The translations under genes were made by a program, and so were the position numbers. From Nitzschia sp. pyKryTriq1 (taxonomy: Eukaryota > Bacillariophyta > Bacillariophyceae > Bacillariales > Bacillariaceae): DNA of 64,000 bases. Under the pieces are notes generated by a model. That model had not been told where the DNA came from. It worked only from the letters and a program-made list of their open reading frames with translations, and searched no databases. Location: assembly GCA_956465555.1 (NCBI GenBank), contig OY101120.1, positions 1 to 64,000 on the forward strand, given 5' to 3'. The first letter of the stretch is position 1. Each line of letters starts with the position of its first letter. This document shows positions 1 to 64,000 of the stretch, piece by piece.

Positions 1-2
1 CC

Positions 3-815
3 ACGGGGCCAGTCAAGGATGAAGATGACTTTCCGGTTGGTTGGCATCCCCATCGTGGCTTTGATATTGCTAGCTATCTCAAGAGTGGGACTGGCCGACA
101 TGGAGATTCTTTGGGAAATCGCGAGACTTTTGAAACCCCTGGAATGCAATGGATGTCGGTGGGAAGTGGTGTTGAACACGCGGAAGGAGGGGCCAGCGAA
201 AAGGGTGTATTCGTTCAAGGTTTTCAAATATGGGTCAATGTTCCTGCCGCTCGTAAAATGGACGACCCTCGGTATGGTACTGTTCCGTCCAAGGATTTGC
301 CACTCGTACCAATTAGCGATACTGTCCAGGCTCGTGTGTTGGCAGGCGAGTTTCGAAACGGTGACACTATGATTCACGGTCCTTTTCAAACAGTTCAACC
401 AGTTCAAATGGTGGACCTGGAACTGGAACCCAATGGTTCTGTATCCTTTGATGTACAGTCTGGATTGGACACGGCAATGCTGTACGTCTACGAGGGGTCT
501 TTGGCCTCAGTTAACGATCAAGAAGCCACGGATGTACAAGCAGGGAGTATTATTTTGATGGATGCGACATCATCAGAACGAAGAGGTGTAGAACTTATAT
601 CTTCTGCGGATAACAAGGCGAGTGTCATGCTGTTTGCAGGCGAAAAGTTGAAGGCACCCATCGCTTGGCGTGGTCCCATTGTCATGAATACTGACGAACA
701 AATTCACGATACGTTCATGGAATTACGAATGGGCAATTTTCCACCCAAACGAGTTCCATGGGACTACAAACGAGCTGCCGCACGACCCATTCAAGAAGAA
801 GAGAAAGAGCTGTAG
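3..815 (+). CDS. Pirin family protein, 5' end missing
   Basis: The frame is open from the left edge, so the N-terminus lies outside the window; 270 residues are visible. It starts with the pirin signature: GWHPHRGFD at residues 14-22, then an ETFETPGMQWM stretch and GSGVEHAEGG, the metal-binding cupin motif of pirins. The C-terminal half (DTAMLYVYEGS, then MLFAGEKLKAPIAWRGPIVMN) matches the second cupin and the closing pirin motif. Pirins are Fe(II)-binding bicupins; some act as nuclear cofactors and some as quercetin 2,3-dioxygenases. Which role applies here cannot be told. The His ligands in HPHRG and the HAEGG glutamate are present, so metal binding is likely kept. The ATG at 111 is internal, because the conserved first cupin begins upstream of it. 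Confidence 0.9.
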   Translation, partial: TGPVKDEDDFPVGWHPHRGFDIASYLKSGTGRHGDSLGNRETFETPGMQWMSVGSGVEHAEGGASEKGVFVQGFQIWVNVPAARKMDDPRYGTVPSKDLPLVPISDTVQARVLAGEFRNGDTMIHGPFQTVQPVQMVDLELEPNGSVSFDVQSGLDTAMLYVYEGSLASVNDQEATDVQAGSIILMDATSSERRGVELISSADNKASVMLFAGEKLKAPIAWRGPIVMNTDEQIHDTFMELRMGNFPPKRVPWDYKRAAARPIQEEEKEL

Positions 816-896
816 GGTCGGTATCCCACGATTTTACTATACTATCCACACAGTATTTTGTATTTTAATGAAATCATTATTGTAATCGAGTGTTTT

Positions 897-1286
897 TTAG
901 TCCACCAGACCAAATGCTACAGCGCCGAATCCAAGGGCAAGATAAAGATGTAGATTTTGCGAAACTGCCTGGTTGAAGTCAATGACATATTCCTTGTAGG
1001 CCAACACGGCGGCTACGGTTGCCAGCGAGTGAAAGATTGTGCATGTCTGAACTGCTGGCGTCTTGAAAGTCTCTGGTTGACTGAGACCCAAATACCCAAC
1101 ATATGCCGCGGATAAGAGACCCGTAGCATGCCAACGCTTCCAAAGTTTATCTCGCCCGCCTGTTTTGAGAGCTTCGATGGCATCTGCGCTTGGGGGTGCA
1201 GTGCCACTTTGAAAAATCATACCGCCTGCAACACATTCGAGGAGCGTGTGGAAACCCAATAGATACGTACTGACAGAAGCGCCCAT
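897..1286 (-). CDS. Small four-helix membrane protein, unknown function
   Basis: A 129-residue protein starting MGASVSTYLLG. I chose the ATG at 1286 because it sits in a good context (ATCAACATGG) directly before the first hydrophobic stretch. The frame is open to 1550, but that extension is polar and has no recognisable domain. Four hydrophobic segments are visible: around residues 5-25, 55-72, 85-102 and 110-127. A charged loop (GGRDKLWKRWH) separates helix 1 from helix 2. The arrangement resembles small DUF-type integral membrane proteins of algae and oomycetes, but I do not recognise the family. It converges with the pirin gene, with about 80 bp between their stop codons. Confidence 0.6.
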   Translation of the reverse strand: MGASVSTYLLGFHTLLECVAGGMIFQSGTAPPSADAIEALKTGGRDKLWKRWHATGLLSAAYVGYLGLSQPETFKTPAVQTCTIFHSLATVAAVLAYKEYVIDFNQAVSQNLHLYLALGFGAVAFGLVD

Positions 1287-1896
1287 GTTGATAGAGTATT
1301 CCTTTATCCTGTGGTCCAAGGGAAGAATCAACAATGTTAATTCGATGGTATGGTGACTTGTGAACACCTTGTTGCTGGCTAATATCTTTTGTTTGTATCT
1401 TCCTGCGGTGACTGCTCCGCGAGATCTCCGATCAAGCGATTTATCGGCTGTTTCTCCTACTGTTTCTGCTATCCAAGATCCATAGTAGTAGGTATAGGAC
1501 CGCACATGGGTCCTCACAACGTGACGTTGACATAATCGACCATCTGTCATGGTGGTCTATCTGATTGTGAGTATCGCCACGGGTCTCGAGAGCGTCCGTC
1601 TGCGTACGTACTACGTACGTACTACGTACGTACTACGTACGTACCACTACTCGTATGCACCATACATATAAGGTACAACGGGAATATAATATACAATCAA
1701 CGCGCAATGAAACAAAAGCGAAAAAAAAGCATCAACAATCAACAAAATCAACAACGCATACAACGCCAACCCCATAACTCTTGCAGAAGATTCAACAACC
1801 ATATCACCATAGTAGGTTGCTGCACCAGTACTACTTGCCTGATAAGAAATATTGGCACGTGTACTAGTAGTAGTAGTAGTCTAATATTTTAATATC
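1287..1896. other. Spacer with 11-bp tandem repeat
   Basis: This 610-bp spacer lies between two divergent genes and so should hold both promoters. At 1602-1644 an 11-bp unit, ACTACGTACGT, is repeated about four times without change; each unit contains the self-complementary TACGTA. An A-rich tract follows at 1700-1760. A small frame at 1707-1892 is Asn/Gln/Ser-rich with no domain and is not called as a gene. Confidence 0.6.
1602..1644. repeat. (ACTACGTACGT)n minisatellite
   Basis: Four near-perfect copies of ACTACGTACGT in the divergent promoter region upstream of the hydroxyacid oxidase gene. Confidence 0.85.
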
Positions 1897-3441
1897 ATGT
1901 TACTCGATCCTCACAAACTGGGCGTTCACAAGGTGTTACGGCATGTTCTTCATCCCGCCATCAGGAACGCTTTGTTGGATCGGCCGTATCAAAATGCCGT
2001 CGCCAAGGCCGTCAATATTGCCGATTTGCGTCACATTGCCTCCAGACGAGCCCATAAAATGGTCTTTGATTATATGGACGGAGGTGCCGATGATGAAATT
2101 ACGTTACGGCGGAATTCCGATGCCTTTTCGGAATATGAACTCCATTTTGGAATCTTGCGAGGATTGAAACCCCCACTGGATTTGTCTACGACGCTATTCG
2201 GTCAACGAGTCCAACTTCCCTTTTTTACCTGTCCAACAGCCGGAAATCAAATGTTTCATTGTGAGGGAGAATTGGTCGTAGCTCAAACTGCCAAGGAGTA
2301 TGGTGCCCTGTATGCCCTATCCTCCCTTTCGACGGAAGGAATGGAACAAATCCAAAAAGCGCATGATGATGATGATGATGATGATGATGATGCCTCATCA
2401 TCTTCTGAACAACAACACTCATCATCATCATCAGTATTACCAAGAGTATTGCAATTGTACGTGTGGAAAGATCGGGAGATTGTCCGAGATGTATTGCAAC
2501 AGGCCAAGGAGAATGGATTTCAAGGCTTGGCCCTGACGGTGGACGTGTCTTGGATGGGAAATCGGGAACGAGATCCTCGGAATGGATTTACCGTACCACC
2601 CACCTATTCCCTTAAACAAATGATCGAAGCCTGTAAGAGTCCGGCTTGGACGATGGATTTTCTATCCAAAGAACCGTACAAATATGCTTGTTTCGCCAAG
2701 GATGTTCCGGCTACTTCCATGGCGGCGTTTATTGGGAGTCAACTATCGCCCGATTTTGATTGGAAGGATGCGGAATGGTTGTTGGGAGAATGGACGCATG
2801 GACCGACGGCTATCAAAGGAGTGGTCCGACCGGAGGATGCCCGACGGGCTCAAGAGATTGGCTTTTCGACGGTATGGGTGAGCAATCATGGGGGGCGTCA
2901 ATTGGAAACGTCTCCAGCTCCCATTAGCGTGTTGCCCTCGATTCGAGAAGCCGTTCCCGATATGGAAATCATTGTAGATGGTGGCATTCATCGGGGCACG
3001 GATATTGCCAAAGCATTGGCACTGGGGGCCGATGGAGTCGGCATCGGTAAGCAGCAAAATCATCAGTATCGGTGACAGTGACAATGTACCAGTACCTTGA
3101 ATTGAATTGAAGCGAAGCGCTAATCATTCGGCTTTCCTTTTGCTTATTGTTCTCTGATGGTAAAATACTTACATGATGCTTCAAAAAATTGATATATATC
3201 TTCTTCTGCTATAGGGAGAGCCTATCTATGGGGCCTTGCGGCGGGCGGTAGGAAGGGCGTTCAAAAGACCTTTGAGATTCTCAAGACGGAACTCGATCGG
3301 GCCATGGGATTGATGGGTGTCGGAACGATTCAAGCGCTGAAAGAGCAAGGACCAAGTCTGGTCCGTAGACGAGATCCAAGTGTTCGAGACTTTCCGAATC
3401 GAGCAGCGTCGGAACGAGGATATAGAGGCGGTGTTATATGA
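1897..3441 (+). CDS. FMN-dependent 2-hydroxyacid oxidase/dehydrogenase (L-lactate type)
   Basis: Exons 1897-3046 and 3215-3441 (458 residues). The intron 3047-3214 begins GTAAGC and ends CTATAG; splicing restores GVGIG-RAYLWGLAAGG, the conserved FMN phosphate-site segment, which is strong support. Family marks in order: the N-terminal DLRHIASRRAHKMVFDYMDG helix, TCPTAGNQMFHCEGE, LQLYVWKDRE, LALTVDVSWMGNRERD, IKGVVRPEDA with the FMN-binding Lys, VSNHGGRQLE with the catalytic His, and VDGGIHRGTDIAKALALGADG. These enzymes oxidise L-2-hydroxyacids (lactate, glycolate) to 2-oxoacids using FMN. The substrate cannot be fixed from sequence. Odd: residues about 151-178 are a poly-Asp/poly-Ser insert, encoded by a GAT microsatellite, sitting before LQLYVWKDRE. 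No clear organelle presequence is visible. Confidence 0.93.
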
Positions 3442-3739
3442 TGATTACTTTTTGTGGTCGTCGTCCCTACCTACAGTACGAACGAAGATGATAGTACAAG
3501 AGTACACGTACAGTGCTGCACTGCACTGCTGTCTATTGCTACAGTACGAACGAAGATGATAGAAGAGTACATGCACAGTACTCAGTACTGCACTGCTGTC
3601 TATTGCTCAAAAGTTTTTAACGTTACGTACAAATCTTCTGGCTATATTGGATGGAGTCAGTCAGTCAGTCAGTCATGGAGTTGACTCGTCGTCGTCGTCG
3701 AAAAGTAGGTTGCAGTGGCAGTTGCACTTTTTGCATCCT
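3442..3739. other. Convergent spacer with tandem duplication
   Basis: Short spacer between two converging genes. It holds a 68-bp tandem duplication (3473-3607) and a GTCA run near 3656-3675. No gene is seen. Confidence 0.6.
3473..3607. repeat. 68-bp tandem duplication
   Basis: Two copies starting ACAGTACGAACGAAGATGAT at 3473 and 3541, both ending with GCTGTCTATTGCT, differing by small indels. Confidence 0.85.
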
Positions 3740-5836
3740 TCAAGTTTCTCGATCGATCCATTCTGTGATGGGAACTCCTTCCCATAATTCTCGGGTATAA
3801 CAAATTTTGGTGGCCGCTTGACGTTCTGCCGCGGAAAGCTCCCCCCATGTGCGGCGGCCACTATTGGCAGCACCTGATCGCGGGAAAAAGTACTCAAATC
3901 GTTCACTGGTCGCCCAATTATCTTCTTTCCAGCCCAAGGTCGCCATGGCTGTTAAAATGTCTCTCCCACCAATCTGTACCGAGTTATCTTCTTCCCCACC
4001 AGTCCCATCGCCTTGACGATTGGTGTCGGTGGAATTATTACTAGTAGTAGTATTATCAAAATCAAAGACAATCTCAATCGACGCGACCAGAGTCAGTTCC
4101 TCCCACGTAAAGTTTTGGTAGTGATTGATCCAACAATCCCATGTCGCTGCTTCGAATCCTAATTGGGCAATGGAAGAAATGATCCCCAAACTTCGTGCGG
4201 TCAGTTGAATGGTAGTAAAGGATTGGCCTTCCCAGAATACATCGTTCCAGCCATAGTTATTGGCCGTACCCGGAAGATTCCAGCTCTGCTCGGTGTAGTC
4301 TAAAAAGTTGGCTGCCACTCGTTGTTGGTTACGAGGCACATCATCCCAAGGTATGAACCGAAAGGATGGATAGGTAGGTAACACCATAGGAAGCGTGGAG
4401 GCTGTCGCATTGGTGGAGATGTAACCAACCACCGGGCGTTCCGTGGTGCTGCTGAGCGACTCAACGGAGGGTGTACTTGTCGCTGGTGTATCATCAGTGG
4501 CTGGCCAGAGGGTGGGGAGGACAGCAGCTGATGCGACTGGCGCTTCAACGGGAGAAGGAGATGTAGCAGGAGCGAATGTTGGGAAAGTCGGTGTGGCAAC
4601 ATCATTCGGAGGTGTTGGTGGAGTCGTCTGGGCGGCGTTGGTGGATTCCGTCGTCCCTCCTCCTGCTTCGTTGTTTTGTTGTTGCACAACATTATTGTTC
4701 GCCTGGTTTTTGCGAGAAACAAAGGCAACGCTGATACCTGAAATCGTTCCCAGTATACATGCCACCAGCATTACCATGAAGAAAGTGGATTTGCTGCGAG
4801 AGCGCTGTTTCAACGACTGGCCGAGTGGACGAGGGGCATCTTCGTCGGGAAATTCTTGAACGGAACTCGTCACGGACATGTTAGATAACAAACGCTGATC
4901 CGACTTTTCCGCCCGTTGTTTGGCAGATTCCGTCCTTCTGGGGCCTTTTTTGGGCCCCGACATGCTTCGAGAGCCAGACGACCGTTCTCTCGTCTGCAGG
5001 AATAAGGGTGGTGGTGGTGGAAGTTGAGCTTTGAACATCTTCTTCTTTGGCTTTATGCCCTCCTGCTGCTGCTGCTGCTGTGCCGTGACGACAGCAGAAG
5101 TAGCAGTAGCATCTGGCACATCATCAAAAGTGGCATGGAACGAATGATCGTTATTGTCTTCGACGGTGAGCGATCCAGTATGCATGGTGGTGGAGGAAGG
5201 CCCTTTTCGTCGGGGCGACTCTGGTTCAAAGACGATTTCTTGTTCTGATCCTGCACCGAAATTCATCGGCACACATCGCCCCAAGCTCCGAAACCAATCG
5301 TCCAATCGAAAAGACATACTCGTATTGTGATCTTCAAATCCTTGTTTCTCCTCCTCCCCGCCCTCCTCGTCTTGCTGGTCATCATCATGATGATTAATAT
5401 TATGATTAGTGGCATCATGATTGGAGGTGCTTGAACTCAAGCTGGCCAAGGAAGGAAACGCTGGAGCCACGACATTGTGAAACCGTTGAGGCAAACTGCT
5501 CCCCAGCACCGGCGGATGAAGATGCTCTACGAACAGCGACGTGTCCATAGTATTGCTACCCAGTGAGGATTGATCGGCCGCATAATCGTCTTCGGGAGCT
5601 TCCAAGTCCGCGTCGTCGTCATCGTCGTCCGCGGGTTCCTCCTCAAACGTTCGACTTGCGGTAGACGAAGATGCCGATGTTTCGTCCATCCTCCTACCAA
5701 TCATCACGGTGCGTTTCGTGCTGTCCATCAGATACCTACTACTAGTTGTAGTAGGTCTACTATGGTCTTTCTTTTCTGTGGGTGGGGATGATCGACGGTC
5801 CGTTTTGGGGGACGATGGCATTATTATTTGTCGCAT
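3740..5836 (-). CDS. Large Ser/Thr/Pro-rich single-pass membrane protein with W-rich lumenal domain
   Basis: A 698-residue protein. Residues 1-340 are disordered and acidic (Ser, Asp, Glu, His and Gln runs) with basic patches just before the membrane. One hydrophobic segment, STFFMVMLVACILGTISG, near residues 350-375, suggests a type II membrane protein with the long N-terminus in the cytosol. A Thr/Pro/Ala-rich stalk follows (about 385-475). The C-terminal domain holds spaced W/LG/AA motifs (FIPWDDVPRNQQRVAANFL, YTEQSWN, LGFEAATWDCWINHYQNFTWEEL, ATLGWKEDNW, RRTWGELSAAERQAATKI, YTRELWE). This W-L-x-R-x-AA-x-LG-x-W pattern recurs in many large diatom proteins of unknown function. Potential N-glycosylation sites (NFT, NTT, NNS) lie on the proposed lumenal side. 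The role is unknown. Confidence 0.75.
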   Translation of the reverse strand: MRQIIMPSSPKTDRRSSPPTEKKDHSRPTTTSSRYLMDSTKRTVMIGRRMDETSASSSTASRTFEEEPADDDDDDADLEAPEDDYAADQSSLGSNTMDTSLFVEHLHPPVLGSSLPQRFHNVVAPAFPSLASLSSSTSNHDATNHNINHHDDDQQDEEGGEEEKQGFEDHNTSMSFRLDDWFRSLGRCVPMNFGAGSEQEIVFEPESPRRKGPSSTTMHTGSLTVEDNNDHSFHATFDDVPDATATSAVVTAQQQQQQEGIKPKKKMFKAQLPPPPPLFLQTRERSSGSRSMSGPKKGPRRTESAKQRAEKSDQRLLSNMSVTSSVQEFPDEDAPRPLGQSLKQRSRSKSTFFMVMLVACILGTISGISVAFVSRKNQANNNVVQQQNNEAGGGTTESTNAAQTTPPTPPNDVATPTFPTFAPATSPSPVEAPVASAAVLPTLWPATDDTPATSTPSVESLSSTTERPVVGYISTNATASTLPMVLPTYPSFRFIPWDDVPRNQQRVAANFLDYTEQSWNLPGTANNYGWNDVFWEGQSFTTIQLTARSLGIISSIAQLGFEAATWDCWINHYQNFTWEELTLVASIEIVFDFDNTTTSNNSTDTNRQGDGTGGEEDNSVQIGGRDILTAMATLGWKEDNWATSERFEYFFPRSGAANSGRRTWGELSAAERQAATKICYTRELWEGVPITEWIDRET

Positions 5837-6673
5837 TTGTTATTTGTTTGTGTGTTGTTTGTGTTGTAAACTACGAAAAGGTAGAGGTGCAATGGCATCT
5901 ACGCTCTACTACTAGTAGAGTGGCTAGTAGTAGTACAGGCAGCAGTAGAAGAGACCTATACCAATCACCTGCTGGAGATTTTGTGATATCCCATCCCTTT
6001 ATTTTGTTTTAGCGACGACGCATGCTGCTCAGCTTTTGATCGGTTTTGTTTCCCGTCGGTTGCGCGCCTTATTTTGAATGTGTATGATGTTCTGCCGATT
6101 CCCATCTCCTTATTTCGCGCCAACATTTAGAGGTGTCATTTAACGCAAGGGGGAATTGAGCGACTCATTTGTGTGTGTCACATCTTCTCATCCAACACAT
6201 GAGTCCAACTGACAGGGCATATTATTTACAGTGTGTACTCTGGGGATCTCTGGGGAGAATTGCGTGGTTTGAAATTCTAAAATGAAATGATGTTTCTTCT
6301 CCGACGACTTCTTCGTCGACGAAGATGAGAGGAGTACATAGGCCTATTAAGAATCGCCCCGGCAAAATTTTTTTGCCAGTTTTGCCACTCCGGCAAAATT
6401 TTGAGGCCAATAATACTACTTATTTAACATCAAAACAGCATGCGAGAGGCCAGTATTCTTACTTATTAAACCTCTATGAGCGAAGTACAGACCTGAATAA
6501 TCTTTTCAGCGCCAACCAGCAACGTTGATGAGGCATATGTGATTCATTGGAGACACGTGGCGACTCGGATTTCCCAATGTGGCGGGCGTGCTTCGAGCCA
6601 TCTTTGGGGGACAACCGAAACTTCAATCCAATCCCAGAAAAGGAGAACCAGCGACGATGACACAACAATAAAA
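5837..6673. other. Spacer left of the Crypton
   Basis: No gene is supported. At 6356-6404 there are two copies of a CGGCAAAATTTT motif flanking TTTTGCC runs, giving a local inverted structure. This may lie near the left end of the Crypton, but no boundary could be fixed. A similar CCCGGCAAAAAG motif occurs right of the element, near 9873. Confidence 0.4.
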
Positions 6674-9203
6674 ATGACGAGTCGCCAACTAGCCTTTTCA
6701 TCACCAGGGAGTAGAGGTAGTAGTGCCGGTATGTACTCTCCATCTCCACTAGCCTCTCCACAAGGTACCAGTACTGTAGCTAGTCCCGCTGCTGAAATGC
6801 CTCCCCATCCACTAGTAATAGAACAACAAGTTCGTCTGCAAGAAATTGCACATGTTGTGACGGAGCAGACCTTGCCTGGTTCTACTAAAGAAATCTACAA
6901 AAGAGTTTGCAAGGAGTGGCAGGCTTATTGTGATCACACACAGCCAGAAAATATTGCCTTTCCCACTAGTTTGACGAAAGAAAAAGTATATTCTTTTATG
7001 TTTTACCAAGTCTTTCGTTCAAAAAAGACTCGCCTGCAGCCCAATTTTGACCCAGTTGACTACGACCGTGTGCTCCAGGAGTATTTAGTGCACTACCGTG
7101 CAGCAGCTGCTGACTCTACTGGGGCTACTCCTATCCCCCAGCCAGAGAATGGCCTTGGTAAAAGTGCTGTACAACAGTACCAGGCCTTTATCAAACGCAT
7201 ACACCACGAGCATGTAGCCAAGGATTGGACAAATTTGCCTTGGGAAATGATCTGGACCTTGGATACGAGGAAATTGGTGAAACAGGTTGAAAAGCGCAAG
7301 GCCAGGCAGGATAGGGAGAACTGCGCGGAAAAGGTAAATAAAGAGTTCGCCCCTTATCAGGCAGTAGAGAAATTTGACAGCGTTGAGAACGAACTGTGGC
7401 GACGAGCCATGGAACGTGCAAGGGGGGCTGCTGGTTGGCTTCGAAATCGCTTTGTTTTTCTCTTTACTACTGCTGGTATTTTGCGCGCGGAATCACTGTA
7501 CAAAGCGGAACTCAGTGATTTCATGGGTCTCACCGTGAAGAAGCAGGAAGATGTGCATCCCTTATTCCTCATGATTACGCAAATTCCCGAAGGTGAGGCT
7601 GGCGATGCTCGATCACGGCATATATAATGTATCTTCATCACTTAACACTTTTTTTTATTTAGGGAAAACCAACCACGGTCGAATCCTCTATGGGCGCGCT
7701 ACTCGTCACAAAAATGTGCTGTTGTGTCCAGTAGGTGCACTTGCCCTCTACTTGAGCTACAGATTCCAGGTCACTCAAGAATTTTTACATGATGTGGATT
7801 GGACGAAGAATGAAACTTGGTTTTACGTCAAGCTCCTTGTAGATCCCTTGGCCGGTCCGAATGGTAACTTTTCAGTGCCAATGAAGACAGATGCGTATGG
7901 TAAAGCGATGAAAAAAGTGCAGCAGGAGTTACACATGATTGTCAGCCATCTGGCACATCTTGGGCGCACTCTCGGCGCGAAAATTCTTGAAATGCTGGAA
8001 GTCGAGAGTGATGAAATTCGTAGGCTCGGAAATTGGAACCCAAGCATTCAAGATGCATCATACTCTACGAAACTCCCGATGAAACCCATCCGCCGGCTGG
8101 CAGGCTTTGCTACTGGGAATGGTTTGCACTACAACAAGCGAACAGTTGTGCAGCCATCACAAGAACTTCAACAAATGACCCCGATTGGAAAATGGGTCTT
8201 CAGTGGCCTCCAGCAGGTGTACGAAGCCAACACGCAAGGAGCAGGCAAGTATACGGCTCAAAATTTTCTAGAATTTATGAAGGAGATAAACATTGTCTTT
8301 CTACAAGACATGGCGGTGATTGCCAATGAGCATCCTGCTCGACTGCAGGGAGCTACTAGTGCTACTAGTGGACAGCATGTACTGCTGCAGTATATTCCCT
8401 GCTTGCGGTCGGACGAATTCAAGGTAAGCTTTTTGGTTTGTTCTATTTTGTTCTTTTGACAGGTCGCTGTCTCACTATGCTACTTTATTATTTATAAGTC
8501 CTTCTGCTCTACTATGGGTTCAGAGGTGCAGGAGTCGTCCCCCCTGGACTCGTCACTGGAGACTGTTCTTCCGGGGGTGCACGACAGGCTGGAGGCTACG
8601 AGGAACGAAGTTTCTGAAATAAAAACAACGGTAAAAGAGGGCAATGCGGAAGTGATGGACTACACCCTCCATCACTTCCAATTGCTCTACCAACGACTCG
8701 GCATGGGATTATTAGAGATGGGCAAGGCAGTACTGGGTCAGGAGGACGAAAATTCTCGTCCAGTAGTGACGACAACAGCAGCAGCACCGCCACCAAACAC
8801 AACAACATACAATAACAACAATGAGCCACCAAAGGTCGAACTTTTGGTTGAATATGGCAGCCTACACGCCATCTACAATCAATGGTACGGCCTATGCGAA
8901 TTTAGCAACAGTTTCCCTGGTGGAATAGCTGGGATGGAGGTTAAATATGGGAAAAATTGGAGGAGCAAGTGGGAGCAAAGAAAAAAGAAGAAATTTTCGA
9001 GGTGCCAGAGGATCGTCGGGGCTATGGAACGAGTTTTGGCCCAAGATTCGGCGTATAGCTCAATTGAGGGTCTCTTGAGCGAATGGAACGAAAAGTTTGT
9101 TGGGGTTTGTAGGAGTAAAGTCTCCAATTTTGAGGTTTGGCTCAAAGAGCAAGGGTTCATGGAAACACAAAAAGCAAGAGGAAAATTCGCAGCCATTTCG
9201 TAA
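6674..9203 (+). mobile_element. Crypton-type DNA transposon (coding core)
   Basis: The span covers the whole recombinase gene. A tyrosine recombinase followed by a GCR1_C DNA-binding domain is the defining gene content of Cryptons, which move through a circular DNA intermediate and lack terminal inverted repeats and transposase. The true ends are not resolved; the flanks 6330-6420 and 9600-9900 are candidates. The element could be active or domesticated. Confidence 0.75.
6674..9203 (+). CDS. Crypton tyrosine recombinase with C-terminal GCR1_C domain
   Basis: Exons 6674-7592, 7663-8423 and 8532-9203 give 783 residues with closed phases. The introns are 70 bp (GTGAGG...TTTAG) and 108 bp (GTAAGC...TGCAG). 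An in-frame ATG at 6539 would add 45 residues; the ATG at 6674 (AAAAATGA) is preferred. An N-terminal SAM-like DNA-binding region (about 65-200) is followed by the catalytic domain. All residues expected of a tyrosine recombinase are visible: R271 in ILRAES, H405 and R408 in HLGR, W431 in GNW, and Y440 in ASYST. After a Thr/Pro/Asn linker, residues about 660-735 carry a GCR1_C-like motif (IYNQWYG, MEVKYGKNWRSKW, RCQRIV), the family that includes yeast Gcr1 and Crypton C-termini. It should cut and rejoin DNA in the nucleus. Neither intron uses the GTACGT donor common in the host genes. Confidence 0.85.
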
Positions 9204-10490
9204 TGGTTGCGAATTTCCAGATGAGACCAATTACAATTAGTTAAAGCGTATCTTACGCTATCTATAGATGCTATTATATTTACAGTAATACAAGTATTCG
9301 TAGAGAAAAGTGGCGACAAGCACCATTTTCATGGTCAAAAAGAAAAATTCGTTGCGACGAAGCGACGATCGGCATTGCTCGAATCTCGAGCCTAAGTCGA
9401 AGCGCCTCTACAATTTACTACTTGGGAATCTTCCCCCAAGGTCGGCCGCGGATTCCCCCAAAGTAGGGATGTGTGTTTTTCGATCCAACTTGGAGCAAAA
9501 AGTGCCCGTACATCTACGTAGAAATGTACCAGGAAACACACTCCAAATTGCTACACGAAATGTCCGTACAATCGTACCAGAGCTAAACTTTTAGAGGGTC
9601 GAATTGCTTTCTTTTCTTTCTACGGCCTCTGACGTGACCCCTGGTACAGAATTCAAAAAGGCGGAAACCACAGAACATGCCAGAAATTATTTAAGGGAAA
9701 ATAGATTATTCATTTAAGGCAAAGTACAGTCCACTACTTTTCGATGCACAGTCTACTGGATTTAGGGGTCAATAACCGCCAGAAGCAGCCGTTACCGTCT
9801 CACTTAGGGACAACTGCAGTTTCGTCTGGCCATCCACCGCGTAAGAGCAATGGGAAACGGGCCTTATTTGCCGCCCGGCAAAAAGAAGGGCCTGAGGCTA
9901 AATAGGGCACGTGGCGCGCCGTAGGCTCCCGTTCAACCAGTACCAGCGCAAATTTTAATATCTTTCCAAGTTGTCAGATTTCAATTTCCATCTATCTGTT
10001 CTTCTCAAAGTCGCATCGCATCGGCCATAGAAGGTCCAGCACGAGATAGCAGCATCTTCCTCGCGCCGATAATATTACAATGAAGGGACTTCGCTTACAT
10101 TCTTGAAGCACATTGTGCCGAGCATGAATCTTCTTTTCGAAACTGTACACATATGGAAGACCCAGTTTTCTATTTTAAGTCGTCGTCGTCGTCGTCGTGA
10201 TTGATTCAGCCAACGGTCCACGAGATGGTTCTTTTCTTCACAATGATGATGAAACGCATCATCCGCCCGATGGCTCTTGTATTGTTGACGCACAACATCA
10301 TCCTCTCTAGTAGGAGTATGAAAGTGGCGGACATGTGCACGTGGAACCGGCGTTTCCATCTACTGTTCTTTGAAAGGCCGTCGTACCATCATCGACCAAA
10401 GTACTCCGGTCCACCAGGAGCTGCTGGTTGTCCATTCGGGGCATAACAAGAAGACCCTTGATACTTTTGTGTGGAGATGCCGCTGCTGCT

Positions 10491-10620
10491 GCTGCTGCTG
10501 CTTCTTGATCCACCATGATGACAGAATCAAAATTGCGGCTGGATGTTGCTACTTCTGCTGCTGCTGCTTCTTGATCCACCATGATGACAGAATCAAAATT
10601 GCGGCTGGATGTTGCTACTT
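10491..10620. repeat. 66-bp tandem duplication
   Basis: Two copies with a 66-bp period, each containing CTTCTTGATCCACCATGATG and ending in TGGATGTTGCTACTT, joined by a GCT run. The period is a multiple of three, so the minus strand encodes a 22-residue repeat. Confidence 0.9.
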
Positions 10621-11224
10621 TGTCGAACAATCATGACTCTTCGTGGTTTTGACAATCGACGCTCCTACCTGTACTTTACTACCGCAAAACTGCTCTCTGG
10701 TGGACCACGATACAGTAGTTGAAGTACTGCTACTACTAGTAGTAGTGCATATGGACGCTCTGCTAGTAGCAGTACTTGAATGGCTTGTTGTAAGACGAAG
10801 AATAAGAATGGTACGAAGACAAGTACTGCGATTGCTGTGTTCAACAACTACAATAAGCAACAGTCCTCGATCCTCCCATGACTTCCACCTACAGTATCGC
10901 TCGTACTACTACTACACGGGTAGTAGATGATAGAGTACTCTACCCGGCTACCGTAGATGATAGAGTACTCTGTATTCCGTAGTACACTAGAGTAGTAGAA
11001 GTACTCTCAGTTATTGGTCACTTTGTACTTAGGCTACTACTACTAGTAGTAGTACGCAACGCACTCAAGTAGCACTTCTTCGAGCTAGCTAGTACATCGC
11101 TCCAAAATGTCTACTAGAGTAGTAGTACGAGTATTCTATTCTCTAGCTAGTAGTACAACAAGCTTCTTGGGTACCTAACGAGTATATCATATGTGTTTTG
11201 TCCATGATGATCAGATTCAAGATC

Positions 11225-11286
11225 AGGTATCGAAGAAGTCTCGGGGCTCTTGGAATCACCGTCACGGCTGACGATTTCGGGGGGGA
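11225..11286 (+). repeat. Ectopic copy of a PDZ-gene coding segment
   Basis: These 62 bp match 12191-12252 inside the neighbouring gene with one mismatch; the last 57 bp are identical, including a seven-G run. The copy lies about 240 bp beyond that gene's stop codon and in the same orientation. Confidence 0.9.
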
Positions 11287-11524
11287 TACCAACCCCAACT
11301 GTGCCAAATCCGGTTTCAGAGAGCATAAAAGTCGGAGTATCCGGTTTGGGAGTCGGTTTCGGAGCGTATTTTGCCGGCTGGCGTCGTAGTTACTTATATA
11401 CGTTCTACAGAAAAAATCAATCTCTGAAACCGGAAATCAGACACTTTTTCTTAGGGCCAATCCATGAATCGGCTGGATTCCGTACTCTACTAATAGTACT
11501 CATGGACCAATTGGAAGATAATCT

Positions 11525-13276
11525 TTAGTTATGCCAAGTACGACGTTCTCCCCGTTTCTTCATTTTAGTACCCGTAGCCGTACTTTTACGAGAGGGTCCA
11601 CTAGTAGTAGGAGACGAAGGAGGACTTTGGATGGATATCATAGACTCATGGCCCGTGAGTGCAAATGGCGCCGAGCCGTCTCCTTCGTCGTCCGCCCCTT
11701 CGTCATCTTCTGCTGTCACTTGCAATACCAGTCTTCCCGTTGCCTTGTACAAGACATCAAAGGCATCGTTACTGGTGGTCGGACAGGCAGTTCCATTTAT
11801 GGAAAGGATTCGATGTCCGGGTTGAAGATTGGTGCTTCCAAAAAGTCCGGTGGCAACCACCGCTTGCACAGTGATGGCACCACAATCTCCATTCTTTTTT
11901 CGATCCTGCCGTAAAAAGATACCTAGACGAGGATCCTGATCCTTCTTCTTGACGACATGAATTTCGATTATCTTGTTTTTGGAGTTGTGGTGTTTTTCAG
12001 TGACTTCTTGTCGTTTGCCTTCTTCTTGAAATAGTTCTTCTTCTTGCAGGGATTGACTGCTAGCAATAGAACGATCAGAGTGTCTCGATGGATGATTGAT
12101 CGAAGTTGCCAGCGCATTTTCGTTCGATTCGGATTCGACGCTTGAAGCAGGAGGAGGAGTCGGAGAAGGAATCAGTGCGGTACTGGGCGAAGGTTTCGAA
12201 GAAGTCTCGGGGCTCTTGGAATCACCGTCACGGCTGACGATTTCGGGGGGGAGACGCGGCGTGGCTTCAGAAGACGATGGCGATGATACCAGTACTGAGA
12301 TATTCGGCGCGGAATGAATCTTGAGGAATCGTTTGGAAGAAGAGCCTTTCTGCAGGTGTCGCGTGGCTGTGCTTTGTTTTGGATTTTGATCGTCATCTTC
12401 TTGATTGCTCGAGATCGGACTTGGTAGTACTACTGGCTGGGCAGCAGTGCCGGTACCCGTAACGCTCGCCGCTGGATACATCGCTAAGGAGGGAGGCTCA
12501 GATCCCAGACGCTTGATGGATCGAGAACGTGTTTCTTCCTTGAGTTGCTCTTGAAACAAAGGTGCCGTATTGATCGCGACCACGATGGGTGGCTTGGAAA
12601 AAGGGTTGTGCCGTTTAGCGACGATACTACGTTCCATTGAGGCTTGTCGTCTTTGAATTCTAGCTCTTTTGAGATACTTTGATCCCAATGGAGGCGCCCG
12701 TGAAATGACATCACCGTTAATGTTGGAAACGGTATATCCTGGTTGTAATTTAGATGGAATGGGAAGAGTTGCCTGAGCTTGACTTCCGAACATTCCATTC
12801 CGATACAGTCGAGCGATAGTGACAGCTTGTGTAAGTCGATGGATGGAAAAGGATATCCCCGCAGTCTGGCGTCTCGTTTGGAAGAAGGTAAACCACTGTT
12901 TCTTTCCCGTCCGCACCACGCCGTACAGTTGTAACACTACCGGTTCTGCCGGACGACGACTGTTGCTGTCGCTGCTGTTGTGGCTATTTCGGTTTGCCGC
13001 TGCCGCCAGAGCATCGAGCCGCCCACGCACCGCCTTGGAAGATTGACCGATTACACATTGCCCATTAACTGCTACCACTTGCAATCCCGCCAGTAGCAGC
13101 CCGTTGAATTGTTTTGTCTCGCGTCTCTGTTGCGGCGCCTTGGTTAAGATAACTATCGGATTTGCTGAATTTAGTGAATTTGAATGTTGGGATGCGGCCA
13201 GAGTTCCCACTTCGATCGAAGAGCGATGATGAATGACGGCCGTCCAAGTGAAAGCATTATCAGTACTTGTAGTCAT
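11525..13276 (-). CDS. PDZ-like domain protein
   Basis: 583 residues from the ATG at 13276 (MTTSTDNAFTW). An upstream in-frame ATG at 13354 would add 26 residues coded by an AATGAAC minisatellite, so it is less likely. The clearest domain is near the C-terminus: LGIFLRQD, AITVQAVVATGLFG, then LQPGHRILSINGTACPT and a closing LVLQVTAED strand, which follows the PDZ order with its carboxylate-loop-like start. Two weaker PDZ-like units precede it: FNGLLLAGLQVVAVNGQCV (about 65-95), and ISFSIHRLTQAVTIARLYRNGMFG with LQPGYTVSNINGD (about 140-190). The middle (about 230-450) is Ser/Pro-rich and disordered. PDZ domains bind short C-terminal peptides, so a scaffold role is likely; the partner is unknown. 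No membrane segment is seen. Confidence 0.7.
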   Translation of the reverse strand: MTTSTDNAFTWTAVIHHRSSIEVGTLAASQHSNSLNSANPIVILTKAPQQRRETKQFNGLLLAGLQVVAVNGQCVIGQSSKAVRGRLDALAAAANRNSHNSSDSNSRRPAEPVVLQLYGVVRTGKKQWFTFFQTRRQTAGISFSIHRLTQAVTIARLYRNGMFGSQAQATLPIPSKLQPGYTVSNINGDVISRAPPLGSKYLKRARIQRRQASMERSIVAKRHNPFSKPPIVVAINTAPLFQEQLKEETRSRSIKRLGSEPPSLAMYPAASVTGTGTAAQPVVLPSPISSNQEDDDQNPKQSTATRHLQKGSSSKRFLKIHSAPNISVLVSSPSSSEATPRLPPEIVSRDGDSKSPETSSKPSPSTALIPSPTPPPASSVESESNENALATSINHPSRHSDRSIASSQSLQEEELFQEEGKRQEVTEKHHNSKNKIIEIHVVKKKDQDPRLGIFLRQDRKKNGDCGAITVQAVVATGLFGSTNLQPGHRILSINGTACPTTSNDAFDVLYKATGRLVLQVTAEDDEGADDEGDGSAPFALTGHESMISIQSPPSSPTTSGPSRKSTATGTKMKKRGERRTWHN

Positions 13277-13660
13277 TATGGTACAGTCAGTTTGGTATTG
13301 TTTTGAGGATAATGAACAATGAACAATGAACAATGAACAATGAACATTCAACATGCACCATTCATCCTAAATGCATGGCGCATGACGTTTCGAGCTTCAA
13401 ACTCAACGGCGAAATCGGCCCATTTTTGCATACCACGGTATAAGGCGAGTTCTGTCGCGAGCTCGCATCCAGACCTCGTCTTTTAAACAGAAAGGACCCG
13501 GACGATGATTCGTGAACGCACGGAAATCGCGGATGAGTAGTAGGGTAGTAGTAGTAGTAGTGTATCGCGTCAGTACCATAGTTGGGACACATCGATCAAT
13601 CTATGACACTACAAATGTGATAGATTCATAGAACTCATAGATAGTTTCCATAGTCAACTA
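13277..13660. other. Spacer with heptamer minisatellite
   Basis: The spacer runs from the PDZ-like gene start to the vigilin-like gene stop. An AATGAAC minisatellite (about 5 units) occupies 13311-13346 just upstream of the PDZ-like gene start. A TAG run lies near 13540-13561. No gene is seen. Confidence 0.6.
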
Positions 13661-16600
13661 CTAGCCTTCAAGAAGAAGATTGAACAAGTTCCTTCCTTGC
13701 TCTGTGCCAGACGATACTGCCACGGCTGGTGCGTTCTTCTTCGAAGGAGGCTTTGCTTCCTTTTTTATAGGCGACACAGTTCCTACTGGTTTCGAAGGGA
13801 ACGGATTGTGCTGAACCTTTTTTTCTTTTGTTGAGTTGCTGGAGTTGACCTTTTGGCTCTGTTCGTTGGACTCTGATATTGCTGGTGCTGGTACCACTAG
13901 TAGTGGTGCTGCTGCGTCGTCTGCTGGTACTTGTTCGATGTTCTTCGAGTCTTCCTTGGATAACGATTCTTTCTTTTTGGCTGCTCGTTCGGCTCTTACT
14001 GCGGCTTCCTGTGCAATAATTTCGTTAATCCTAACCAAAGTATTCTGACGCTTCTCCTTGTCGCCACCACGAATCGTCACTTTCAGCGCTTCTCGATTGA
14101 TATCAATCTTGCACTCGAATTCTTTCTCGAGCGCTCTAGCAGTCCCTCCCTTTTCACCAAGAATTGCGGATACGAATTGCTTGTCGATGGAGACTTCAAG
14201 AGACGCGGTGCCCTCTTGCCATGTTTCGATCCACTCGTCGACAAATTTCTTGGCGTTGGCTACTTTGGTTTCGTTGCCAATGATCTTGAACTGACAAGAC
14301 TTACGCTCGCGTTGGATTTCCACATCGTACTCTTTGGACAAATCTTTGACCTTCTTTCCACCGTGACCCATGAAGGAAGGAATTGCTTTCTCGGGGATGT
14401 CGACAAATACGTTTTCACAACAGGCCTTGGCGACGAGAGCGCCAAGTTTCTCGCGTACCTTGTTGACCTTTTCTTCCGATTCTCCTGTTACTGTTATGGT
14501 CCGAGACTCTTTCGACACGTCCAAAAAACAGTCGGATCCCTTTCTAAGAGATTGAATTCGCCCGTTTCCGAGAAGGTATGTGATCAACCAAGCATCGTTG
14601 GGCGCGATCTCTAGCACATATGCAAGACGTTCTGCATCCATAATATTTTTTGAGACTGCTTCCGCGGCAGCTTTAACCTTGCCAGCATCAGCATCCCGAA
14701 TAACAATCGATCCGACATCGCGATCTAGGTAGATGCTAGACCCACCGACAGCAGCAGCAACTTCAGCTAGTAGAGTAGGTTGACCGACCGTCATATAGAG
14801 CGGCTTTGTGACCTTCAAGCGCATAAACTCGCCAGGGCATACAAATGCAAGGAAATCATAGAGCTGTTCTTTTCCTTTTCGGACGTTTGATCTCTTTCCA
14901 GCGATTTGAATTTCCCCGGAAGCCTTCAATAACTCTAGCACGGTATCGGTAGCAGATTGTATACGATCAAGATGAGACGGATCCCGGCAGGTCGAACTCA
15001 CTCGAGCAAATTGAGTGGGGCCCAGCTCGATGGAGCTCTTGTACTCGCCAGTCAGTTTCTCGTTTAGAAGCGACGCGGCTTCCCGAACATCATGAAAGAC
15101 GCCTCGAATGGTCACCTTGCCATCAGCGATGGATAGCTGGGAGTGCGTTTCTTGAGCAATTCGCTTGAGGGCCTCGTTCTTCTCGAGCTTGGCTTCTTGT
15201 TCAGACGAAATGGAAACAACTTGCGCGACACGGGCAGAAGACAGCATCTTCAGAATTTCGACGCGGCATTCTTGGACTTTTTCCTCGGGTCCGCGAATCG
15301 ATACCCGATGAGTCTTGGAGATGTTAATCGCAACGCTGTACTTGGTCTCTAGATCCCTGAGTATCTTCCCACCTTTCCCGATGATTGAGCCGACCACTTG
15401 GTCACTCGCGGAAATCTTGGCGACGCTTTGGCCGTCGCCGCCGTTCAAAAAGACATCGAGATTAATTTTTGCCTTGGCTACATTCTCTGCTGGCCCTCGT
15501 AGAGTTATCGTCCCTTGGCTTTGATTGGCTTTCAAATTGACACCGAGTTCCTCAGACAATTTCATAATCTTGCTCTCCTTTCCTCCCGCTAGTAGCACAT
15601 TGAAATCTTCATCCAGGATTTTGATTTCATCGAACGAGTTCGATGCTAAATATTCTTGGAACACTGCTTTCGCCTTGTCGAGATTTTCTTGCTTCCCCCG
15701 TAGAATAAAGACACTGTTGGTCTCGTCGATATCTAACCGCGCTAATTCCTGGAGCGCGGCTTTGGTCTTGGATCGTCCTAGCTCGCGGTATTGGGACTTC
15801 ATGAGTTCCGGATCGCCAGGGATTCTCAACACGTGGTTGTTTTCGACAATCTTCTGTACCTCGGCAAGAATCGAGTCGCGGCCTTCAGCCGTGGTAGCAC
15901 CAACAATTACTTTGCCGCTCGTTCGGTCCACTTCCAAGAAGAGAGGCTTCCCATAGGTGAGCTTCTTGATGGTCTCGCCGCCCTTTCCGATGATAGTTGG
16001 AACGATGTATGTATCGACCGTAAACGTCACAATCAGGTCTTGCAATTCTTTCAACGCCTCCTCGGTCAACATTGTCGCGCTTTCAATGGCAGACTGCTTG
16101 ACTTTTACTTGTAATTCGGCAACGCCTCGATCTTTCGAGAAGGATAGATGGCACATGAGAGATTCATCCTCCTCTTTAAGTTTCTCGTTGACTTTGCTTT
16201 GGATAGCCTTGATTTGTTTTCCAGATTCGACAAGAAGAATTTGTCTCAAGACCGGATCGACAGCAATGGATTCTGACACTTCCCGATTGCTATCCATGAG
16301 TTCTTGAATGGTCTCCATCGTCTCGGCAACTCGTGATGGTGGGCCCGAAATGACAGCCGTGGCCGTATCCTCCGCTTTGTTCTTGGTCACATCAATGACA
16401 ACCTTGTGCGTTTGGACCAACTCATCGATACGAGCTCCTTTCCGTCCGAGTAAATAATTGAACTCTTTGCCTACCAACGTCCGAGTCTCCGATGTGACAT
16501 TCAGAGTCAAGAGTTCCTGTTTTGCCGCCTCTACTCTCTCGGGCGCACCTCGAATCGCTGCCTTGTTGGCTCCACGGATAATGTCCAAATAAAGGTCCTC

Positions 16601-17712
16601 GTATTTACTCTTAATGTTGGCCAGGGCGTCAATATGAGAGCCCATCAGATACGCCACAACCTCAGCGGGTAGAGTAATCTCGGTCTCGACCGAATGAGAA
16701 ATCGATTCAATCTCGGACTTTGCTGCTTTGACGGCGGCCGCTCCTCCCGTGATGGTAGCAATACACGTATCCTTACTCACATCAATTGTCACTTTATGAG
16801 TATCCATGAGTTGTTGAATCCGACTCCCTTGCTTGCCAATGATATATCCGAGCTTGTCTTTGGGGCATTCGACGGTGATGGTCGTCAATTCTTGCATCTC
16901 GCAACCCAACTGATTAGCTAGTTTGACTTTCGAAAGGCCGGTCTCGATCTCTTGGATACTTTCACGCTGAGTCTTTTGACCAGTTTTCAACTCGTCTAAT
17001 TTCATCTGTGGATATAGGATTATTATTGGTGGTAATATTAGAGACCCATATATTATTTCGAAATACGAGCAAAGACGACTCGAGTGTTAGATGGAACTCA
17101 TCGTATAGTTATTATTAACCGATCGATCGACTGTACGTACCTTGACGTCTTGTACTTTACGCTCCATGGATTCATATTCCTCGACTTGCGACTTGGCTTT
17201 CTGAATTCCATTAATCTCCTTGAGAATTAGTCGTTCCTCGGCCAGGGACATGCTAGTGATTGTTCGTTTGCGTTCCAAATCACTACGTTTGATAAAAAGC
17301 AAGAAGCAAGATGCAAGATACGATCGATATTCGGTCGGTTAGCGAGAGTTGATTCGACGTTGATTCTGCTTAATCCGTTGCATGGCGTGACGTACCGAAT
17401 GTTCTGATCCAACTGCGCAATGCTTTCGCGAGGACGACGAGGGATTTTGGTCAAGAGCTTTTGCAATTCGGCCTGTAGTTGCTTGATTTCTGCCTGTATT
17501 AGTATCGAACGAGAATATAATAACAACACACGGAAAACAAGTCAGCACCAAGTATCGATACGCGAGGTATCCAGCCTCGAGATCCATAGCGCCCAGTAAG
17601 GCCACCGGGTCACTTGGACGGTCATTGAATTGAAATGACGTACTTGTTGGGTATTTCGCGTCTGAATGGACTCTTCGAGCCGCCTCGCGAGCTTCTTTTC
17701 CAGTTCCGCCAT
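13661..17712 (-). CDS. Bfr1-like coiled coil fused to vigilin/Scp160-type multi-KH protein
   Basis: Exons, in coding order: 17712-17644, 17493-17396, 17282-17141 and 17005-13661. All phases close, giving 1217 residues, and all three donors read GTACGT. Residues 1 to about 140 form a charged coiled coil. Its segment LDQNIRDLERKRTITSMSLA followed by EERLILKEI matches the pattern of Bfr1-family proteins (R.LE....T.SMSL.EE..L.KEI). About fourteen KH units follow. Canonical GxxG loops are seen in IIGKQGSRI, LLGRKGARI, IIGKGGETI, IIGKGGKIL, FMGHGGKKV and ILGEKGGTA; other units have lost the loop, as in vigilins. A Lys/Ser tail ends the protein. Vigilin/Scp160 binds mRNA and polysomes at the ER. In yeast, Bfr1 is a separate protein that associates with Scp160, so one chain here carries both. 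It is divergent from the gene at 18782. Confidence 0.88.
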
Positions 17713-18781
17713 ACTCGATGCAGCCGAGAGGAGAAACAACTGAAGACAATACGGCCGGGGGGCTCGAGTAGGAGTTCAGGAGTCTGTTACTGGTTTGTAG
17801 TTGGTCGTGATGATGACTTTTGTTTTGATAATGCATAAACGAAACGAGAATCATCTCGGATGTTGGGTCTTGGTCTTCGCTGCGTGACACATCGATGGGA
17901 AGCGTTCCCTCGCGCGAGAAAACGATCGGAGGGGAAAACAATCGGTCATTATTATTGGCGTTCGCGCACGGACGAAATTGTCCGAGAACGATCATTCGAG
18001 TGTTCGATGTTCGATATCGCCCTGTTCGTCTTCCTCTATCGGTACAGTACCGGTAGTCTACCGGTAACGGTAACAACTACATACACGTACGCACGTAATG
18101 ATGACGTCTGCCTCATTCTTCAGGTTGCGTTGTTGCTTGGTCTGATGTTCAATAATACCGGTATGTCTGATCGGATGATAACGACATGTCGCAGATAGAC
18201 GTCGTTCTGCGTTGTCGAAACCGAAACTCCATGTGTGTGACATTCCCTTTCTGAAAAGGAATCCTGATCGGAATGAAACTCAGGGGCACAAGCTGAAACT
18301 CAAATTGCTCTTTGGTTGTATCATGTAAAAGTTGATGAATCTGAAAGACCCCTCAGTTGCAAAGGAGGTAAGCGTTATGAACTAAATATTGAAGATTTCT
18401 GATTCCTGGAATTAGAGTATCGAGAGCAAAGGACGAGTGTGTCGTAGAGTTGTCGGATTCCTCTCGGAGAGACATCATACCGAGGATTTCCCGCCGTCTT
18501 CAACGATCGAAACGTCATCGATCCCTTTCCACCATCCTCCATCAAAATAATGGTGTTTTTCGTTTTTATGAGTACTATGATATTATGCAACATTGTGATG
18601 CGGCATTGGACGACGACGACGGCGACTCCTCTATTATAACATTGTCATTCCGGACGCAACATCCTTACTCCTACCATACTTGCACGCTTTGCTAACATCA
18701 TATCTCTACTAGCTACGTGTAGTTAGTTATTAGTAATCGCAGAGTACAGTAAAAAGATTCAACAGCCAGCAGCAGAATAAC
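17713..18781. promoter_or_regulatory. Divergent intergenic region
   Basis: About 1.1 kb between the divergent starts of the vigilin-like and nucleoside-phosphorylase-like genes, so both promoters should be here. A CGGTACAGTACCGGTAG palindromic cluster lies at 18040-18070. No coding signal is convincing and no core promoter element can be named with confidence. Confidence 0.4.
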
Positions 18782-19962
18782 ATGACTCCTACTAGTAGTA
18801 GCGACAACGCGAAAGGCGGCGAAAGCAACATGAAACGAGGTTATTCGATGCTCCAGCTGAACCATGCTTGTCGAGTGACGGGTACCAGCATCGAGACGAA
18901 CGTGCTCATCAAGAAGAATGTGCCAGCGCGGGGACTTGTTAGTAGCAATCCTCTTCGTATCGAGCGACTCATGAAGAGATGCACGGAGGCAGGCTTGCTT
19001 AAAAACGTTCAGTTGCACACCGACTCGGGTTGGGGCATCAAGATGTGGACGTGCACGTTTTCGGGCTTTGATATCTTCATTGCCATCACACCGATGGGAA
19101 GTACCGGAAGTGGATTTTGCTTTTGGGAATTATATGCGGCCCAAGCGCAAGCGATCCTTCGTCTCGGAGCCAACGATCAAACCGACGACCCGAACGAGGT
19201 AGTGATCTGCCATCAAGCCGATAATCTCGTCAATTTGCCGCATGCCGCTGGTGATTTGGATGTGACGAGACAGACAGTTTTTTCGGCTTCTAGTGTTCTT
19301 GTGGATTCGCTCAAGAACCATTTTAAAGGAGCGCTGTTGCTGCCAGTTCACCATGTAGAAGATTTCCACGCCTACAATTTCAGCGAGTGTTTGCCCGACG
19401 AAGGAAAGCACATTACTGAATTCATTGCACGGCTCAACCGAACGTCTCCGAATGGATGTTGTTGGGATATGGAAAGTGCCGGTACGTGCATCTTGTTCTA
19501 TTTGTTATCGTTAGTTCGGATCTCAATCGAGTACTATGCCTCAACTTACCGCCGCTTTCTTCGTCTTGTCTCGTCCATCCACCCATCCATCCGAATAACT
19601 ACGTTTACTTCTACGAATACAATGCAGCCTTGTTTTATCGCGCCCAACAATATGGATTGCATGCCGCGACAGTATTGATCCCCATGTCCGAGGAAGGAGC
19701 CGAATTGAGTCACTTTCAGTTGTTGTTTCAGACCTTGGTCGATTTCGCTCCCTCGGCGGCTGCTCCCGTCGCTAACACAAGGCTCCCGTCATCAACAACA
19801 TCGACTGGCAAATCGGCTAGATCCAACCGAAGATTCTCGACTAACGATGTCATTGGAACGGATGATAGGCTATTTGTGAACGATCCTGAATTGGGTAACA
19901 ACTTATTCGTCGACGAGTCGGAGCGAGGAGGAACGGACGATGTTGGTGGAATTGTCTTTTGA
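18782..19962 (+). CDS. Nucleoside phosphorylase-like protein (PNP/UDP family)
   Basis: Exons 18782-19481 and 19628-19962 (344 residues). The 146-bp intron starts GTACGT and ends ATGCAG; splicing creates WDMESAALFYRAQQYGLHAA, the family's signature helix with the Met-Glu pair that contacts the nucleoside ribose. Upstream, ITPMGSTGSG followed by FWELYAAQAQ corresponds to the phosphate/base-site loop and helix. An insert-rich middle includes LVNLPHAAGDLDV and FSASSVLVDSL. The last 90 residues are Ser/Thr-rich and probably disordered. The family cleaves nucleosides with phosphate to a base and ribose 1-phosphate in purine or pyrimidine salvage; the base preference cannot be read here. No targeting peptide is evident. 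The arrangement of the first 100 residues is unusual, so a diverged enzyme is possible. Confidence 0.75.
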
Positions 19963-21059
19963 GCAGCTGTACCAAATCTGTTGTCGTTTTCACGCCCGAG
20001 TCGAGATCCATTTCAAGCCACTGCGAATTATCATTCATCGTACTGGCGTGAGGACCTACTACTTTACTGTCTGCCGCTGCCTTCGTTTTGCAAGACCTGT
20101 AGCACCCACCGTATACTCTCTACTACTCTAGCATTATTTTTGCGGCTTGCCTTTCTTGCGCAGCCTGCGTATTCATTTTTTAAGCATACGAGTTCTCAAT
20201 ATGTCGACTGGATTGACCATGTAGATGCTCCTTCTTGTCACTCGTATCCTTGTTGAGCTGGTGGCGGGTATCTCGAGTTCTAGCTCTGTTCGCATGGAAC
20301 CCGATGAGGAACGAGGACAGTCAACCAAAAAATAAATACCGACCATGTCTTATACTCTTCTCTTCTTCTCCAGTGGTGGCTACCGACGCAGGAACTACTA
20401 CTACTCTAGTAGCTAGTACACGACTACTACTCTCAACTCTCTACTACTAGGAGAGAAAACCCCATATATTATATAATATGCTACTACTAGCTAGTACTAC
20501 TACTCGTATCTCTTGTAATGTATGGTTAATGATGTATATTACTGTCTGTATGTATGTATGAAAAGCTTGTTTCGAAAGAAACGTTCATTTCTCCGTTATT
20601 CGTTATGTGTGGTGTTATGTTGACGCTTCTTCTTCTTCTTTCTGCCCGTCTCTTTTTCTCTATGATGGTCTTTTGTTGAGCAGTACTGTATTGATGATGG
20701 TCTTTTGTTGAGCAGTAAGTTCGGTACGTACTCGTCCTGTATGTTGTCTGTAAAAGTATGTCTTGTGCATGTGTGTGCATGTTGTATCGTGTCTTGTTGT
20801 ATATGAATCATGATTGACACTCGAATAGATGAATGAATGAATGAATGAATGAATCATTCAATCAACTCATCGAGTGGCTATTCTTTCCCCCAGTTGGTCC
20901 AGTCCTTGTTCGTCGAGTATGCTCCTGGATGAATGGTTTTGGTGAAACCAATCATCTCGAATCGAATCGAATCGAAGCATCGAGGAGGCCTCTTGATGTA
21001 CCGGTAGTGTGATAGAGTTCTTCTTCTTCTTCTTCTTGATCTTGTGCAAGTTACTACCA
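19963..21059. other. Spacer with microsatellites
   Basis: No gene is supported. It contains CTA/TAG blocks (20395-20515), two copies of GATGGTCTTTTGTTGAGCAGTA (20663 and 20696), and a GAAT tetranucleotide run at 20829-20856. Confidence 0.5.
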
Positions 21060-23015
21060 CTAGTAGTGGCAGTAGTATCCTTTCCGAGGGACGACCGCCG
21101 CATACGAGTACGCCGCAGAAGCCGCAACCGCTTGATGAAAGTACGAGACGGGCGCTCCCATGGGCGGCATGCGTCGGATTTGACTCCTACTACTAGCAGC
21201 AAGAGCAGTAGTAGTAGTAGTAGTACAGGTACTTGTGGTAGTACTTGACGACGACGACGACGACCGAGACAACATCAACATCATTGACATCGTTTCGTTC
21301 TTCTTGTGAAGATGATGATGATCATGATCCAGTTCTTCAAGGTCCCGTTCGACTTCGGCCAGTTCTTGTTGACACGAGAGAATGGCGGCTTCGGTAGAGT
21401 CGCTATCGTCATGGTCATAATCATCATGATGTTGATGATGATGATAAGTACCATTACCATTTCCATCACCATCTTCTTGTTGTTGCTGCTGTTCCATCAA
21501 TCGTTTCACCAGTCTTGATCGTTCCATTCGATAACAATCGGCCGCATCTTGATAGGCATCTCTGGCATCGATCCATTGTTCGACTTGAGCATAGACATGT
21601 CCCATGGCATGTAGGAGTCGGGCCAATGGAATCGTATACAACAACAACAAGTGATCTTGATGTTGATCTTGATGCTGATGTTGATCTTGATGTTGTTGCT
21701 GATGGGGGTAGTGGGGCTGGTCGTCTTGATATTCTTGATGATGATGTTCTTGATGATCTTGATGATGTTCTTGAGCATTATAAATCAACTCTCGTGCTTG
21801 TCCCAATACTGCCAAGGCCTGTTCCAAGTCTCCCGCTTGTTGATGAACATTGGCAATGTTGTGCAGGGTACTGAGAATGGAATCGTAGGACTTGTTGTTA
21901 TTGTTGGATTTCTTCTTCTTGTTGCTGTTGTGGTTGTTGGCAGCAGCAGCAGTAGTAGTCGATGCACAGGATGTACTACTTGTACTGCTGTTGTTGTTGT
22001 TGTTGCTGCTGCTGTGGTGGTTATGGTACAAGTGCCATCGCATGTTCAAGGCTTGTTGGAGCGATTCCAGTGCTTCGGAATAATGTCCCAGCTTGCCCAG
22101 TCCGATACCACGATTGTTGTACGTATTGGCAATATCTTCATGGGGCGTCTTCTTCTTGCCATGACCCAAGATTTGAAGACGAATCTCCAAACTATTGTCC
22201 CAACATCCCAAGGCCTCCTGCCATAGTCCCTGTTGCGCCTTTTGCAATCCTTTGGCATTCCAAGCATTGCCCAAGGCAATCGACTTTTTATAGATCGAAC
22301 GAGGAGAGCGGGGTCGTCGCTGTCGGCTGGTGGCGGTGGTGTTGGCGGTGCTACTGCTGCTGGTGGTGGTTGTTCCTTGTTGTTGGGTTTGCGGTTGACC
22401 TTGTTGGATGTTGGTATCCTGATGACTTGCATTCGCATTCGTAGTCGCATTCGTATTATTCCTCTTCATCCACCCACCAAACAAGAGTTGTTTGGGTCGG
22501 ACGGGAGACGTGGAACGTGATCGCGACAACAAGAGAGTGGGACACGAGGTGGACGAAAACAAAGCAGTCTTGTCTTTGTTGCGCCGATTCGAAGACTTGG
22601 GAGTGGCTGGATCGGCACCACCACCAGCACCACCATGATAATGGGTAGTCGTAGGTGAGTGGGCATAATAGTCATCCCGCCGTTCGTCCAAAGTCTTGTT
22701 CTTGTTCTTGATATTGTTCTTGGAAGGAGTCTTGAGGAGCTTGGCGAGCGTTTCCAAATCTTGATCGGCCGTGAGTTCGTCGAGCCAATCCATGATGAAA
22801 AAGGGCTTGGGAGAGGAAGAGGATGCGGAATGACCTTTGGGAGGAGCATGCTGATGATGCTGCTGATGCTGCTGCTGATGATGAGCTTGATCCTTGGTAT
22901 TATCAGAGGAGGAGCAGGAGGCCGAGCTGTTGTTGCTGTTGTTGTTGAGAGCGGCCGGTGTGTCGTTCAAGGCCGACATGGAGCGAGACGCTACTTGCAG
23001 CATCATGATGGGCAT
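21060..23015 (-). CDS. TPR-repeat protein (kinesin-light-chain-like repeats)
   Basis: 651 residues. Residues 1-235 are low complexity (Asn, Ser, His, Gln). TPR units follow: ALGNAWNAKGLQKAQQGLWQ with EALGCWDNSLEIR (about 245-280), ANTYNNRGIGLGKLGHYSEA with LESLQQALNMR (about 295-330), LHNIANVHQQAGDLEQALAV with LGQARELI (about 385-415), and LLHAMGHVYAQVEQWIDARD with AYQDAADCYRMERSRL (about 465-505). The inter-repeat spacers hold Asn/Ser and His/Gln microsatellite expansions. Such TPRs pack as helix pairs that bind protein partners; no catalytic domain is visible and the partner is unknown. The C-terminus is Ser/Thr-rich. A decayed inverted copy of the same gene lies 1.4 kb away at 24440-25740. 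Confidence 0.8.
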   Translation of the reverse strand: MPIMMLQVASRSMSALNDTPAALNNNSNNSSASCSSSDNTKDQAHHQQQHQQHHQHAPPKGHSASSSSPKPFFIMDWLDELTADQDLETLAKLLKTPSKNNIKNKNKTLDERRDDYYAHSPTTTHYHGGAGGGADPATPKSSNRRNKDKTALFSSTSCPTLLLSRSRSTSPVRPKQLLFGGWMKRNNTNATTNANASHQDTNIQQGQPQTQQQGTTTTSSSSTANTTATSRQRRPRSPRSIYKKSIALGNAWNAKGLQKAQQGLWQEALGCWDNSLEIRLQILGHGKKKTPHEDIANTYNNRGIGLGKLGHYSEALESLQQALNMRWHLYHNHHSSSNNNNNSSTSSTSCASTTTAAAANNHNSNKKKKSNNNNKSYDSILSTLHNIANVHQQAGDLEQALAVLGQARELIYNAQEHHQDHQEHHHQEYQDDQPHYPHQQQHQDQHQHQDQHQDHLLLLYTIPLARLLHAMGHVYAQVEQWIDARDAYQDAADCYRMERSRLVKRLMEQQQQQEDGDGNGNGTYHHHQHHDDYDHDDSDSTEAAILSCQQELAEVERDLEELDHDHHHLHKKNETMSMMLMLSRSSSSSSSTTTSTCTTTTTTALAASSRSQIRRMPPMGAPVSYFHQAVAASAAYSYAAVVPRKGYYCHY

Positions 23016-24439
23016 TTTATCGCTGTACTTTACTGTACTGTAATTCTATTCTAGTAGTAGTCTTGTTTGCGTGTGGAGAGTATACGATTCTTGAATGCGT
23101 TGCACATGAAAGGAAGAGAGTTGCTGTCCTGTCCTATCCTATCCTATCCTATCCTGTTCTGCTCGTACTTGTATTTGTACTGTATTGGTGTTGTGTTCTA
23201 AATGGAGAGTAAGTCGAGCGGCGTCGGGCGATGCTTTGTCATGTAATATAGATTGGATTGGATTGGATTGGATTAGATTGGAATGACAGAAAATGTGACA
23301 GATGAATGAATGAATGAATGAATGTGGAATGGCAACCCACTAACAACAACCAACTCCAACTCCAACAAGATAAGATCGGCGACCTTCCTTCCGAAACACG
23401 ATACAACGAACAGATGATAGGCAACAGATGCACAGGTAATGATGATGGGCGGGTCTTCTTCTTCTTCTTCGTCTAATACCGGTACATCTTCATCTAATAA
23501 AATCGTCGAGCCGTGCTGGGATCTGGGATGCTGGTCTTTTCATTCGAAGAAGCATCATCATCGCCATCTGTTGGGCTATTTTTATTTTTGGAGAGAGAGG
23601 AGTTGGAGTATCCAACGCAACGCACCCGTTGGCTTTCTAATTCATACTGTAGGTATCCTACGGAGGAATTGGTAGGTTACACATACATACATTGGATATA
23701 TATGCCTCCAGCGCATCCGTTCACCGGATACGTCCATTGATAATTGCCCTACGACATTCTTTGATAATCCATACAAGCATTTCTATTGGCACAGAGGGTT
23801 CTCCAACGCAAGGCAATTGGCGACGTCGACAGGCAGGCAGGGAGAGGGTTCTCTATTTTACCTTATTTTTTCTTCGCCAAGGGACTCAACAATGTCCCAA
23901 CACATGGACGGTAAGACTGCAACGGAACCATTTTTTTCGCTGCATGCCAATCAACGACCCAACATACCGGTAATCGATCGTCGTCGTGTCCTTGGTGGAG
24001 ACAAACAAAAAATCAAAAAAAAAATTGTATTTCATTCTTTTGTTTCTTTGTTTCTTGCTACAATGGCCTCTTGTCCAAGACTGAGACAATAATAATTACA
24101 ACAACATCATGCCGCTGCGGTACGAGTACTGTACCAGTACCGTATGACTGATGACGTCGAGCCAACGCAACATGGACGGGTATCTCAGAACATGCCTCCG
24201 ACAGCATTCATCCATCAATTCATCCATCCATCCATCCATCCATCCATTCATTCCTTATTCAAACAGCATGACATGGAATATACCGAGCTCTCTACTAGTG
24301 AGAGAACGACAAAAGTCTGGGAGGAGGATACTACACCACGAGTACAGTACCAAGCAGCACTACCAGTGCCAGTACCAGTACCGGTACCAGCAGTATGATA
24401 TACCGGTATGGTATAGTATCGCGGTACGAACTCATATCG
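23016..24439. other. Spacer between TPR gene and its decayed copy
   Basis: Short repeats include TCCTA (23119-23155), GGATT (23251-23276), GAAT (23302-23325) and CATC (24215-24243). CCAGTACCGGTAC palindromes occur at 24365-24420. Small frames (for example 23692-23973) show no domain. Nothing is called. Confidence 0.45.
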
Positions 24440-24470
24440 ATACCGGTAGCAGCAGCAGCAACACCAACAA

Positions 24471-24502
<32 letters not shown>

Positions 24503-25740
24503 GCAGCAGCGAGGGACGTTGTCGGTTCAAAGCTGACCGACCGCTGCAGGCCTTGCAAGCAAAGACCCAAGAAGCTTTGATATGTTATTCTTGGGACAAT
24601 AGTTTGGAGATGATTCGTCTCTACTAGATACTGGGGCAACAAGGCACGGCAAGAAGAAGAAGAAGACCGCGCGCCTCATGTGCAACAATCGTGCTGGTAT
24701 TGGACGACTTGGCAAGCTGGGACAGTACCACCAGGAAGTACTCGAATCGCCCCATGGCACTTCTTGTACCACAAGAACAACGCACAACAACAAAAACAAT
24801 GCAACAAAAACAAAAACAATCACAATCCTAGTACATCCAGTAAAAGTGCATCAAAACCGACGACGAAATCATCATCTCGTACAAAATCCTACGATTCCAT
24901 TATCAGTACCCTGCCCAACATTTTGGCAACAGGCCTTGGCAGTATTGGGAATACAAGCACGAGAGTTGATCTACTATATGCATACTCCTCATGAGCAAGA
25001 TCAAAAACATCGAGATCAAGACGACTATCAGCACTTCCCCAACAACCAGCAACATCACCAGAAGCAGCACCAGTTGTATACGATTCCATTGGCCCGACTC
25101 CTTCATGCCATGGTACATGTAGTATATGCTCTTTGTTTGAGATGCCTATCACAATGCAATCGATTGTGATTTAATGGAACGATCGAGACTGGTGGTGAAA
25201 AGGTTGATGGCACAAGAGGATAATAAGGAGCATGATGGTACTAGTCATCATCGTGTTTTCAATAATGATCATGACGATAGCGACTCCTCTACCGAAGCCG
25301 CCATTCTCCCGTTTCTACAAGAGCCGGGCGAAGTCGGACGAGACCATCATTGCCGCCACAACAAGAACGCAAAAATGATGCGGCCGTCAAGCACTACTAC
25401 TACTAGTCAAAGTCAAGTGCTCGCGTATGGCTTCGGCTGCTGCTGCTACTGCTTCTGTGGTGGCGGTCGTTCCTCGGAAAGAATACTACTACCACTACTT
25501 ACAACTGACCGAACCAAGCAAGAGCTTGCGCAAGATCAAGAGGACGGACGATGATGAAACTGCATGAAGAACAATACAAGAAGTCCTCCTTGTTGAGTCA
25601 TCATCATAGCGATGATGATGAAGCTAGCGACTCTACCGAACCTGCCGTTCTCTCTTCAAGGATCGCCGCCACAAGAACGAAACGAGGTCAATGATGTCAA
25701 CGATGAAGTCAATTTCAACTACTACAACTAGTATTCAGAG
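24440..25740 (+). pseudogene. Decayed inverted copy of the TPR gene
   Basis: Broken segments on the plus strand match the TPR gene at 21060-23015 in order. ALICYSWDNSLEMIRL (24570-24620) matches EALGCWDNSLEIR. NNRAGIGRLGKLGQY (24683-24730) matches NNRGIGLGKLGHY. YDSIISTLPN with an in-frame-destroying deletion (24890-24990) matches YDSILSTLHN, and its bases CAGGCCTTGGCAGTATTGGG are shared. LYTIPLARLLHAM (25075-25110) and MERSRLVVKRLM (25174-25210), split by stops and frame changes, match the following units. A further remnant at 25560-25710 repeats the STEAAIL-like acidic segment. Multiple stops, frameshifts and deletions make it non-functional. Confidence 0.85.
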
Positions 25741-25772
25741 TCAGAAAGGATACTTGAATTCTTACGTACGTG

Positions 25773-27332
25773 CTAAAAGACCAGTGTCGTCAACGAGTCA
25801 GTCTTCAATTCGACCTTCAAGTTGTTGAGTTCTGGAATCGAAATCACATCATTCCCCCAACCTCGATTGGCCAGAAGAAGCACCGTTTTCCCATTGGGAG
25901 TCTTCAATGCCACATGGTCGATCCAGTCAACATGTTGAGAATTGGTATCCCAAAACGAATCGATACGGACCGATCCAGGAGGAATGTATGCCGAAGCATG
26001 TCCGCTGATCAAATAGTACGCCACATTTCTAGAGTAGCTGCTTGTACTGCCATTGATCGTTACGGCACCCAAACACTGAGTACAGCCACCATCGGTATGG
26101 GGAGTCAAGGAGGGATTGGACGATAGATTCCATTCCATAATGGTCCGAGCGTAGTTTCGGAGACCCCCGATCAAGACATTTTGGGCATGCCACAGGAGAT
26201 CGCCGGACATGCTTCCCGTACTCGAGACCCATTGTTCGGTAAAGTAAATATTCTTGTCGGGATGAGCGTCATGGACTTGGGACAAGGCGGCGATACTGCC
26301 TGCATACAAGTGAAAGGCAGATCCATCCGCAAAGGGGCGAACAGTCGGATCGTTGAGGATATCCATGGGATAGTCGATGCGGTCGGCGTTGTGATCGTAA
26401 ATAACAATCTTGACGGTAGAATCAAAAGTGGTTCCGTCCCAAGTGGCAAGGCCAGCATCGACAAAGGCCGGAGCTAGAAAGTCTCGGAGAAACTTTCCTT
26501 GATCCGAGCCGGTCATGTACATGCTGGGATTGTTGTGGCCATTGAGAGGTTCATTTTGGATAGTCAAGGCGCGAATGGGCAGGCCTTCGGTTTGCATTGC
26601 CTGCAAGTACCTGACGAGATATTTCGCGTACGTCTCGAAGTATTCTGGTTTCAAAGAGCCCCCGACAGTACCTTTAGTATCTTTCATCCAGGATGGAGCA
26701 CTCCACGGTGTGGCCCATATCTCGAGCTTTGGTTGTTTCTTCAAAATCGCCTTCAATGCGGGGATGACATACTGTCGATCCCGATTGATGGAAAAGTACT
26801 GTAGGTCGAGATCAGTCGAGACGCCACTGGGGAGGTCGTCGTACGAGAATGGATTGACGTCCAAGTCCGATGCTCCGATCGAGACTCGCACGACATTGGT
26901 GCGCTTGGTTGTGAAAATCTCCTGCAATAGAAGGTTTCGTTTCTTGGAATTCATGGTCATCAAATGCTGGGCGCTTCCTCCAGTCAAGGTGTAGCCGAAG
27001 CCTTGAATCGATTGATAGGTACGAGTCGAGTCCAGGCGGAGGGTTGCAATTGCATTGGTGGAAGAGAAGTAACTGGACCCCATTGTCTCCAAGAATCTGT
27101 TTTGTTTCGGACAAGTGACGACTCCCAGCGCAGCTGGAGTTGTTGCGGAGGCCGATGCTGTTGTTGTGCTTGATGCTGTCGTTGTGGTGCGTGGTGGTCG
27201 GAGGCCTCGTCCTCTTCCTCGTAGGTGGGACGAGTTTCCTTCTTCCACTTCGGCAGCGTCATCCATAGAAGATGACGAGGACGATGAGACAGTAGCCAGC
27301 AGCAATAAGAGAGAGTAGATACGGAGCAGCAT
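25773..27332 (-). CDS. Secreted GH30-family glycoside hydrolase (glucosylceramidase-like)
   Basis: 519 residues from the ATG at 27332 (MLLRIYSLLLLLATVSSSSS), which gives a clear signal peptide; an ATG at 27365 would add 11 polar residues before it. After a Ser/Thr/Arg-rich linker to about residue 75, the (beta/alpha)8 catalytic domain shows GH30 marks: QSIQGFGYTLTGGSA, VVRVSIGASDLDVNPFSYDD, ATPWSAPSWMKD, LTIQNEPLNG with the predicted acid/base Glu near 261, HNADRIDYP, FHLYAGS and IYFTEQWVSSTGS with the predicted nucleophile Glu near 366. A C-terminal beta-sandwich segment (SVRIDSFWDT, VLLLANRGW) completes the usual architecture. GH30 enzymes cleave beta-linked glucosyl or xylosyl substrates, including glucosylceramide and beta-1,6-glucans; the substrate here is not settled. 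The protein is likely extracellular or vacuolar. No intron is needed. Confidence 0.92.
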   Translation of the reverse strand: MLLRIYSLLLLLATVSSSSSSSMDDAAEVEEGNSSHLRGRGRGLRPPRTTTTASSTTTASASATTPAALGVVTCPKQNRFLETMGSSYFSSTNAIATLRLDSTRTYQSIQGFGYTLTGGSAQHLMTMNSKKRNLLLQEIFTTKRTNVVRVSIGASDLDVNPFSYDDLPSGVSTDLDLQYFSINRDRQYVIPALKAILKKQPKLEIWATPWSAPSWMKDTKGTVGGSLKPEYFETYAKYLVRYLQAMQTEGLPIRALTIQNEPLNGHNNPSMYMTGSDQGKFLRDFLAPAFVDAGLATWDGTTFDSTVKIVIYDHNADRIDYPMDILNDPTVRPFADGSAFHLYAGSIAALSQVHDAHPDKNIYFTEQWVSSTGSMSGDLLWHAQNVLIGGLRNYARTIMEWNLSSNPSLTPHTDGGCTQCLGAVTINGSTSSYSRNVAYYLISGHASAYIPPGSVRIDSFWDTNSQHVDWIDHVALKTPNGKTVLLLANRGWGNDVISIPELNNLKVELKTDSLTTLVF

Positions 27333-28399
27333 CTTTTCGAAAGTCTTCGCTTGATATGGATACAATATACCGGTATAATATGTTTCAACAATCGATGAAT
27401 ACGATTTAGATTTTTTGTGTGCGGCAATCGATTGTCATCGTTTGCCATAGCCACACAATAAGTTATGAAACATCACATTTATCGGGTGTGTGAATATCTC
27501 GACCGATACAGCGCATGAAGTTTGCAAAAGACAAAACTGTTGCTAGGTGTACCAGCAGTACTAATCAGTACAAGTACTGGTACTGTATTGTCTATCTTGG
27601 TTCTCATACCGGTAGTTCTCATCCGATTCGCAAGTAAGCGCGGAGTCGCCACCTCTGCCTTTAGTTGTATTACGTCCATTCAACTCATGAATAGAGGCGG
27701 GTTCCTTGCCTCCAAATCTCACGGTAAAAAGAGAACACCATTACTTACCGTTAAACGAGGCTTCATAAAAGCGAGAGACAGAAGCGCCGAATTAAGTTCA
27801 ACTAGCGTTGCAGAGGCTCTTACCCTGGAAAGATAATACGGGCCCAAGGGTAGTTGGGCCTATTCAAAACTTTATTCAATTACAATAATTAGTAGGGCGA
27901 TCCTTGCTTCTTCAGGATCGGCGACACTACTTCTCATTCATCCCAATAGTATTTGTACTGTATTCTCATTACAAGGTGGGTACCAGCAGGAATGGTCCGC
28001 TCCAGACTCACATACTGTACAGTCTGGCGCTGGCACGAGCGTCCCAGTAGTACTGTAGTAGCTCGGCTGCGCCTTCGCACCTCGCTCTACGCGCTGAGTC
28101 TACTACTACGACGACGACGACTACTAGTAGTAGCAATAGCAATATCTATATCTATATCTTTTTAACGTGGTCTATCTAATCGCCGTACCGGAGGCAAGGT
28201 CAACTGATTCTGAGCCACACCTACTACCCAATGGCAGGTTGAATGTTTGTACCGAGGCATGACCAAACGATTCTAGGAGCTGTTCGCGCAGCGTCCACCT
28301 TCAACTAGGTAGTAATACATCTACTCACTCAAAATGAGGAGCAGTACTTTATGATTTGTTTTACATGCCCATAAAGCAAAGCATGTGTCTCCGTGTCAA

Positions 28400-28890
28400 A
28401 ACTGGTTGAATAAGAATTACAGCCAGTTCTGTCCTCCCAACCAGAGCTTCGCGATCGACGTCCCCCTCGTCGACCGATCGAGTTCTCATCAGAAAGAGGA
28501 GACAAACCAGGGGGGATTTCTCACTGCCATAACGACAGTGACGCATTCTGACTTATTTTTACACGTTCATGAATGCGAAACGTGCGTCCCGTACTCACCG
28601 AAGCCCCTACAGAGCTTTGGTGTCCAATTAACCGGACAAATCCGCGGAACACAAGTGATCGTCCCCTCCAAACGATCAGCTTGCTTCCCATTAAGAGGAG
28701 GAGACATTCAGGGAGGGGATACTGCAACTGGGCAGTGGTGCATTCCGACTTATTTTTACACGTTCGTGAATGCGAAACGTGCGTCCCTTACTCACCGCAA
28801 ACAACAGTCAACGGTGTCCAATTAACCGGACGAATCCGCGGAACACAAGTGATCGGCCCCTCCAAACGATCAGCTTGTTTTTCGTCCCCC
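28400..28890. repeat. About 198-bp tandem repeat, 2.5 copies
   Basis: Two clear copies begin CATTCTGACTTATTTTTACA (28543) and CATTCCGACTTATTTTTACA (28741). Both continue through GTCCAATTAACCGGAC and CGCGGAACACAAGTGATCG to CCAAACGATCAGCTTG. An older half copy (about 28445-28542) precedes them. Confidence 0.85.
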
Positions 28891-29250
28891 TTACCTTCAG
28901 AGCGAGCGACTTAATTCTTCAAGAACACTGCACCTAACAACAACTCATGGAAATATTCTCTACTCTACTACTGCTGGTACTGGTAGAGAAACGATGCTCG
29001 TGGGACGACGACTTCTTCGCCTGACATGATGTCTGCCTCGTCGACCCTTCTTATACTAGTACGTACTACTCGTCTACTAAGAATAGCTACTACTAGTAGC
29101 GCCACGCCACTTTAGCTTCAAAGCTTTCGTTCTTATTTTTTTGATCAGTACTCTACTACTACTAGATATACTAGTAGTAGTAGTGGTAGTAGAGAATAGC
29201 AACAAAGAACGAGTATCCGCTTCAGTAGTTGTACTACTACAGACTACCGT

Positions 29251-29390
29251 GCTGATGATCATCCCGTTGTACGAGTGAAATGAGTCCACTGAGTCCATCA
29301 GAGGACAGTCTGGCGTGGCTACTACTAATCGTTCCCGCGGAAGAGAGATTGCTTACTAAATCAGACTGCACTTTTTCGCTGCTTTACGAT
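29251..29390 (+). repeat. Dispersed repeat family, copy A
   Basis: It contains GTGAAATGAGTCCACTGAGT, GGACAGTCTGG, AATCGTTCCCGCG and GCACTTTTTCGCTGCTTTA in order. The same blocks occur at 37983-38138 and, truncated, at 47431-47474. It lies 3' of the minus-strand PheS gene. Confidence 0.85.
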
Positions 29391-29643
29391 ATCCTAGTAA
29401 TAGTAGTAGTAGTAGAATGACTGACACGGTGAAGTGTTATGTTAGTATATTACCTACTGGTAATTCTTGTGATTCAATCCCCTACTACTACTATTACTGC
29501 TACTACTATTAGAGTGAGTAGAGTGTCGTTGTTGTTGGTCGCAGAGTATGCATGATGCCAATATTGTTTCGTACGACGAACTACTACTACTACTACTACT
29601 ACTGCTAACTTGCAAGGAGCTGGTAGCAGTTGTAGTTGCAGTA

Positions 29644-31945
29644 CTATCCAATCGGAACATTGGAGAGTCCCGATCGACAGGGACCCGCACTGGTCGTCAA
29701 GGGAACGCCCTTATAAGTCGCGACGCCATCGCCATTGGTTCGAAGATCCGGAAAGATGGCTTCGAGCATCTTCTTTTTAATGACTTGATTTTCTGTCGCT
29801 GGCTCTCCATTGTCGTATCCTTCCACCATGACGCGTTCACCCACCTTGGCTCCTTCGGGAGGATCGATAAACTGGACCTTCTTGTTGCCATTGACATCAT
29901 CATCATCATCATCATTGCTGGCAGCACAAAGTACCATTCCATGAGAAGGAAATCCGACTAGTTTGCGTGCCTTTAGATTGGCCAAGACCAAGACTTTGCG
30001 CCCGACCAAATCGTCGACGCTGTAGTAGGCTTTGAGACCCGAAGCGATTTGACGAGGTCCTCCTTCTTCACCCAGATCAATTTCTTCACAAAAGAGCTTG
30101 TCGGCTTCAGGATGTTCCCATGCCTTGGTAATTAGCCCGACACGAATATCCAACTTGGAGATATCAATCGCAGCAGCAGCAGCATCTCCTTCCGTGGCAT
30201 CAGCAGCAGCATCCGCAGAAGCAGGTGGTGGAGACTTTGTTTTCTCGGGCTTCTTTGCGGACGAGGCATCTTCAGTCTTGGCTTCGTCTCCGTTCTTGTT
30301 GACAGGAGCAGTTGCAGTTGCAGTTGCAGTTGCAACATTAGTGTCGTATTTGTAGTCTCTCAATTCCTCCCACGATTCGACAATCGACTGGGGGAATTGA
30401 TCGGTACGCAATTCTTCGGGTGGTTCTTGGGGTGGCTCTCCAGCCAAAAAGGTAGTCAGACCTGTCAAGAACGACAAAAGAATACGGAGCGACGACGTCG
30501 AGCGTTAGATTATTAATATTCTGAAGACTCGAACGTCCATTCCAACCAACCAAAGAACCAACCAACCAACCAAACGTTTGATTCATCTTTTTTTTAATTA
30601 TATATACTTACCGTCATCATAAAAGTGAGGGAATTGTCGCAAGAAGCGAACATCGCTCTTGACAAACTCTCGCAAATCTTTAATGCCATGAATAATCATG
30701 GCAAATCGTTCGACGCCAAATCCTGCCGCAAATCCTGCATATTGGGTCGGATCAATCCCGGCCATTTCCAGGACGGCAGGATCGACCATGCCGCAACCCA
30801 AAACTTCCATCCATTTGCCACGAAATTTGACATCGACTTCCATGCTCGGTTCGGTAAAGGGAAAGTAGGATCCACGGAATCGTGTTTCAATTTGGGGACC
30901 CAACATTTCTTTTAAAAAATGTTCGACGGTACCCTTCAAGTGACCCAAATCCAATTCACCAATCGGTTCGAGGGCCAAAATCTCGACCTGATGAAACATG
31001 AGAGAATGCGTCGCATCAATATCATCGCGACGATAGACCCGTCCGGGAGCCACGATCCGGAGGGGTGGTTTACGCTTTTCGAGTTGCCGAATTTGGACGG
31101 CCGAAGTATGGGTCCGCAACATGAGTTCCCGATCTTCACGAAGATAAAACGTGTCTTGCATATCCCGTGCCGGATGGTCCTTGGGACAATTCAAGGCCTC
31201 GAAGCAATAATAGTCCGTTTCAATTTCCGGCGAATCCTCACATCCCGTGACGGTATCATATCCCAGCTTGACAAAGATATCGACGGCCTTTTCCATGGTC
31301 ATACTGAGTGGATGACGACGCCCGATATCGGCCGTATTCATCAATCCTGGCATGGTCACATCGACTTTTTGATTTTCCATTTGCTGTTCGAGCTGTTGCA
31401 ATTCCAATCGATCCTTGGCCTCGCTCATGAGGATTTCGAGCGAATCCTTGATTTCATTCACCACGGCACCGAGACGAGGCTTGTCCTCACTGGAAAGATT
31501 GCGCATGTACTTCATGGCTCCCTGAATCGGACCCTTCTTTCCCATGGCGTCCCGTCGCAAGGCTTCGGCCTCGGCCAAGGTCGTGCAGGCTTCCAGCTTT
31601 TCCATGACTTCGATTTGGACTTGTTTCAATTCCTCTTGGACTTGCTCGATCGAGACATTATCGTTGTTGTTGTTGTTGCTATTTTTATCGGTATCTTTGG
31701 AAGTGTCGGTTGTCGACGATGACGACATTTTCAAAGCAGCCTTAGCAGCCGTAGCAGCAGCCGTAGCAGCAGTCGTACTCGTGCGAGTAATAGCAAAGGT
31801 ATTAGAAGCATCCACACCAATATTCTCGCCTGAGTACCTGTTTTTAATGAGCCGCCCATTGGTATTGGTAGTTGGAATCATCACGAAGGCAGTAGCAGTA
31901 GTACCCATTGGCATGATACTCGTAGCCGCCATGATCATCATCATG

Positions 31946-31976
<31 letters not shown>

Positions 31977-32184
31977 TGCGAGTCATCGGCATCATCGTCC
32001 CAGCATCAACACCCGCCATCCTCCTATAACTACTACCGGTACGTAGTATTGAGGAGGAGGAGGACGATGATCCTGTTGTCGCCGCCATACTATGGTCAAT
32101 ACTATACCACACTACTGCAGTAGTTACAACGCAGTGATATGGTGTTATTACCGGTAATATAGACGGTAGAATCTCGTGCATCAA
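29644..32184 (-). CDS. Phenylalanyl-tRNA synthetase alpha (bacterial type, probably plastid) with C-terminal EMAPII-like domain
   Basis: Exons 32184-30612 and 30461-29644; the intron (GTAAGT...GACAG) joins YDDG to LTTFLAGEP in frame, giving 796 residues. The start is uncertain: ATGs at 32184, 32088 and 32019 are in frame. Near residue 69 a Met/Val-rich hydrophobic run ends in ATAF, like the signal-peptide/transit-peptide junction of diatom plastid proteins. A PheS N-terminal coiled coil follows (about 175-265), then the class II core: RRHPLS, ETDYYCFEALNCPKDHPARD, DTFYLRED, RTHTSAVQIR, RVYRRDDIDATHS, HQVEILA, EPSMEVDV, GCGMVDP and GFGVERFAM. After a Lys/Ala/Pro linker, about 620-796 is an EMAPII-type tRNA-binding domain (LDIRVGLITKAWEHPEADKL, SHGMVLCA, VEGYDN). 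Diatom plastid genomes encode the beta subunit (syfB), the expected partner. Confidence 0.9.
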
Positions 32185-32438
32185 ACTTCACAACATCATC
32201 CATCACATCATTCGCGTCAGTTTTAGGTGCCAACACATCATCATCCTTCTCTCTTCAGGCCATGCATTACGTACGGTACGGACTACCTTTATTATTTGCG
32301 CCACACTTTCGGTACTGTATGTAACGATTTCGATTATCACACCGGAGTAGTGGTAGGATAGGATCGGCCTGATGGGAGGCATCCGTCCTCCACCCAACGA
32401 TAATAATCTTCCTTCCCCGATCATCCTTGCGGGTGGAT

Positions 32439-32481
<43 letters not shown>

Positions 32482-32768
32482 GAAGGACAGACAAAATCGT
32501 GCCAGAAAGTCGTGTGTGTGTACGTCAGTCATAGTCGTGTCATGCGAATTCGGAGCGAATGATGGGGGCATGTTCGCCATGAGAAGATGCCCTCAGCAGT
32601 ACGTACCGGTATACTACCGTAGGTAGTCGGTACTATTGTACGTAATAGTGCCGAAGAATTCTGTGGAGTTTTTCAGTCAGTGCGGTTCTCATTGGACGCT
32701 GCAGTTCGTACGTAGCATGTTGTAGCTCTGTGACGATGATGACGTCCAATAATAATAATGGAATGAAC

Positions 32769-32802
<34 letters not shown>

Positions 32803-33552
32803 CGATGACCGATGACGATCGATATCATAGAAGCGGGATGAAGATACGACACGATATAGTGTACGATGATACGTACAGTACTAACTACCTGGTACACATA
32901 ATACGAAGGGGTGGTGTCAAAAAGATGCCCAAAATATGCATCCTGATTCGACAACAGTAAAACACTTTGGAAATTTGACTGAACCAACGCGACGACTTCC
33001 ATGCATGCATTCCAACCCAAGCAAGCAAGCAAGTTAGCAAGCAAGAAAGCAAACAAACAACGTGTTTCTTCCATTATTTCAGTGATACGTTGATTATTTG
33101 TTTGTTTTGTTGGTACGTGTACTGTATTATTGGGACTGACTCAAGATCGACGCTCCAGCTACAATAGAAGAACGGACGAAAAGAACGAATAGAATATAAT
33201 ATACGACGTTGATTTGGGCGTGGACTTGATATTCTCAAGTCTGACGAAGCAAGAAGGTATCAATAAGAGAGACAACGTACACGAACGTGTAGGCGCGCAA
33301 ACGGGAAAGAGCCAATCCATGGTCTACTACTACAACTACTACTACTATTACAAGTAGAAAGGGGAATTCATCATCGCGTCTTTGTTCATTTATACAAGTC
33401 AGATCATCAGTCTAAAAGTTGGAGCAACGCCACCCGAAGTACTCTACTCGTACTTTATACTCCCACATTATTAATCTTTGACGGCAGGAAGGCATTCAAG
33501 AAGGCAACCAGTCGGGAAGGCAGTCAAGAAGGCAGGAAGGCAGGCCGACTTG
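32185..33552. other. Divergent spacer with microsatellites
   Basis: This divergent spacer lies upstream of both PheS and the karyopherin gene. It holds a GACA run (32441-32481), a GATGAT run (32766-32800), and AAGC/AAAC short repeats (33015-33060). Frames such as 32203-32580 are driven by the GACA run and are not called. Confidence 0.5.
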
Positions 33553-36500
33553 ATGGTATTACTCGCTTCGGCACCGACAGGAATAGTAGCCATGGAGCCC
33601 GCGTTGGATGTTCTTCATCGAGCCTTGCAAGGCGACGAGGGAGCCCGGTCCTTTCTGGATCGGACATCTTCCATCTACGTGCTGGATGCTACGGATATAT
33701 CCAAGCCACATACGTACGGGTGTTGGAACTTTATTCATCAGGCCATGAACGAAATGGAACGAGCCGAAGGGAATCTACATCGACAAGCCTCTACTTCTTC
33801 TTCTTCGCATCATGATCATCATGCTATTTCTTCTATTCAGTTTGTGGCTCATGCACAACTCCTCGCTACCATGGCACTTCGAGTGGCACGGCGATCCAAC
33901 GCCATGGACAAAAAACTTGTCGCTACGTGTATCGAGAATGCTGCTTCCCAATCATCCCATTACCATGGAAGTACTGCCCTTGAAGCCCAACGGTTGATGG
34001 ATATCAATGTGGAAATTCGGGATATCGTCATGGGCCGATTGGCGGCTCTCGCTTTGGATCCGAGCTTTCATCATGCCCATCATCATCATCATCATCGTCA
34101 TCAGCATGACCAGCATCACAAAAACAACAACTTTCACGACAAATCCGGTAATCACCACCACTATGTTTCGGCCTTTTCCGATTCTGTGGTTCTGGAAACC
34201 TTTTGTGCTGTACTGGCTGCCAATGCCGTCTCGAATGGACCATCCGCTGTCCGACATTTAGTCTCGGAATGGATTGTTCCTTCCAGCCAGCATTTACCGC
34301 CCTTTTGTGTCGCCTGTATTACCCTACATTTGGCCGAAGAAGCCTCCCGACGACTCGCACCGGCGGGAACCCAAGACGTCCTCCAACAACTTTCGACGGT
34401 GGTCATGGCATCAGTTCTCGCTCCCGTATTGACCGAAGCCGTCAAAGAAAGCAGCACCGGTACTACTCGAGAGGATGAGGAGGATCAGGATGCTGATGAC
34501 GATCATGATGATCGTGGTCTTTCCAAATCAACCACATCATCATCATCGGCATCGTCATCTTTGCATCGTGAAATGAATTGTCGAATCGCCGCATTGAGTC
34601 TTCGAGCGATCAATCAATGGTGTGCCGTGACGGATTTGTCTCTGGCTCAAATCAAACATATTTGCAATAAAGTTCGGGTACGTACTACTAGTACTATCGA
34701 TGTACTCACTCACTTGGTGGATGATGATTTATCTCTCACGCATCCTATTGTTCTTGTCTTACACTCGACAAAATCTGACAAACAGATCAATATAGTAGAT
34801 ACGTTGAACGATGCCATGTATTCCGACTCGAGACTCGTCGTCGATGCTCTCGCAGAATTTATGGAATCCGTCATGGAACGACATCAAGTGGTAGCCGTAT
34901 CGGACCGTCGCATGAATCAAGTACGATATATCATGCAAGTTGAGATTGACGAGGAATTCTTTCGATCAAATATTACAGCTGAACAATTGGTGACGATTGA
35001 ATCGAAAGAAATGGCCGTCATTTTGGAAGAACTAGTCTCATCAATTGGCCTTCAACGATTTCGATTTGTGGATCGACAAGCGAAAGGTACGTTATGAGGA
35101 TGCGATTCCTGAGTTCTCTAGTGCACTACTTCTTTCTTTGAATAACTCTGACTCTTTCTCTCTACGTATAGGAGACGATGAAGTATGTCGCAACTTGGCT
35201 AGGATGGCAGCCTCGATTTGTGATGCTTGTCGGGGAGTATCGACCGAAGGTCGACCGGTGAAGATCGGACCAGGACTACTCGAACTTCTTCTCAAAGCGG
35301 CTGCACATCCTTCCGCCGATATCAGTGGAATTGCACTCGAAGTCTTGACAGAAGAAATATCGTCCGAAACAGGCTTGGTCCATCAATTGCTTCCCATTTT
35401 GCAAGGACGAGCGATTACTCCCCACAAGTTTACCAACGACGACGATGGTCAGATGATAATTCCCAGTATTCAACCACAATCGGGATGCGATGGTTTTACG
35501 GGCTTTGATCAATTCCGCAATACAACCTTGACGGAATGCTTACAAGCGTGTTGGCAGGTCCAACCCAAGATTTATCTTTCCTCATGTGCCGCCGCCATCG
35601 ACGAGTTTTGTCGTTCGGCTTCCATCCAAGTCAGTTTTCATTTGGAAGCAGCCCTGTTTTGTATGAATGCCGTGGCAATCGAGCAAGCCTTATTTTTGAG
35701 CAGCAGGAGCGGCAGCAGGAGCGGCGGCGGCGATCCTACTTCCGACATGATGATGATGGTTTCGCCCTATCTGGGCGAATGTATGGCAGCTCTTTCGACC
35801 AAGCCCGCCAGTCTCATGTCGAATCCTCTCACGTTGGCCCAAGCCTGCCGATTTGTCGACAAGGTATGTGCACACATATGTGGCAACTGCTACACTCTAT
35901 CGTTTTCTATTTGGTTGTTTACATTTTGGTGTACCGACTAACAACTGACTATGTGTCTTCTTCGTCTTCGTCTTTGATACTTTTAGTACTCGAAGTGGTT
36001 CGCCAGCAGCAATGTCGAGGGTGTTTTGGACCAGGCGGCCGACTTGGCCCTGTCTACGTTCAATTTGTGTGCCAGTGGCTTTCCGTACGAGATGGCAGCC
36101 GTAGAGATGCGACAAGAGGGAAATGTTTCTCCATATGCGGATGCCGCCCAAGCCTTGAAATCCCTTTTGGTACAAGCACCGACCCATTTCCTATCCAATC
36201 AAGCTATTGCGGCTCTTGGAGGTACGTACTTTCCTGGTAGTACATTAACAATTTCAATTGTTTGATGGAAAAATCTCGACTCATCACTGCGTTCTTACTT
36301 TACGTTTTTTGGTCAGCCGGCTGGGAGGCGTCGTATGCTGCCGCCAATCGCACGGATATTTTAGAGTTACAAGATCGTGAAGCCATTGCGGTGGGTATTT
36401 GTCACGTGTTGGCGGCGTTGCCTGAAAATCAACAAGGCAAGTCGTTGCTTGCCTTGGCAATGCCCGCTTTAAACTGCCTCGATGCCATGCTCCAACATGC

Positions 36501-37922
36501 CAGGGAAGTAGATGCCGTCGACAATACCAGTAGCAGCAGTCAGCGTCTGGATGCTATATTGGATCGGCTTGCTTCAGAGATTGTCATGGTCACGACTATC
36601 GCAACCGCCTTTTCAAGTGCCTTCAACAACAACAGCCAGGGCCGTATTACCATTCGAGAACCTGCCTTGACCATCATCAAACGCGCTTGGCCGTTCATGT
36701 CAACCGCTGCAACGCAGTACAACAGTCGAAAGGTAATACTTGCTACGAGAGCCGAGATTAATACATCAACAATGCCTTTGTTGTTCATTCACCTCTAACC
36801 AATTCCCTCGTTTCTTTATAGACCATCTCGGACGCACTGCAAATGTTCTTGACTCGTTGTCTACCGCCCAGCACGGACATGGACGAATTGGCAGGATCCA
36901 TGATAGAGCAACTCTGCCAGCTAGCATCATCAATAGTCGAAAATAAAAAGGCGACCGAGAATGAAGAGTGGAACTTCGCTCCCGTAATGGCATTCCTTCA
37001 GACAATGGTAGAGATCCATGGGGTGGATATCGATCAAGCCGCAAGGTTGAGTTTGAACGGAGAACCCAAAGGAGGCGAGGCCAAGGAACGAGCACGTCGA
37101 ATAGGCCAGGCTCTGGAATCCCTCTTGTTGATGACAGCAGAAGGCGTGCAAACGTTGCTTGGCCCGACCTGGACCAGTGGTCAACGACAGGGCAACGGGC
37201 AGCAAGCATTCGAGAGCAAATCTCAAATTCAAGACCATGGACCTCCTCGCCAAGTCTCGCGAACCGCCCTTGCGCCGATGTTATCTGTTCTTCAGACATT
37301 CGCCCAGCAATGCCCTATATTTCTCTTGCACCTCCCCGTGGCCAAGGATCAGGACCGAAATGAAGACGTCCTCGTACGGCTAGCTATAGAATCGGCGGTC
37401 GCTTCGATTCTAGATCCTGATGTGGACACTTCTACGAGCTGCATGGATTATCTTGAATCCTGTCTCGAAATTGCTACCGTATCGTCGTCCGATCCAGCCG
37501 TACGACAGTCCATGGAAGAGATTCTCTCTCGAGTACGTCGAGAGATGCTCACCTTTCTTTTGGTTGGCATTTGCGGCAAGTTTGGGACTGGTGTCAATCT
37601 AGTATCAGCGGTCAAGCTTCTTCATCGATTACTCGGTACATTTTCTTCGAACATTGACGAGGGTAGAGCGACTATCATTTCGGCTTTTTCGGGAACAACA
37701 AACAACAACAACAACAACTACTACTTCATTTTGGGCCCACGAGCCTACAATGTCGTCATGGAATGTCTCTTCAAGACTTGTCAGAATCAAGTGACGCTAG
37801 AACAGCTGGAAGAGTTCGTGGAACAGATTTGGGATTTGCACCACTCGGATTCCGCCGAACAAGCGCTGACTGGAAGCGAGTCCGTGTCGAGGTTTTGCCA
37901 ACGCTATTCGTCTACTAGCTAG
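33553..37922 (+). CDS. Karyopherin of the transportin-3/importin-13 (Mtr10) group
   Basis: Six exons: 33553-34677, 34786-35086, 35172-35863, 35987-36221, 36317-36732 and 36822-37922. Phases close and give 1289 residues. Donors are GTACGT (three), GTATGT and GTAATA. The ATG at 33592 (GCCATGG) is an alternative start. The whole chain is alpha-helical HEAT-like repeats. Segments that follow the transportin-3 pattern are FHLEAALFCMNAVAIEQALF, YLGECMAALSTKPASLMSNP, REAIAVGICHVLAALPENQQ, LDAILDRLASEI and ALTIIKRAWPFMSTAATQYN. Low-complexity loops (a His run at about 175-185, an acidic run at about 315-325) lengthen it beyond the usual ~920 residues. These karyopherins carry cargo such as SR proteins through the nuclear pore under Ran control. 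The match is by pattern only; another importin-beta subfamily is possible. Confidence 0.72.
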
Positions 37923-38356
37923 TAGTAGTACGAATACTGTAGAGATAATTCTAGCAGTATCGTAACACTAAGTGCAGATAGCGCTGATGATCCCGGCTGA
38001 CGGGTGAAATGAGTCCATTGAGTCAATCATTGGACTGTCTACGTCTACAACTATCGTTCCGGCGTGAGCGAGACCACTCGCCTCACGACTGTCAAGGTAA
38101 TTGTTAATTTAGACAGTGCACTTTTACGCTGCTTTAGCTTAATATAGTACAAGTAGAAGGGTCTCGAGTGGGCAGCATGGCAGTTGTATTTGTAGAAATG
38201 CCGTAAAAGTACAAGTGATTCTTAGCTCTAGCTAGCTCATAGTATTTATAAATGTACTCTGATAGACACCGAACTATAGGAGAAGTACTGCTGGGGATGG
38301 TCGTCCTCGCTTCGCTTCGCTTAATCTTCGTCTTCATTCATTCATTCATTCAATTT
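37923..38356. other. Convergent spacer with dispersed repeat
   Basis: A short spacer between the stops of the karyopherin and DUF6824 genes. It is largely filled by dispersed repeat copy B (37983-38138). No gene is seen. Confidence 0.6.
37983..38138 (+). repeat. Dispersed repeat family, copy B
   Basis: It shares with copy A GTGAAATGAGTCCATTGAGT, GGACTGTCTACG, CTATCGTTCCGGCG and GCACTTTTACGCTGCTTTA in the same order, with about 20-25% differences and a longer centre holding a GCGAG...CTCGC hairpin. Confidence 0.85.
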
Positions 38357-41300
38357 TTAAAAGTAAAAGTTCTCCAAGACTTCTTCCTGGAGTGGACTAA
38401 ACTTTGGATGCACAACATGGTGCTGCTGCCATTGGCGCTCTCTTCCTGCTCCTCCGCTACTACTACTATTGCTACTAGCAGCAGTAGTATTGCTACTACT
38501 ACTGCGACGAGCAGTAGGAATATCATCATCCTCCTCCTCCTCCTCCTCCCACCAATTAAATTCAATCTCATTGAGCTTGGCAATACGTTCCACAGTCATT
38601 GGGGATGGTATTCCTTCCCAAAACTGTGCGTACTGCTGGCGTTGACGTTGGACCCAAGAGGCCAACCGAGGGTTGGTTTTTTCCAGAAGAAACAACTTGT
38701 GGAAAGAAAAAGGAGGAGCCATCAGCATGGTGGCAGCAGTACTAGTACTACTACTATGACGACCATGGAGTCGTTGGTACTCGACCAGCTCGTCAAATCG
38801 CTTCTTCCAGGACCAGTCGTCCTCGTCGTCATCATCATCATCATCATCACCATCGTCTTGTTGTTGTTGTCTTACGTTGTTGTTGTCATCTTCCGGAGCA
38901 GCACAACTACTCATAGTAGTAGCAGCAGCCAATGCCAAGAGGCCAGCATGACCACGAACATGCTGAACATGCGGATGCTGATGATTATGCTGCGGTTGCT
39001 GTTGCTGTTGCTTGGGGTAATACGACGACGATGATGACATGACGTGCTCCATGGATGGAACGACCACGCTGTCATCATCTCCATTTCCATCTTCATCAAC
39101 ATCGGCTTCTTGTTCTTGTGCTTCTTGTTCATCAAAGTCTACGCGATGATCATGGTGGTGGTGGTGGTGGTCTTGATGTTGTTGTTGCTGTTGTTCCTCC
39201 TGCTGCATCATCATGATTCTTTTCAGGCGACGAAGATTGTGCATTTCCCTTTGTAACATTTGCAGAAAACGATAATTCGCCGTGGCAGCATCATCATCAT
39301 CGTCCTGCTGCTGTTCGGCTTGTGGTGGTATTGGAAGTGGTGGTATTGGTAGTGTTGGCATTGTGGGGCGGAAGGAGGAAGAGGATGACGACATTGGCGG
39401 AGGATCTGGACGAGGAGCAGGCGACGACGACAAGTATGACGACGATAACCTGTGTTGTTGTGGCCGGGATGCTGTTGCTGTTGGTGGCGATGTTGTTGCT
39501 GCTATTGTAGTTGTTGTTGTTGTTGTTGCTGTTTGGTGTTGTGATCCTCGTTTCATCAGTTCTAACAATCGATCATGCTGATGATGGACTGCTGCGTCAG
39601 CATCGTCCACTAGAGGAAGACGATCGTCAAGGTTCTGCTGGCGTTGTACGACTTGCAGTTGCTGCTCCTGCTGCTGGTGTTGTTGATGATTTCTTTCCGC
39701 TTGTAACATTTGAAGGAATCGACGTTGCGCCGTGGCAGCAGCAGCAGCATCGTCGTCGATAAGTGCTGCTGGTGCTAACGGTGCTGCTGCTGCTGTCGCT
39801 GCTGGTGCTACTAATGGTGCTGGTACTGCTAATGGTGTTGCTGTTGCTCCTGGAGCTGTTGCTCCTGGAGGAAGAGGAGGATGAGAACGAAGTGGTGGTG
39901 GTAATAGTGGATTTGGCGGCAACAAGTGCGCCAACTTTGACGACGGTTTGTGTGGTGGGGGTCGTCGTCGTCGGGTTTGTTGTTCTTGTGCCATCATCAT
40001 TTCTACCATCAGTCGATCTTGTTGTTGCTGCTGCTGCCTTTGTTGTTGCTGCTTTTGTTGCTGGGCCTGAGCAGCAGCAAGAGCAGCGGCAGCAGTAGTA
40101 GCAGTAGCGTCGTCCTGGTGCCGATATAGTAGTCGTCCAAGCTGTTGTTGTAGTAGTAGTTGTTGATGTTGTTGCAGTTCCTGTTGTTGTTGATGTTGGT
40201 GCTGCTGCTGTTGTTGCCGTTGTTGTTGATCTTGACACCTCTTTTGTTCGTACAAGTGAAGTAACAACGCTGCATCACCATCACCATTATCATTGTGGTG
40301 ATATTGATGTTGTTGTTGTTGTATTTGTATTTGTTCTTCAACAGCAGCAAGAACCTTTTGCCTCTTCTCCCTTTGCTGCAGCTGCTGCAGTTGCAGTTGC
40401 TGCTGTGTGTCGTCCGTCATCAGAGACCTTTTCGTAACAGCAGAACGAGCAGCAGCAGAAGCAGGAGCAGGAGCAGGAGCAGCAGCAGGAGCAGCAGCAG
40501 CAGCAGCAGCACTGTGCCTTTTGTTCTTGTTTTTCAACTCTTTCCCTAGTCGTAGCGGCGGTTGTGGTGGCAGTAGTCGTACTGATGATCCTGATGATGA
40601 TGATGATGATGATCCTGATGATGATGCACGATCATGATCATGATTCTGAGGATCCCGCTCTCGTTCTTTTTCTTGTTGTTGTTCCCTCAGGATTCCCTCT
40701 AACCGATATCGATCCCTCAAGGCATGGGCTACTTTGGTTCTCGCTTCGAGATTGGACAATTCGACCCATCCTCCGGGTGGTGCCCCCGGCGAGTCACCAC
40801 CTGGTAGTCCTTTTTTGGCTTTGGCTTTTCTTTCCGCTTTGGTGGCCTTGGCTGGTTTGAGAAATCGAACCCGTGGTGGAAGGTTGGGATAATAATGTTG
40901 ATATCGTTCTTCAGCAACTTCCACTTGTTCTGGATTGATAAGGAGCTTGTTCTCGTTGTTGTTGTTGTTGTTGTTGTTCTTGCTCGTACTACTTGTATTA
41001 CTCGTATTATTTGTATTTTGGATTTGTTGAAAGAGTTGCACCACAATTTTCGACTTTATGGATTTGGTCGGAGCCGCAACATATCGGTTTACATTGTCCT
41101 TGATGATTTGTTGGAATCGTATATTGCCCGGAGAATCCCATCGATGCTTGCCTCTTCCACAAGCCACGTCCATTTCGTGTGGAACACGAATAATGATATT
41201 GGTATTGGTATTGGTATTGGTATCATCGTCAATATCATCATCACCATCAGTAGTAGTAGCCAAATGATGATGATGATGATGATGATCATCATCATCATCA

Positions 41301-41854
41301 TCATCCTCATACGATGATGATTCAGCAGCAGCCGCAGCAGCAGGAGCAGCAGCAGCACCATGATGATGAGTATGCTTGTTGTCGCTGCTGTTTTTGCTGT
41401 TGTTGTGGTTGTTGTTGTTGATGATGTTACTGTTGTTGAAGATGATGTTGCTGCTTCTTTTCTTGTTGTTGTTGTTCTCGTTGATGTTGATGATATTGTT
41501 GTTGTTGACATTATTGTCCTTTCTTTTGGATGTTTTTGTTGGTTTTCTTGTGGGTAGTAGTACGGGGGCGGCTGCGGCGGGGGCTGTCGCGGCCGGTGGC
41601 GGCGCCGGTGGCCTCGGAACCAGTTGGTGGTGCTGCTGGTCTAGTTGCTGATGTTGTTGTTGTTGTTGTTGTTGCTGCTGCTGCTGTTGAAGACGCCATA
41701 GCTGCTGTTGCTGCTGCTGAAGGCGCCATAGCCGCTGTTGCTGCTGCTGCTGCTGCTGTTGAAGATATTGATGATATGGATTGTTAGCACTGTTAGCACT
41801 TGCAGTAGTAGTAGCACTAGCAGCATTAGTAGCAGTACTGAACTCATATACCAT
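38357..41854 (-). CDS. DUF6824 and helicase-associated-domain protein, poly-Gln-rich
   Basis: 1165 residues starting MVYEFSTATNAAS, no intron needed. Residues about 25-75 are poly-Gln. A DUF6824-type domain runs from about 225 to 395: VPHEMDVACGRGKHRWDSPG, NIRFQQIIKDNVNRY, then, after an Asn-rich insert, VRFLKPAK and WVELSNLEARTKVAHALRDR. This domain is very common in diatoms and is thought to be nuclear; its activity is not known to me. The middle (400-1040) is almost all Gln, Ala, His and Pro. The C-terminus (about 1045-1130) carries one helicase-associated (HA) domain: WKKRFDELVEYQRLHGRHS, then LASWVQRQRQQYAQFWEGIP and LNEIEFNWW. HA domains in diatoms are found alone or in arrays and are probably DNA-binding. 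A transcription regulator is a fair guess, no more. Confidence 0.82.
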   Translation of the reverse strand: MVYEFSTATNAASATTTASANSANNPYHQYLQQQQQQQQQRLWRLQQQQQQLWRLQQQQQQQQQQQQHQQLDQQHHQLVPRPPAPPPAATAPAAAAPVLLPTRKPTKTSKRKDNNVNNNNIININENNNNKKRSSNIIFNNSNIINNNNHNNSKNSSDNKHTHHHGAAAAPAAAAAAESSSYEDDDDDDDHHHHHHHLATTTDGDDDIDDDTNTNTNTNIIIRVPHEMDVACGRGKHRWDSPGNIRFQQIIKDNVNRYVAAPTKSIKSKIVVQLFQQIQNTNNTSNTSSTSKNNNNNNNNENKLLINPEQVEVAEERYQHYYPNLPPRVRFLKPAKATKAERKAKAKKGLPGGDSPGAPPGGWVELSNLEARTKVAHALRDRYRLEGILREQQQEKERERDPQNHDHDRASSSGSSSSSSSGSSVRLLPPQPPLRLGKELKNKNKRHSAAAAAAAPAAAPAPAPASAAARSAVTKRSLMTDDTQQQLQLQQLQQREKRQKVLAAVEEQIQIQQQQHQYHHNDNGDGDAALLLHLYEQKRCQDQQQRQQQQQHQHQQQQELQQHQQLLLQQQLGRLLYRHQDDATATTAAAALAAAQAQQQKQQQQRQQQQQQDRLMVEMMMAQEQQTRRRRPPPHKPSSKLAHLLPPNPLLPPPLRSHPPLPPGATAPGATATPLAVPAPLVAPAATAAAAPLAPAALIDDDAAAAATAQRRFLQMLQAERNHQQHQQQEQQLQVVQRQQNLDDRLPLVDDADAAVHHQHDRLLELMKRGSQHQTATTTTTTTIAATTSPPTATASRPQQHRLSSSYLSSSPAPRPDPPPMSSSSSSFRPTMPTLPIPPLPIPPQAEQQQDDDDDAATANYRFLQMLQREMHNLRRLKRIMMMQQEEQQQQQHQDHHHHHHDHRVDFDEQEAQEQEADVDEDGNGDDDSVVVPSMEHVMSSSSSYYPKQQQQQPQHNHQHPHVQHVRGHAGLLALAAATTMSSCAAPEDDNNNVRQQQQDDGDDDDDDDDEDDWSWKKRFDELVEYQRLHGRHSSSTSTAATMLMAPPFSFHKLFLLEKTNPRLASWVQRQRQQYAQFWEGIPSPMTVERIAKLNEIEFNWWEEEEEEDDDIPTARRSSSSNTTAASSNSSSSGGAGRERQWQQHHVVHPKFSPLQEEVLENFYF

Positions 41855-42570
41855 GTTATTGTTGTTGTTGTTGTTGCTTGTTGTTGGAGATATGGTTGAA
41901 TGAATGAATGAATCAATGAATGAAGGAAGGAAGGAAGGAATGTGATATGTTGTATGGGCTTGTACAAGAATACAGTACGGTATGGTATGGTATGGTATGG
42001 TATGGCACGTACGACACGAACTAAATTTCGGTGAAGAGATAATGAAGGTGAAAGAACAAGCAAAATACTCTCATCGATGATTATATCGCAGGAACCGGTA
42101 TGCCATTGATGATGAGAACGTCGCGCGGGCCTGGCGGGCGCTAGCGGGGAAGCAGATTGAGAACCGTGCTTCCCACTACTTGTTCTGCGCGTGGGGGAGA
42201 AAATGCAGTAGTCTACCGTACATAGAAAAGTACGGTATTCTTGTTCTCAGTTTGTGTTCGGCAGCTAGCAGCGAGCTAGTAGACGTATGTTGTGGTAGCG
42301 GCCATTGGGCCCCACTCCCAAAGTCGTACCAGTTCGTACAGTACGAACGTGCGAATTTTGGTGTGGATACAGGCATGGTGCAGGCAGGCCAGGCGGGAAC
42401 AATCGTACAGGTATTATTTATTGGTCCCTTGAGCATGCAGGATGCAATTGCATGCATCAGGCATGCGTCAAGAACATTGTGACGAAGTAATGTGCCCCCG
42501 TGGGTGTGTTGGCTTTTATGATAGATCGATGAATATATATTGCTATCTCGCTGGATCGTTTTTATACATA

Positions 42571-42781
42571 TGCTGCAGGTTTGCCGCTGCCTTTATATAA
42601 ACAGTAGTAGTCTCCTTATTTTTTATTAAATAGATAATGAGGGCTTACTACGAATGCTGCTGCATGTTTGCCGCTGCCTATATATAAACCGCTACATCTC
42701 ATCAGTAGTGGCAATTGTATTCTTTCCATTATCCGACTGAATGTTCTCCATATTTATTAATTTAAAATAATGAGGGCTTAC
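42571..42781. repeat. Diverged tandem pair
   Basis: Two units begin TGCTGCAGGTTTGCCGCTGC (42571) and TGCTGCATGTTTGCCGCTGC (42657), each followed by TATATAAA and ending AATGAGGGCTTAC (near 42648 and 42781). The second unit is longer by about 45 bp. Confidence 0.8.
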
Positions 42782-43281
42782 GCACGCATGCATGCATGCA
42801 CACCTAGGTACCGACCACGCACGCACGCATGCCTATGTATCTGTGCCGTTAGTTGTTGTCTCTCCATTCTCTCTCAAAATACCGTACATACAAAAAACGA
42901 ACGATCGACTGTCTGTGCATCTGTCGTGGCTGCCGGACGACGACGGACGGACGGATGCACGTACAGTACCGGTACGCCGGCCGAGCGACGCCACGAAGGA
43001 CCAACAACGGTCGGTCCGAACGAAGACTGGAGCGGACGGGAACGACTGCGTACCCGGATCTTCACTGGCGACGAGCAGACCAAGTTTCGTCAACGACGTG
43101 TTCGCCGCGGAACATACCACGATTCGCCGTTTTTCTGCTTTGGCACGACCCAAAAATACGAAGGAATCCTTCTTTTCACAAGTCTGTTGGACTGGTTGGG
43201 CGAGGGGCCCATCGCGCGGCCCAAAACATGGCCGCTGGCCCACCCGTCGTGCACGGCAGGGACCCCTTTGCTTTGAACTTG

Positions 43282-43966
43282 CAGTCAAAAATCGCTTTCG
43301 GGACTTATCACCGCTTTCGGGACTTACGTGCGACACATTTGTATCGGGGCCCTGAAAACCATCAGAATCAACCCTGGTGTTCCGACCAACACGTCAAACC
43401 CTTCGTAGTAGAAACACACAGATGTACCAATCAACTTGCTTCAATCGTTTCCAACTTGAACTCATGCCAGAATCTATTGGAGAAGTTGAAGGAGGCTTCG
43501 TTTGAAAATGAAATGTGTCGCGACACATTCCCGTCCATCGTCTGTCAATTTTGGGAACCGAAGAACATAAATTTGTTGTAGTAGTAGGACACATTTATTT
43601 TTTTAGCAAAGGGCATATTCAAAATTCTCGGCGCGAATTAATTTTTTGGATCTCCTCATTCCTGATTCTACGTGTACCACCGCGCAAAGAAATGGGTGTC
43701 GAGAATGTGTTGCTTCGCCACCGTAGAAAAATGTACCATGTCTACGATGCAACCGCTTTCGGGACTTACGACCAAAATGCAGGTATTTGCAAGGGCAAGA
43801 AGACGACCAGAATGCCGATCTGACACTTCTCCAAGCGACTCCTACCAATCATATTGGTTGTGTAGTCAAGGAGGGTTAAAAAAGCGTTGGTGTAGCATGT
43901 GTTTCAATGGAGATACGGCCCTCCAAAGAATGTGTCGGATTAAGTCCCGAAAGCGATTTTTGACTG
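43282..43966. mobile_element. 685-bp non-autonomous TIR element (MITE-like)
   Basis: The ends are perfect 26-bp inverted repeats: the left starts CAGTCAAAAATCGC and ends TCGGGACTTA (43282-43307), and the right is its exact reverse complement (43941-43966). Complementarity resumes inside (GACACATT and GGGCC on both sides), so the inverted ends reach about 60 bp. The left end carries an extra 19-bp unit with CCGCTTTCGGGACTTA; another copy is internal at 43753-43768. No transposase is encoded. No target-site duplication could be identified, so the superfamily is open. Confidence 0.8.
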
Positions 43967-44329
43967 GTACCGGTACTGGCGTACCGGTACACTGTACCGG
44001 TACAGTACTGAATTACGTACCGGTAGTGTACTGTACCTACACGTGTCAAGGTGCATCGAGATCCTTCATTCGCGCTCGGCGCCGACAATAACGACGAACG
44101 ACGACGACGACGACGACGACGATGGATGGATGAAGCCATGCCATGCCATGAAGAGGAAAGAGGATGATATACCACCGGCGGTAGGAATGAATAATGGTAC
44201 ACTACAATAATTAGTATATTTTACCGCAAGAAGTATACTGTATAATATACCATACAACGTGGTCCTCTCCTCTTCTATATTACTATACTATACTTCAGCA
44301 GCAGCAGTAGTAGTAGTAGTAGTCGTTGC

Positions 44330-44488
44330 ATGTCCATGATGATGATGATGATGATGTTCCAACAACTACTACGAGTGGTCGTCGTCGGCGTCTTGTTGTT
44401 GTCGTTCTCGACGACGACGACGACGACGACTTGTTGTTGCTCCGCTTTGGCGTTGAGTGGTGGTGGTGCTGGTGCTGGTGCTGGTGGT

Positions 44489-44520
<32 letters not shown>

Positions 44521-47149
44521 CAACAGTATTAGTAGTAAGCAAAAGATTATTCCCATTACGGTCCTTTCGGGATTTTTGGGATCGGGCAAAACGACGCTCT
44601 TGCAAAACATGTTGCAAAACAAGCAGGGATTGAAAATTGGAGTCGTGGTCAATGACGTCGCTTCGGTCAATATTGATAGTAAACTTGTGGCCCAACGTGG
44701 CAGTGGCAGTGGCAGCGGTAGTGGCAGCGGTAGTAGTGATGATACTACTACCAGCAATACTATGGTGCAAGCCGACGGCATGGTGGAATTGCAAAATGGA
44801 TGTGCCTGCTGCTCCTTGAGCGATGAATTGTTAACGTCCGTTGCCAATCTAGTCACTTTGAGTGATTTACGGGCGCAATCATCAGGAGAAGAAAATGAAG
44901 AAGAAAATGAAAATGACAGTAATACTGGTAGTTTCAGTGGTTTTGATCATATTGTCATTGAACTTTCGGGTGTGGCCGATCCCAAAGCGATTCGTGCCAA
45001 ATTTCAAGAAGCGACCCTGAATCAAATGCCTCTGATGGAACGCGTCCAATTGGATACCATGGTCAGTCTCATTGATTGTTCGACCTTTGAATCGCACTTT
45101 CAATCGACCCAATTAGCGACACGAACGGAAATGCCAGAATTATTCATTTCTGTGAATGATGCCAATGATACCAATGGTAATGATACGAATGATGAAATGG
45201 TCTTGGAAGATTGGATGAAGGATTTGCCACCCAAATTGTTGGAAACCGTCTTGGCGAGTATGCGACAAGACCGAGACCGAGACGATATTAATGGTGGAGA
45301 GCCGGAAGGGGTGGCTGATTTACTCACCTCGCAAACGGAAACGGCCGATTTGGTCATTCTCAACAAGCAAGATTTGTTGTTGAGGATCCTTCCAGAGAAC
45401 AAAAATAATAATGATGATGAGAATGATAATGGCGCTACCGGTACTACCACCGGTACTACTACTTCTACTACTACCGAATTGGCGAGATTGAAGGAAATTG
45501 TATCGGCCTTGAATCCACGAGCCAAAGTTCTCACGACATCCTTTGGACAAGTCGATTTACAACAAGTCTTGGGAGTGGCGGGGGGATTGGGTGTCGCCAT
45601 GGCAGGTGCCGTCGATGATCATCGAGACTATGTCCTGGCCGCAACAACAACAACCACAACAACAACACGTCGTGCTGCTTCCGCTACCACTGCTACTGCT
45701 ACCAAAGAGAAAGATTGTATGGATGCCGATTGTACGGATCCGACTCATGATCATTCGCACTCGCATGACCATGGTGCAGCTGCTACAGCTGCTACAGATG
45801 CACCTTGTGCCGAGCCCGAGTGTACGGATCCGACTCATGATCACTCGCACTCGCATGACCATGGTGCAGCTGCTACAGATGCAGCTTGTACCGAACCTAC
45901 TACTTGTACCGATCCGACTCATGATCACTCGCATTCTCACAATCACGGCGCAGCTGCTACAGATGCAGCTTGTGCCGAACCTACTACTTGTACCGATCCG
46001 ACTCATGACCATTCGCACTCTCATGACCATGGCGCAGCTGCTACAGCTGCCGCGTGTGCCGAGTCCGAGTGTACCGATCCGACTCATGATCATTCGCACT
46101 CTCATGACCATGGTGCAGCTGCGGCTTGTGCCGAACCTACTACTTGTACCGATCCGACTCATGACCATTCGCACTCTCATGACCATGGCGCAGCTGCTAC
46201 AGCTGCCGCGTGTGCCGAGTCCGAGTGTACCGATCCGACTCATGATCATTCGCACTCTCATGACCATGGTGCAGCTGCGGCTTGTGCCGAACCTACTACT
46301 TGTACCGATCCGACTCATGACCATTCGCACTCTCATGACCATGGCGCAGCTGCTACAGATGCCGCTTGTGCCGAGTCCGAGTGTACCGATCCGACCCATG
46401 ATCATTCGCACTCTCACAATCACGGTCGTGGTGCTAGTAGTAGTAGCGCCGATGCTGCCACGGCTAATACGGCTACCTTTGTGGGAATCGGATCCTTTGT
46501 GTATCGAGCCCGACGTCCCTTTCATCCTGGAAGACTTGTTTCGTTTTTGCGTCATCTTCCAGTCGTTCGTGGCATTCCACCACCTCCGATGAACGAGGAG
46601 CAAGATCAAGATACTGAAAGCAGCATTATTACTATTTCCAAAGAGACTCAAGCGACCTTGAAACAATGCTTGCGTAGCAAAGGGTTTGTATGGTGTGCCA
46701 ATTCACATACCGATGCTCTGTATTGGAGTCATGCCGGAGCGACCTTTGAATTGTCGTGCTTGGGACAATGGTGGGCGACCCTGCCACGAGATCAATGGCC
46801 GCCGGGTGTGGAAGAATATGTCTTGCGGGACTTTGATCGGGTCGATCATAATGATGATAATGATGACTATGATGACGATGAGGATAATGGATCATCATCG
46901 TCTTCTGTCGGAGATCGACGTCAAGAAATTGTCTTTATCGGACCGACCTTGGGAGAAGGAGCGGCGCAACGCATTGTTACGGAATCGTTGGATCAATGCC
47001 TCTTGAATGATAGTGAGTATAAGGAATATCAAGCCATTGTCAAGAAGAACAACAAGAAGAAGGATAGCGGCGGCACTGGAGCAACAGCAGAAAACCAACT
47101 CCGAGCACGGTTTGCCAATGTCTTGGAATCCAAATACGTCACGTACTAG
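44330..47149 (+). CDS. COG0523 (CobW/ZNG1-type) GTPase with nine His-rich repeats
   Basis: 939 residues. The start MSMMMMMMMFQQLLR is followed by a VVVVGVLLLSFS hydrophobic run, which could be a signal peptide. G-domain marks: Walker A GFLGSGKTT (81-89), the family metal motif GCACC (Cys 158, 160, 161), the ELSGVADP switch region (about 215), and NKQD (about 345). Residues about 464-701 are nine repeats of 24-30 residues, each with Cys residues and a DPTHDHSHSHDHG core, which should bind Zn or another divalent metal. The CobW C-terminal domain follows (FVYRARRPFHPGRL, GFVWCANSHTDALYWSHAG, QWWATLPRDQWP, EIVFIGPTLGEG). COG0523 proteins deliver metal to client enzymes using GTP. A metal chaperone in the secretory path or plastid is inferred. 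Confidence 0.92.
45720..46432 (+). repeat. Coding tandem repeat for His-rich metal-binding units
   Basis: Nine units of about 72-90 bp, each containing GATCCGACTCATGA followed by codons for HSHSHDH. Units 4-5, 6-7 and 8-9 form a near-identical higher-order pair, which points to recent duplication. Confidence 0.92.
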
Positions 47150-47771
47150 TAGTATTTCAAATAAGTAAGGAACTACCGAACTAACGAACTAACTAAATAT
47201 GAGTGTGCATCTTATTTTCTGTAGTAGCTACTTCGAAATTATTCTACAAGTAGTAGTACGAGTAGTAGTAGTAGTGAATAAAATGGTATCACGAAACGAC
47301 GAGTACTCGAACTTTCTGCGTTCTCTACTATACTAGTACTACTTTATGCATTACGATATACTCTACTTCTACTACTAGTAGTAGCTACTCTAGAGTAGAG
47401 CTACCGATTCTACTATACTACACTATTGTCGTCGTTCGGGCGCCAGAGAGCACTTTTTCGCTGCTTTACGCTATGAAGTATCAGTTGTAATAAACGTAGC
47501 AGTAGCATCACTACTTACTATCTCGTCAGAACACTTTTCGTCAGAAGCTTCTTACCGGACTGCTGACTACTACTACTACTAGTAGAGTAGACTGTCGTCG
47601 AAACCCCTCTGGAAACAAGGCTGCCAAAGCTTGTCGCCATTTCTAGCTAGTAGTAGTAGTAGAAGAAGAAGTAGTACTGCCCTCTGCTCTGTACCTGTAG
47701 TACTGGTGGTGGTGGTGATAGTAGTATGATAGCCGACGACTACTACTACTATTATTTCTATTTCTATAGTA
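47150..47771. other. Convergent spacer with dispersed repeat fragment
   Basis: It is rich in CTA/TAG blocks (47245-47275, 47365-47400, 47566-47590, 47645-47680) and holds the truncated dispersed repeat copy C at 47431-47474. No gene is seen. Confidence 0.55.
47431..47474 (+). repeat. Dispersed repeat family, truncated copy C
   Basis: It keeps only the right-hand blocks: CGTTCGGGCG, then GCACTTTTTCGCTGCTTTAC, which is identical to copy A over the last 20 bases. Confidence 0.75.
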
Positions 47772-49800
47772 TTATATTATGGATCCGTAGGAACCATCCG
47801 CCGAATCACTATGATCTGAGGAGGATGATGATGCTACGAGTTGGTGAAAGTCGTGTTGATGATGATCATCATCATCGTCATTGTCGTAGTCGTCGCCGCC
47901 ATCTTCCGGGACGACTACTACTCGAGCATTGGCTCGTTCCGATGGCAACGCCAATGCCACTCCTACCGCTACTAGATACAGCATTCCGGCAAAGACAAAC
48001 ATGGCACCGGGTCCAACGGCCGACGATTTGAATTGGCGGTACACGAATCGTAATGCGACGGGACCGACCCCCGACGCTAAGGCTTGCAAGGAATAGAGTG
48101 CACCTTGAATTCGACCCTGTTCGGTCACGGCGACATTATTGGCTTTAATGGCCGAAATGGTAGGAAAGGCCATGCCCGTCAAGGCCGACAAGGCGACTGC
48201 TGCATAAATGGTAGTTTTGTTGCGAGCCAGACCGTACATGATATTGTCCATGGCACCGACCAAGAAACAAAAAGCGATGACGAGACGTTCTCCGATGCAA
48301 TCATTCAAGGGTTTCAAGAGGACGCCTTGAGCGAGTAGGCCCATGATGCCAATAATCAAAAACATGACACTGACATCTTGCGTGGTAAAGCTGAGTCGTT
48401 CTTCCAAATAGTAGACGAGGAGGACGGAATCGCCCGAGGAGACCATACCACTAAAGAATGCCAATAAACTGATCAATCGAAAGAAGGAATCGCGATTGAG
48501 AATGGACATTTCACGAATCGGACGCAACAGAACTCGTATGGCAGTTCTTCGAAAGGTTCGAGATGAATGCCAGAATCTTCGAGCTGCAGTTGTACATCTA
48601 CTACTAGTAGTAGTAGTAGTAGTAGTAGCATAGTTCTCGGTGTTGGTGTTGTTGTAGTAGTCTTGATCTTCTTCTTCGTCCATAGCTTCTTGCCGTAGAG
48701 CTTCGAGTTCTCGTCGTGCCTTGGTCTCGATCGCCACAGCCGGTGGTAATGTTTCTGGTACCATCCAGATGGTCAAGATCAATCCGAGCACGACCATGAG
48801 AAAACTCATGAACGACAATTGGATATTGGATAGAAAAAAGGCGAGAATGGGCGAGAGTGAAAATCCCAACATGAATCCTGCCAATAACAATCCAATGCCA
48901 GGAGCACGAAAGCGTTGGGGCAAGACATCGGCCAGAGCCGACAGTGCAATGGCGACCCAATTGACAAGTCCAGTGGCGGCATGACATCCATAATACCACC
49001 AAGGCGACATGTCGGGAAGTAACTGCATCAAGAATAGCATAAAGGGTGACATTAATCCCATGAGCAATCCCAGTATTAAAATTCCTAGTAGTAGTAGTAG
49101 TAGGATAGGAAAGAATAGAACAGAATAATAGAAGAGAGAACGTAAGAGTCTTCAGTCGAGAACAACAAAAAGATTGCCGTATCATCCAGCATAACAGTCA
49201 GTCCTATTATGGCATCTTCCAGTACGTACCTTTTCTTCCATATTCATCACTCAACGATCCAATCATGGAAGACGTGACAAAGGTAAATCCATTGGAAATG
49301 AGATTGGCCACAGCGGCCGCCTGTTGAGCATCGGCACTTCCTTCAAAACAGGCTTCCGGCTTTTCGGCAATCGCATACGTCGAACAAGAACCATATTCCG
49401 TGTTGTCGTATCCATGGCGGAGCCGGGCAAACCGATCCGCCATGACGGCGGGCACGACACCAATCGTACATCCCAACCCAATCGCAATCAACATCATGAT
49501 CAAGGTAATTTGCGGAGGTCCCTGGGTCTTGGCGAATTGCACAATGAATGACTCTCTCCTTACGACACTCGGTCGAATCCCTCGTGGACGATGATCGGCC
49601 GCCATGTCTTGCTCGAGCATTGTTGTGGATGCTGGAGAAAACTGAACGCGACTACTACTTGTACTATTAGTAGTAGTAGTCGATCTTCGGGGTGCTGCTC
49701 CTGCTGCTGCTCCTGCAGGTTCATCGTCAAAGGTGTCCGTATCGGGAGGAGAAGTGCCCATGGCTTGTCGTCGTAGAGAGTCTTGTTGTTGCGGTGGCAT
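47772..49800 (-). CDS. Major facilitator superfamily transporter
   Basis: Exons 49800-49230 and 49084-47772; the intron (GTACGT...CTACTAG) joins SDEYGRKG to ILILGLLMG in frame, giving 627 residues. I chose the ATG at 49800 (MPPQQQDSLRRQA); the frame is open to 49857 but that extension looks like leader sequence. Residues 1-90 are polar. About twelve hydrophobic segments follow. The MFS loop 2-3 motif is visible as SLSDEYGRKG, split by the intron. A charged central loop (about 285-360, with poly-Thr) separates the halves. The second half includes LISLLAFFSGMVSSGDSVLL, VMFLIIGIMGLLAQGVLL and GMAFPTISAI. It resembles the TetA/hippocampus-abundant-transcript-like branch. The C-terminal tail is Asp/His/Ser-rich. 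The substrate is unknown. Confidence 0.85.
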
Positions 49801-50679
49801 TACTCTGTTATTTGAGAGGATCAAGAATATGAATCTTATACTGGAAAGAAAATGCAAAGGGGGTTGGTGAAGACGAGTATAAGTACTCTAGTAGTCTAAC
49901 CGCGAAAGCGAAAAGCGAGCCACTTTGGTTTCGGATGATGATGGACTTGTGCTGCTGGTGCCAGCTAGTACTAGAGGAGGTATCCTTCTTGTAAAGATAA
50001 TGCTCCTTTCTCTGTTTTAGACTGTGGTTGGAGGAAGTAGTGATGAGAAACGACAGAAGAGAATGCATGCATGAATCATCACCACGAATCATCATCATCA
50101 TCATCAATATGTATCACAAAACGCGATGATGACATGGGAACTGCCAAAAGGCGCGCCATAATGCGCCACGTGGTTATGTCGTAGGAAGAAGCACATCGAA
50201 CAATACGCAGAAAGCCACCAACGAACGTCATCGATCGCAGCAAGAGCACGCAGCACATCCCCGCCCGCCAGCGCGCTCGCTTGGCGTGTATGTGTGCGCG
50301 CCTGCGGGGGGTCGATTTTTGGATGGTAAAAAGGGGTCGAGTAAGTATTTTAAAAGTATGTACATCCCCCGTTTGTTCCGGACACTTTTTACGACGACGA
50401 CGAAGATGAACATCATGAATCATGAAGGGATCTCTCTACGAATAGCAGCGACAAAGAGCCTATCTAATTTAGCTACAAAGTACTACCTTGACGACGCTCG
50501 CAATGAATCTCTCTTGCGCCCGAGCTAGCTACTTTACTGGTAGTAGTAGAGTAGACGTGCAGCCTCGAATCAAATAACCAAGCAACGCGATAGCTATAAA
50601 AGCAACAATGACACTGAAAATACCTTCGTGAAGAATCATCATAACTAGTAGTACTACTACAACTCTTGCTTGCTAGCAG
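49801..50679. other. Spacer downstream of the bromodomain gene
   Basis: It runs from the MFS start to the bromodomain gene stop. It holds an ATCATC run (50086-50105), a CGAC run near 50392, and TAG blocks at both ends. Short frames show no domain and are not called. Confidence 0.5.
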
Positions 50680-53600
50680 CTAGCTAGTAGTAGACCTTCG
50701 ACTTCGCCTGAACGTGGAATTATCCAGCGATGATTTGGATTCTTGTTGGGGATCGCGCTTGAGTGATGAAGATCTACCACGCCTTTTCTTCGAATCATCA
50801 TCGGTGGCACCATCACCAACACCATCATCCTCGATAGTGATTATTGAGGTCGGGCTCGTCTCGTCCTTCGTAACCCTCCGGCGCTTTTGGGTAGAAGTCT
50901 TCTCGTCAGAAAGCGAAGAATTCGAGGTGAGGCTCTTTCTCTTGTTCCTGCCTGCCTTGGTTCCTTGAAAGCTGCCATCGTCGAGCAGTGTCTGCTGGGT
51001 CGAAGCGGCCGAAGGCCGACGTACTTTCTTCTCTGCTGGTTGCTCCATCTCGAGCGCACCAGCGGTCCCAGGACTGCCATCACGATTATTCCCCTCATCG
51101 GAAAACGTGACCTTCACTCGTACAGATGATGACGTCGTCACCCCATTCTTCTTGCTTGGCCTACCCGGCTTCTTGATCATCAAGGTCGCGATTCCAACAT
51201 CCGTCTCCACTAGACCGATCGACGTTTGGATAGTAGTTGGTCGGCCACGTTTCTTGGAATTCGTCTTGTCCAATGATGATCCTTTCTTGATCTTCTTCGC
51301 TTTTGCGCCGGCGGGATCACTTACTTTCTTCCTTGGACCGGAAGACGGACCTGCTGGTTGCTCCCTCTCGAGTGCACCAGCGGTCCGAGGACGGCTACTA
51401 GCAGGAGCATTCCCCTCATCGGAGAACGTGACCTTCACTCGTACAGATGATGACGTCGTCGCCCCATTCTTCTTGCTTGGCCTACCCGGCTTCTTGATCA
51501 TCAAGGTCGCGATTCCAACATCCGTCTCCACTAGACCGATCGACGTTTGGATAGTAGTTGGTCGGCCACGTTTCTTGGAATTCGTCTTGTCCAATGATGA
51601 TCCTTTCTTGATCTTCTTCGCTTTTGCGCCGGCGGGATCACTTACTTTCTTCCTTGGACCGGAAGACGGACCTGCTGGTTGCTCCCTCTCGAGTGCACCA
51701 GCGGTCCGAGGACGGCTACTAGCAGGAGCATTCCCCTCATCGGAGAACGTGACCTTCACTCGTACAGATGATGACGTCGTCGCCCCATTCTTCTTGCTTG
51801 GCCTACCCGGCTTCTTGATCATCAAGGTCGCGATTCCAACATCCGTCTCCACTAGACCGATCGACGTTTGGATAGTAGTTGGTCGGCCACGTTTCTTGGA
51901 ATTCGTCTTGTCCAATGATGATCCTTTCTTGATCTTCTTCGCTTTCGCCGCGACGGGGTCACTTATTGGTGCATCTTTTCGAGGGCGAATAACTTTTGCC
52001 GCACCACCTTTGGCTTTCTCGACGACGATGGGCTGCTCCCGGGCTGAATCGGTTGCCACGTTCAAGTTGGAGTTCTTTCGAGGCCTGCCACGTTTCTTCT
52101 CGCCAAGATTTGCCTTTGCGGACGATTTCTTGGTTTCCGAATCAACGCCGACCACAGCTGGAGGCCCAGCGGAACGCCGTACTAATGGCCCAGATGTACC
52201 GGTACTGATCCCTGCATCTTCCTCCGCGTTTTTGAGAGGATACTTTCGCGGTCGACCACGACCACGCTTTTTGGTAGGGTCAGCCGATATTCCTGAAGAA
52301 GAGGCATCGATCTCCGAGGAGTGTTTCCGCTTCAACTGCTGGCTTTGGCTACTCGACTCGGTACGAGATCTGAATGCTTTTCGTTGAAACTTCTGCCAGA
52401 GTTCCAGCAATTCATCGTATTCTAAATCTTCGGAATCGCCGTCTTCATATTCAGCATGGTAGAAAGCTTGAGGGGGATCCTCGGAAGGTGTCGATACGAC
52501 CTTGCCGTTGAATTCTCCAATCTCGGGAAATAACTTGGAAAAAGCGGTGCCGATTGGAAACGTTGCGGGTGGTGGGAACTCCTTTTGGAAACGAATCTCT
52601 AGTAGCTCCTCAAGTAAGGCCTCGAGAGATTTCGCCTGCTCTTCGAATTCATCATCCGTTAAGACCGGTTTGGGCTTCGGTGGCACAGTGGCTTCGACTA
52701 CATCCGGACCAGTAGGAGGTGCTGGATTGGCCGCTGTGGTATCGATTTCAGGCGCGGCACTGCCTTTAGTAGATGGAGGATCTACCACTCCGTTCCCTTT
52801 GGGTTCCGATTCATCTCGTGACGATGGACTTTTGACCGCGTCCGCGCCGTTGGCATTCTTTGAGCTACCATCGACGAGTGGTACTACCATGGACTGATCA
52901 GGTGGGCCAGCGACCGTATTGCTGCATTGATCATGTGCTAGCTGGTTCGCTTCAGAGGCCCGTTTGAGAGCACATTTCTCACAAAACCAATCATCTTCTG
53001 GAATCGCTGAGAGTCCGACGCATTTCGTGTGGACGACATTTGAGCATCCGTCGCAACATAGCACATCACCACTCAATCCACAGATAGTACACCATAGGTA
53101 GTGGCCATCACTCGGGTCAATGGGAAAGTTTGCTTGGACGAAGTTCCACCCAAGTTGAGCACGTGCACAATCTAGCGCCACCGCTTGTTTAGACAGGAAG
53201 GCAGCGGTCTTCAAGGCCTGGCGTGCCCGTGCGAGATCTTCCGAGGGGTCTTTCAGAGCTCCATCTTCCTTATTTTGAAGGTGGCCGCCTGGTGGAGAAT
53301 TCGGCCCACGGTCTCCGACAGTCCGAAAAGGAGAGTCGCCGCCAGATGCTTGAGCCGCTGCTTTGAAAGGAGCCAAGAGCCCATCGATACCACCAACGTT
53401 TTTCCAATTCTCGACAAAATCAAAGTCTGGATTTGAATGACTGTGGAGAACACGGCAAGAGTAGAAGGTTTTGTTCCCAACCTGGCATCGGACGCAGGGC
53501 ACTCGCCTCCCAGGCCGGCGAAGGACGACGCGAGCAAGGGCATCGTTGAAATTGTAGTCGTTGAAGCGCAGCGCGATATGATTCATCATTTGATCCGTAG

Positions 53601-56600
53601 AGCGATCCTTGACCTTGACTGTCTCACCATTCACCGTGAGTTTGAGTTTCATAGCTCCCAAGTCTGGGAAGCCATTGAGGCAGGGCTCTCGTCCTGTTGC
53701 TGCGAGCAAATAGCGTATCTGTCTGGCTGCCGCTTGCAATTCTTCGTTGTCCGTAATCGATCCTAACTCTGCCGACATCGAGACTTCATTCGCTGCACGA
53801 GAAGATTGCCTAGCGGCCAGGCCAAAAAGTTTCTCAACATGCCTCGTCTCGCTGACAGACAGGATGGCCTTGATTATAGAATGAGCAGGATGAGTCAAAA
53901 AGCGAGGAGAAACAGTCTTGAAAGGTTTTTGTTGGACGTACCATAGCATACAGCTTTCTTGCAACTTCAATCTTCGAGATGAGGCTCCGTTCTTCCTCGG
54001 TCCAACTTCCGAGCGAGTCGTCTTCGACAAACGCTGTACCATGTTCAGACAGCGGATCGTTCCCTTTGGACCCATTCAAATAGCTTGCAATCTTGTGCAT
54101 AGAGACTTTCTTTTTCTTTCGTGATGCTGGACCCGACAGTAAAAACAAAGTCGATGCAAGATAAGCCTTCTGTAGATCGTTGATAATGGCTGCGGGCTGC
54201 CGATAGTATCCATTCTTCAGACGCAGCCGCACGAGCTCGAGAGAAAGAGTTGGAAACGGCATCATCGTTTCGTAGTTAGAAAGGCCCGTGTGCTTTCTCT
54301 TGCCGTTTTCTTCCTCGATAGTATCGACCGCCCAAGGAGGCAAGTAGAACGTAGTCGCAAGGCGTCGGATTGCTGGGTCGTCTTCCGTCCTTCGAATGCC
54401 ACGCGTGCTAACAGCTTTGGCGTCAGATTGATCTTGGTCTCCAGAGAGAAGAAGATCTTCGAACGATGGCAGCGTCCTGCTACTCATATTCGCGGTCGTT
54501 GGCAAGGTTAGAGAATGAGCATTTTCCAGCCGAATTCTAGGATCGACATAATCGGGTTCAGTGCCCGATATGCATCGACGCTTCAAAATGTCAAAGCAAC
54601 GAGAAATCGAGCGAATCGAATCAGCGTCGATTCCGCGCCGGAGAGGCGGTCCCGTCGTATTCTCAGAGGCCTCTACGAGAACGGAATCGTTTTCGATATG
54701 TCCAGGAATGGATGGATGATTTTCCCAGGCTGGTCTCAAGAAAGAAACGGGTTCGTGGTGCCAGCAAACGATGTGAAGGCACCCGCGGGCCCACCGATAT
54801 GGGAAACGGAGTTGTATTGCCAAGACGGGTAAAGGAGCTTCGGAATAGTTCTCCTTGTCGTCTTCTTTTTCTGCAGGAAAAGTGACGTGAACGGAAACCA
54901 CAGTTGCTTGCAGCCAGCAAGCATCGAGTTGTGCCACTGAAGGTGCAGTGTCAGAGTCGTCGACATCGAATGTGGGAAGGGCGCACTGGTCAGGTGATAG
55001 TCTCGTCTGGTGGTTTGCCACGAAACTCGAATGTAAGGAACGGGAATACAACACACTATCACCACTTTGTGGGATCCAAAATGTCTCGCTTGATCTCTCC
55101 TTCTTTTTGGAGCTTTCGTTCAAGATCGGCGAGCCTCCGTCCGAGGTAGAATCGGGTAATATCGTATTCAGCCATTTTCGATTCAGTGGTCCAAGGTAGG
55201 GCGTGTTCACGTTGTAAGGAATGGACGTCACCTTCTTCGATGGAGCAGAAGTGCTGCCTGTTGCACCCGTCGTCTCTAGCACCAGGCCCAGTTGCTTCCG
55301 ATCAAGCGCAACTAGTATTTCAGTATTTCGTTCCTCTTGATGTTTTAGGAAAACACTAAATATCTGTTTCTTGAGTGCCATGACGAGATTAGAGCACTCT
55401 GCCACAAGCGGAGAGTCGGGGCTGTTGTAAAGCATGCAGTTGTCCAATATGGCTTGAACGTCAGTCAGCAGCGAGTCGACGGATGTGTAGTAACAGTAGT
55501 CATGCTTTTCATTTTGATCCAATCGCGCGAGGATCCGATCAAAGTGCATTCCAACTGGAACGGCACAGTAGTAGCTAGGAGCCACGTCTTCAGTTACCAA
55601 CCCAACAAAAGTAGAGGACTCGGTTCGACTTTCTATAAATGTCTGTACAGCGAATCGAAGCTTGACTCGCAAGGAACGTTCCAGATGATGCGGTACGCCT
55701 TGTGTTAGACGCTGCTTGGCAAATGAGGAAACATGATGGGCGAATCCCACTCGGCTGCTCTTTTTGGTAGTAGACCTGAGCTTCCAGCCGCATGTATAAT
55801 CAATCTTCCGATGGAAAGCTTCACGGCGGATCCCAACACCCTCATATAGAGGTAGAGTGCTTCGAATGAAGTTGAGCAAGGAACAGCTTCCGTCAGAATT
55901 ATCGCTCCCGTTAGAAGGACAGATCGAATCTGAATCATTCGCGGCAGAGTCTTTCACGAAAATAGTCAACAGGTCAAGGACAAAGGCAGCTTCTTCGGGA
56001 GGCAAGATCGTCTTGGATGCCAAAGAGGAAGCTGACCATGGGATTGTGAGCGCGTCTTCCATCGTCGCAATCGTGAAGTCGTCCCCCGAGAGCTTTGACA
56101 GCAGACCTTGAATGCAAGAGACCTTGTCAGCGAGACGAAAGGATCCGAAGGAGCTTCCGATGGGACGAAATTCACAAATCTTCCCCTTGGTGTTGCCCTC
56201 TGTGGTGGAGATGTTTCCCACCCAGCTTGACTCTACCGAATCGCCAATAGCCATCGAGTGCGTCTTGGCGTAGGCCCATGCGAAAGGAACAAGAAATGGT
56301 GAAGCCTCGGTCGATGGAAATGTAATGACAGAAAATGTAGGAGCCAAGGATAGTTCGGCTTCTTCCTTGGGCGCTCCCCGTTCGTCGTCCCATTCGGGAG
56401 GTATAGTGGGAGTCAACGGTTGGAGTTGAAGACAAAGGCGGATCATTGGACGCCCATGCTTCGCCTTGAAAGCATTCATCTTGTGTCCTGGAACCGACCA
56501 TGTGACATTGCCTTCCCGGTCTATCTTTTTGAACTCCAAGTTGGGATCGTAGGGAAACTCGGCATGACTTTGCTCAACCCGACAAAGAATGGGATATTGC

Positions 56601-59600
56601 CCCAGCTCCGAATCAATACCATGAATCCACTCTTTAGTCCACCATGGAACTGCACGCGGCTGGTTTTGAGAGCCTGGTCCTTGATGTCCAATGGACGAAG
56701 TTTCTTGGTCGTTCTCGGTGAAAGGCTCGGCATCATTCTTCGTGGTCTTGATGGCATCCGACAAATCGTTGGAATCGGCATCCTTGTTTCCCGCTGCAAC
56801 TTGGTTGCCGTTGGTGAGATCCATGAAATCATCATCTGGGCGTGGACTGGTACTGCTCGAGTCTGCCAAGGATCTGCCCCTTCGACCAACACGACGGCGC
56901 GTCATGTTGTCATTCACCTGTGCTTGTTGTTGTTGTTGCTGTGTCCTGGTGCTCTTCGCTGTAGAATCATCGGCGTCGACTGTCGCTTCTTTTTGCATTG
57001 GTGGCTGACTACTACGTCCACGTCGCCGCGGAATAGAAGCTTCTTCTACTACTTCTTCTTCCATAGGAGTAGTAGCAGGTTCGGTCGTTTCTTTGGTTCC
57101 CTTCTCGGTTCCGTCTGATTGCTCCTCTTTTGATATACCGCGACTACTCCGTCGTCGCTTGAGTTGAGAAGAAGAAGAAGAAGGTACGGAACACGCCCCA
57201 CGTCGTTTGGTCCGCTTCGTAGTTGTTGGTTCCGAGGCGTCATTGCTGGCTGTACTATCCACCGTACGAGGCAACAAAGATGGTGGCTGACTATCGACCA
57301 CGTCTTTTTGTAGCTGCTGCTGCTGCTGCTGTTGCTGGGCTTGAATCCATAGAGGTGTCCTCAAAGAATTCTTGTTGTTATTGTTGTTGTTGGTGATACC
57401 GGTCCCCTTGGTCGCCCAGACATCCGCATGTCGAGCCAAGAACGCCTTGTGAGCACCTGGATAGTACAACACGAGGTCGCCCACTTGGGGTGGAAGAGAC
57501 AAAACATGGAATGACGACGACGACGGCGACGGCGGCTTTTCTCGCGATAGCCACGATCGATCCAAGGATTCTGAAAAGGGCGGAGAAACCCAAGCGCCCA
57601 CATTCAGTGGTGGTGGTGATGATGATAAATGTTGTTGCAACGTAGTATTATCGCTGCTGCCAGCCATTCCAGCAAATGATGCTGGTAAAGTAGTAGAAGA
57701 AGAAGCCCTGTCATCCCCAATACTCTCTGCCATGTTGTTGTTGTTGTTGTTGTTGGACGACGATGACATTTTGTTTCGTAACGAGGCCGCCGCGGCTCGG
57801 GCCATTGGAAGCGTGCTGCTTTGGCAATTCGCCGCCGCCGCCGCTGCATCATCATCATGATGATGAGGGACCACTTGGGAATATTTGGCGTCTTCCCCCT
57901 CCTGTTGTGCCGCCGCCGTGCGGCCTCTATGTTTATCCCTCTTGGCCGTAGAAGTAGCAGCAGCGGCTGCAGGTTTGGCATCGAGCTCGGCGTCGTCTGC
58001 AGGTTGTTGTTGGAGTTGTTGTTGCTCCGCAGTAGTACCTCTTTGACTCCGTCGCGGCGGGGGTGGATCATCATTGTTGGGACTACATTGCAATAATTGA
58101 GCATTCAAATGTTTCGTAGTTTCTTGATAGGCAATTGGAAATCGTTCGAGTGCATCCATCCATTCCAATTGACGTTCCAATGCCACTTGTTGTTGATGAT
58201 ATTCCTGTTGTTTGCGGAATTCTTGTGTTTGTCGTTCCGATCGTTCGAGTTGAATTTCCCAATCTCGAATGACTTCCCATAATTCAATCGCACGTTGATC
58301 CAATTCTTGTAAACATTCCCCCTGCGTCTTTCCACCCAAAACTTGACGTTCGGCATGTCGTTGTTCCGCCAATGCTCGTTGTTGTTGATGGATTCGAGAT
58401 TCTTGTTGATATCGTCGTTGCAGGCGTTGCCAATATTGCACATGATGAACGGCATGCTTGTATTGCTTGCGTGCACGTTTGACATTATTCTTGCGACGCT
58501 TGGCAATCCGTTTGAGTTCCTTGTAAACGACCAATGGAACGCGTGGCTTTTTCTTCTTCTTCTTTTCCTTTTCCTTGTCTGTACTAGTAGGATTGGGATT
58601 GGACGACGTTGCTGCTGCTGCTGCTGCTGCATCTGTGGTTGCATTTGCCGTATCATCTGCATTCGTAGAAGCAGTAGTAGTAGTAGTAGTAGTATTAGTA
58701 TTGCCGTTTGGAAGTTTCGACTGGTTCTTTCCAAGTAGGAGTAATTGGTCGACATTGTACTTGATGGGTTTGGCCTTGGATGCTCGACCGAGCGAGGATC
58801 GACGGGGGAGTTGTGGTTGTTGTTGTTGTTCCGACGACGACGAGGATGGACGGGGCCGCTTTTTAGTTGTGGGCGGCTTGTGGTTGTTGTTGTTCTTGTT
58901 CTTGAGCGACGATGATTCATCCAACAATCCGAGTTTCGCCAAGTACTCTTGATTTCGTCTGATTCGTTCTTCTCGAAGACTGCAGATAGAAAAGAAATGA
59001 TGTTTTTCGTTTTGTTTCGTTTCGTTTTGTTGATGGAACAATGAATAAAAGAAGTAAAAAAAGTGAGAGGAAAAAAGTCACACACGACCAAAGGATCCGA
59101 TCCAACTGCTAGTAGTAGTAGTAGTGATGATGACGATGATTCGCCATGCCATCATCCTCCCCATCCTCCTCCTCATCATCCTCCTTTTCATCCACCACAA
59201 ATAATACTCCAGCTAGCTAGCTAGCTATGGATGAACTGTACGTACCGTTCATATTCCGAGAGGCCATCGTCCTGTTGTTGTTGTTGCTGTTGCCGCTGCT
59301 GATCTTCTTTGTCATCAAGATCATCATCATGATCATGATCATCATCATTTGAATTATGATCCGAGTCCGAGTCCGAGTCTGATTCCGAGTCGTCATCATC
59401 ATCATCATCATTAGCATTGTCCTGTGGTTCGTCATCATTGTCATTGTCGTTGACGGCATTGTCTTCATGTCTGCTGCTGCTGCCGCTGCTGCTGCTGCTG
59501 CCGTTGTTGTTGTTGTTGTTGGCAGCAGCTTGTTTGTTCTTTTCGACATGAGCGGCAGCAGCAGCAGCAGCAGCAACAGCAGGCTTTCGGTCTACCGGTA

Positions 59601-59709
59601 GATCATGATGATGATGATGATGATGATCATGCTGATCATTCTCTTCTTCTTCTTGTTGAGGAGCACTATTACTAGTACTACGACCGGTAGTACGATGAGA
59701 AAGCTCCAT
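50680..59709 (-). CDS. Giant chromatin reader: PHIP/BRWD-like CryptoTudor, bromodomain, PHD and AT-hooks
   Basis: Exons 59709-59246, 58979-53942 and 53868-50680 close to 2896 residues; both donors read GTACGT. Residues 1-154 are acidic with Asn/Ser/His runs. Lys/Arg- and Gln-rich segments follow. Two BRWD-like motifs, VGDLVLYYPGAHKAFLARH (about 650) and SGDSVLYSRSLHSSFVANH (about 1460), match the Tudor-type strand of PHIP/BRWD. A CryptoTudor-like stretch (FAWAYAKTHSMAIGDSVESS, about 1050) precedes a bromodomain (about 1230-1330; YYTSVDSLLTDVQAILDNCM with LYNSPDSP). A PHD finger lies near 2090-2135 (WCTICG, CCDGCSNVVHTKCVGL, WFCEKC), then a Tudor-like YEDGDSEDLEYDEL (about 2300). Tandem AT-hooks (KKRGRP, KKPGRP) fill about 2470-2754. 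No WD40 repeats are seen, unlike animal PHIP/BRWD. It should read acetylated or methylated histones on AT-rich DNA. Confidence 0.88.
51107..51960 (-). repeat. 321-bp coding tandem repeat (AT-hook units)
   Basis: Units start at 51107, 51428 and 51749 with an exact 321-bp period (107 codons). Each encodes an SSLDKTNSKKRGRP AT-hook, a KKPGRPSKKNG hook and a VRVKVTFSDEGN segment. Copies two and three are almost identical at the base level; copy one differs more at its low-coordinate end. Confidence 0.93.
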
Positions 59710-60706
59710 TTCGTCGTCGTCGTCGTCGTTGTCTCCTTCTTGTAGAGTTTTTTTTTCCAAATCGATCGCCAAGTATTCGTACGAACGTACTACTACTCTA
59801 GCTCTAGTAGCTCTAGCTCTACTAATAGAGTAGCTAGTGTAGTGTAGTGTAGTGTCGTCCAACAAGAGACAATACCGGTATAGATGGCAACTAGGTATGT
59901 ACACAAGTACGGTATACCTGCTCTGTAAGGAATAATAAGATGCAATGCAATGCAATGCAATAATGATGGACAGCAGCAGTTCGACAGTATGTAGTGCAAT
60001 GCAATGCAATGCAATGCAATGCCACACTTACTGTTCGTACAAGTACTGTACCGGGTAACACGACGAACGACCTACCGACTTTCGAACGCTGGTATATACA
60101 GTACCACCTGTACAGTACGTACGTACCGGTACGTACCTGGTACGTCGTACAATATCGCCTTCTTTCGTACAGTAGAAACTCCACGCATGCTAGCTGCAGC
60201 ATGCACACTGTTGCGGCAAACGAAAGTCGCAGTATTTCCCCCACACGCACGAACGTCGCGGCCAAAAAAGCGGCGCGGAGGCAATACTACTAATACGATC
60301 AATCGTACCTATCTTTGAGAAGAATGAATACAGTACAGACAAACCATTGAAAGGTCGTAGGCACGGTATGCAATACCGTGGTGTAGATAGTGACGTCGTT
60401 CCTTCCTTCCGTCCGTCCGTCCACCTGTCGGTCCGTCATTCTACCCAGTCCGTCCGATTTTCGAACACCAGCGAAGTACCATGCTATGGTACACGTGTTC
60501 TGTTGCGAGCTACCTACTACTACTACTACGACTACTAGCTAGTTGCTAGCTCTATGTGTGTTGCTCTTTCGACAAGGAACAATGATAGAGTACAAATACT
60601 CTTACACTCGCACCAAGCAAGCATATTCTCTTATTCTCTCTCTCTCTGCCTCTCTCTGTTTGTTTGTTGCTTTGTTGCTTTGTTGCTTTGTTGGGTTGTC
60701 ATTATC
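59710..60706. other. Divergent spacer with GCAAT arrays
   Basis: About 1 kb between two divergent starts. Two GCAAT pentamer arrays lie at 59941-59961 and 59996-60022. GTACGTACCGGTACGTACC palindromes occur at 60117-60137. A pyrimidine-rich tract with CTCTCT and TTGC repeats (60630-60695) directly precedes the downstream start. No gene is supported. Confidence 0.5.
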
Positions 60707-61128
60707 ATGAGCAGCAGCAGCAGCGACGACGACGACGACCGCCAGCCGCAGCCGCAGCAAGAGCAGCCGCAGCAGCCGCAGCAGCACGCCGATGTGCAAC
60801 AAGCCACTGCCGCACTCAAGGGGTTGTTGGGAATTGGCGGCGGTGGTAATAATAGTATTAGTAGTAGTAATATGAGTGCTGGCGGAGCAACAGCAACAAC
60901 AACGGCAACATCAACATCAACAACAACAACGTCATCACCACCACCCAACAAAGGAGGCAAGGGAAAAGGAGGCAAGGGCAAAAAGAATCATAACAACAGC
61001 AACAGCACTACTATTGAAAAGCCGCCCAAGACGCCCGCTGGAAAGGGAAAAAAGTCACAAGCACAACCAGGACAAGCACCGCCAGGTAGTAGCAATAACA
61101 AAAAAAAGGGAGGCAAATCAGCATTGAA

Positions 61129-61167
<39 letters not shown>

Positions 61168-62134
61168 CGAAAACTTTGCCTGGAGTGCCTTTCAATCATC
61201 ACCCGATGCTTCGAAATTACCGATCCCAGCCTTTTCTCCCACACAACCCAAAACTCTAGTCTTGTCTTCGTCGTCGTCGCGTGGAACCGGAACAGCAGCA
61301 GCAGCAGTATCCTCTCCACAAGCAAAAGCTTCTTCTACTACTACTACTACTACTTCACAACCACAACCACTGGCCGCTCCATCCATCAGCACCACCGCCA
61401 CTACTACTACTACTACTACTACTACCAACCTTCCACTGCCTCCGTTGCCGCCACCACCGCCGCCACCACCACCTTCGGCCACGGGAATCAATTTGGCAGC
61501 CAAAATCAGCAGCAAGAGTAGTACCAATGCTGCTGCTACTAGTACTACTACTAGTACAGCACCACAACCATCACAACCATTACAACCACAGCAGCCACTG
61601 CCACCGCCAATGCCGGGATACATGTGGTGTCACGTACAAGTACCGCCGCCGCCAATGAATTTGAACACCAACAACAGTACCAACAGCAGTACCCACAACA
61701 GTACCAACAACAACAACAGTAACAACAACCACCACCATACTACTATTCTCGTACCGACACCGTATGGAGTTCCATATCCCATTCAAGTTCCTTCTCATGT
61801 ACCACCCGGAGCGATTCTACCCGTGCAAATTCCTACCATGCCCTTGCACATGATGCCGCCACCGTCAATGTCAATGCCATCGTCAATGCCGTCAATGCCA
61901 TCGTCAATGCCAATGCCATCATCATCATCATCAGCGATGCCAAGACCTGGCGCCGCGGTGGTGCCATCATCATCATCACCCATGTCAAGGCCCATGCCAC
62001 AACAACAACAATATCATCATCATCATCCAGCACAACAGCAACAGCAACATCAACTGCAACAACAGCAACAGCAACAGCAACCATATTATCACCAAATGTA
62101 CTACCCGCAGTCGCCGCCTCCTCCTCCGCGATAG
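60707..62134 (+). CDS. Low-complexity protein with PNRC/EDC1-type decapping motif
   Basis: 475 residues from the ATG at 60707 (MSSSSSDDDDD, context TATCATGA). The frame is open from 60554, but that extension is a hydrophobic product of pyrimidine repeats. The chain is almost wholly disordered: Gln/Pro, Thr, Lys/Gly, Asn, Pro and Met/Ser runs. The one sharp motif is FAWSAFQSSPDASKLPIPAF near residues 163-182. It fits the aromatic-A-x-x-x-F-x-x-SP-x-x-x-x-LP-x-P-x-F pattern of the PNRC/EDC1 family, whose peptides bind the Dcp1 EVH1 domain and stimulate Dcp2 mRNA decapping. The second half has short Pro-rich runs that could also bind EVH1 or SH3-type domains. A role as a cytoplasmic decapping enhancer is inferred from this motif alone. 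Confidence 0.65.
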
Positions 62135-62248
62135 TACGTAAGTAAGTAAGTAAGTAAGAACTACTTTGTTGAATATCCTTACTCGACTACTCCACTCTCT
62201 ACTCGCACTTGTACTCGTACTCGTACTTGTACTCTACGAGTAGAAATC

Positions 62249-62279
<31 letters not shown>

Positions 62280-62906
62280 TAGCAGCAGCCGCAGCAGTAG
62301 ATGCAAGGATAAGAACACTGCTAAAATACTCATCATCATCATCCTCATCATCATACTAAGCATCATCATGTGGTACTAGTATGTATAGAACGAAGACTGG
62401 CTGACTCCTCCTGCTGAAAACTCATTTCAGGATGTTCATCTTGCCACCACGACGAGCAAAAAACAAGTTAAACAAGAAGAACAACAACGAGGTCCTCCTC
62501 GCTCGAAGAACTACTACTACTACTACTACTACTATTAAGTACTACTTGTTCTAAACCTTGGTGGTTCTTCATGAGGTCGTCGCCCTCGAACGAAGAAACA
62601 CTGCGTTGTTTTGCCTTAGCTTCAGCGCAGTACGCGAAGCGAGACGGATTTCCCATTAGCAATTTCCAGCCATAGAATTTAACTGTGCGTCTACTAATTA
62701 CAAAGTCAATAAGTCTTTGGTCTGATGTTTGTGTGGTTTTCTCGGATTTATTCGGTGTTTCTGGTGTTTTGTCGGTTATTATTTGATGTTTCTGTGGTTT
62801 CGGTGGAGGGAGACCCCCTTATTTCGATGTTTATGGTTTCGTTTGCGTCTAATTACAGTACGTCGCTTACGACATGATGTCCGAGCATTATATTGCGTGT
62901 GCCTCA
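62135..62906. other. Spacer with simple repeats
   Basis: TAAG repeats directly after the stop codon (62135-62156), a GA run (62251-62280), a CAT-rich stretch (62330-62365) and a CTA run (62510-62535). A T/G-rich tract at 62720-62830 (repeated GTTTCTGTGGTTT-like words) lies beside the copia fragment and may be its 3' remnant. No gene is called. Confidence 0.45.
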
Positions 62907-63437
62907 TTAAATGAGACGCTTGCAGCCACCCGCATCGAGTGTCGGCATCGCGAGATTTTGTCCCACCGGGATTAATTCAACTCCGCAGACAAAACTGTTG
63001 CCGCTCTTGTAGATTTTATCAAATGTAAGTTTGAAGTCATTTTTCTGAATATAAATCGTCGTTCCCTCATTGCCTAAGCTAAACCCTCGTTGGAGCGTGG
63101 CAGGGATGCTGATAAGATTCCGTACCAGTTCTGGTACGATCTTTACGTCTTTTAATAGGAACTCGACTTGAGTTCCGTCTTTTCCGAGACAGCGCACTCG
63201 CTTGTCTCCGATCTTCTTAGCGATCATCATCGCTCCGTTTTTCCCTGTTTTGATTTCGGAATACGTGCTTCGCACGTTCTCTAGACCAGCGTCGCTGTTG
63301 GAGAAGTGAGAAGTCGCTGCTGTGTCGGCAAGCCACACGACGTTTTGTTTGAGCGACTTACAGCGCTCAACGTTGAGTATCGCGAAGTCATCGAAGTAGT
63401 TATTCAAACTCTTCAATTCATTTCGAGCCCAAAGCAT
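62907..63437 (-). mobile_element. Ty1/copia retrotransposon fragment (protease region)
   Basis: A 176-residue frame carries the copia retropepsin start VVWLADTAATSHFSNSD, where DTA replaces the common DSG, followed by VRCLGKDGTQVEF, LKDVKIVPELVRNLISIPAT and a GFSLGNEG segment, as in the Gag-Pol protease of copia elements, a group expanded in diatoms. It ends at a stop right after the protease/GAG-pre-integrase zone. No integrase or reverse transcriptase follows downstream, and no LTR could be marked, so this is a truncated relic. Confidence 0.75.
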
Positions 63438-64000
63438 TCCCGCTTTCCCGATTGCTCCCTGCCCTATGCACGAGGTAGTCGACAGAATGATTGAAAGTAA
63501 AAATTGTGAGCTAGAAATGAATGGTTATTTTGGAACTACTTGTTTCAAAATCAATTGTTGAGAAAAGATATTGCGCTGACTTGGCGAAATATTAATCTTG
63601 CATGACTTTCACATGGTTGACCAGATGAATCTATTTCATGTGGTTTGAATCTCATTTTATGTGATGAGCTATTTTCGGTGCCTGTTTGGCAGTTGCAGTC
63701 TAGTACATAGACTTGTAGTTTCTGTTGAGTCTTAGCAACGGACGGGGGCCAGTCGTACGTCGCGCGTCTCACACGCACCCGAGTCATTACGGGCCGACCA
63801 CGTCATCGACTGGTCGTGGCTAGGGCGTCTGCGCATGCACGGCGCGCACTAGCGTGGAAGATCCTTCAGGACATTATCTACCGACGACGGGCAGACTATG
63901 GTCGTACGAGTCGCGTAGACCGTGTGTATTGCATCCCAGCATTTTATTAGTCAGAGGCTCAAATCCGATGTTGTACAGTCGGTCGTTCACTTCAAAGATG
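63438..64000. other. Right-edge sequence, possible partial frame
   Basis: No complete gene is seen. On the minus strand a frame open at the right edge ends at 63874 (41 residues, beginning IFEVNDRLYNIGFEP). It could be the end of a gene or element continuing beyond the window, or chance. The rest shows no motif. Confidence 0.25.

What the first reader, a model, noticed from the sequence alone, without database searches (positions are those of the whole stretch)
13661..17712. One chain joins a Bfr1-like coiled coil to a vigilin/Scp160 KH array
Seen: four exons with closing phases put a charged coiled coil containing a TSMSLAEERLILKEI pattern directly before about fourteen KH units. Known: in yeast, Bfr1 and the vigilin Scp160 are separate proteins that associate on polysomes at the ER. 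Inference: the fusion is a natural 'Rosetta stone' that would fix their stoichiometry and argues that the pairing is ancient and functional.
Basis: partly seen in the sequence, partly recalled or inferred. Interest (0 to 1): 0.75.

Follow-up and report, generated by a model that had tools for sequence, protein, structure and literature searches.

The report
Vigilin carrying a Bfr1-like helical segment
A diatom gene appears to encode one protein that joins a short helical piece related to the yeast translation factor Bfr1 to a long RNA-binding chain of the vigilin type, two proteins that work together in yeast, although the same genome also keeps a separate Bfr1-like gene.

Summary
On the minus strand, exons 17712-17644, 17493-17396, 17282-17141 and 17005-13661 join in frame into 1217 codons plus stop. 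The three introns are GTACGT...AG, and each 5' exon scores best as coding in its predicted frame. About 135 residues of charged, probably helical sequence precede a vigilin-like KH array (KH_1 4.9e-63; KH_Vigilin over cut-off): 9 clear units, 4 weak ones and one unit-sized gap.

The Bfr1 reading is partly right. The best non-self match of the N-terminus in the genome (E 0.00135; next 4.24) is a separate 530-aa Bfr1-like gene on contig C14; the reverse search returns exon 3 (E 0.0134). But only about 60-105 residues are shared and the separate gene remains, so 'fixed stoichiometry' is not supported.

No other diatom, transcript or structure could be examined. Best reading: a new variant of vigilin with a built-in Bfr1-type helical hairpin.

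The parts
17644..17712 (-). Exon 1: ATG start, residues 1-23, charged, probably helical
   Evidence: splice model, in-frame upstream TGA at 17778; coding in frame, +0.44 bits/codon
17494..17643 (-). Intron 1 (150 nt, GTACGT...CAG)
   Evidence: negative coding score in three frames
17396..17493 (-). Exon 2: residues 24-56, helix, proline break (IPRRPRES), start of the Bfr1-like block
17283..17395 (-). Intron 2 (113 nt, GTACGT...TAG)
17141..17282 (-). Exon 3: Bfr1-like core with TSMSLAEERLILKEI (residues 65-79)
17006..17140 (-). Intron 3 (135 nt, GTACGT...CAG)
13661..17005 (-). Exon 4: end of the helical segment (to about residue 135), vigilin-like KH array (about residues 145-1097), low-complexity tail, stop
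   Evidence: no other strong match in the genome

Best explanation
The gene encodes this diatom's vigilin (the only strong match of its array in the genome) with an added N-terminal helical hairpin of the Bfr1 family. Most likely (inferred) the KH array binds mRNA at many points, as human vigilin does on ER-targeted messages, while the Bfr1-type hairpin supplies a protein contact: to the ribosome/ER mRNP site that Bfr1 uses, or to the stand-alone Bfr1-like protein through its related helices. Shown from sequence: gene model, KH array, similarity to the genome's own Bfr1-like gene, and presence of that separate gene. Inferred: splicing, the hairpin fold, binding partners, ER function.
For: In-phase exons with strong splice signals and frame-specific coding signal. 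KH array with KH_1 4.9e-63 and KH_Vigilin 37.1 bits against cut-off 27. N-terminus against the whole genome: best non-self match is the C14 Bfr1-like ORF, E 0.00135, next 4.24; the reverse search (exon 2 of the C14 gene) has window exon 3 as first non-self match, E 0.0134, next 5.22. Ungapped 59-residue block, 32% identical, 73% positive, two-sequence E 1e-8. Shuffles reaching the score against C14: 0 of 2000 free, 0 of 2000 heptad-block, 2 of 2000 class-preserving. Best ungapped 60-residue diagonal is the motif one: 110 against 30 for the next with C14, 76 against 47 with recalled yeast Bfr1. A two-sequence Bfr1 profile without the fusion ranks window exon 3 first (E 9.9e-7) among 945 ORFs of the window and held loci plus the spliced chain (3.6e-5); the next, an unrelated reading frame at window 54075-50683, has 0.42. 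C14 against recalled yeast Bfr1: E 4e-6, 0 of 500 for each of three shuffle types. Literature: Scp160 and Bfr1 bind overlapping mRNAs and associate with ER polysomes (PMC8783092, passages); human vigilin binds more than 80% of ER-localised mRNAs, with multivalent contacts (PMC9117268, abstract).
Against: Against yeast Bfr1, 510 of 2000 class-preserving shuffles of the N-terminus reach the observed score, and such shuffles keep the motif register in 961 (yeast) and 972 (C14) of 1000, so much of the signal is helix pattern. No Pfam model matched C14 exon 2 at E 1, nor any PDB chain at E 0.1. The N-terminus alone has 29 weak Pfam hits up to E 10, of which the 25 shown are all under cut-off (best BLOC1_2 0.0046, FlaC 0.0062), and two engineered uteroglobin-peptide chains in the PDB match residues 24-56 at E 1.1e-5 and 1.3e-5. 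The decoy set is small and not chosen for coiled coils. In yeast the Scp160-Bfr1 co-precipitation is RNA-dependent (PMC8783092), so direct contact is not established. No second species, no transcript and no structure was available.
Confidence: 0.6

Rival explanations
1. The N-terminus is an ordinary coiled coil of a lineage-specific vigilin; the Bfr1-like motif is convergence on a common helix pattern (S-x-S-L-x-E-E cap followed by a charged amphipathic helix).
For: The hydrophobic/charge pattern carries much of the signal: class-preserving shuffles keep the motif register in 972 of 1000 (C14) and 961 of 1000 (yeast) trials, and 510 of 2000 reach the yeast score. Identity to C14 is only 32% over 59 residues. 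Two engineered helical PDB chains match residues 24-56 (E 1.1e-5, 1.3e-5).
Against: Mutual first non-self matches in a 40.65-Mb six-frame search; only 2 of 2000 class-preserving shuffles reach the score against C14; identical TSMSL, then EE, at the same place in a 59-residue gapless block.
Confidence: 0.25
2. Two genes misjoined: exons 1-3 belong to a small separate coiled-coil gene, and vigilin starts at the ATG that opens exon 4.
For: Exon 4 starts with an in-frame ATG directly after the intron-3 acceptor. No RNA evidence.
Against: Exon 3 ends in an in-phase GTACGT donor and exons 1-3 have no stop before it; intron 3 scores negative with stops in all three frames; by inspection the charged helical stretch continues about 30 residues into exon 4; the yeast pairwise alignment crosses the junction by seven residues.
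Confidence: 0.12
3. A true Rosetta-stone fusion that replaces Bfr1 and fixes a 1:1 ratio.
For: Both modules in one predicted chain.
Against: A separate 530-aa Bfr1-like gene, modelled with one intron, exists on C14, and the vigilin carries only the family's central block.
Confidence: 0.03

Closest known systems
Vigilin / Scp160 / HDLBP (multi-KH proteins)
   Same: Long tandem array of KH units (9 clear, up to about 14) as the main body of the chain; Pfam KH_Vigilin over cut-off.
   Different: N-terminal segment resembling Bfr1. That such a segment is absent from yeast and human vigilin is recalled, not tested.
Bfr1 family (yeast Bfr1, trypanosome ERBP1; PTHR31027)
   Same: Central block with the SL-x-[EQ]-E-[KR]...KE[IM] motif, aligned in the same register with the diatom C14 protein and recalled yeast Bfr1.
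   Different: Only about 60-105 residues align; the rest of the 470-530 aa protein is absent, and a KH array follows instead.
Stand-alone Bfr1-like gene of this genome (G000 C14:927480-925607, minus)
   Same: Shares the 59-residue block at 32% identity, 73% positives.
   Different: 530 aa, no Pfam match at E 1 for its exon 2 (so no KH found), and one modelled intron in place of three.

Membership tests
Vigilin (multi-KH) | Long tandem array of KH domains (about 14) | tested here: met
   9 strong and 4 weak units plus one gap of unit size; KH_1 4.9e-63, 10 stretches. The exact count of 14 is not proven.
Vigilin (multi-KH) | Match to Pfam KH_Vigilin over cut-off | tested here: met
   37.1 bits against 27. 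The genome-wide scan with the same model found nothing at E 0.001, and none of its 14 control genomes rang.
Vigilin (multi-KH) | Binds ER-targeted mRNA and polysomes | not testable with these tools
   Needs CLIP or fractionation
Bfr1 family (PTHR31027) | Sequence similarity to Bfr1 beyond generic coiled coil (segment) | tested here: inconclusive
   Met against the diatom Bfr1-like gene; mixed against recalled yeast Bfr1 (510 of 2000 class-preserving shuffles; neither gene found)
Bfr1 family (PTHR31027) | Alignment over the whole length of Bfr1 (as reported for ERBP1, PMC7025706 passage) | tested here: not met
   Only residues 16-131 of the chain align with the C14 protein, strongest over 47-105
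Bfr1 family (PTHR31027) | PTHR31027 profile score | not testable with these tools
   No PANTHER library held; no Bfr1-named Pfam model among the hits shown

The most novel reading that the evidence does not exclude
Diatoms, or stramenopiles at large, carry a conserved vigilin with a built-in Bfr1 hairpin beside a separate Bfr1, so the vigilin can dock where Bfr1 docks, or pair with Bfr1 directly. This would show that the Scp160-Bfr1 partnership is a direct, pre-fungal one whose contact lies in the SLxEE...KE hairpin.
Probability: 0.3. Interest if true: 0.62.

Novelty: new variant of a known kind. Interest (0 to 1): 0.45.

Why it matters
Whether Scp160/vigilin and Bfr1 touch each other directly is unclear: their co-precipitation in yeast is RNA-dependent (PMC8783092, passages). 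A natural chain carrying a Bfr1-type hairpin on a vigilin, outside fungi, would point to a functional link and to a small segment (about 60 residues) to test. The retained separate Bfr1-like gene makes docking or pairing more likely than replacement. In the listings no title or abstract opening describes such an architecture. These cover open-licence papers only; some searches listed 30 of 31, 20 of 37 and 20 of 166.

Tried and rejected
Relatives elsewhere: viral contigs, GTDB genomes and phages gave none; these are collections of viruses and prokaryotes, so this is no evidence of rarity. KH_Vigilin genome-wide rang nowhere, its 14 controls included. Looked for printed Bfr1 peptides to check the recalled sequence: the passages shown of the paper tried (PMC5675994) list protein names and counts only. 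The papers by Lang 2001 and Manchalu 2019 are not held. The passages shown of PMC6940804 and PMC10218906 gave no map of Bfr1 binding sites. A heptad scan did not separate the N-terminus from the KH array. Rejected: replacement of Bfr1 by the fusion (the C14 gene exists). Considered and kept as rivals: convergence of helix pattern; misjoined genes.

Full report
What is there. The gene lies on the minus strand. Four exons (17712-17644, 17493-17396, 17282-17141, 17005-13661) join to 3654 nt with one terminal stop, giving 1217 residues; an in-frame TGA begins upstream at 17778. My first set of edges was off by a few bases and gave stops; one search corrected it. The three introns (150, 113, 135 nt) all begin GTACGT and end in CAG or TAG. 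A codon model made from exon 4 alone scores exons 1, 2 and 3 at +0.44, +0.45 and +0.60 bits per codon in the predicted frame, each the best of three; all 12 frames of the introns and 5' flank are negative. This supports one coding chain, but the exons are short and no transcript was available.

The KH array. Pfam gives KH_1 E 4.9e-63 with 10 stretches and KH_Vigilin 37.1 bits over a cut-off of 27. Among PDB sequences 8 match at E 0.1 or better: the best are three IGF2BP KH chains (E 1.4e-4 to 6.6e-4), then a vigilin KH domain (2ctk, E 0.0015), FMR1, two engineered uteroglobin chains and a polynucleotide phosphorylase, so at this level the array is KH but not specifically vigilin. A profile was built from 7 KH units of other genes of this genome and 5 of the array. 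Its first round gives 12 envelopes, the five best being those five array seeds; 4 further units had iE 2.9e-8, 6e-6, 4.8e-5 and 0.0033. After iteration there are 13: nine strong (147-203, 212-269, 279-337, 430-487, 563-620, 633-688, 905-958, 970-1026, 1040-1097) and four weak (363-380, 521-552, 712-751, 780-818); residues about 820-895 fit one more unit by spacing only. Later rounds contain the array's own units, so their E-values are flattering. The exon-4 protein has no other strong match in its genome (next E 0.459), although other KH genes are present (24 KH_1 matches in all).

The N-terminus and Bfr1. Searched against the whole 40.65-Mb genome in six frames, residues 1-139 match their own four exons and then C14:926492-926848, E 0.00135; the next is E 4.24. 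That place is a 506-codon open frame. With an upstream exon it makes a 530-aa protein (C14:927480-927334 and 927052-925607, minus), with TTSMSLTEEKKLIKEM where the vigilin has ITSMSLAEERLILKEI. Its exon 2 returns window exon 3 as the only near match (E 0.0134; next 5.22). The two align without a gap over 59 residues, 32% identical and 73% positive, two-sequence E 1e-8. Of 2000 shuffles each, 0 (free), 0 (heptad blocks) and 2 (residues exchanged only within physico-chemical classes) reach the observed score. The best ungapped 60-residue diagonal scores 110, the next 30.

Is the C14 protein a Bfr1? No Pfam model (E 1) and no PDB chain (E 0.1) matches its exon 2. This supports membership, but the sequence is recalled, and in the whole-genome search it finds neither gene. 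Against yeast Bfr1 directly, the vigilin N-terminus gives E 4e-4, with 1, 1 and 510 of 2000 shuffles reaching the score, and 76 against 47 for the best and next ungapped diagonal: in line with a helix pattern that fits Bfr1, not proof by itself. Class-preserving shuffles keep the register in 961 (yeast) and 972 (C14) of 1000, so pattern is a large part of the signal. A profile of C14 plus yeast, without the vigilin, puts window exon 3 first among 945 ORFs of the window and held loci (E 9.9e-7; the same exon appears in eight records; L013 and L015 were left out) and the spliced chain at 3.6e-5; the next hit, a frame at window 54075-50683, has 0.42. That set is small and was not chosen for coiled coils. 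PMC7025706 (abstract, passages and one section) places trypanosome ERBP1 in the Bfr1 family and reports that its nearest matches outside kinetoplastids are proteins of unknown function in a red alga, an oomycete, a brown alga and the diatom Phaeodactylum, with little identity. A Bfr1-like gene here agrees with that.

What it means. Fixed stoichiometry is therefore not supported. I favour a built-in docking or pairing hairpin: the KH array holds messages (as human vigilin holds ER-targeted messages, PMC9117268 abstract) and the hairpin contacts the Bfr1 site on the ER polysome mRNP, or Bfr1 itself. In yeast the co-precipitation of Scp160 with Bfr1 is RNA-dependent and polysome association depends on Asc1 (PMC8783092, passages), so a direct contact is an open question this chain could help to test.

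Limits. The genome collections on offer are prokaryotic, viral and plasmid, so age and spread among eukaryotes are unknown; six scans are empty (plasmids were not searched). Paper listings on Bfr1 with Scp160, vigilin, fusion, diatom or Phaeodactylum show no description of this architecture in titles or abstract openings; only open-licence papers are covered and three lists were cut short (30 of 31, 20 of 37, 20 of 166).

Noticed in passing
window 17005 (minus), first codon of exon 4: Exon 4 opens with an in-frame ATG right after the intron-3 acceptor, so a KH-only isoform is possible.
   Followed up: partly
G000 C14:925607-927480 (L013, L015): Stand-alone 530-aa Bfr1-like gene, modelled with one intron, the genome's closest match to the vigilin N-terminus.
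   Followed up: yes
window 11528-13276 (minus): Neighbouring reading frame with a PDZ-like domain just under its Pfam cut-off (23.1 against 23.2 bits).
   Followed up: no
G000 C1:275839-317295: Four of eight silicon-transporter matches lie within about 42 kb on C1.
   Followed up: no
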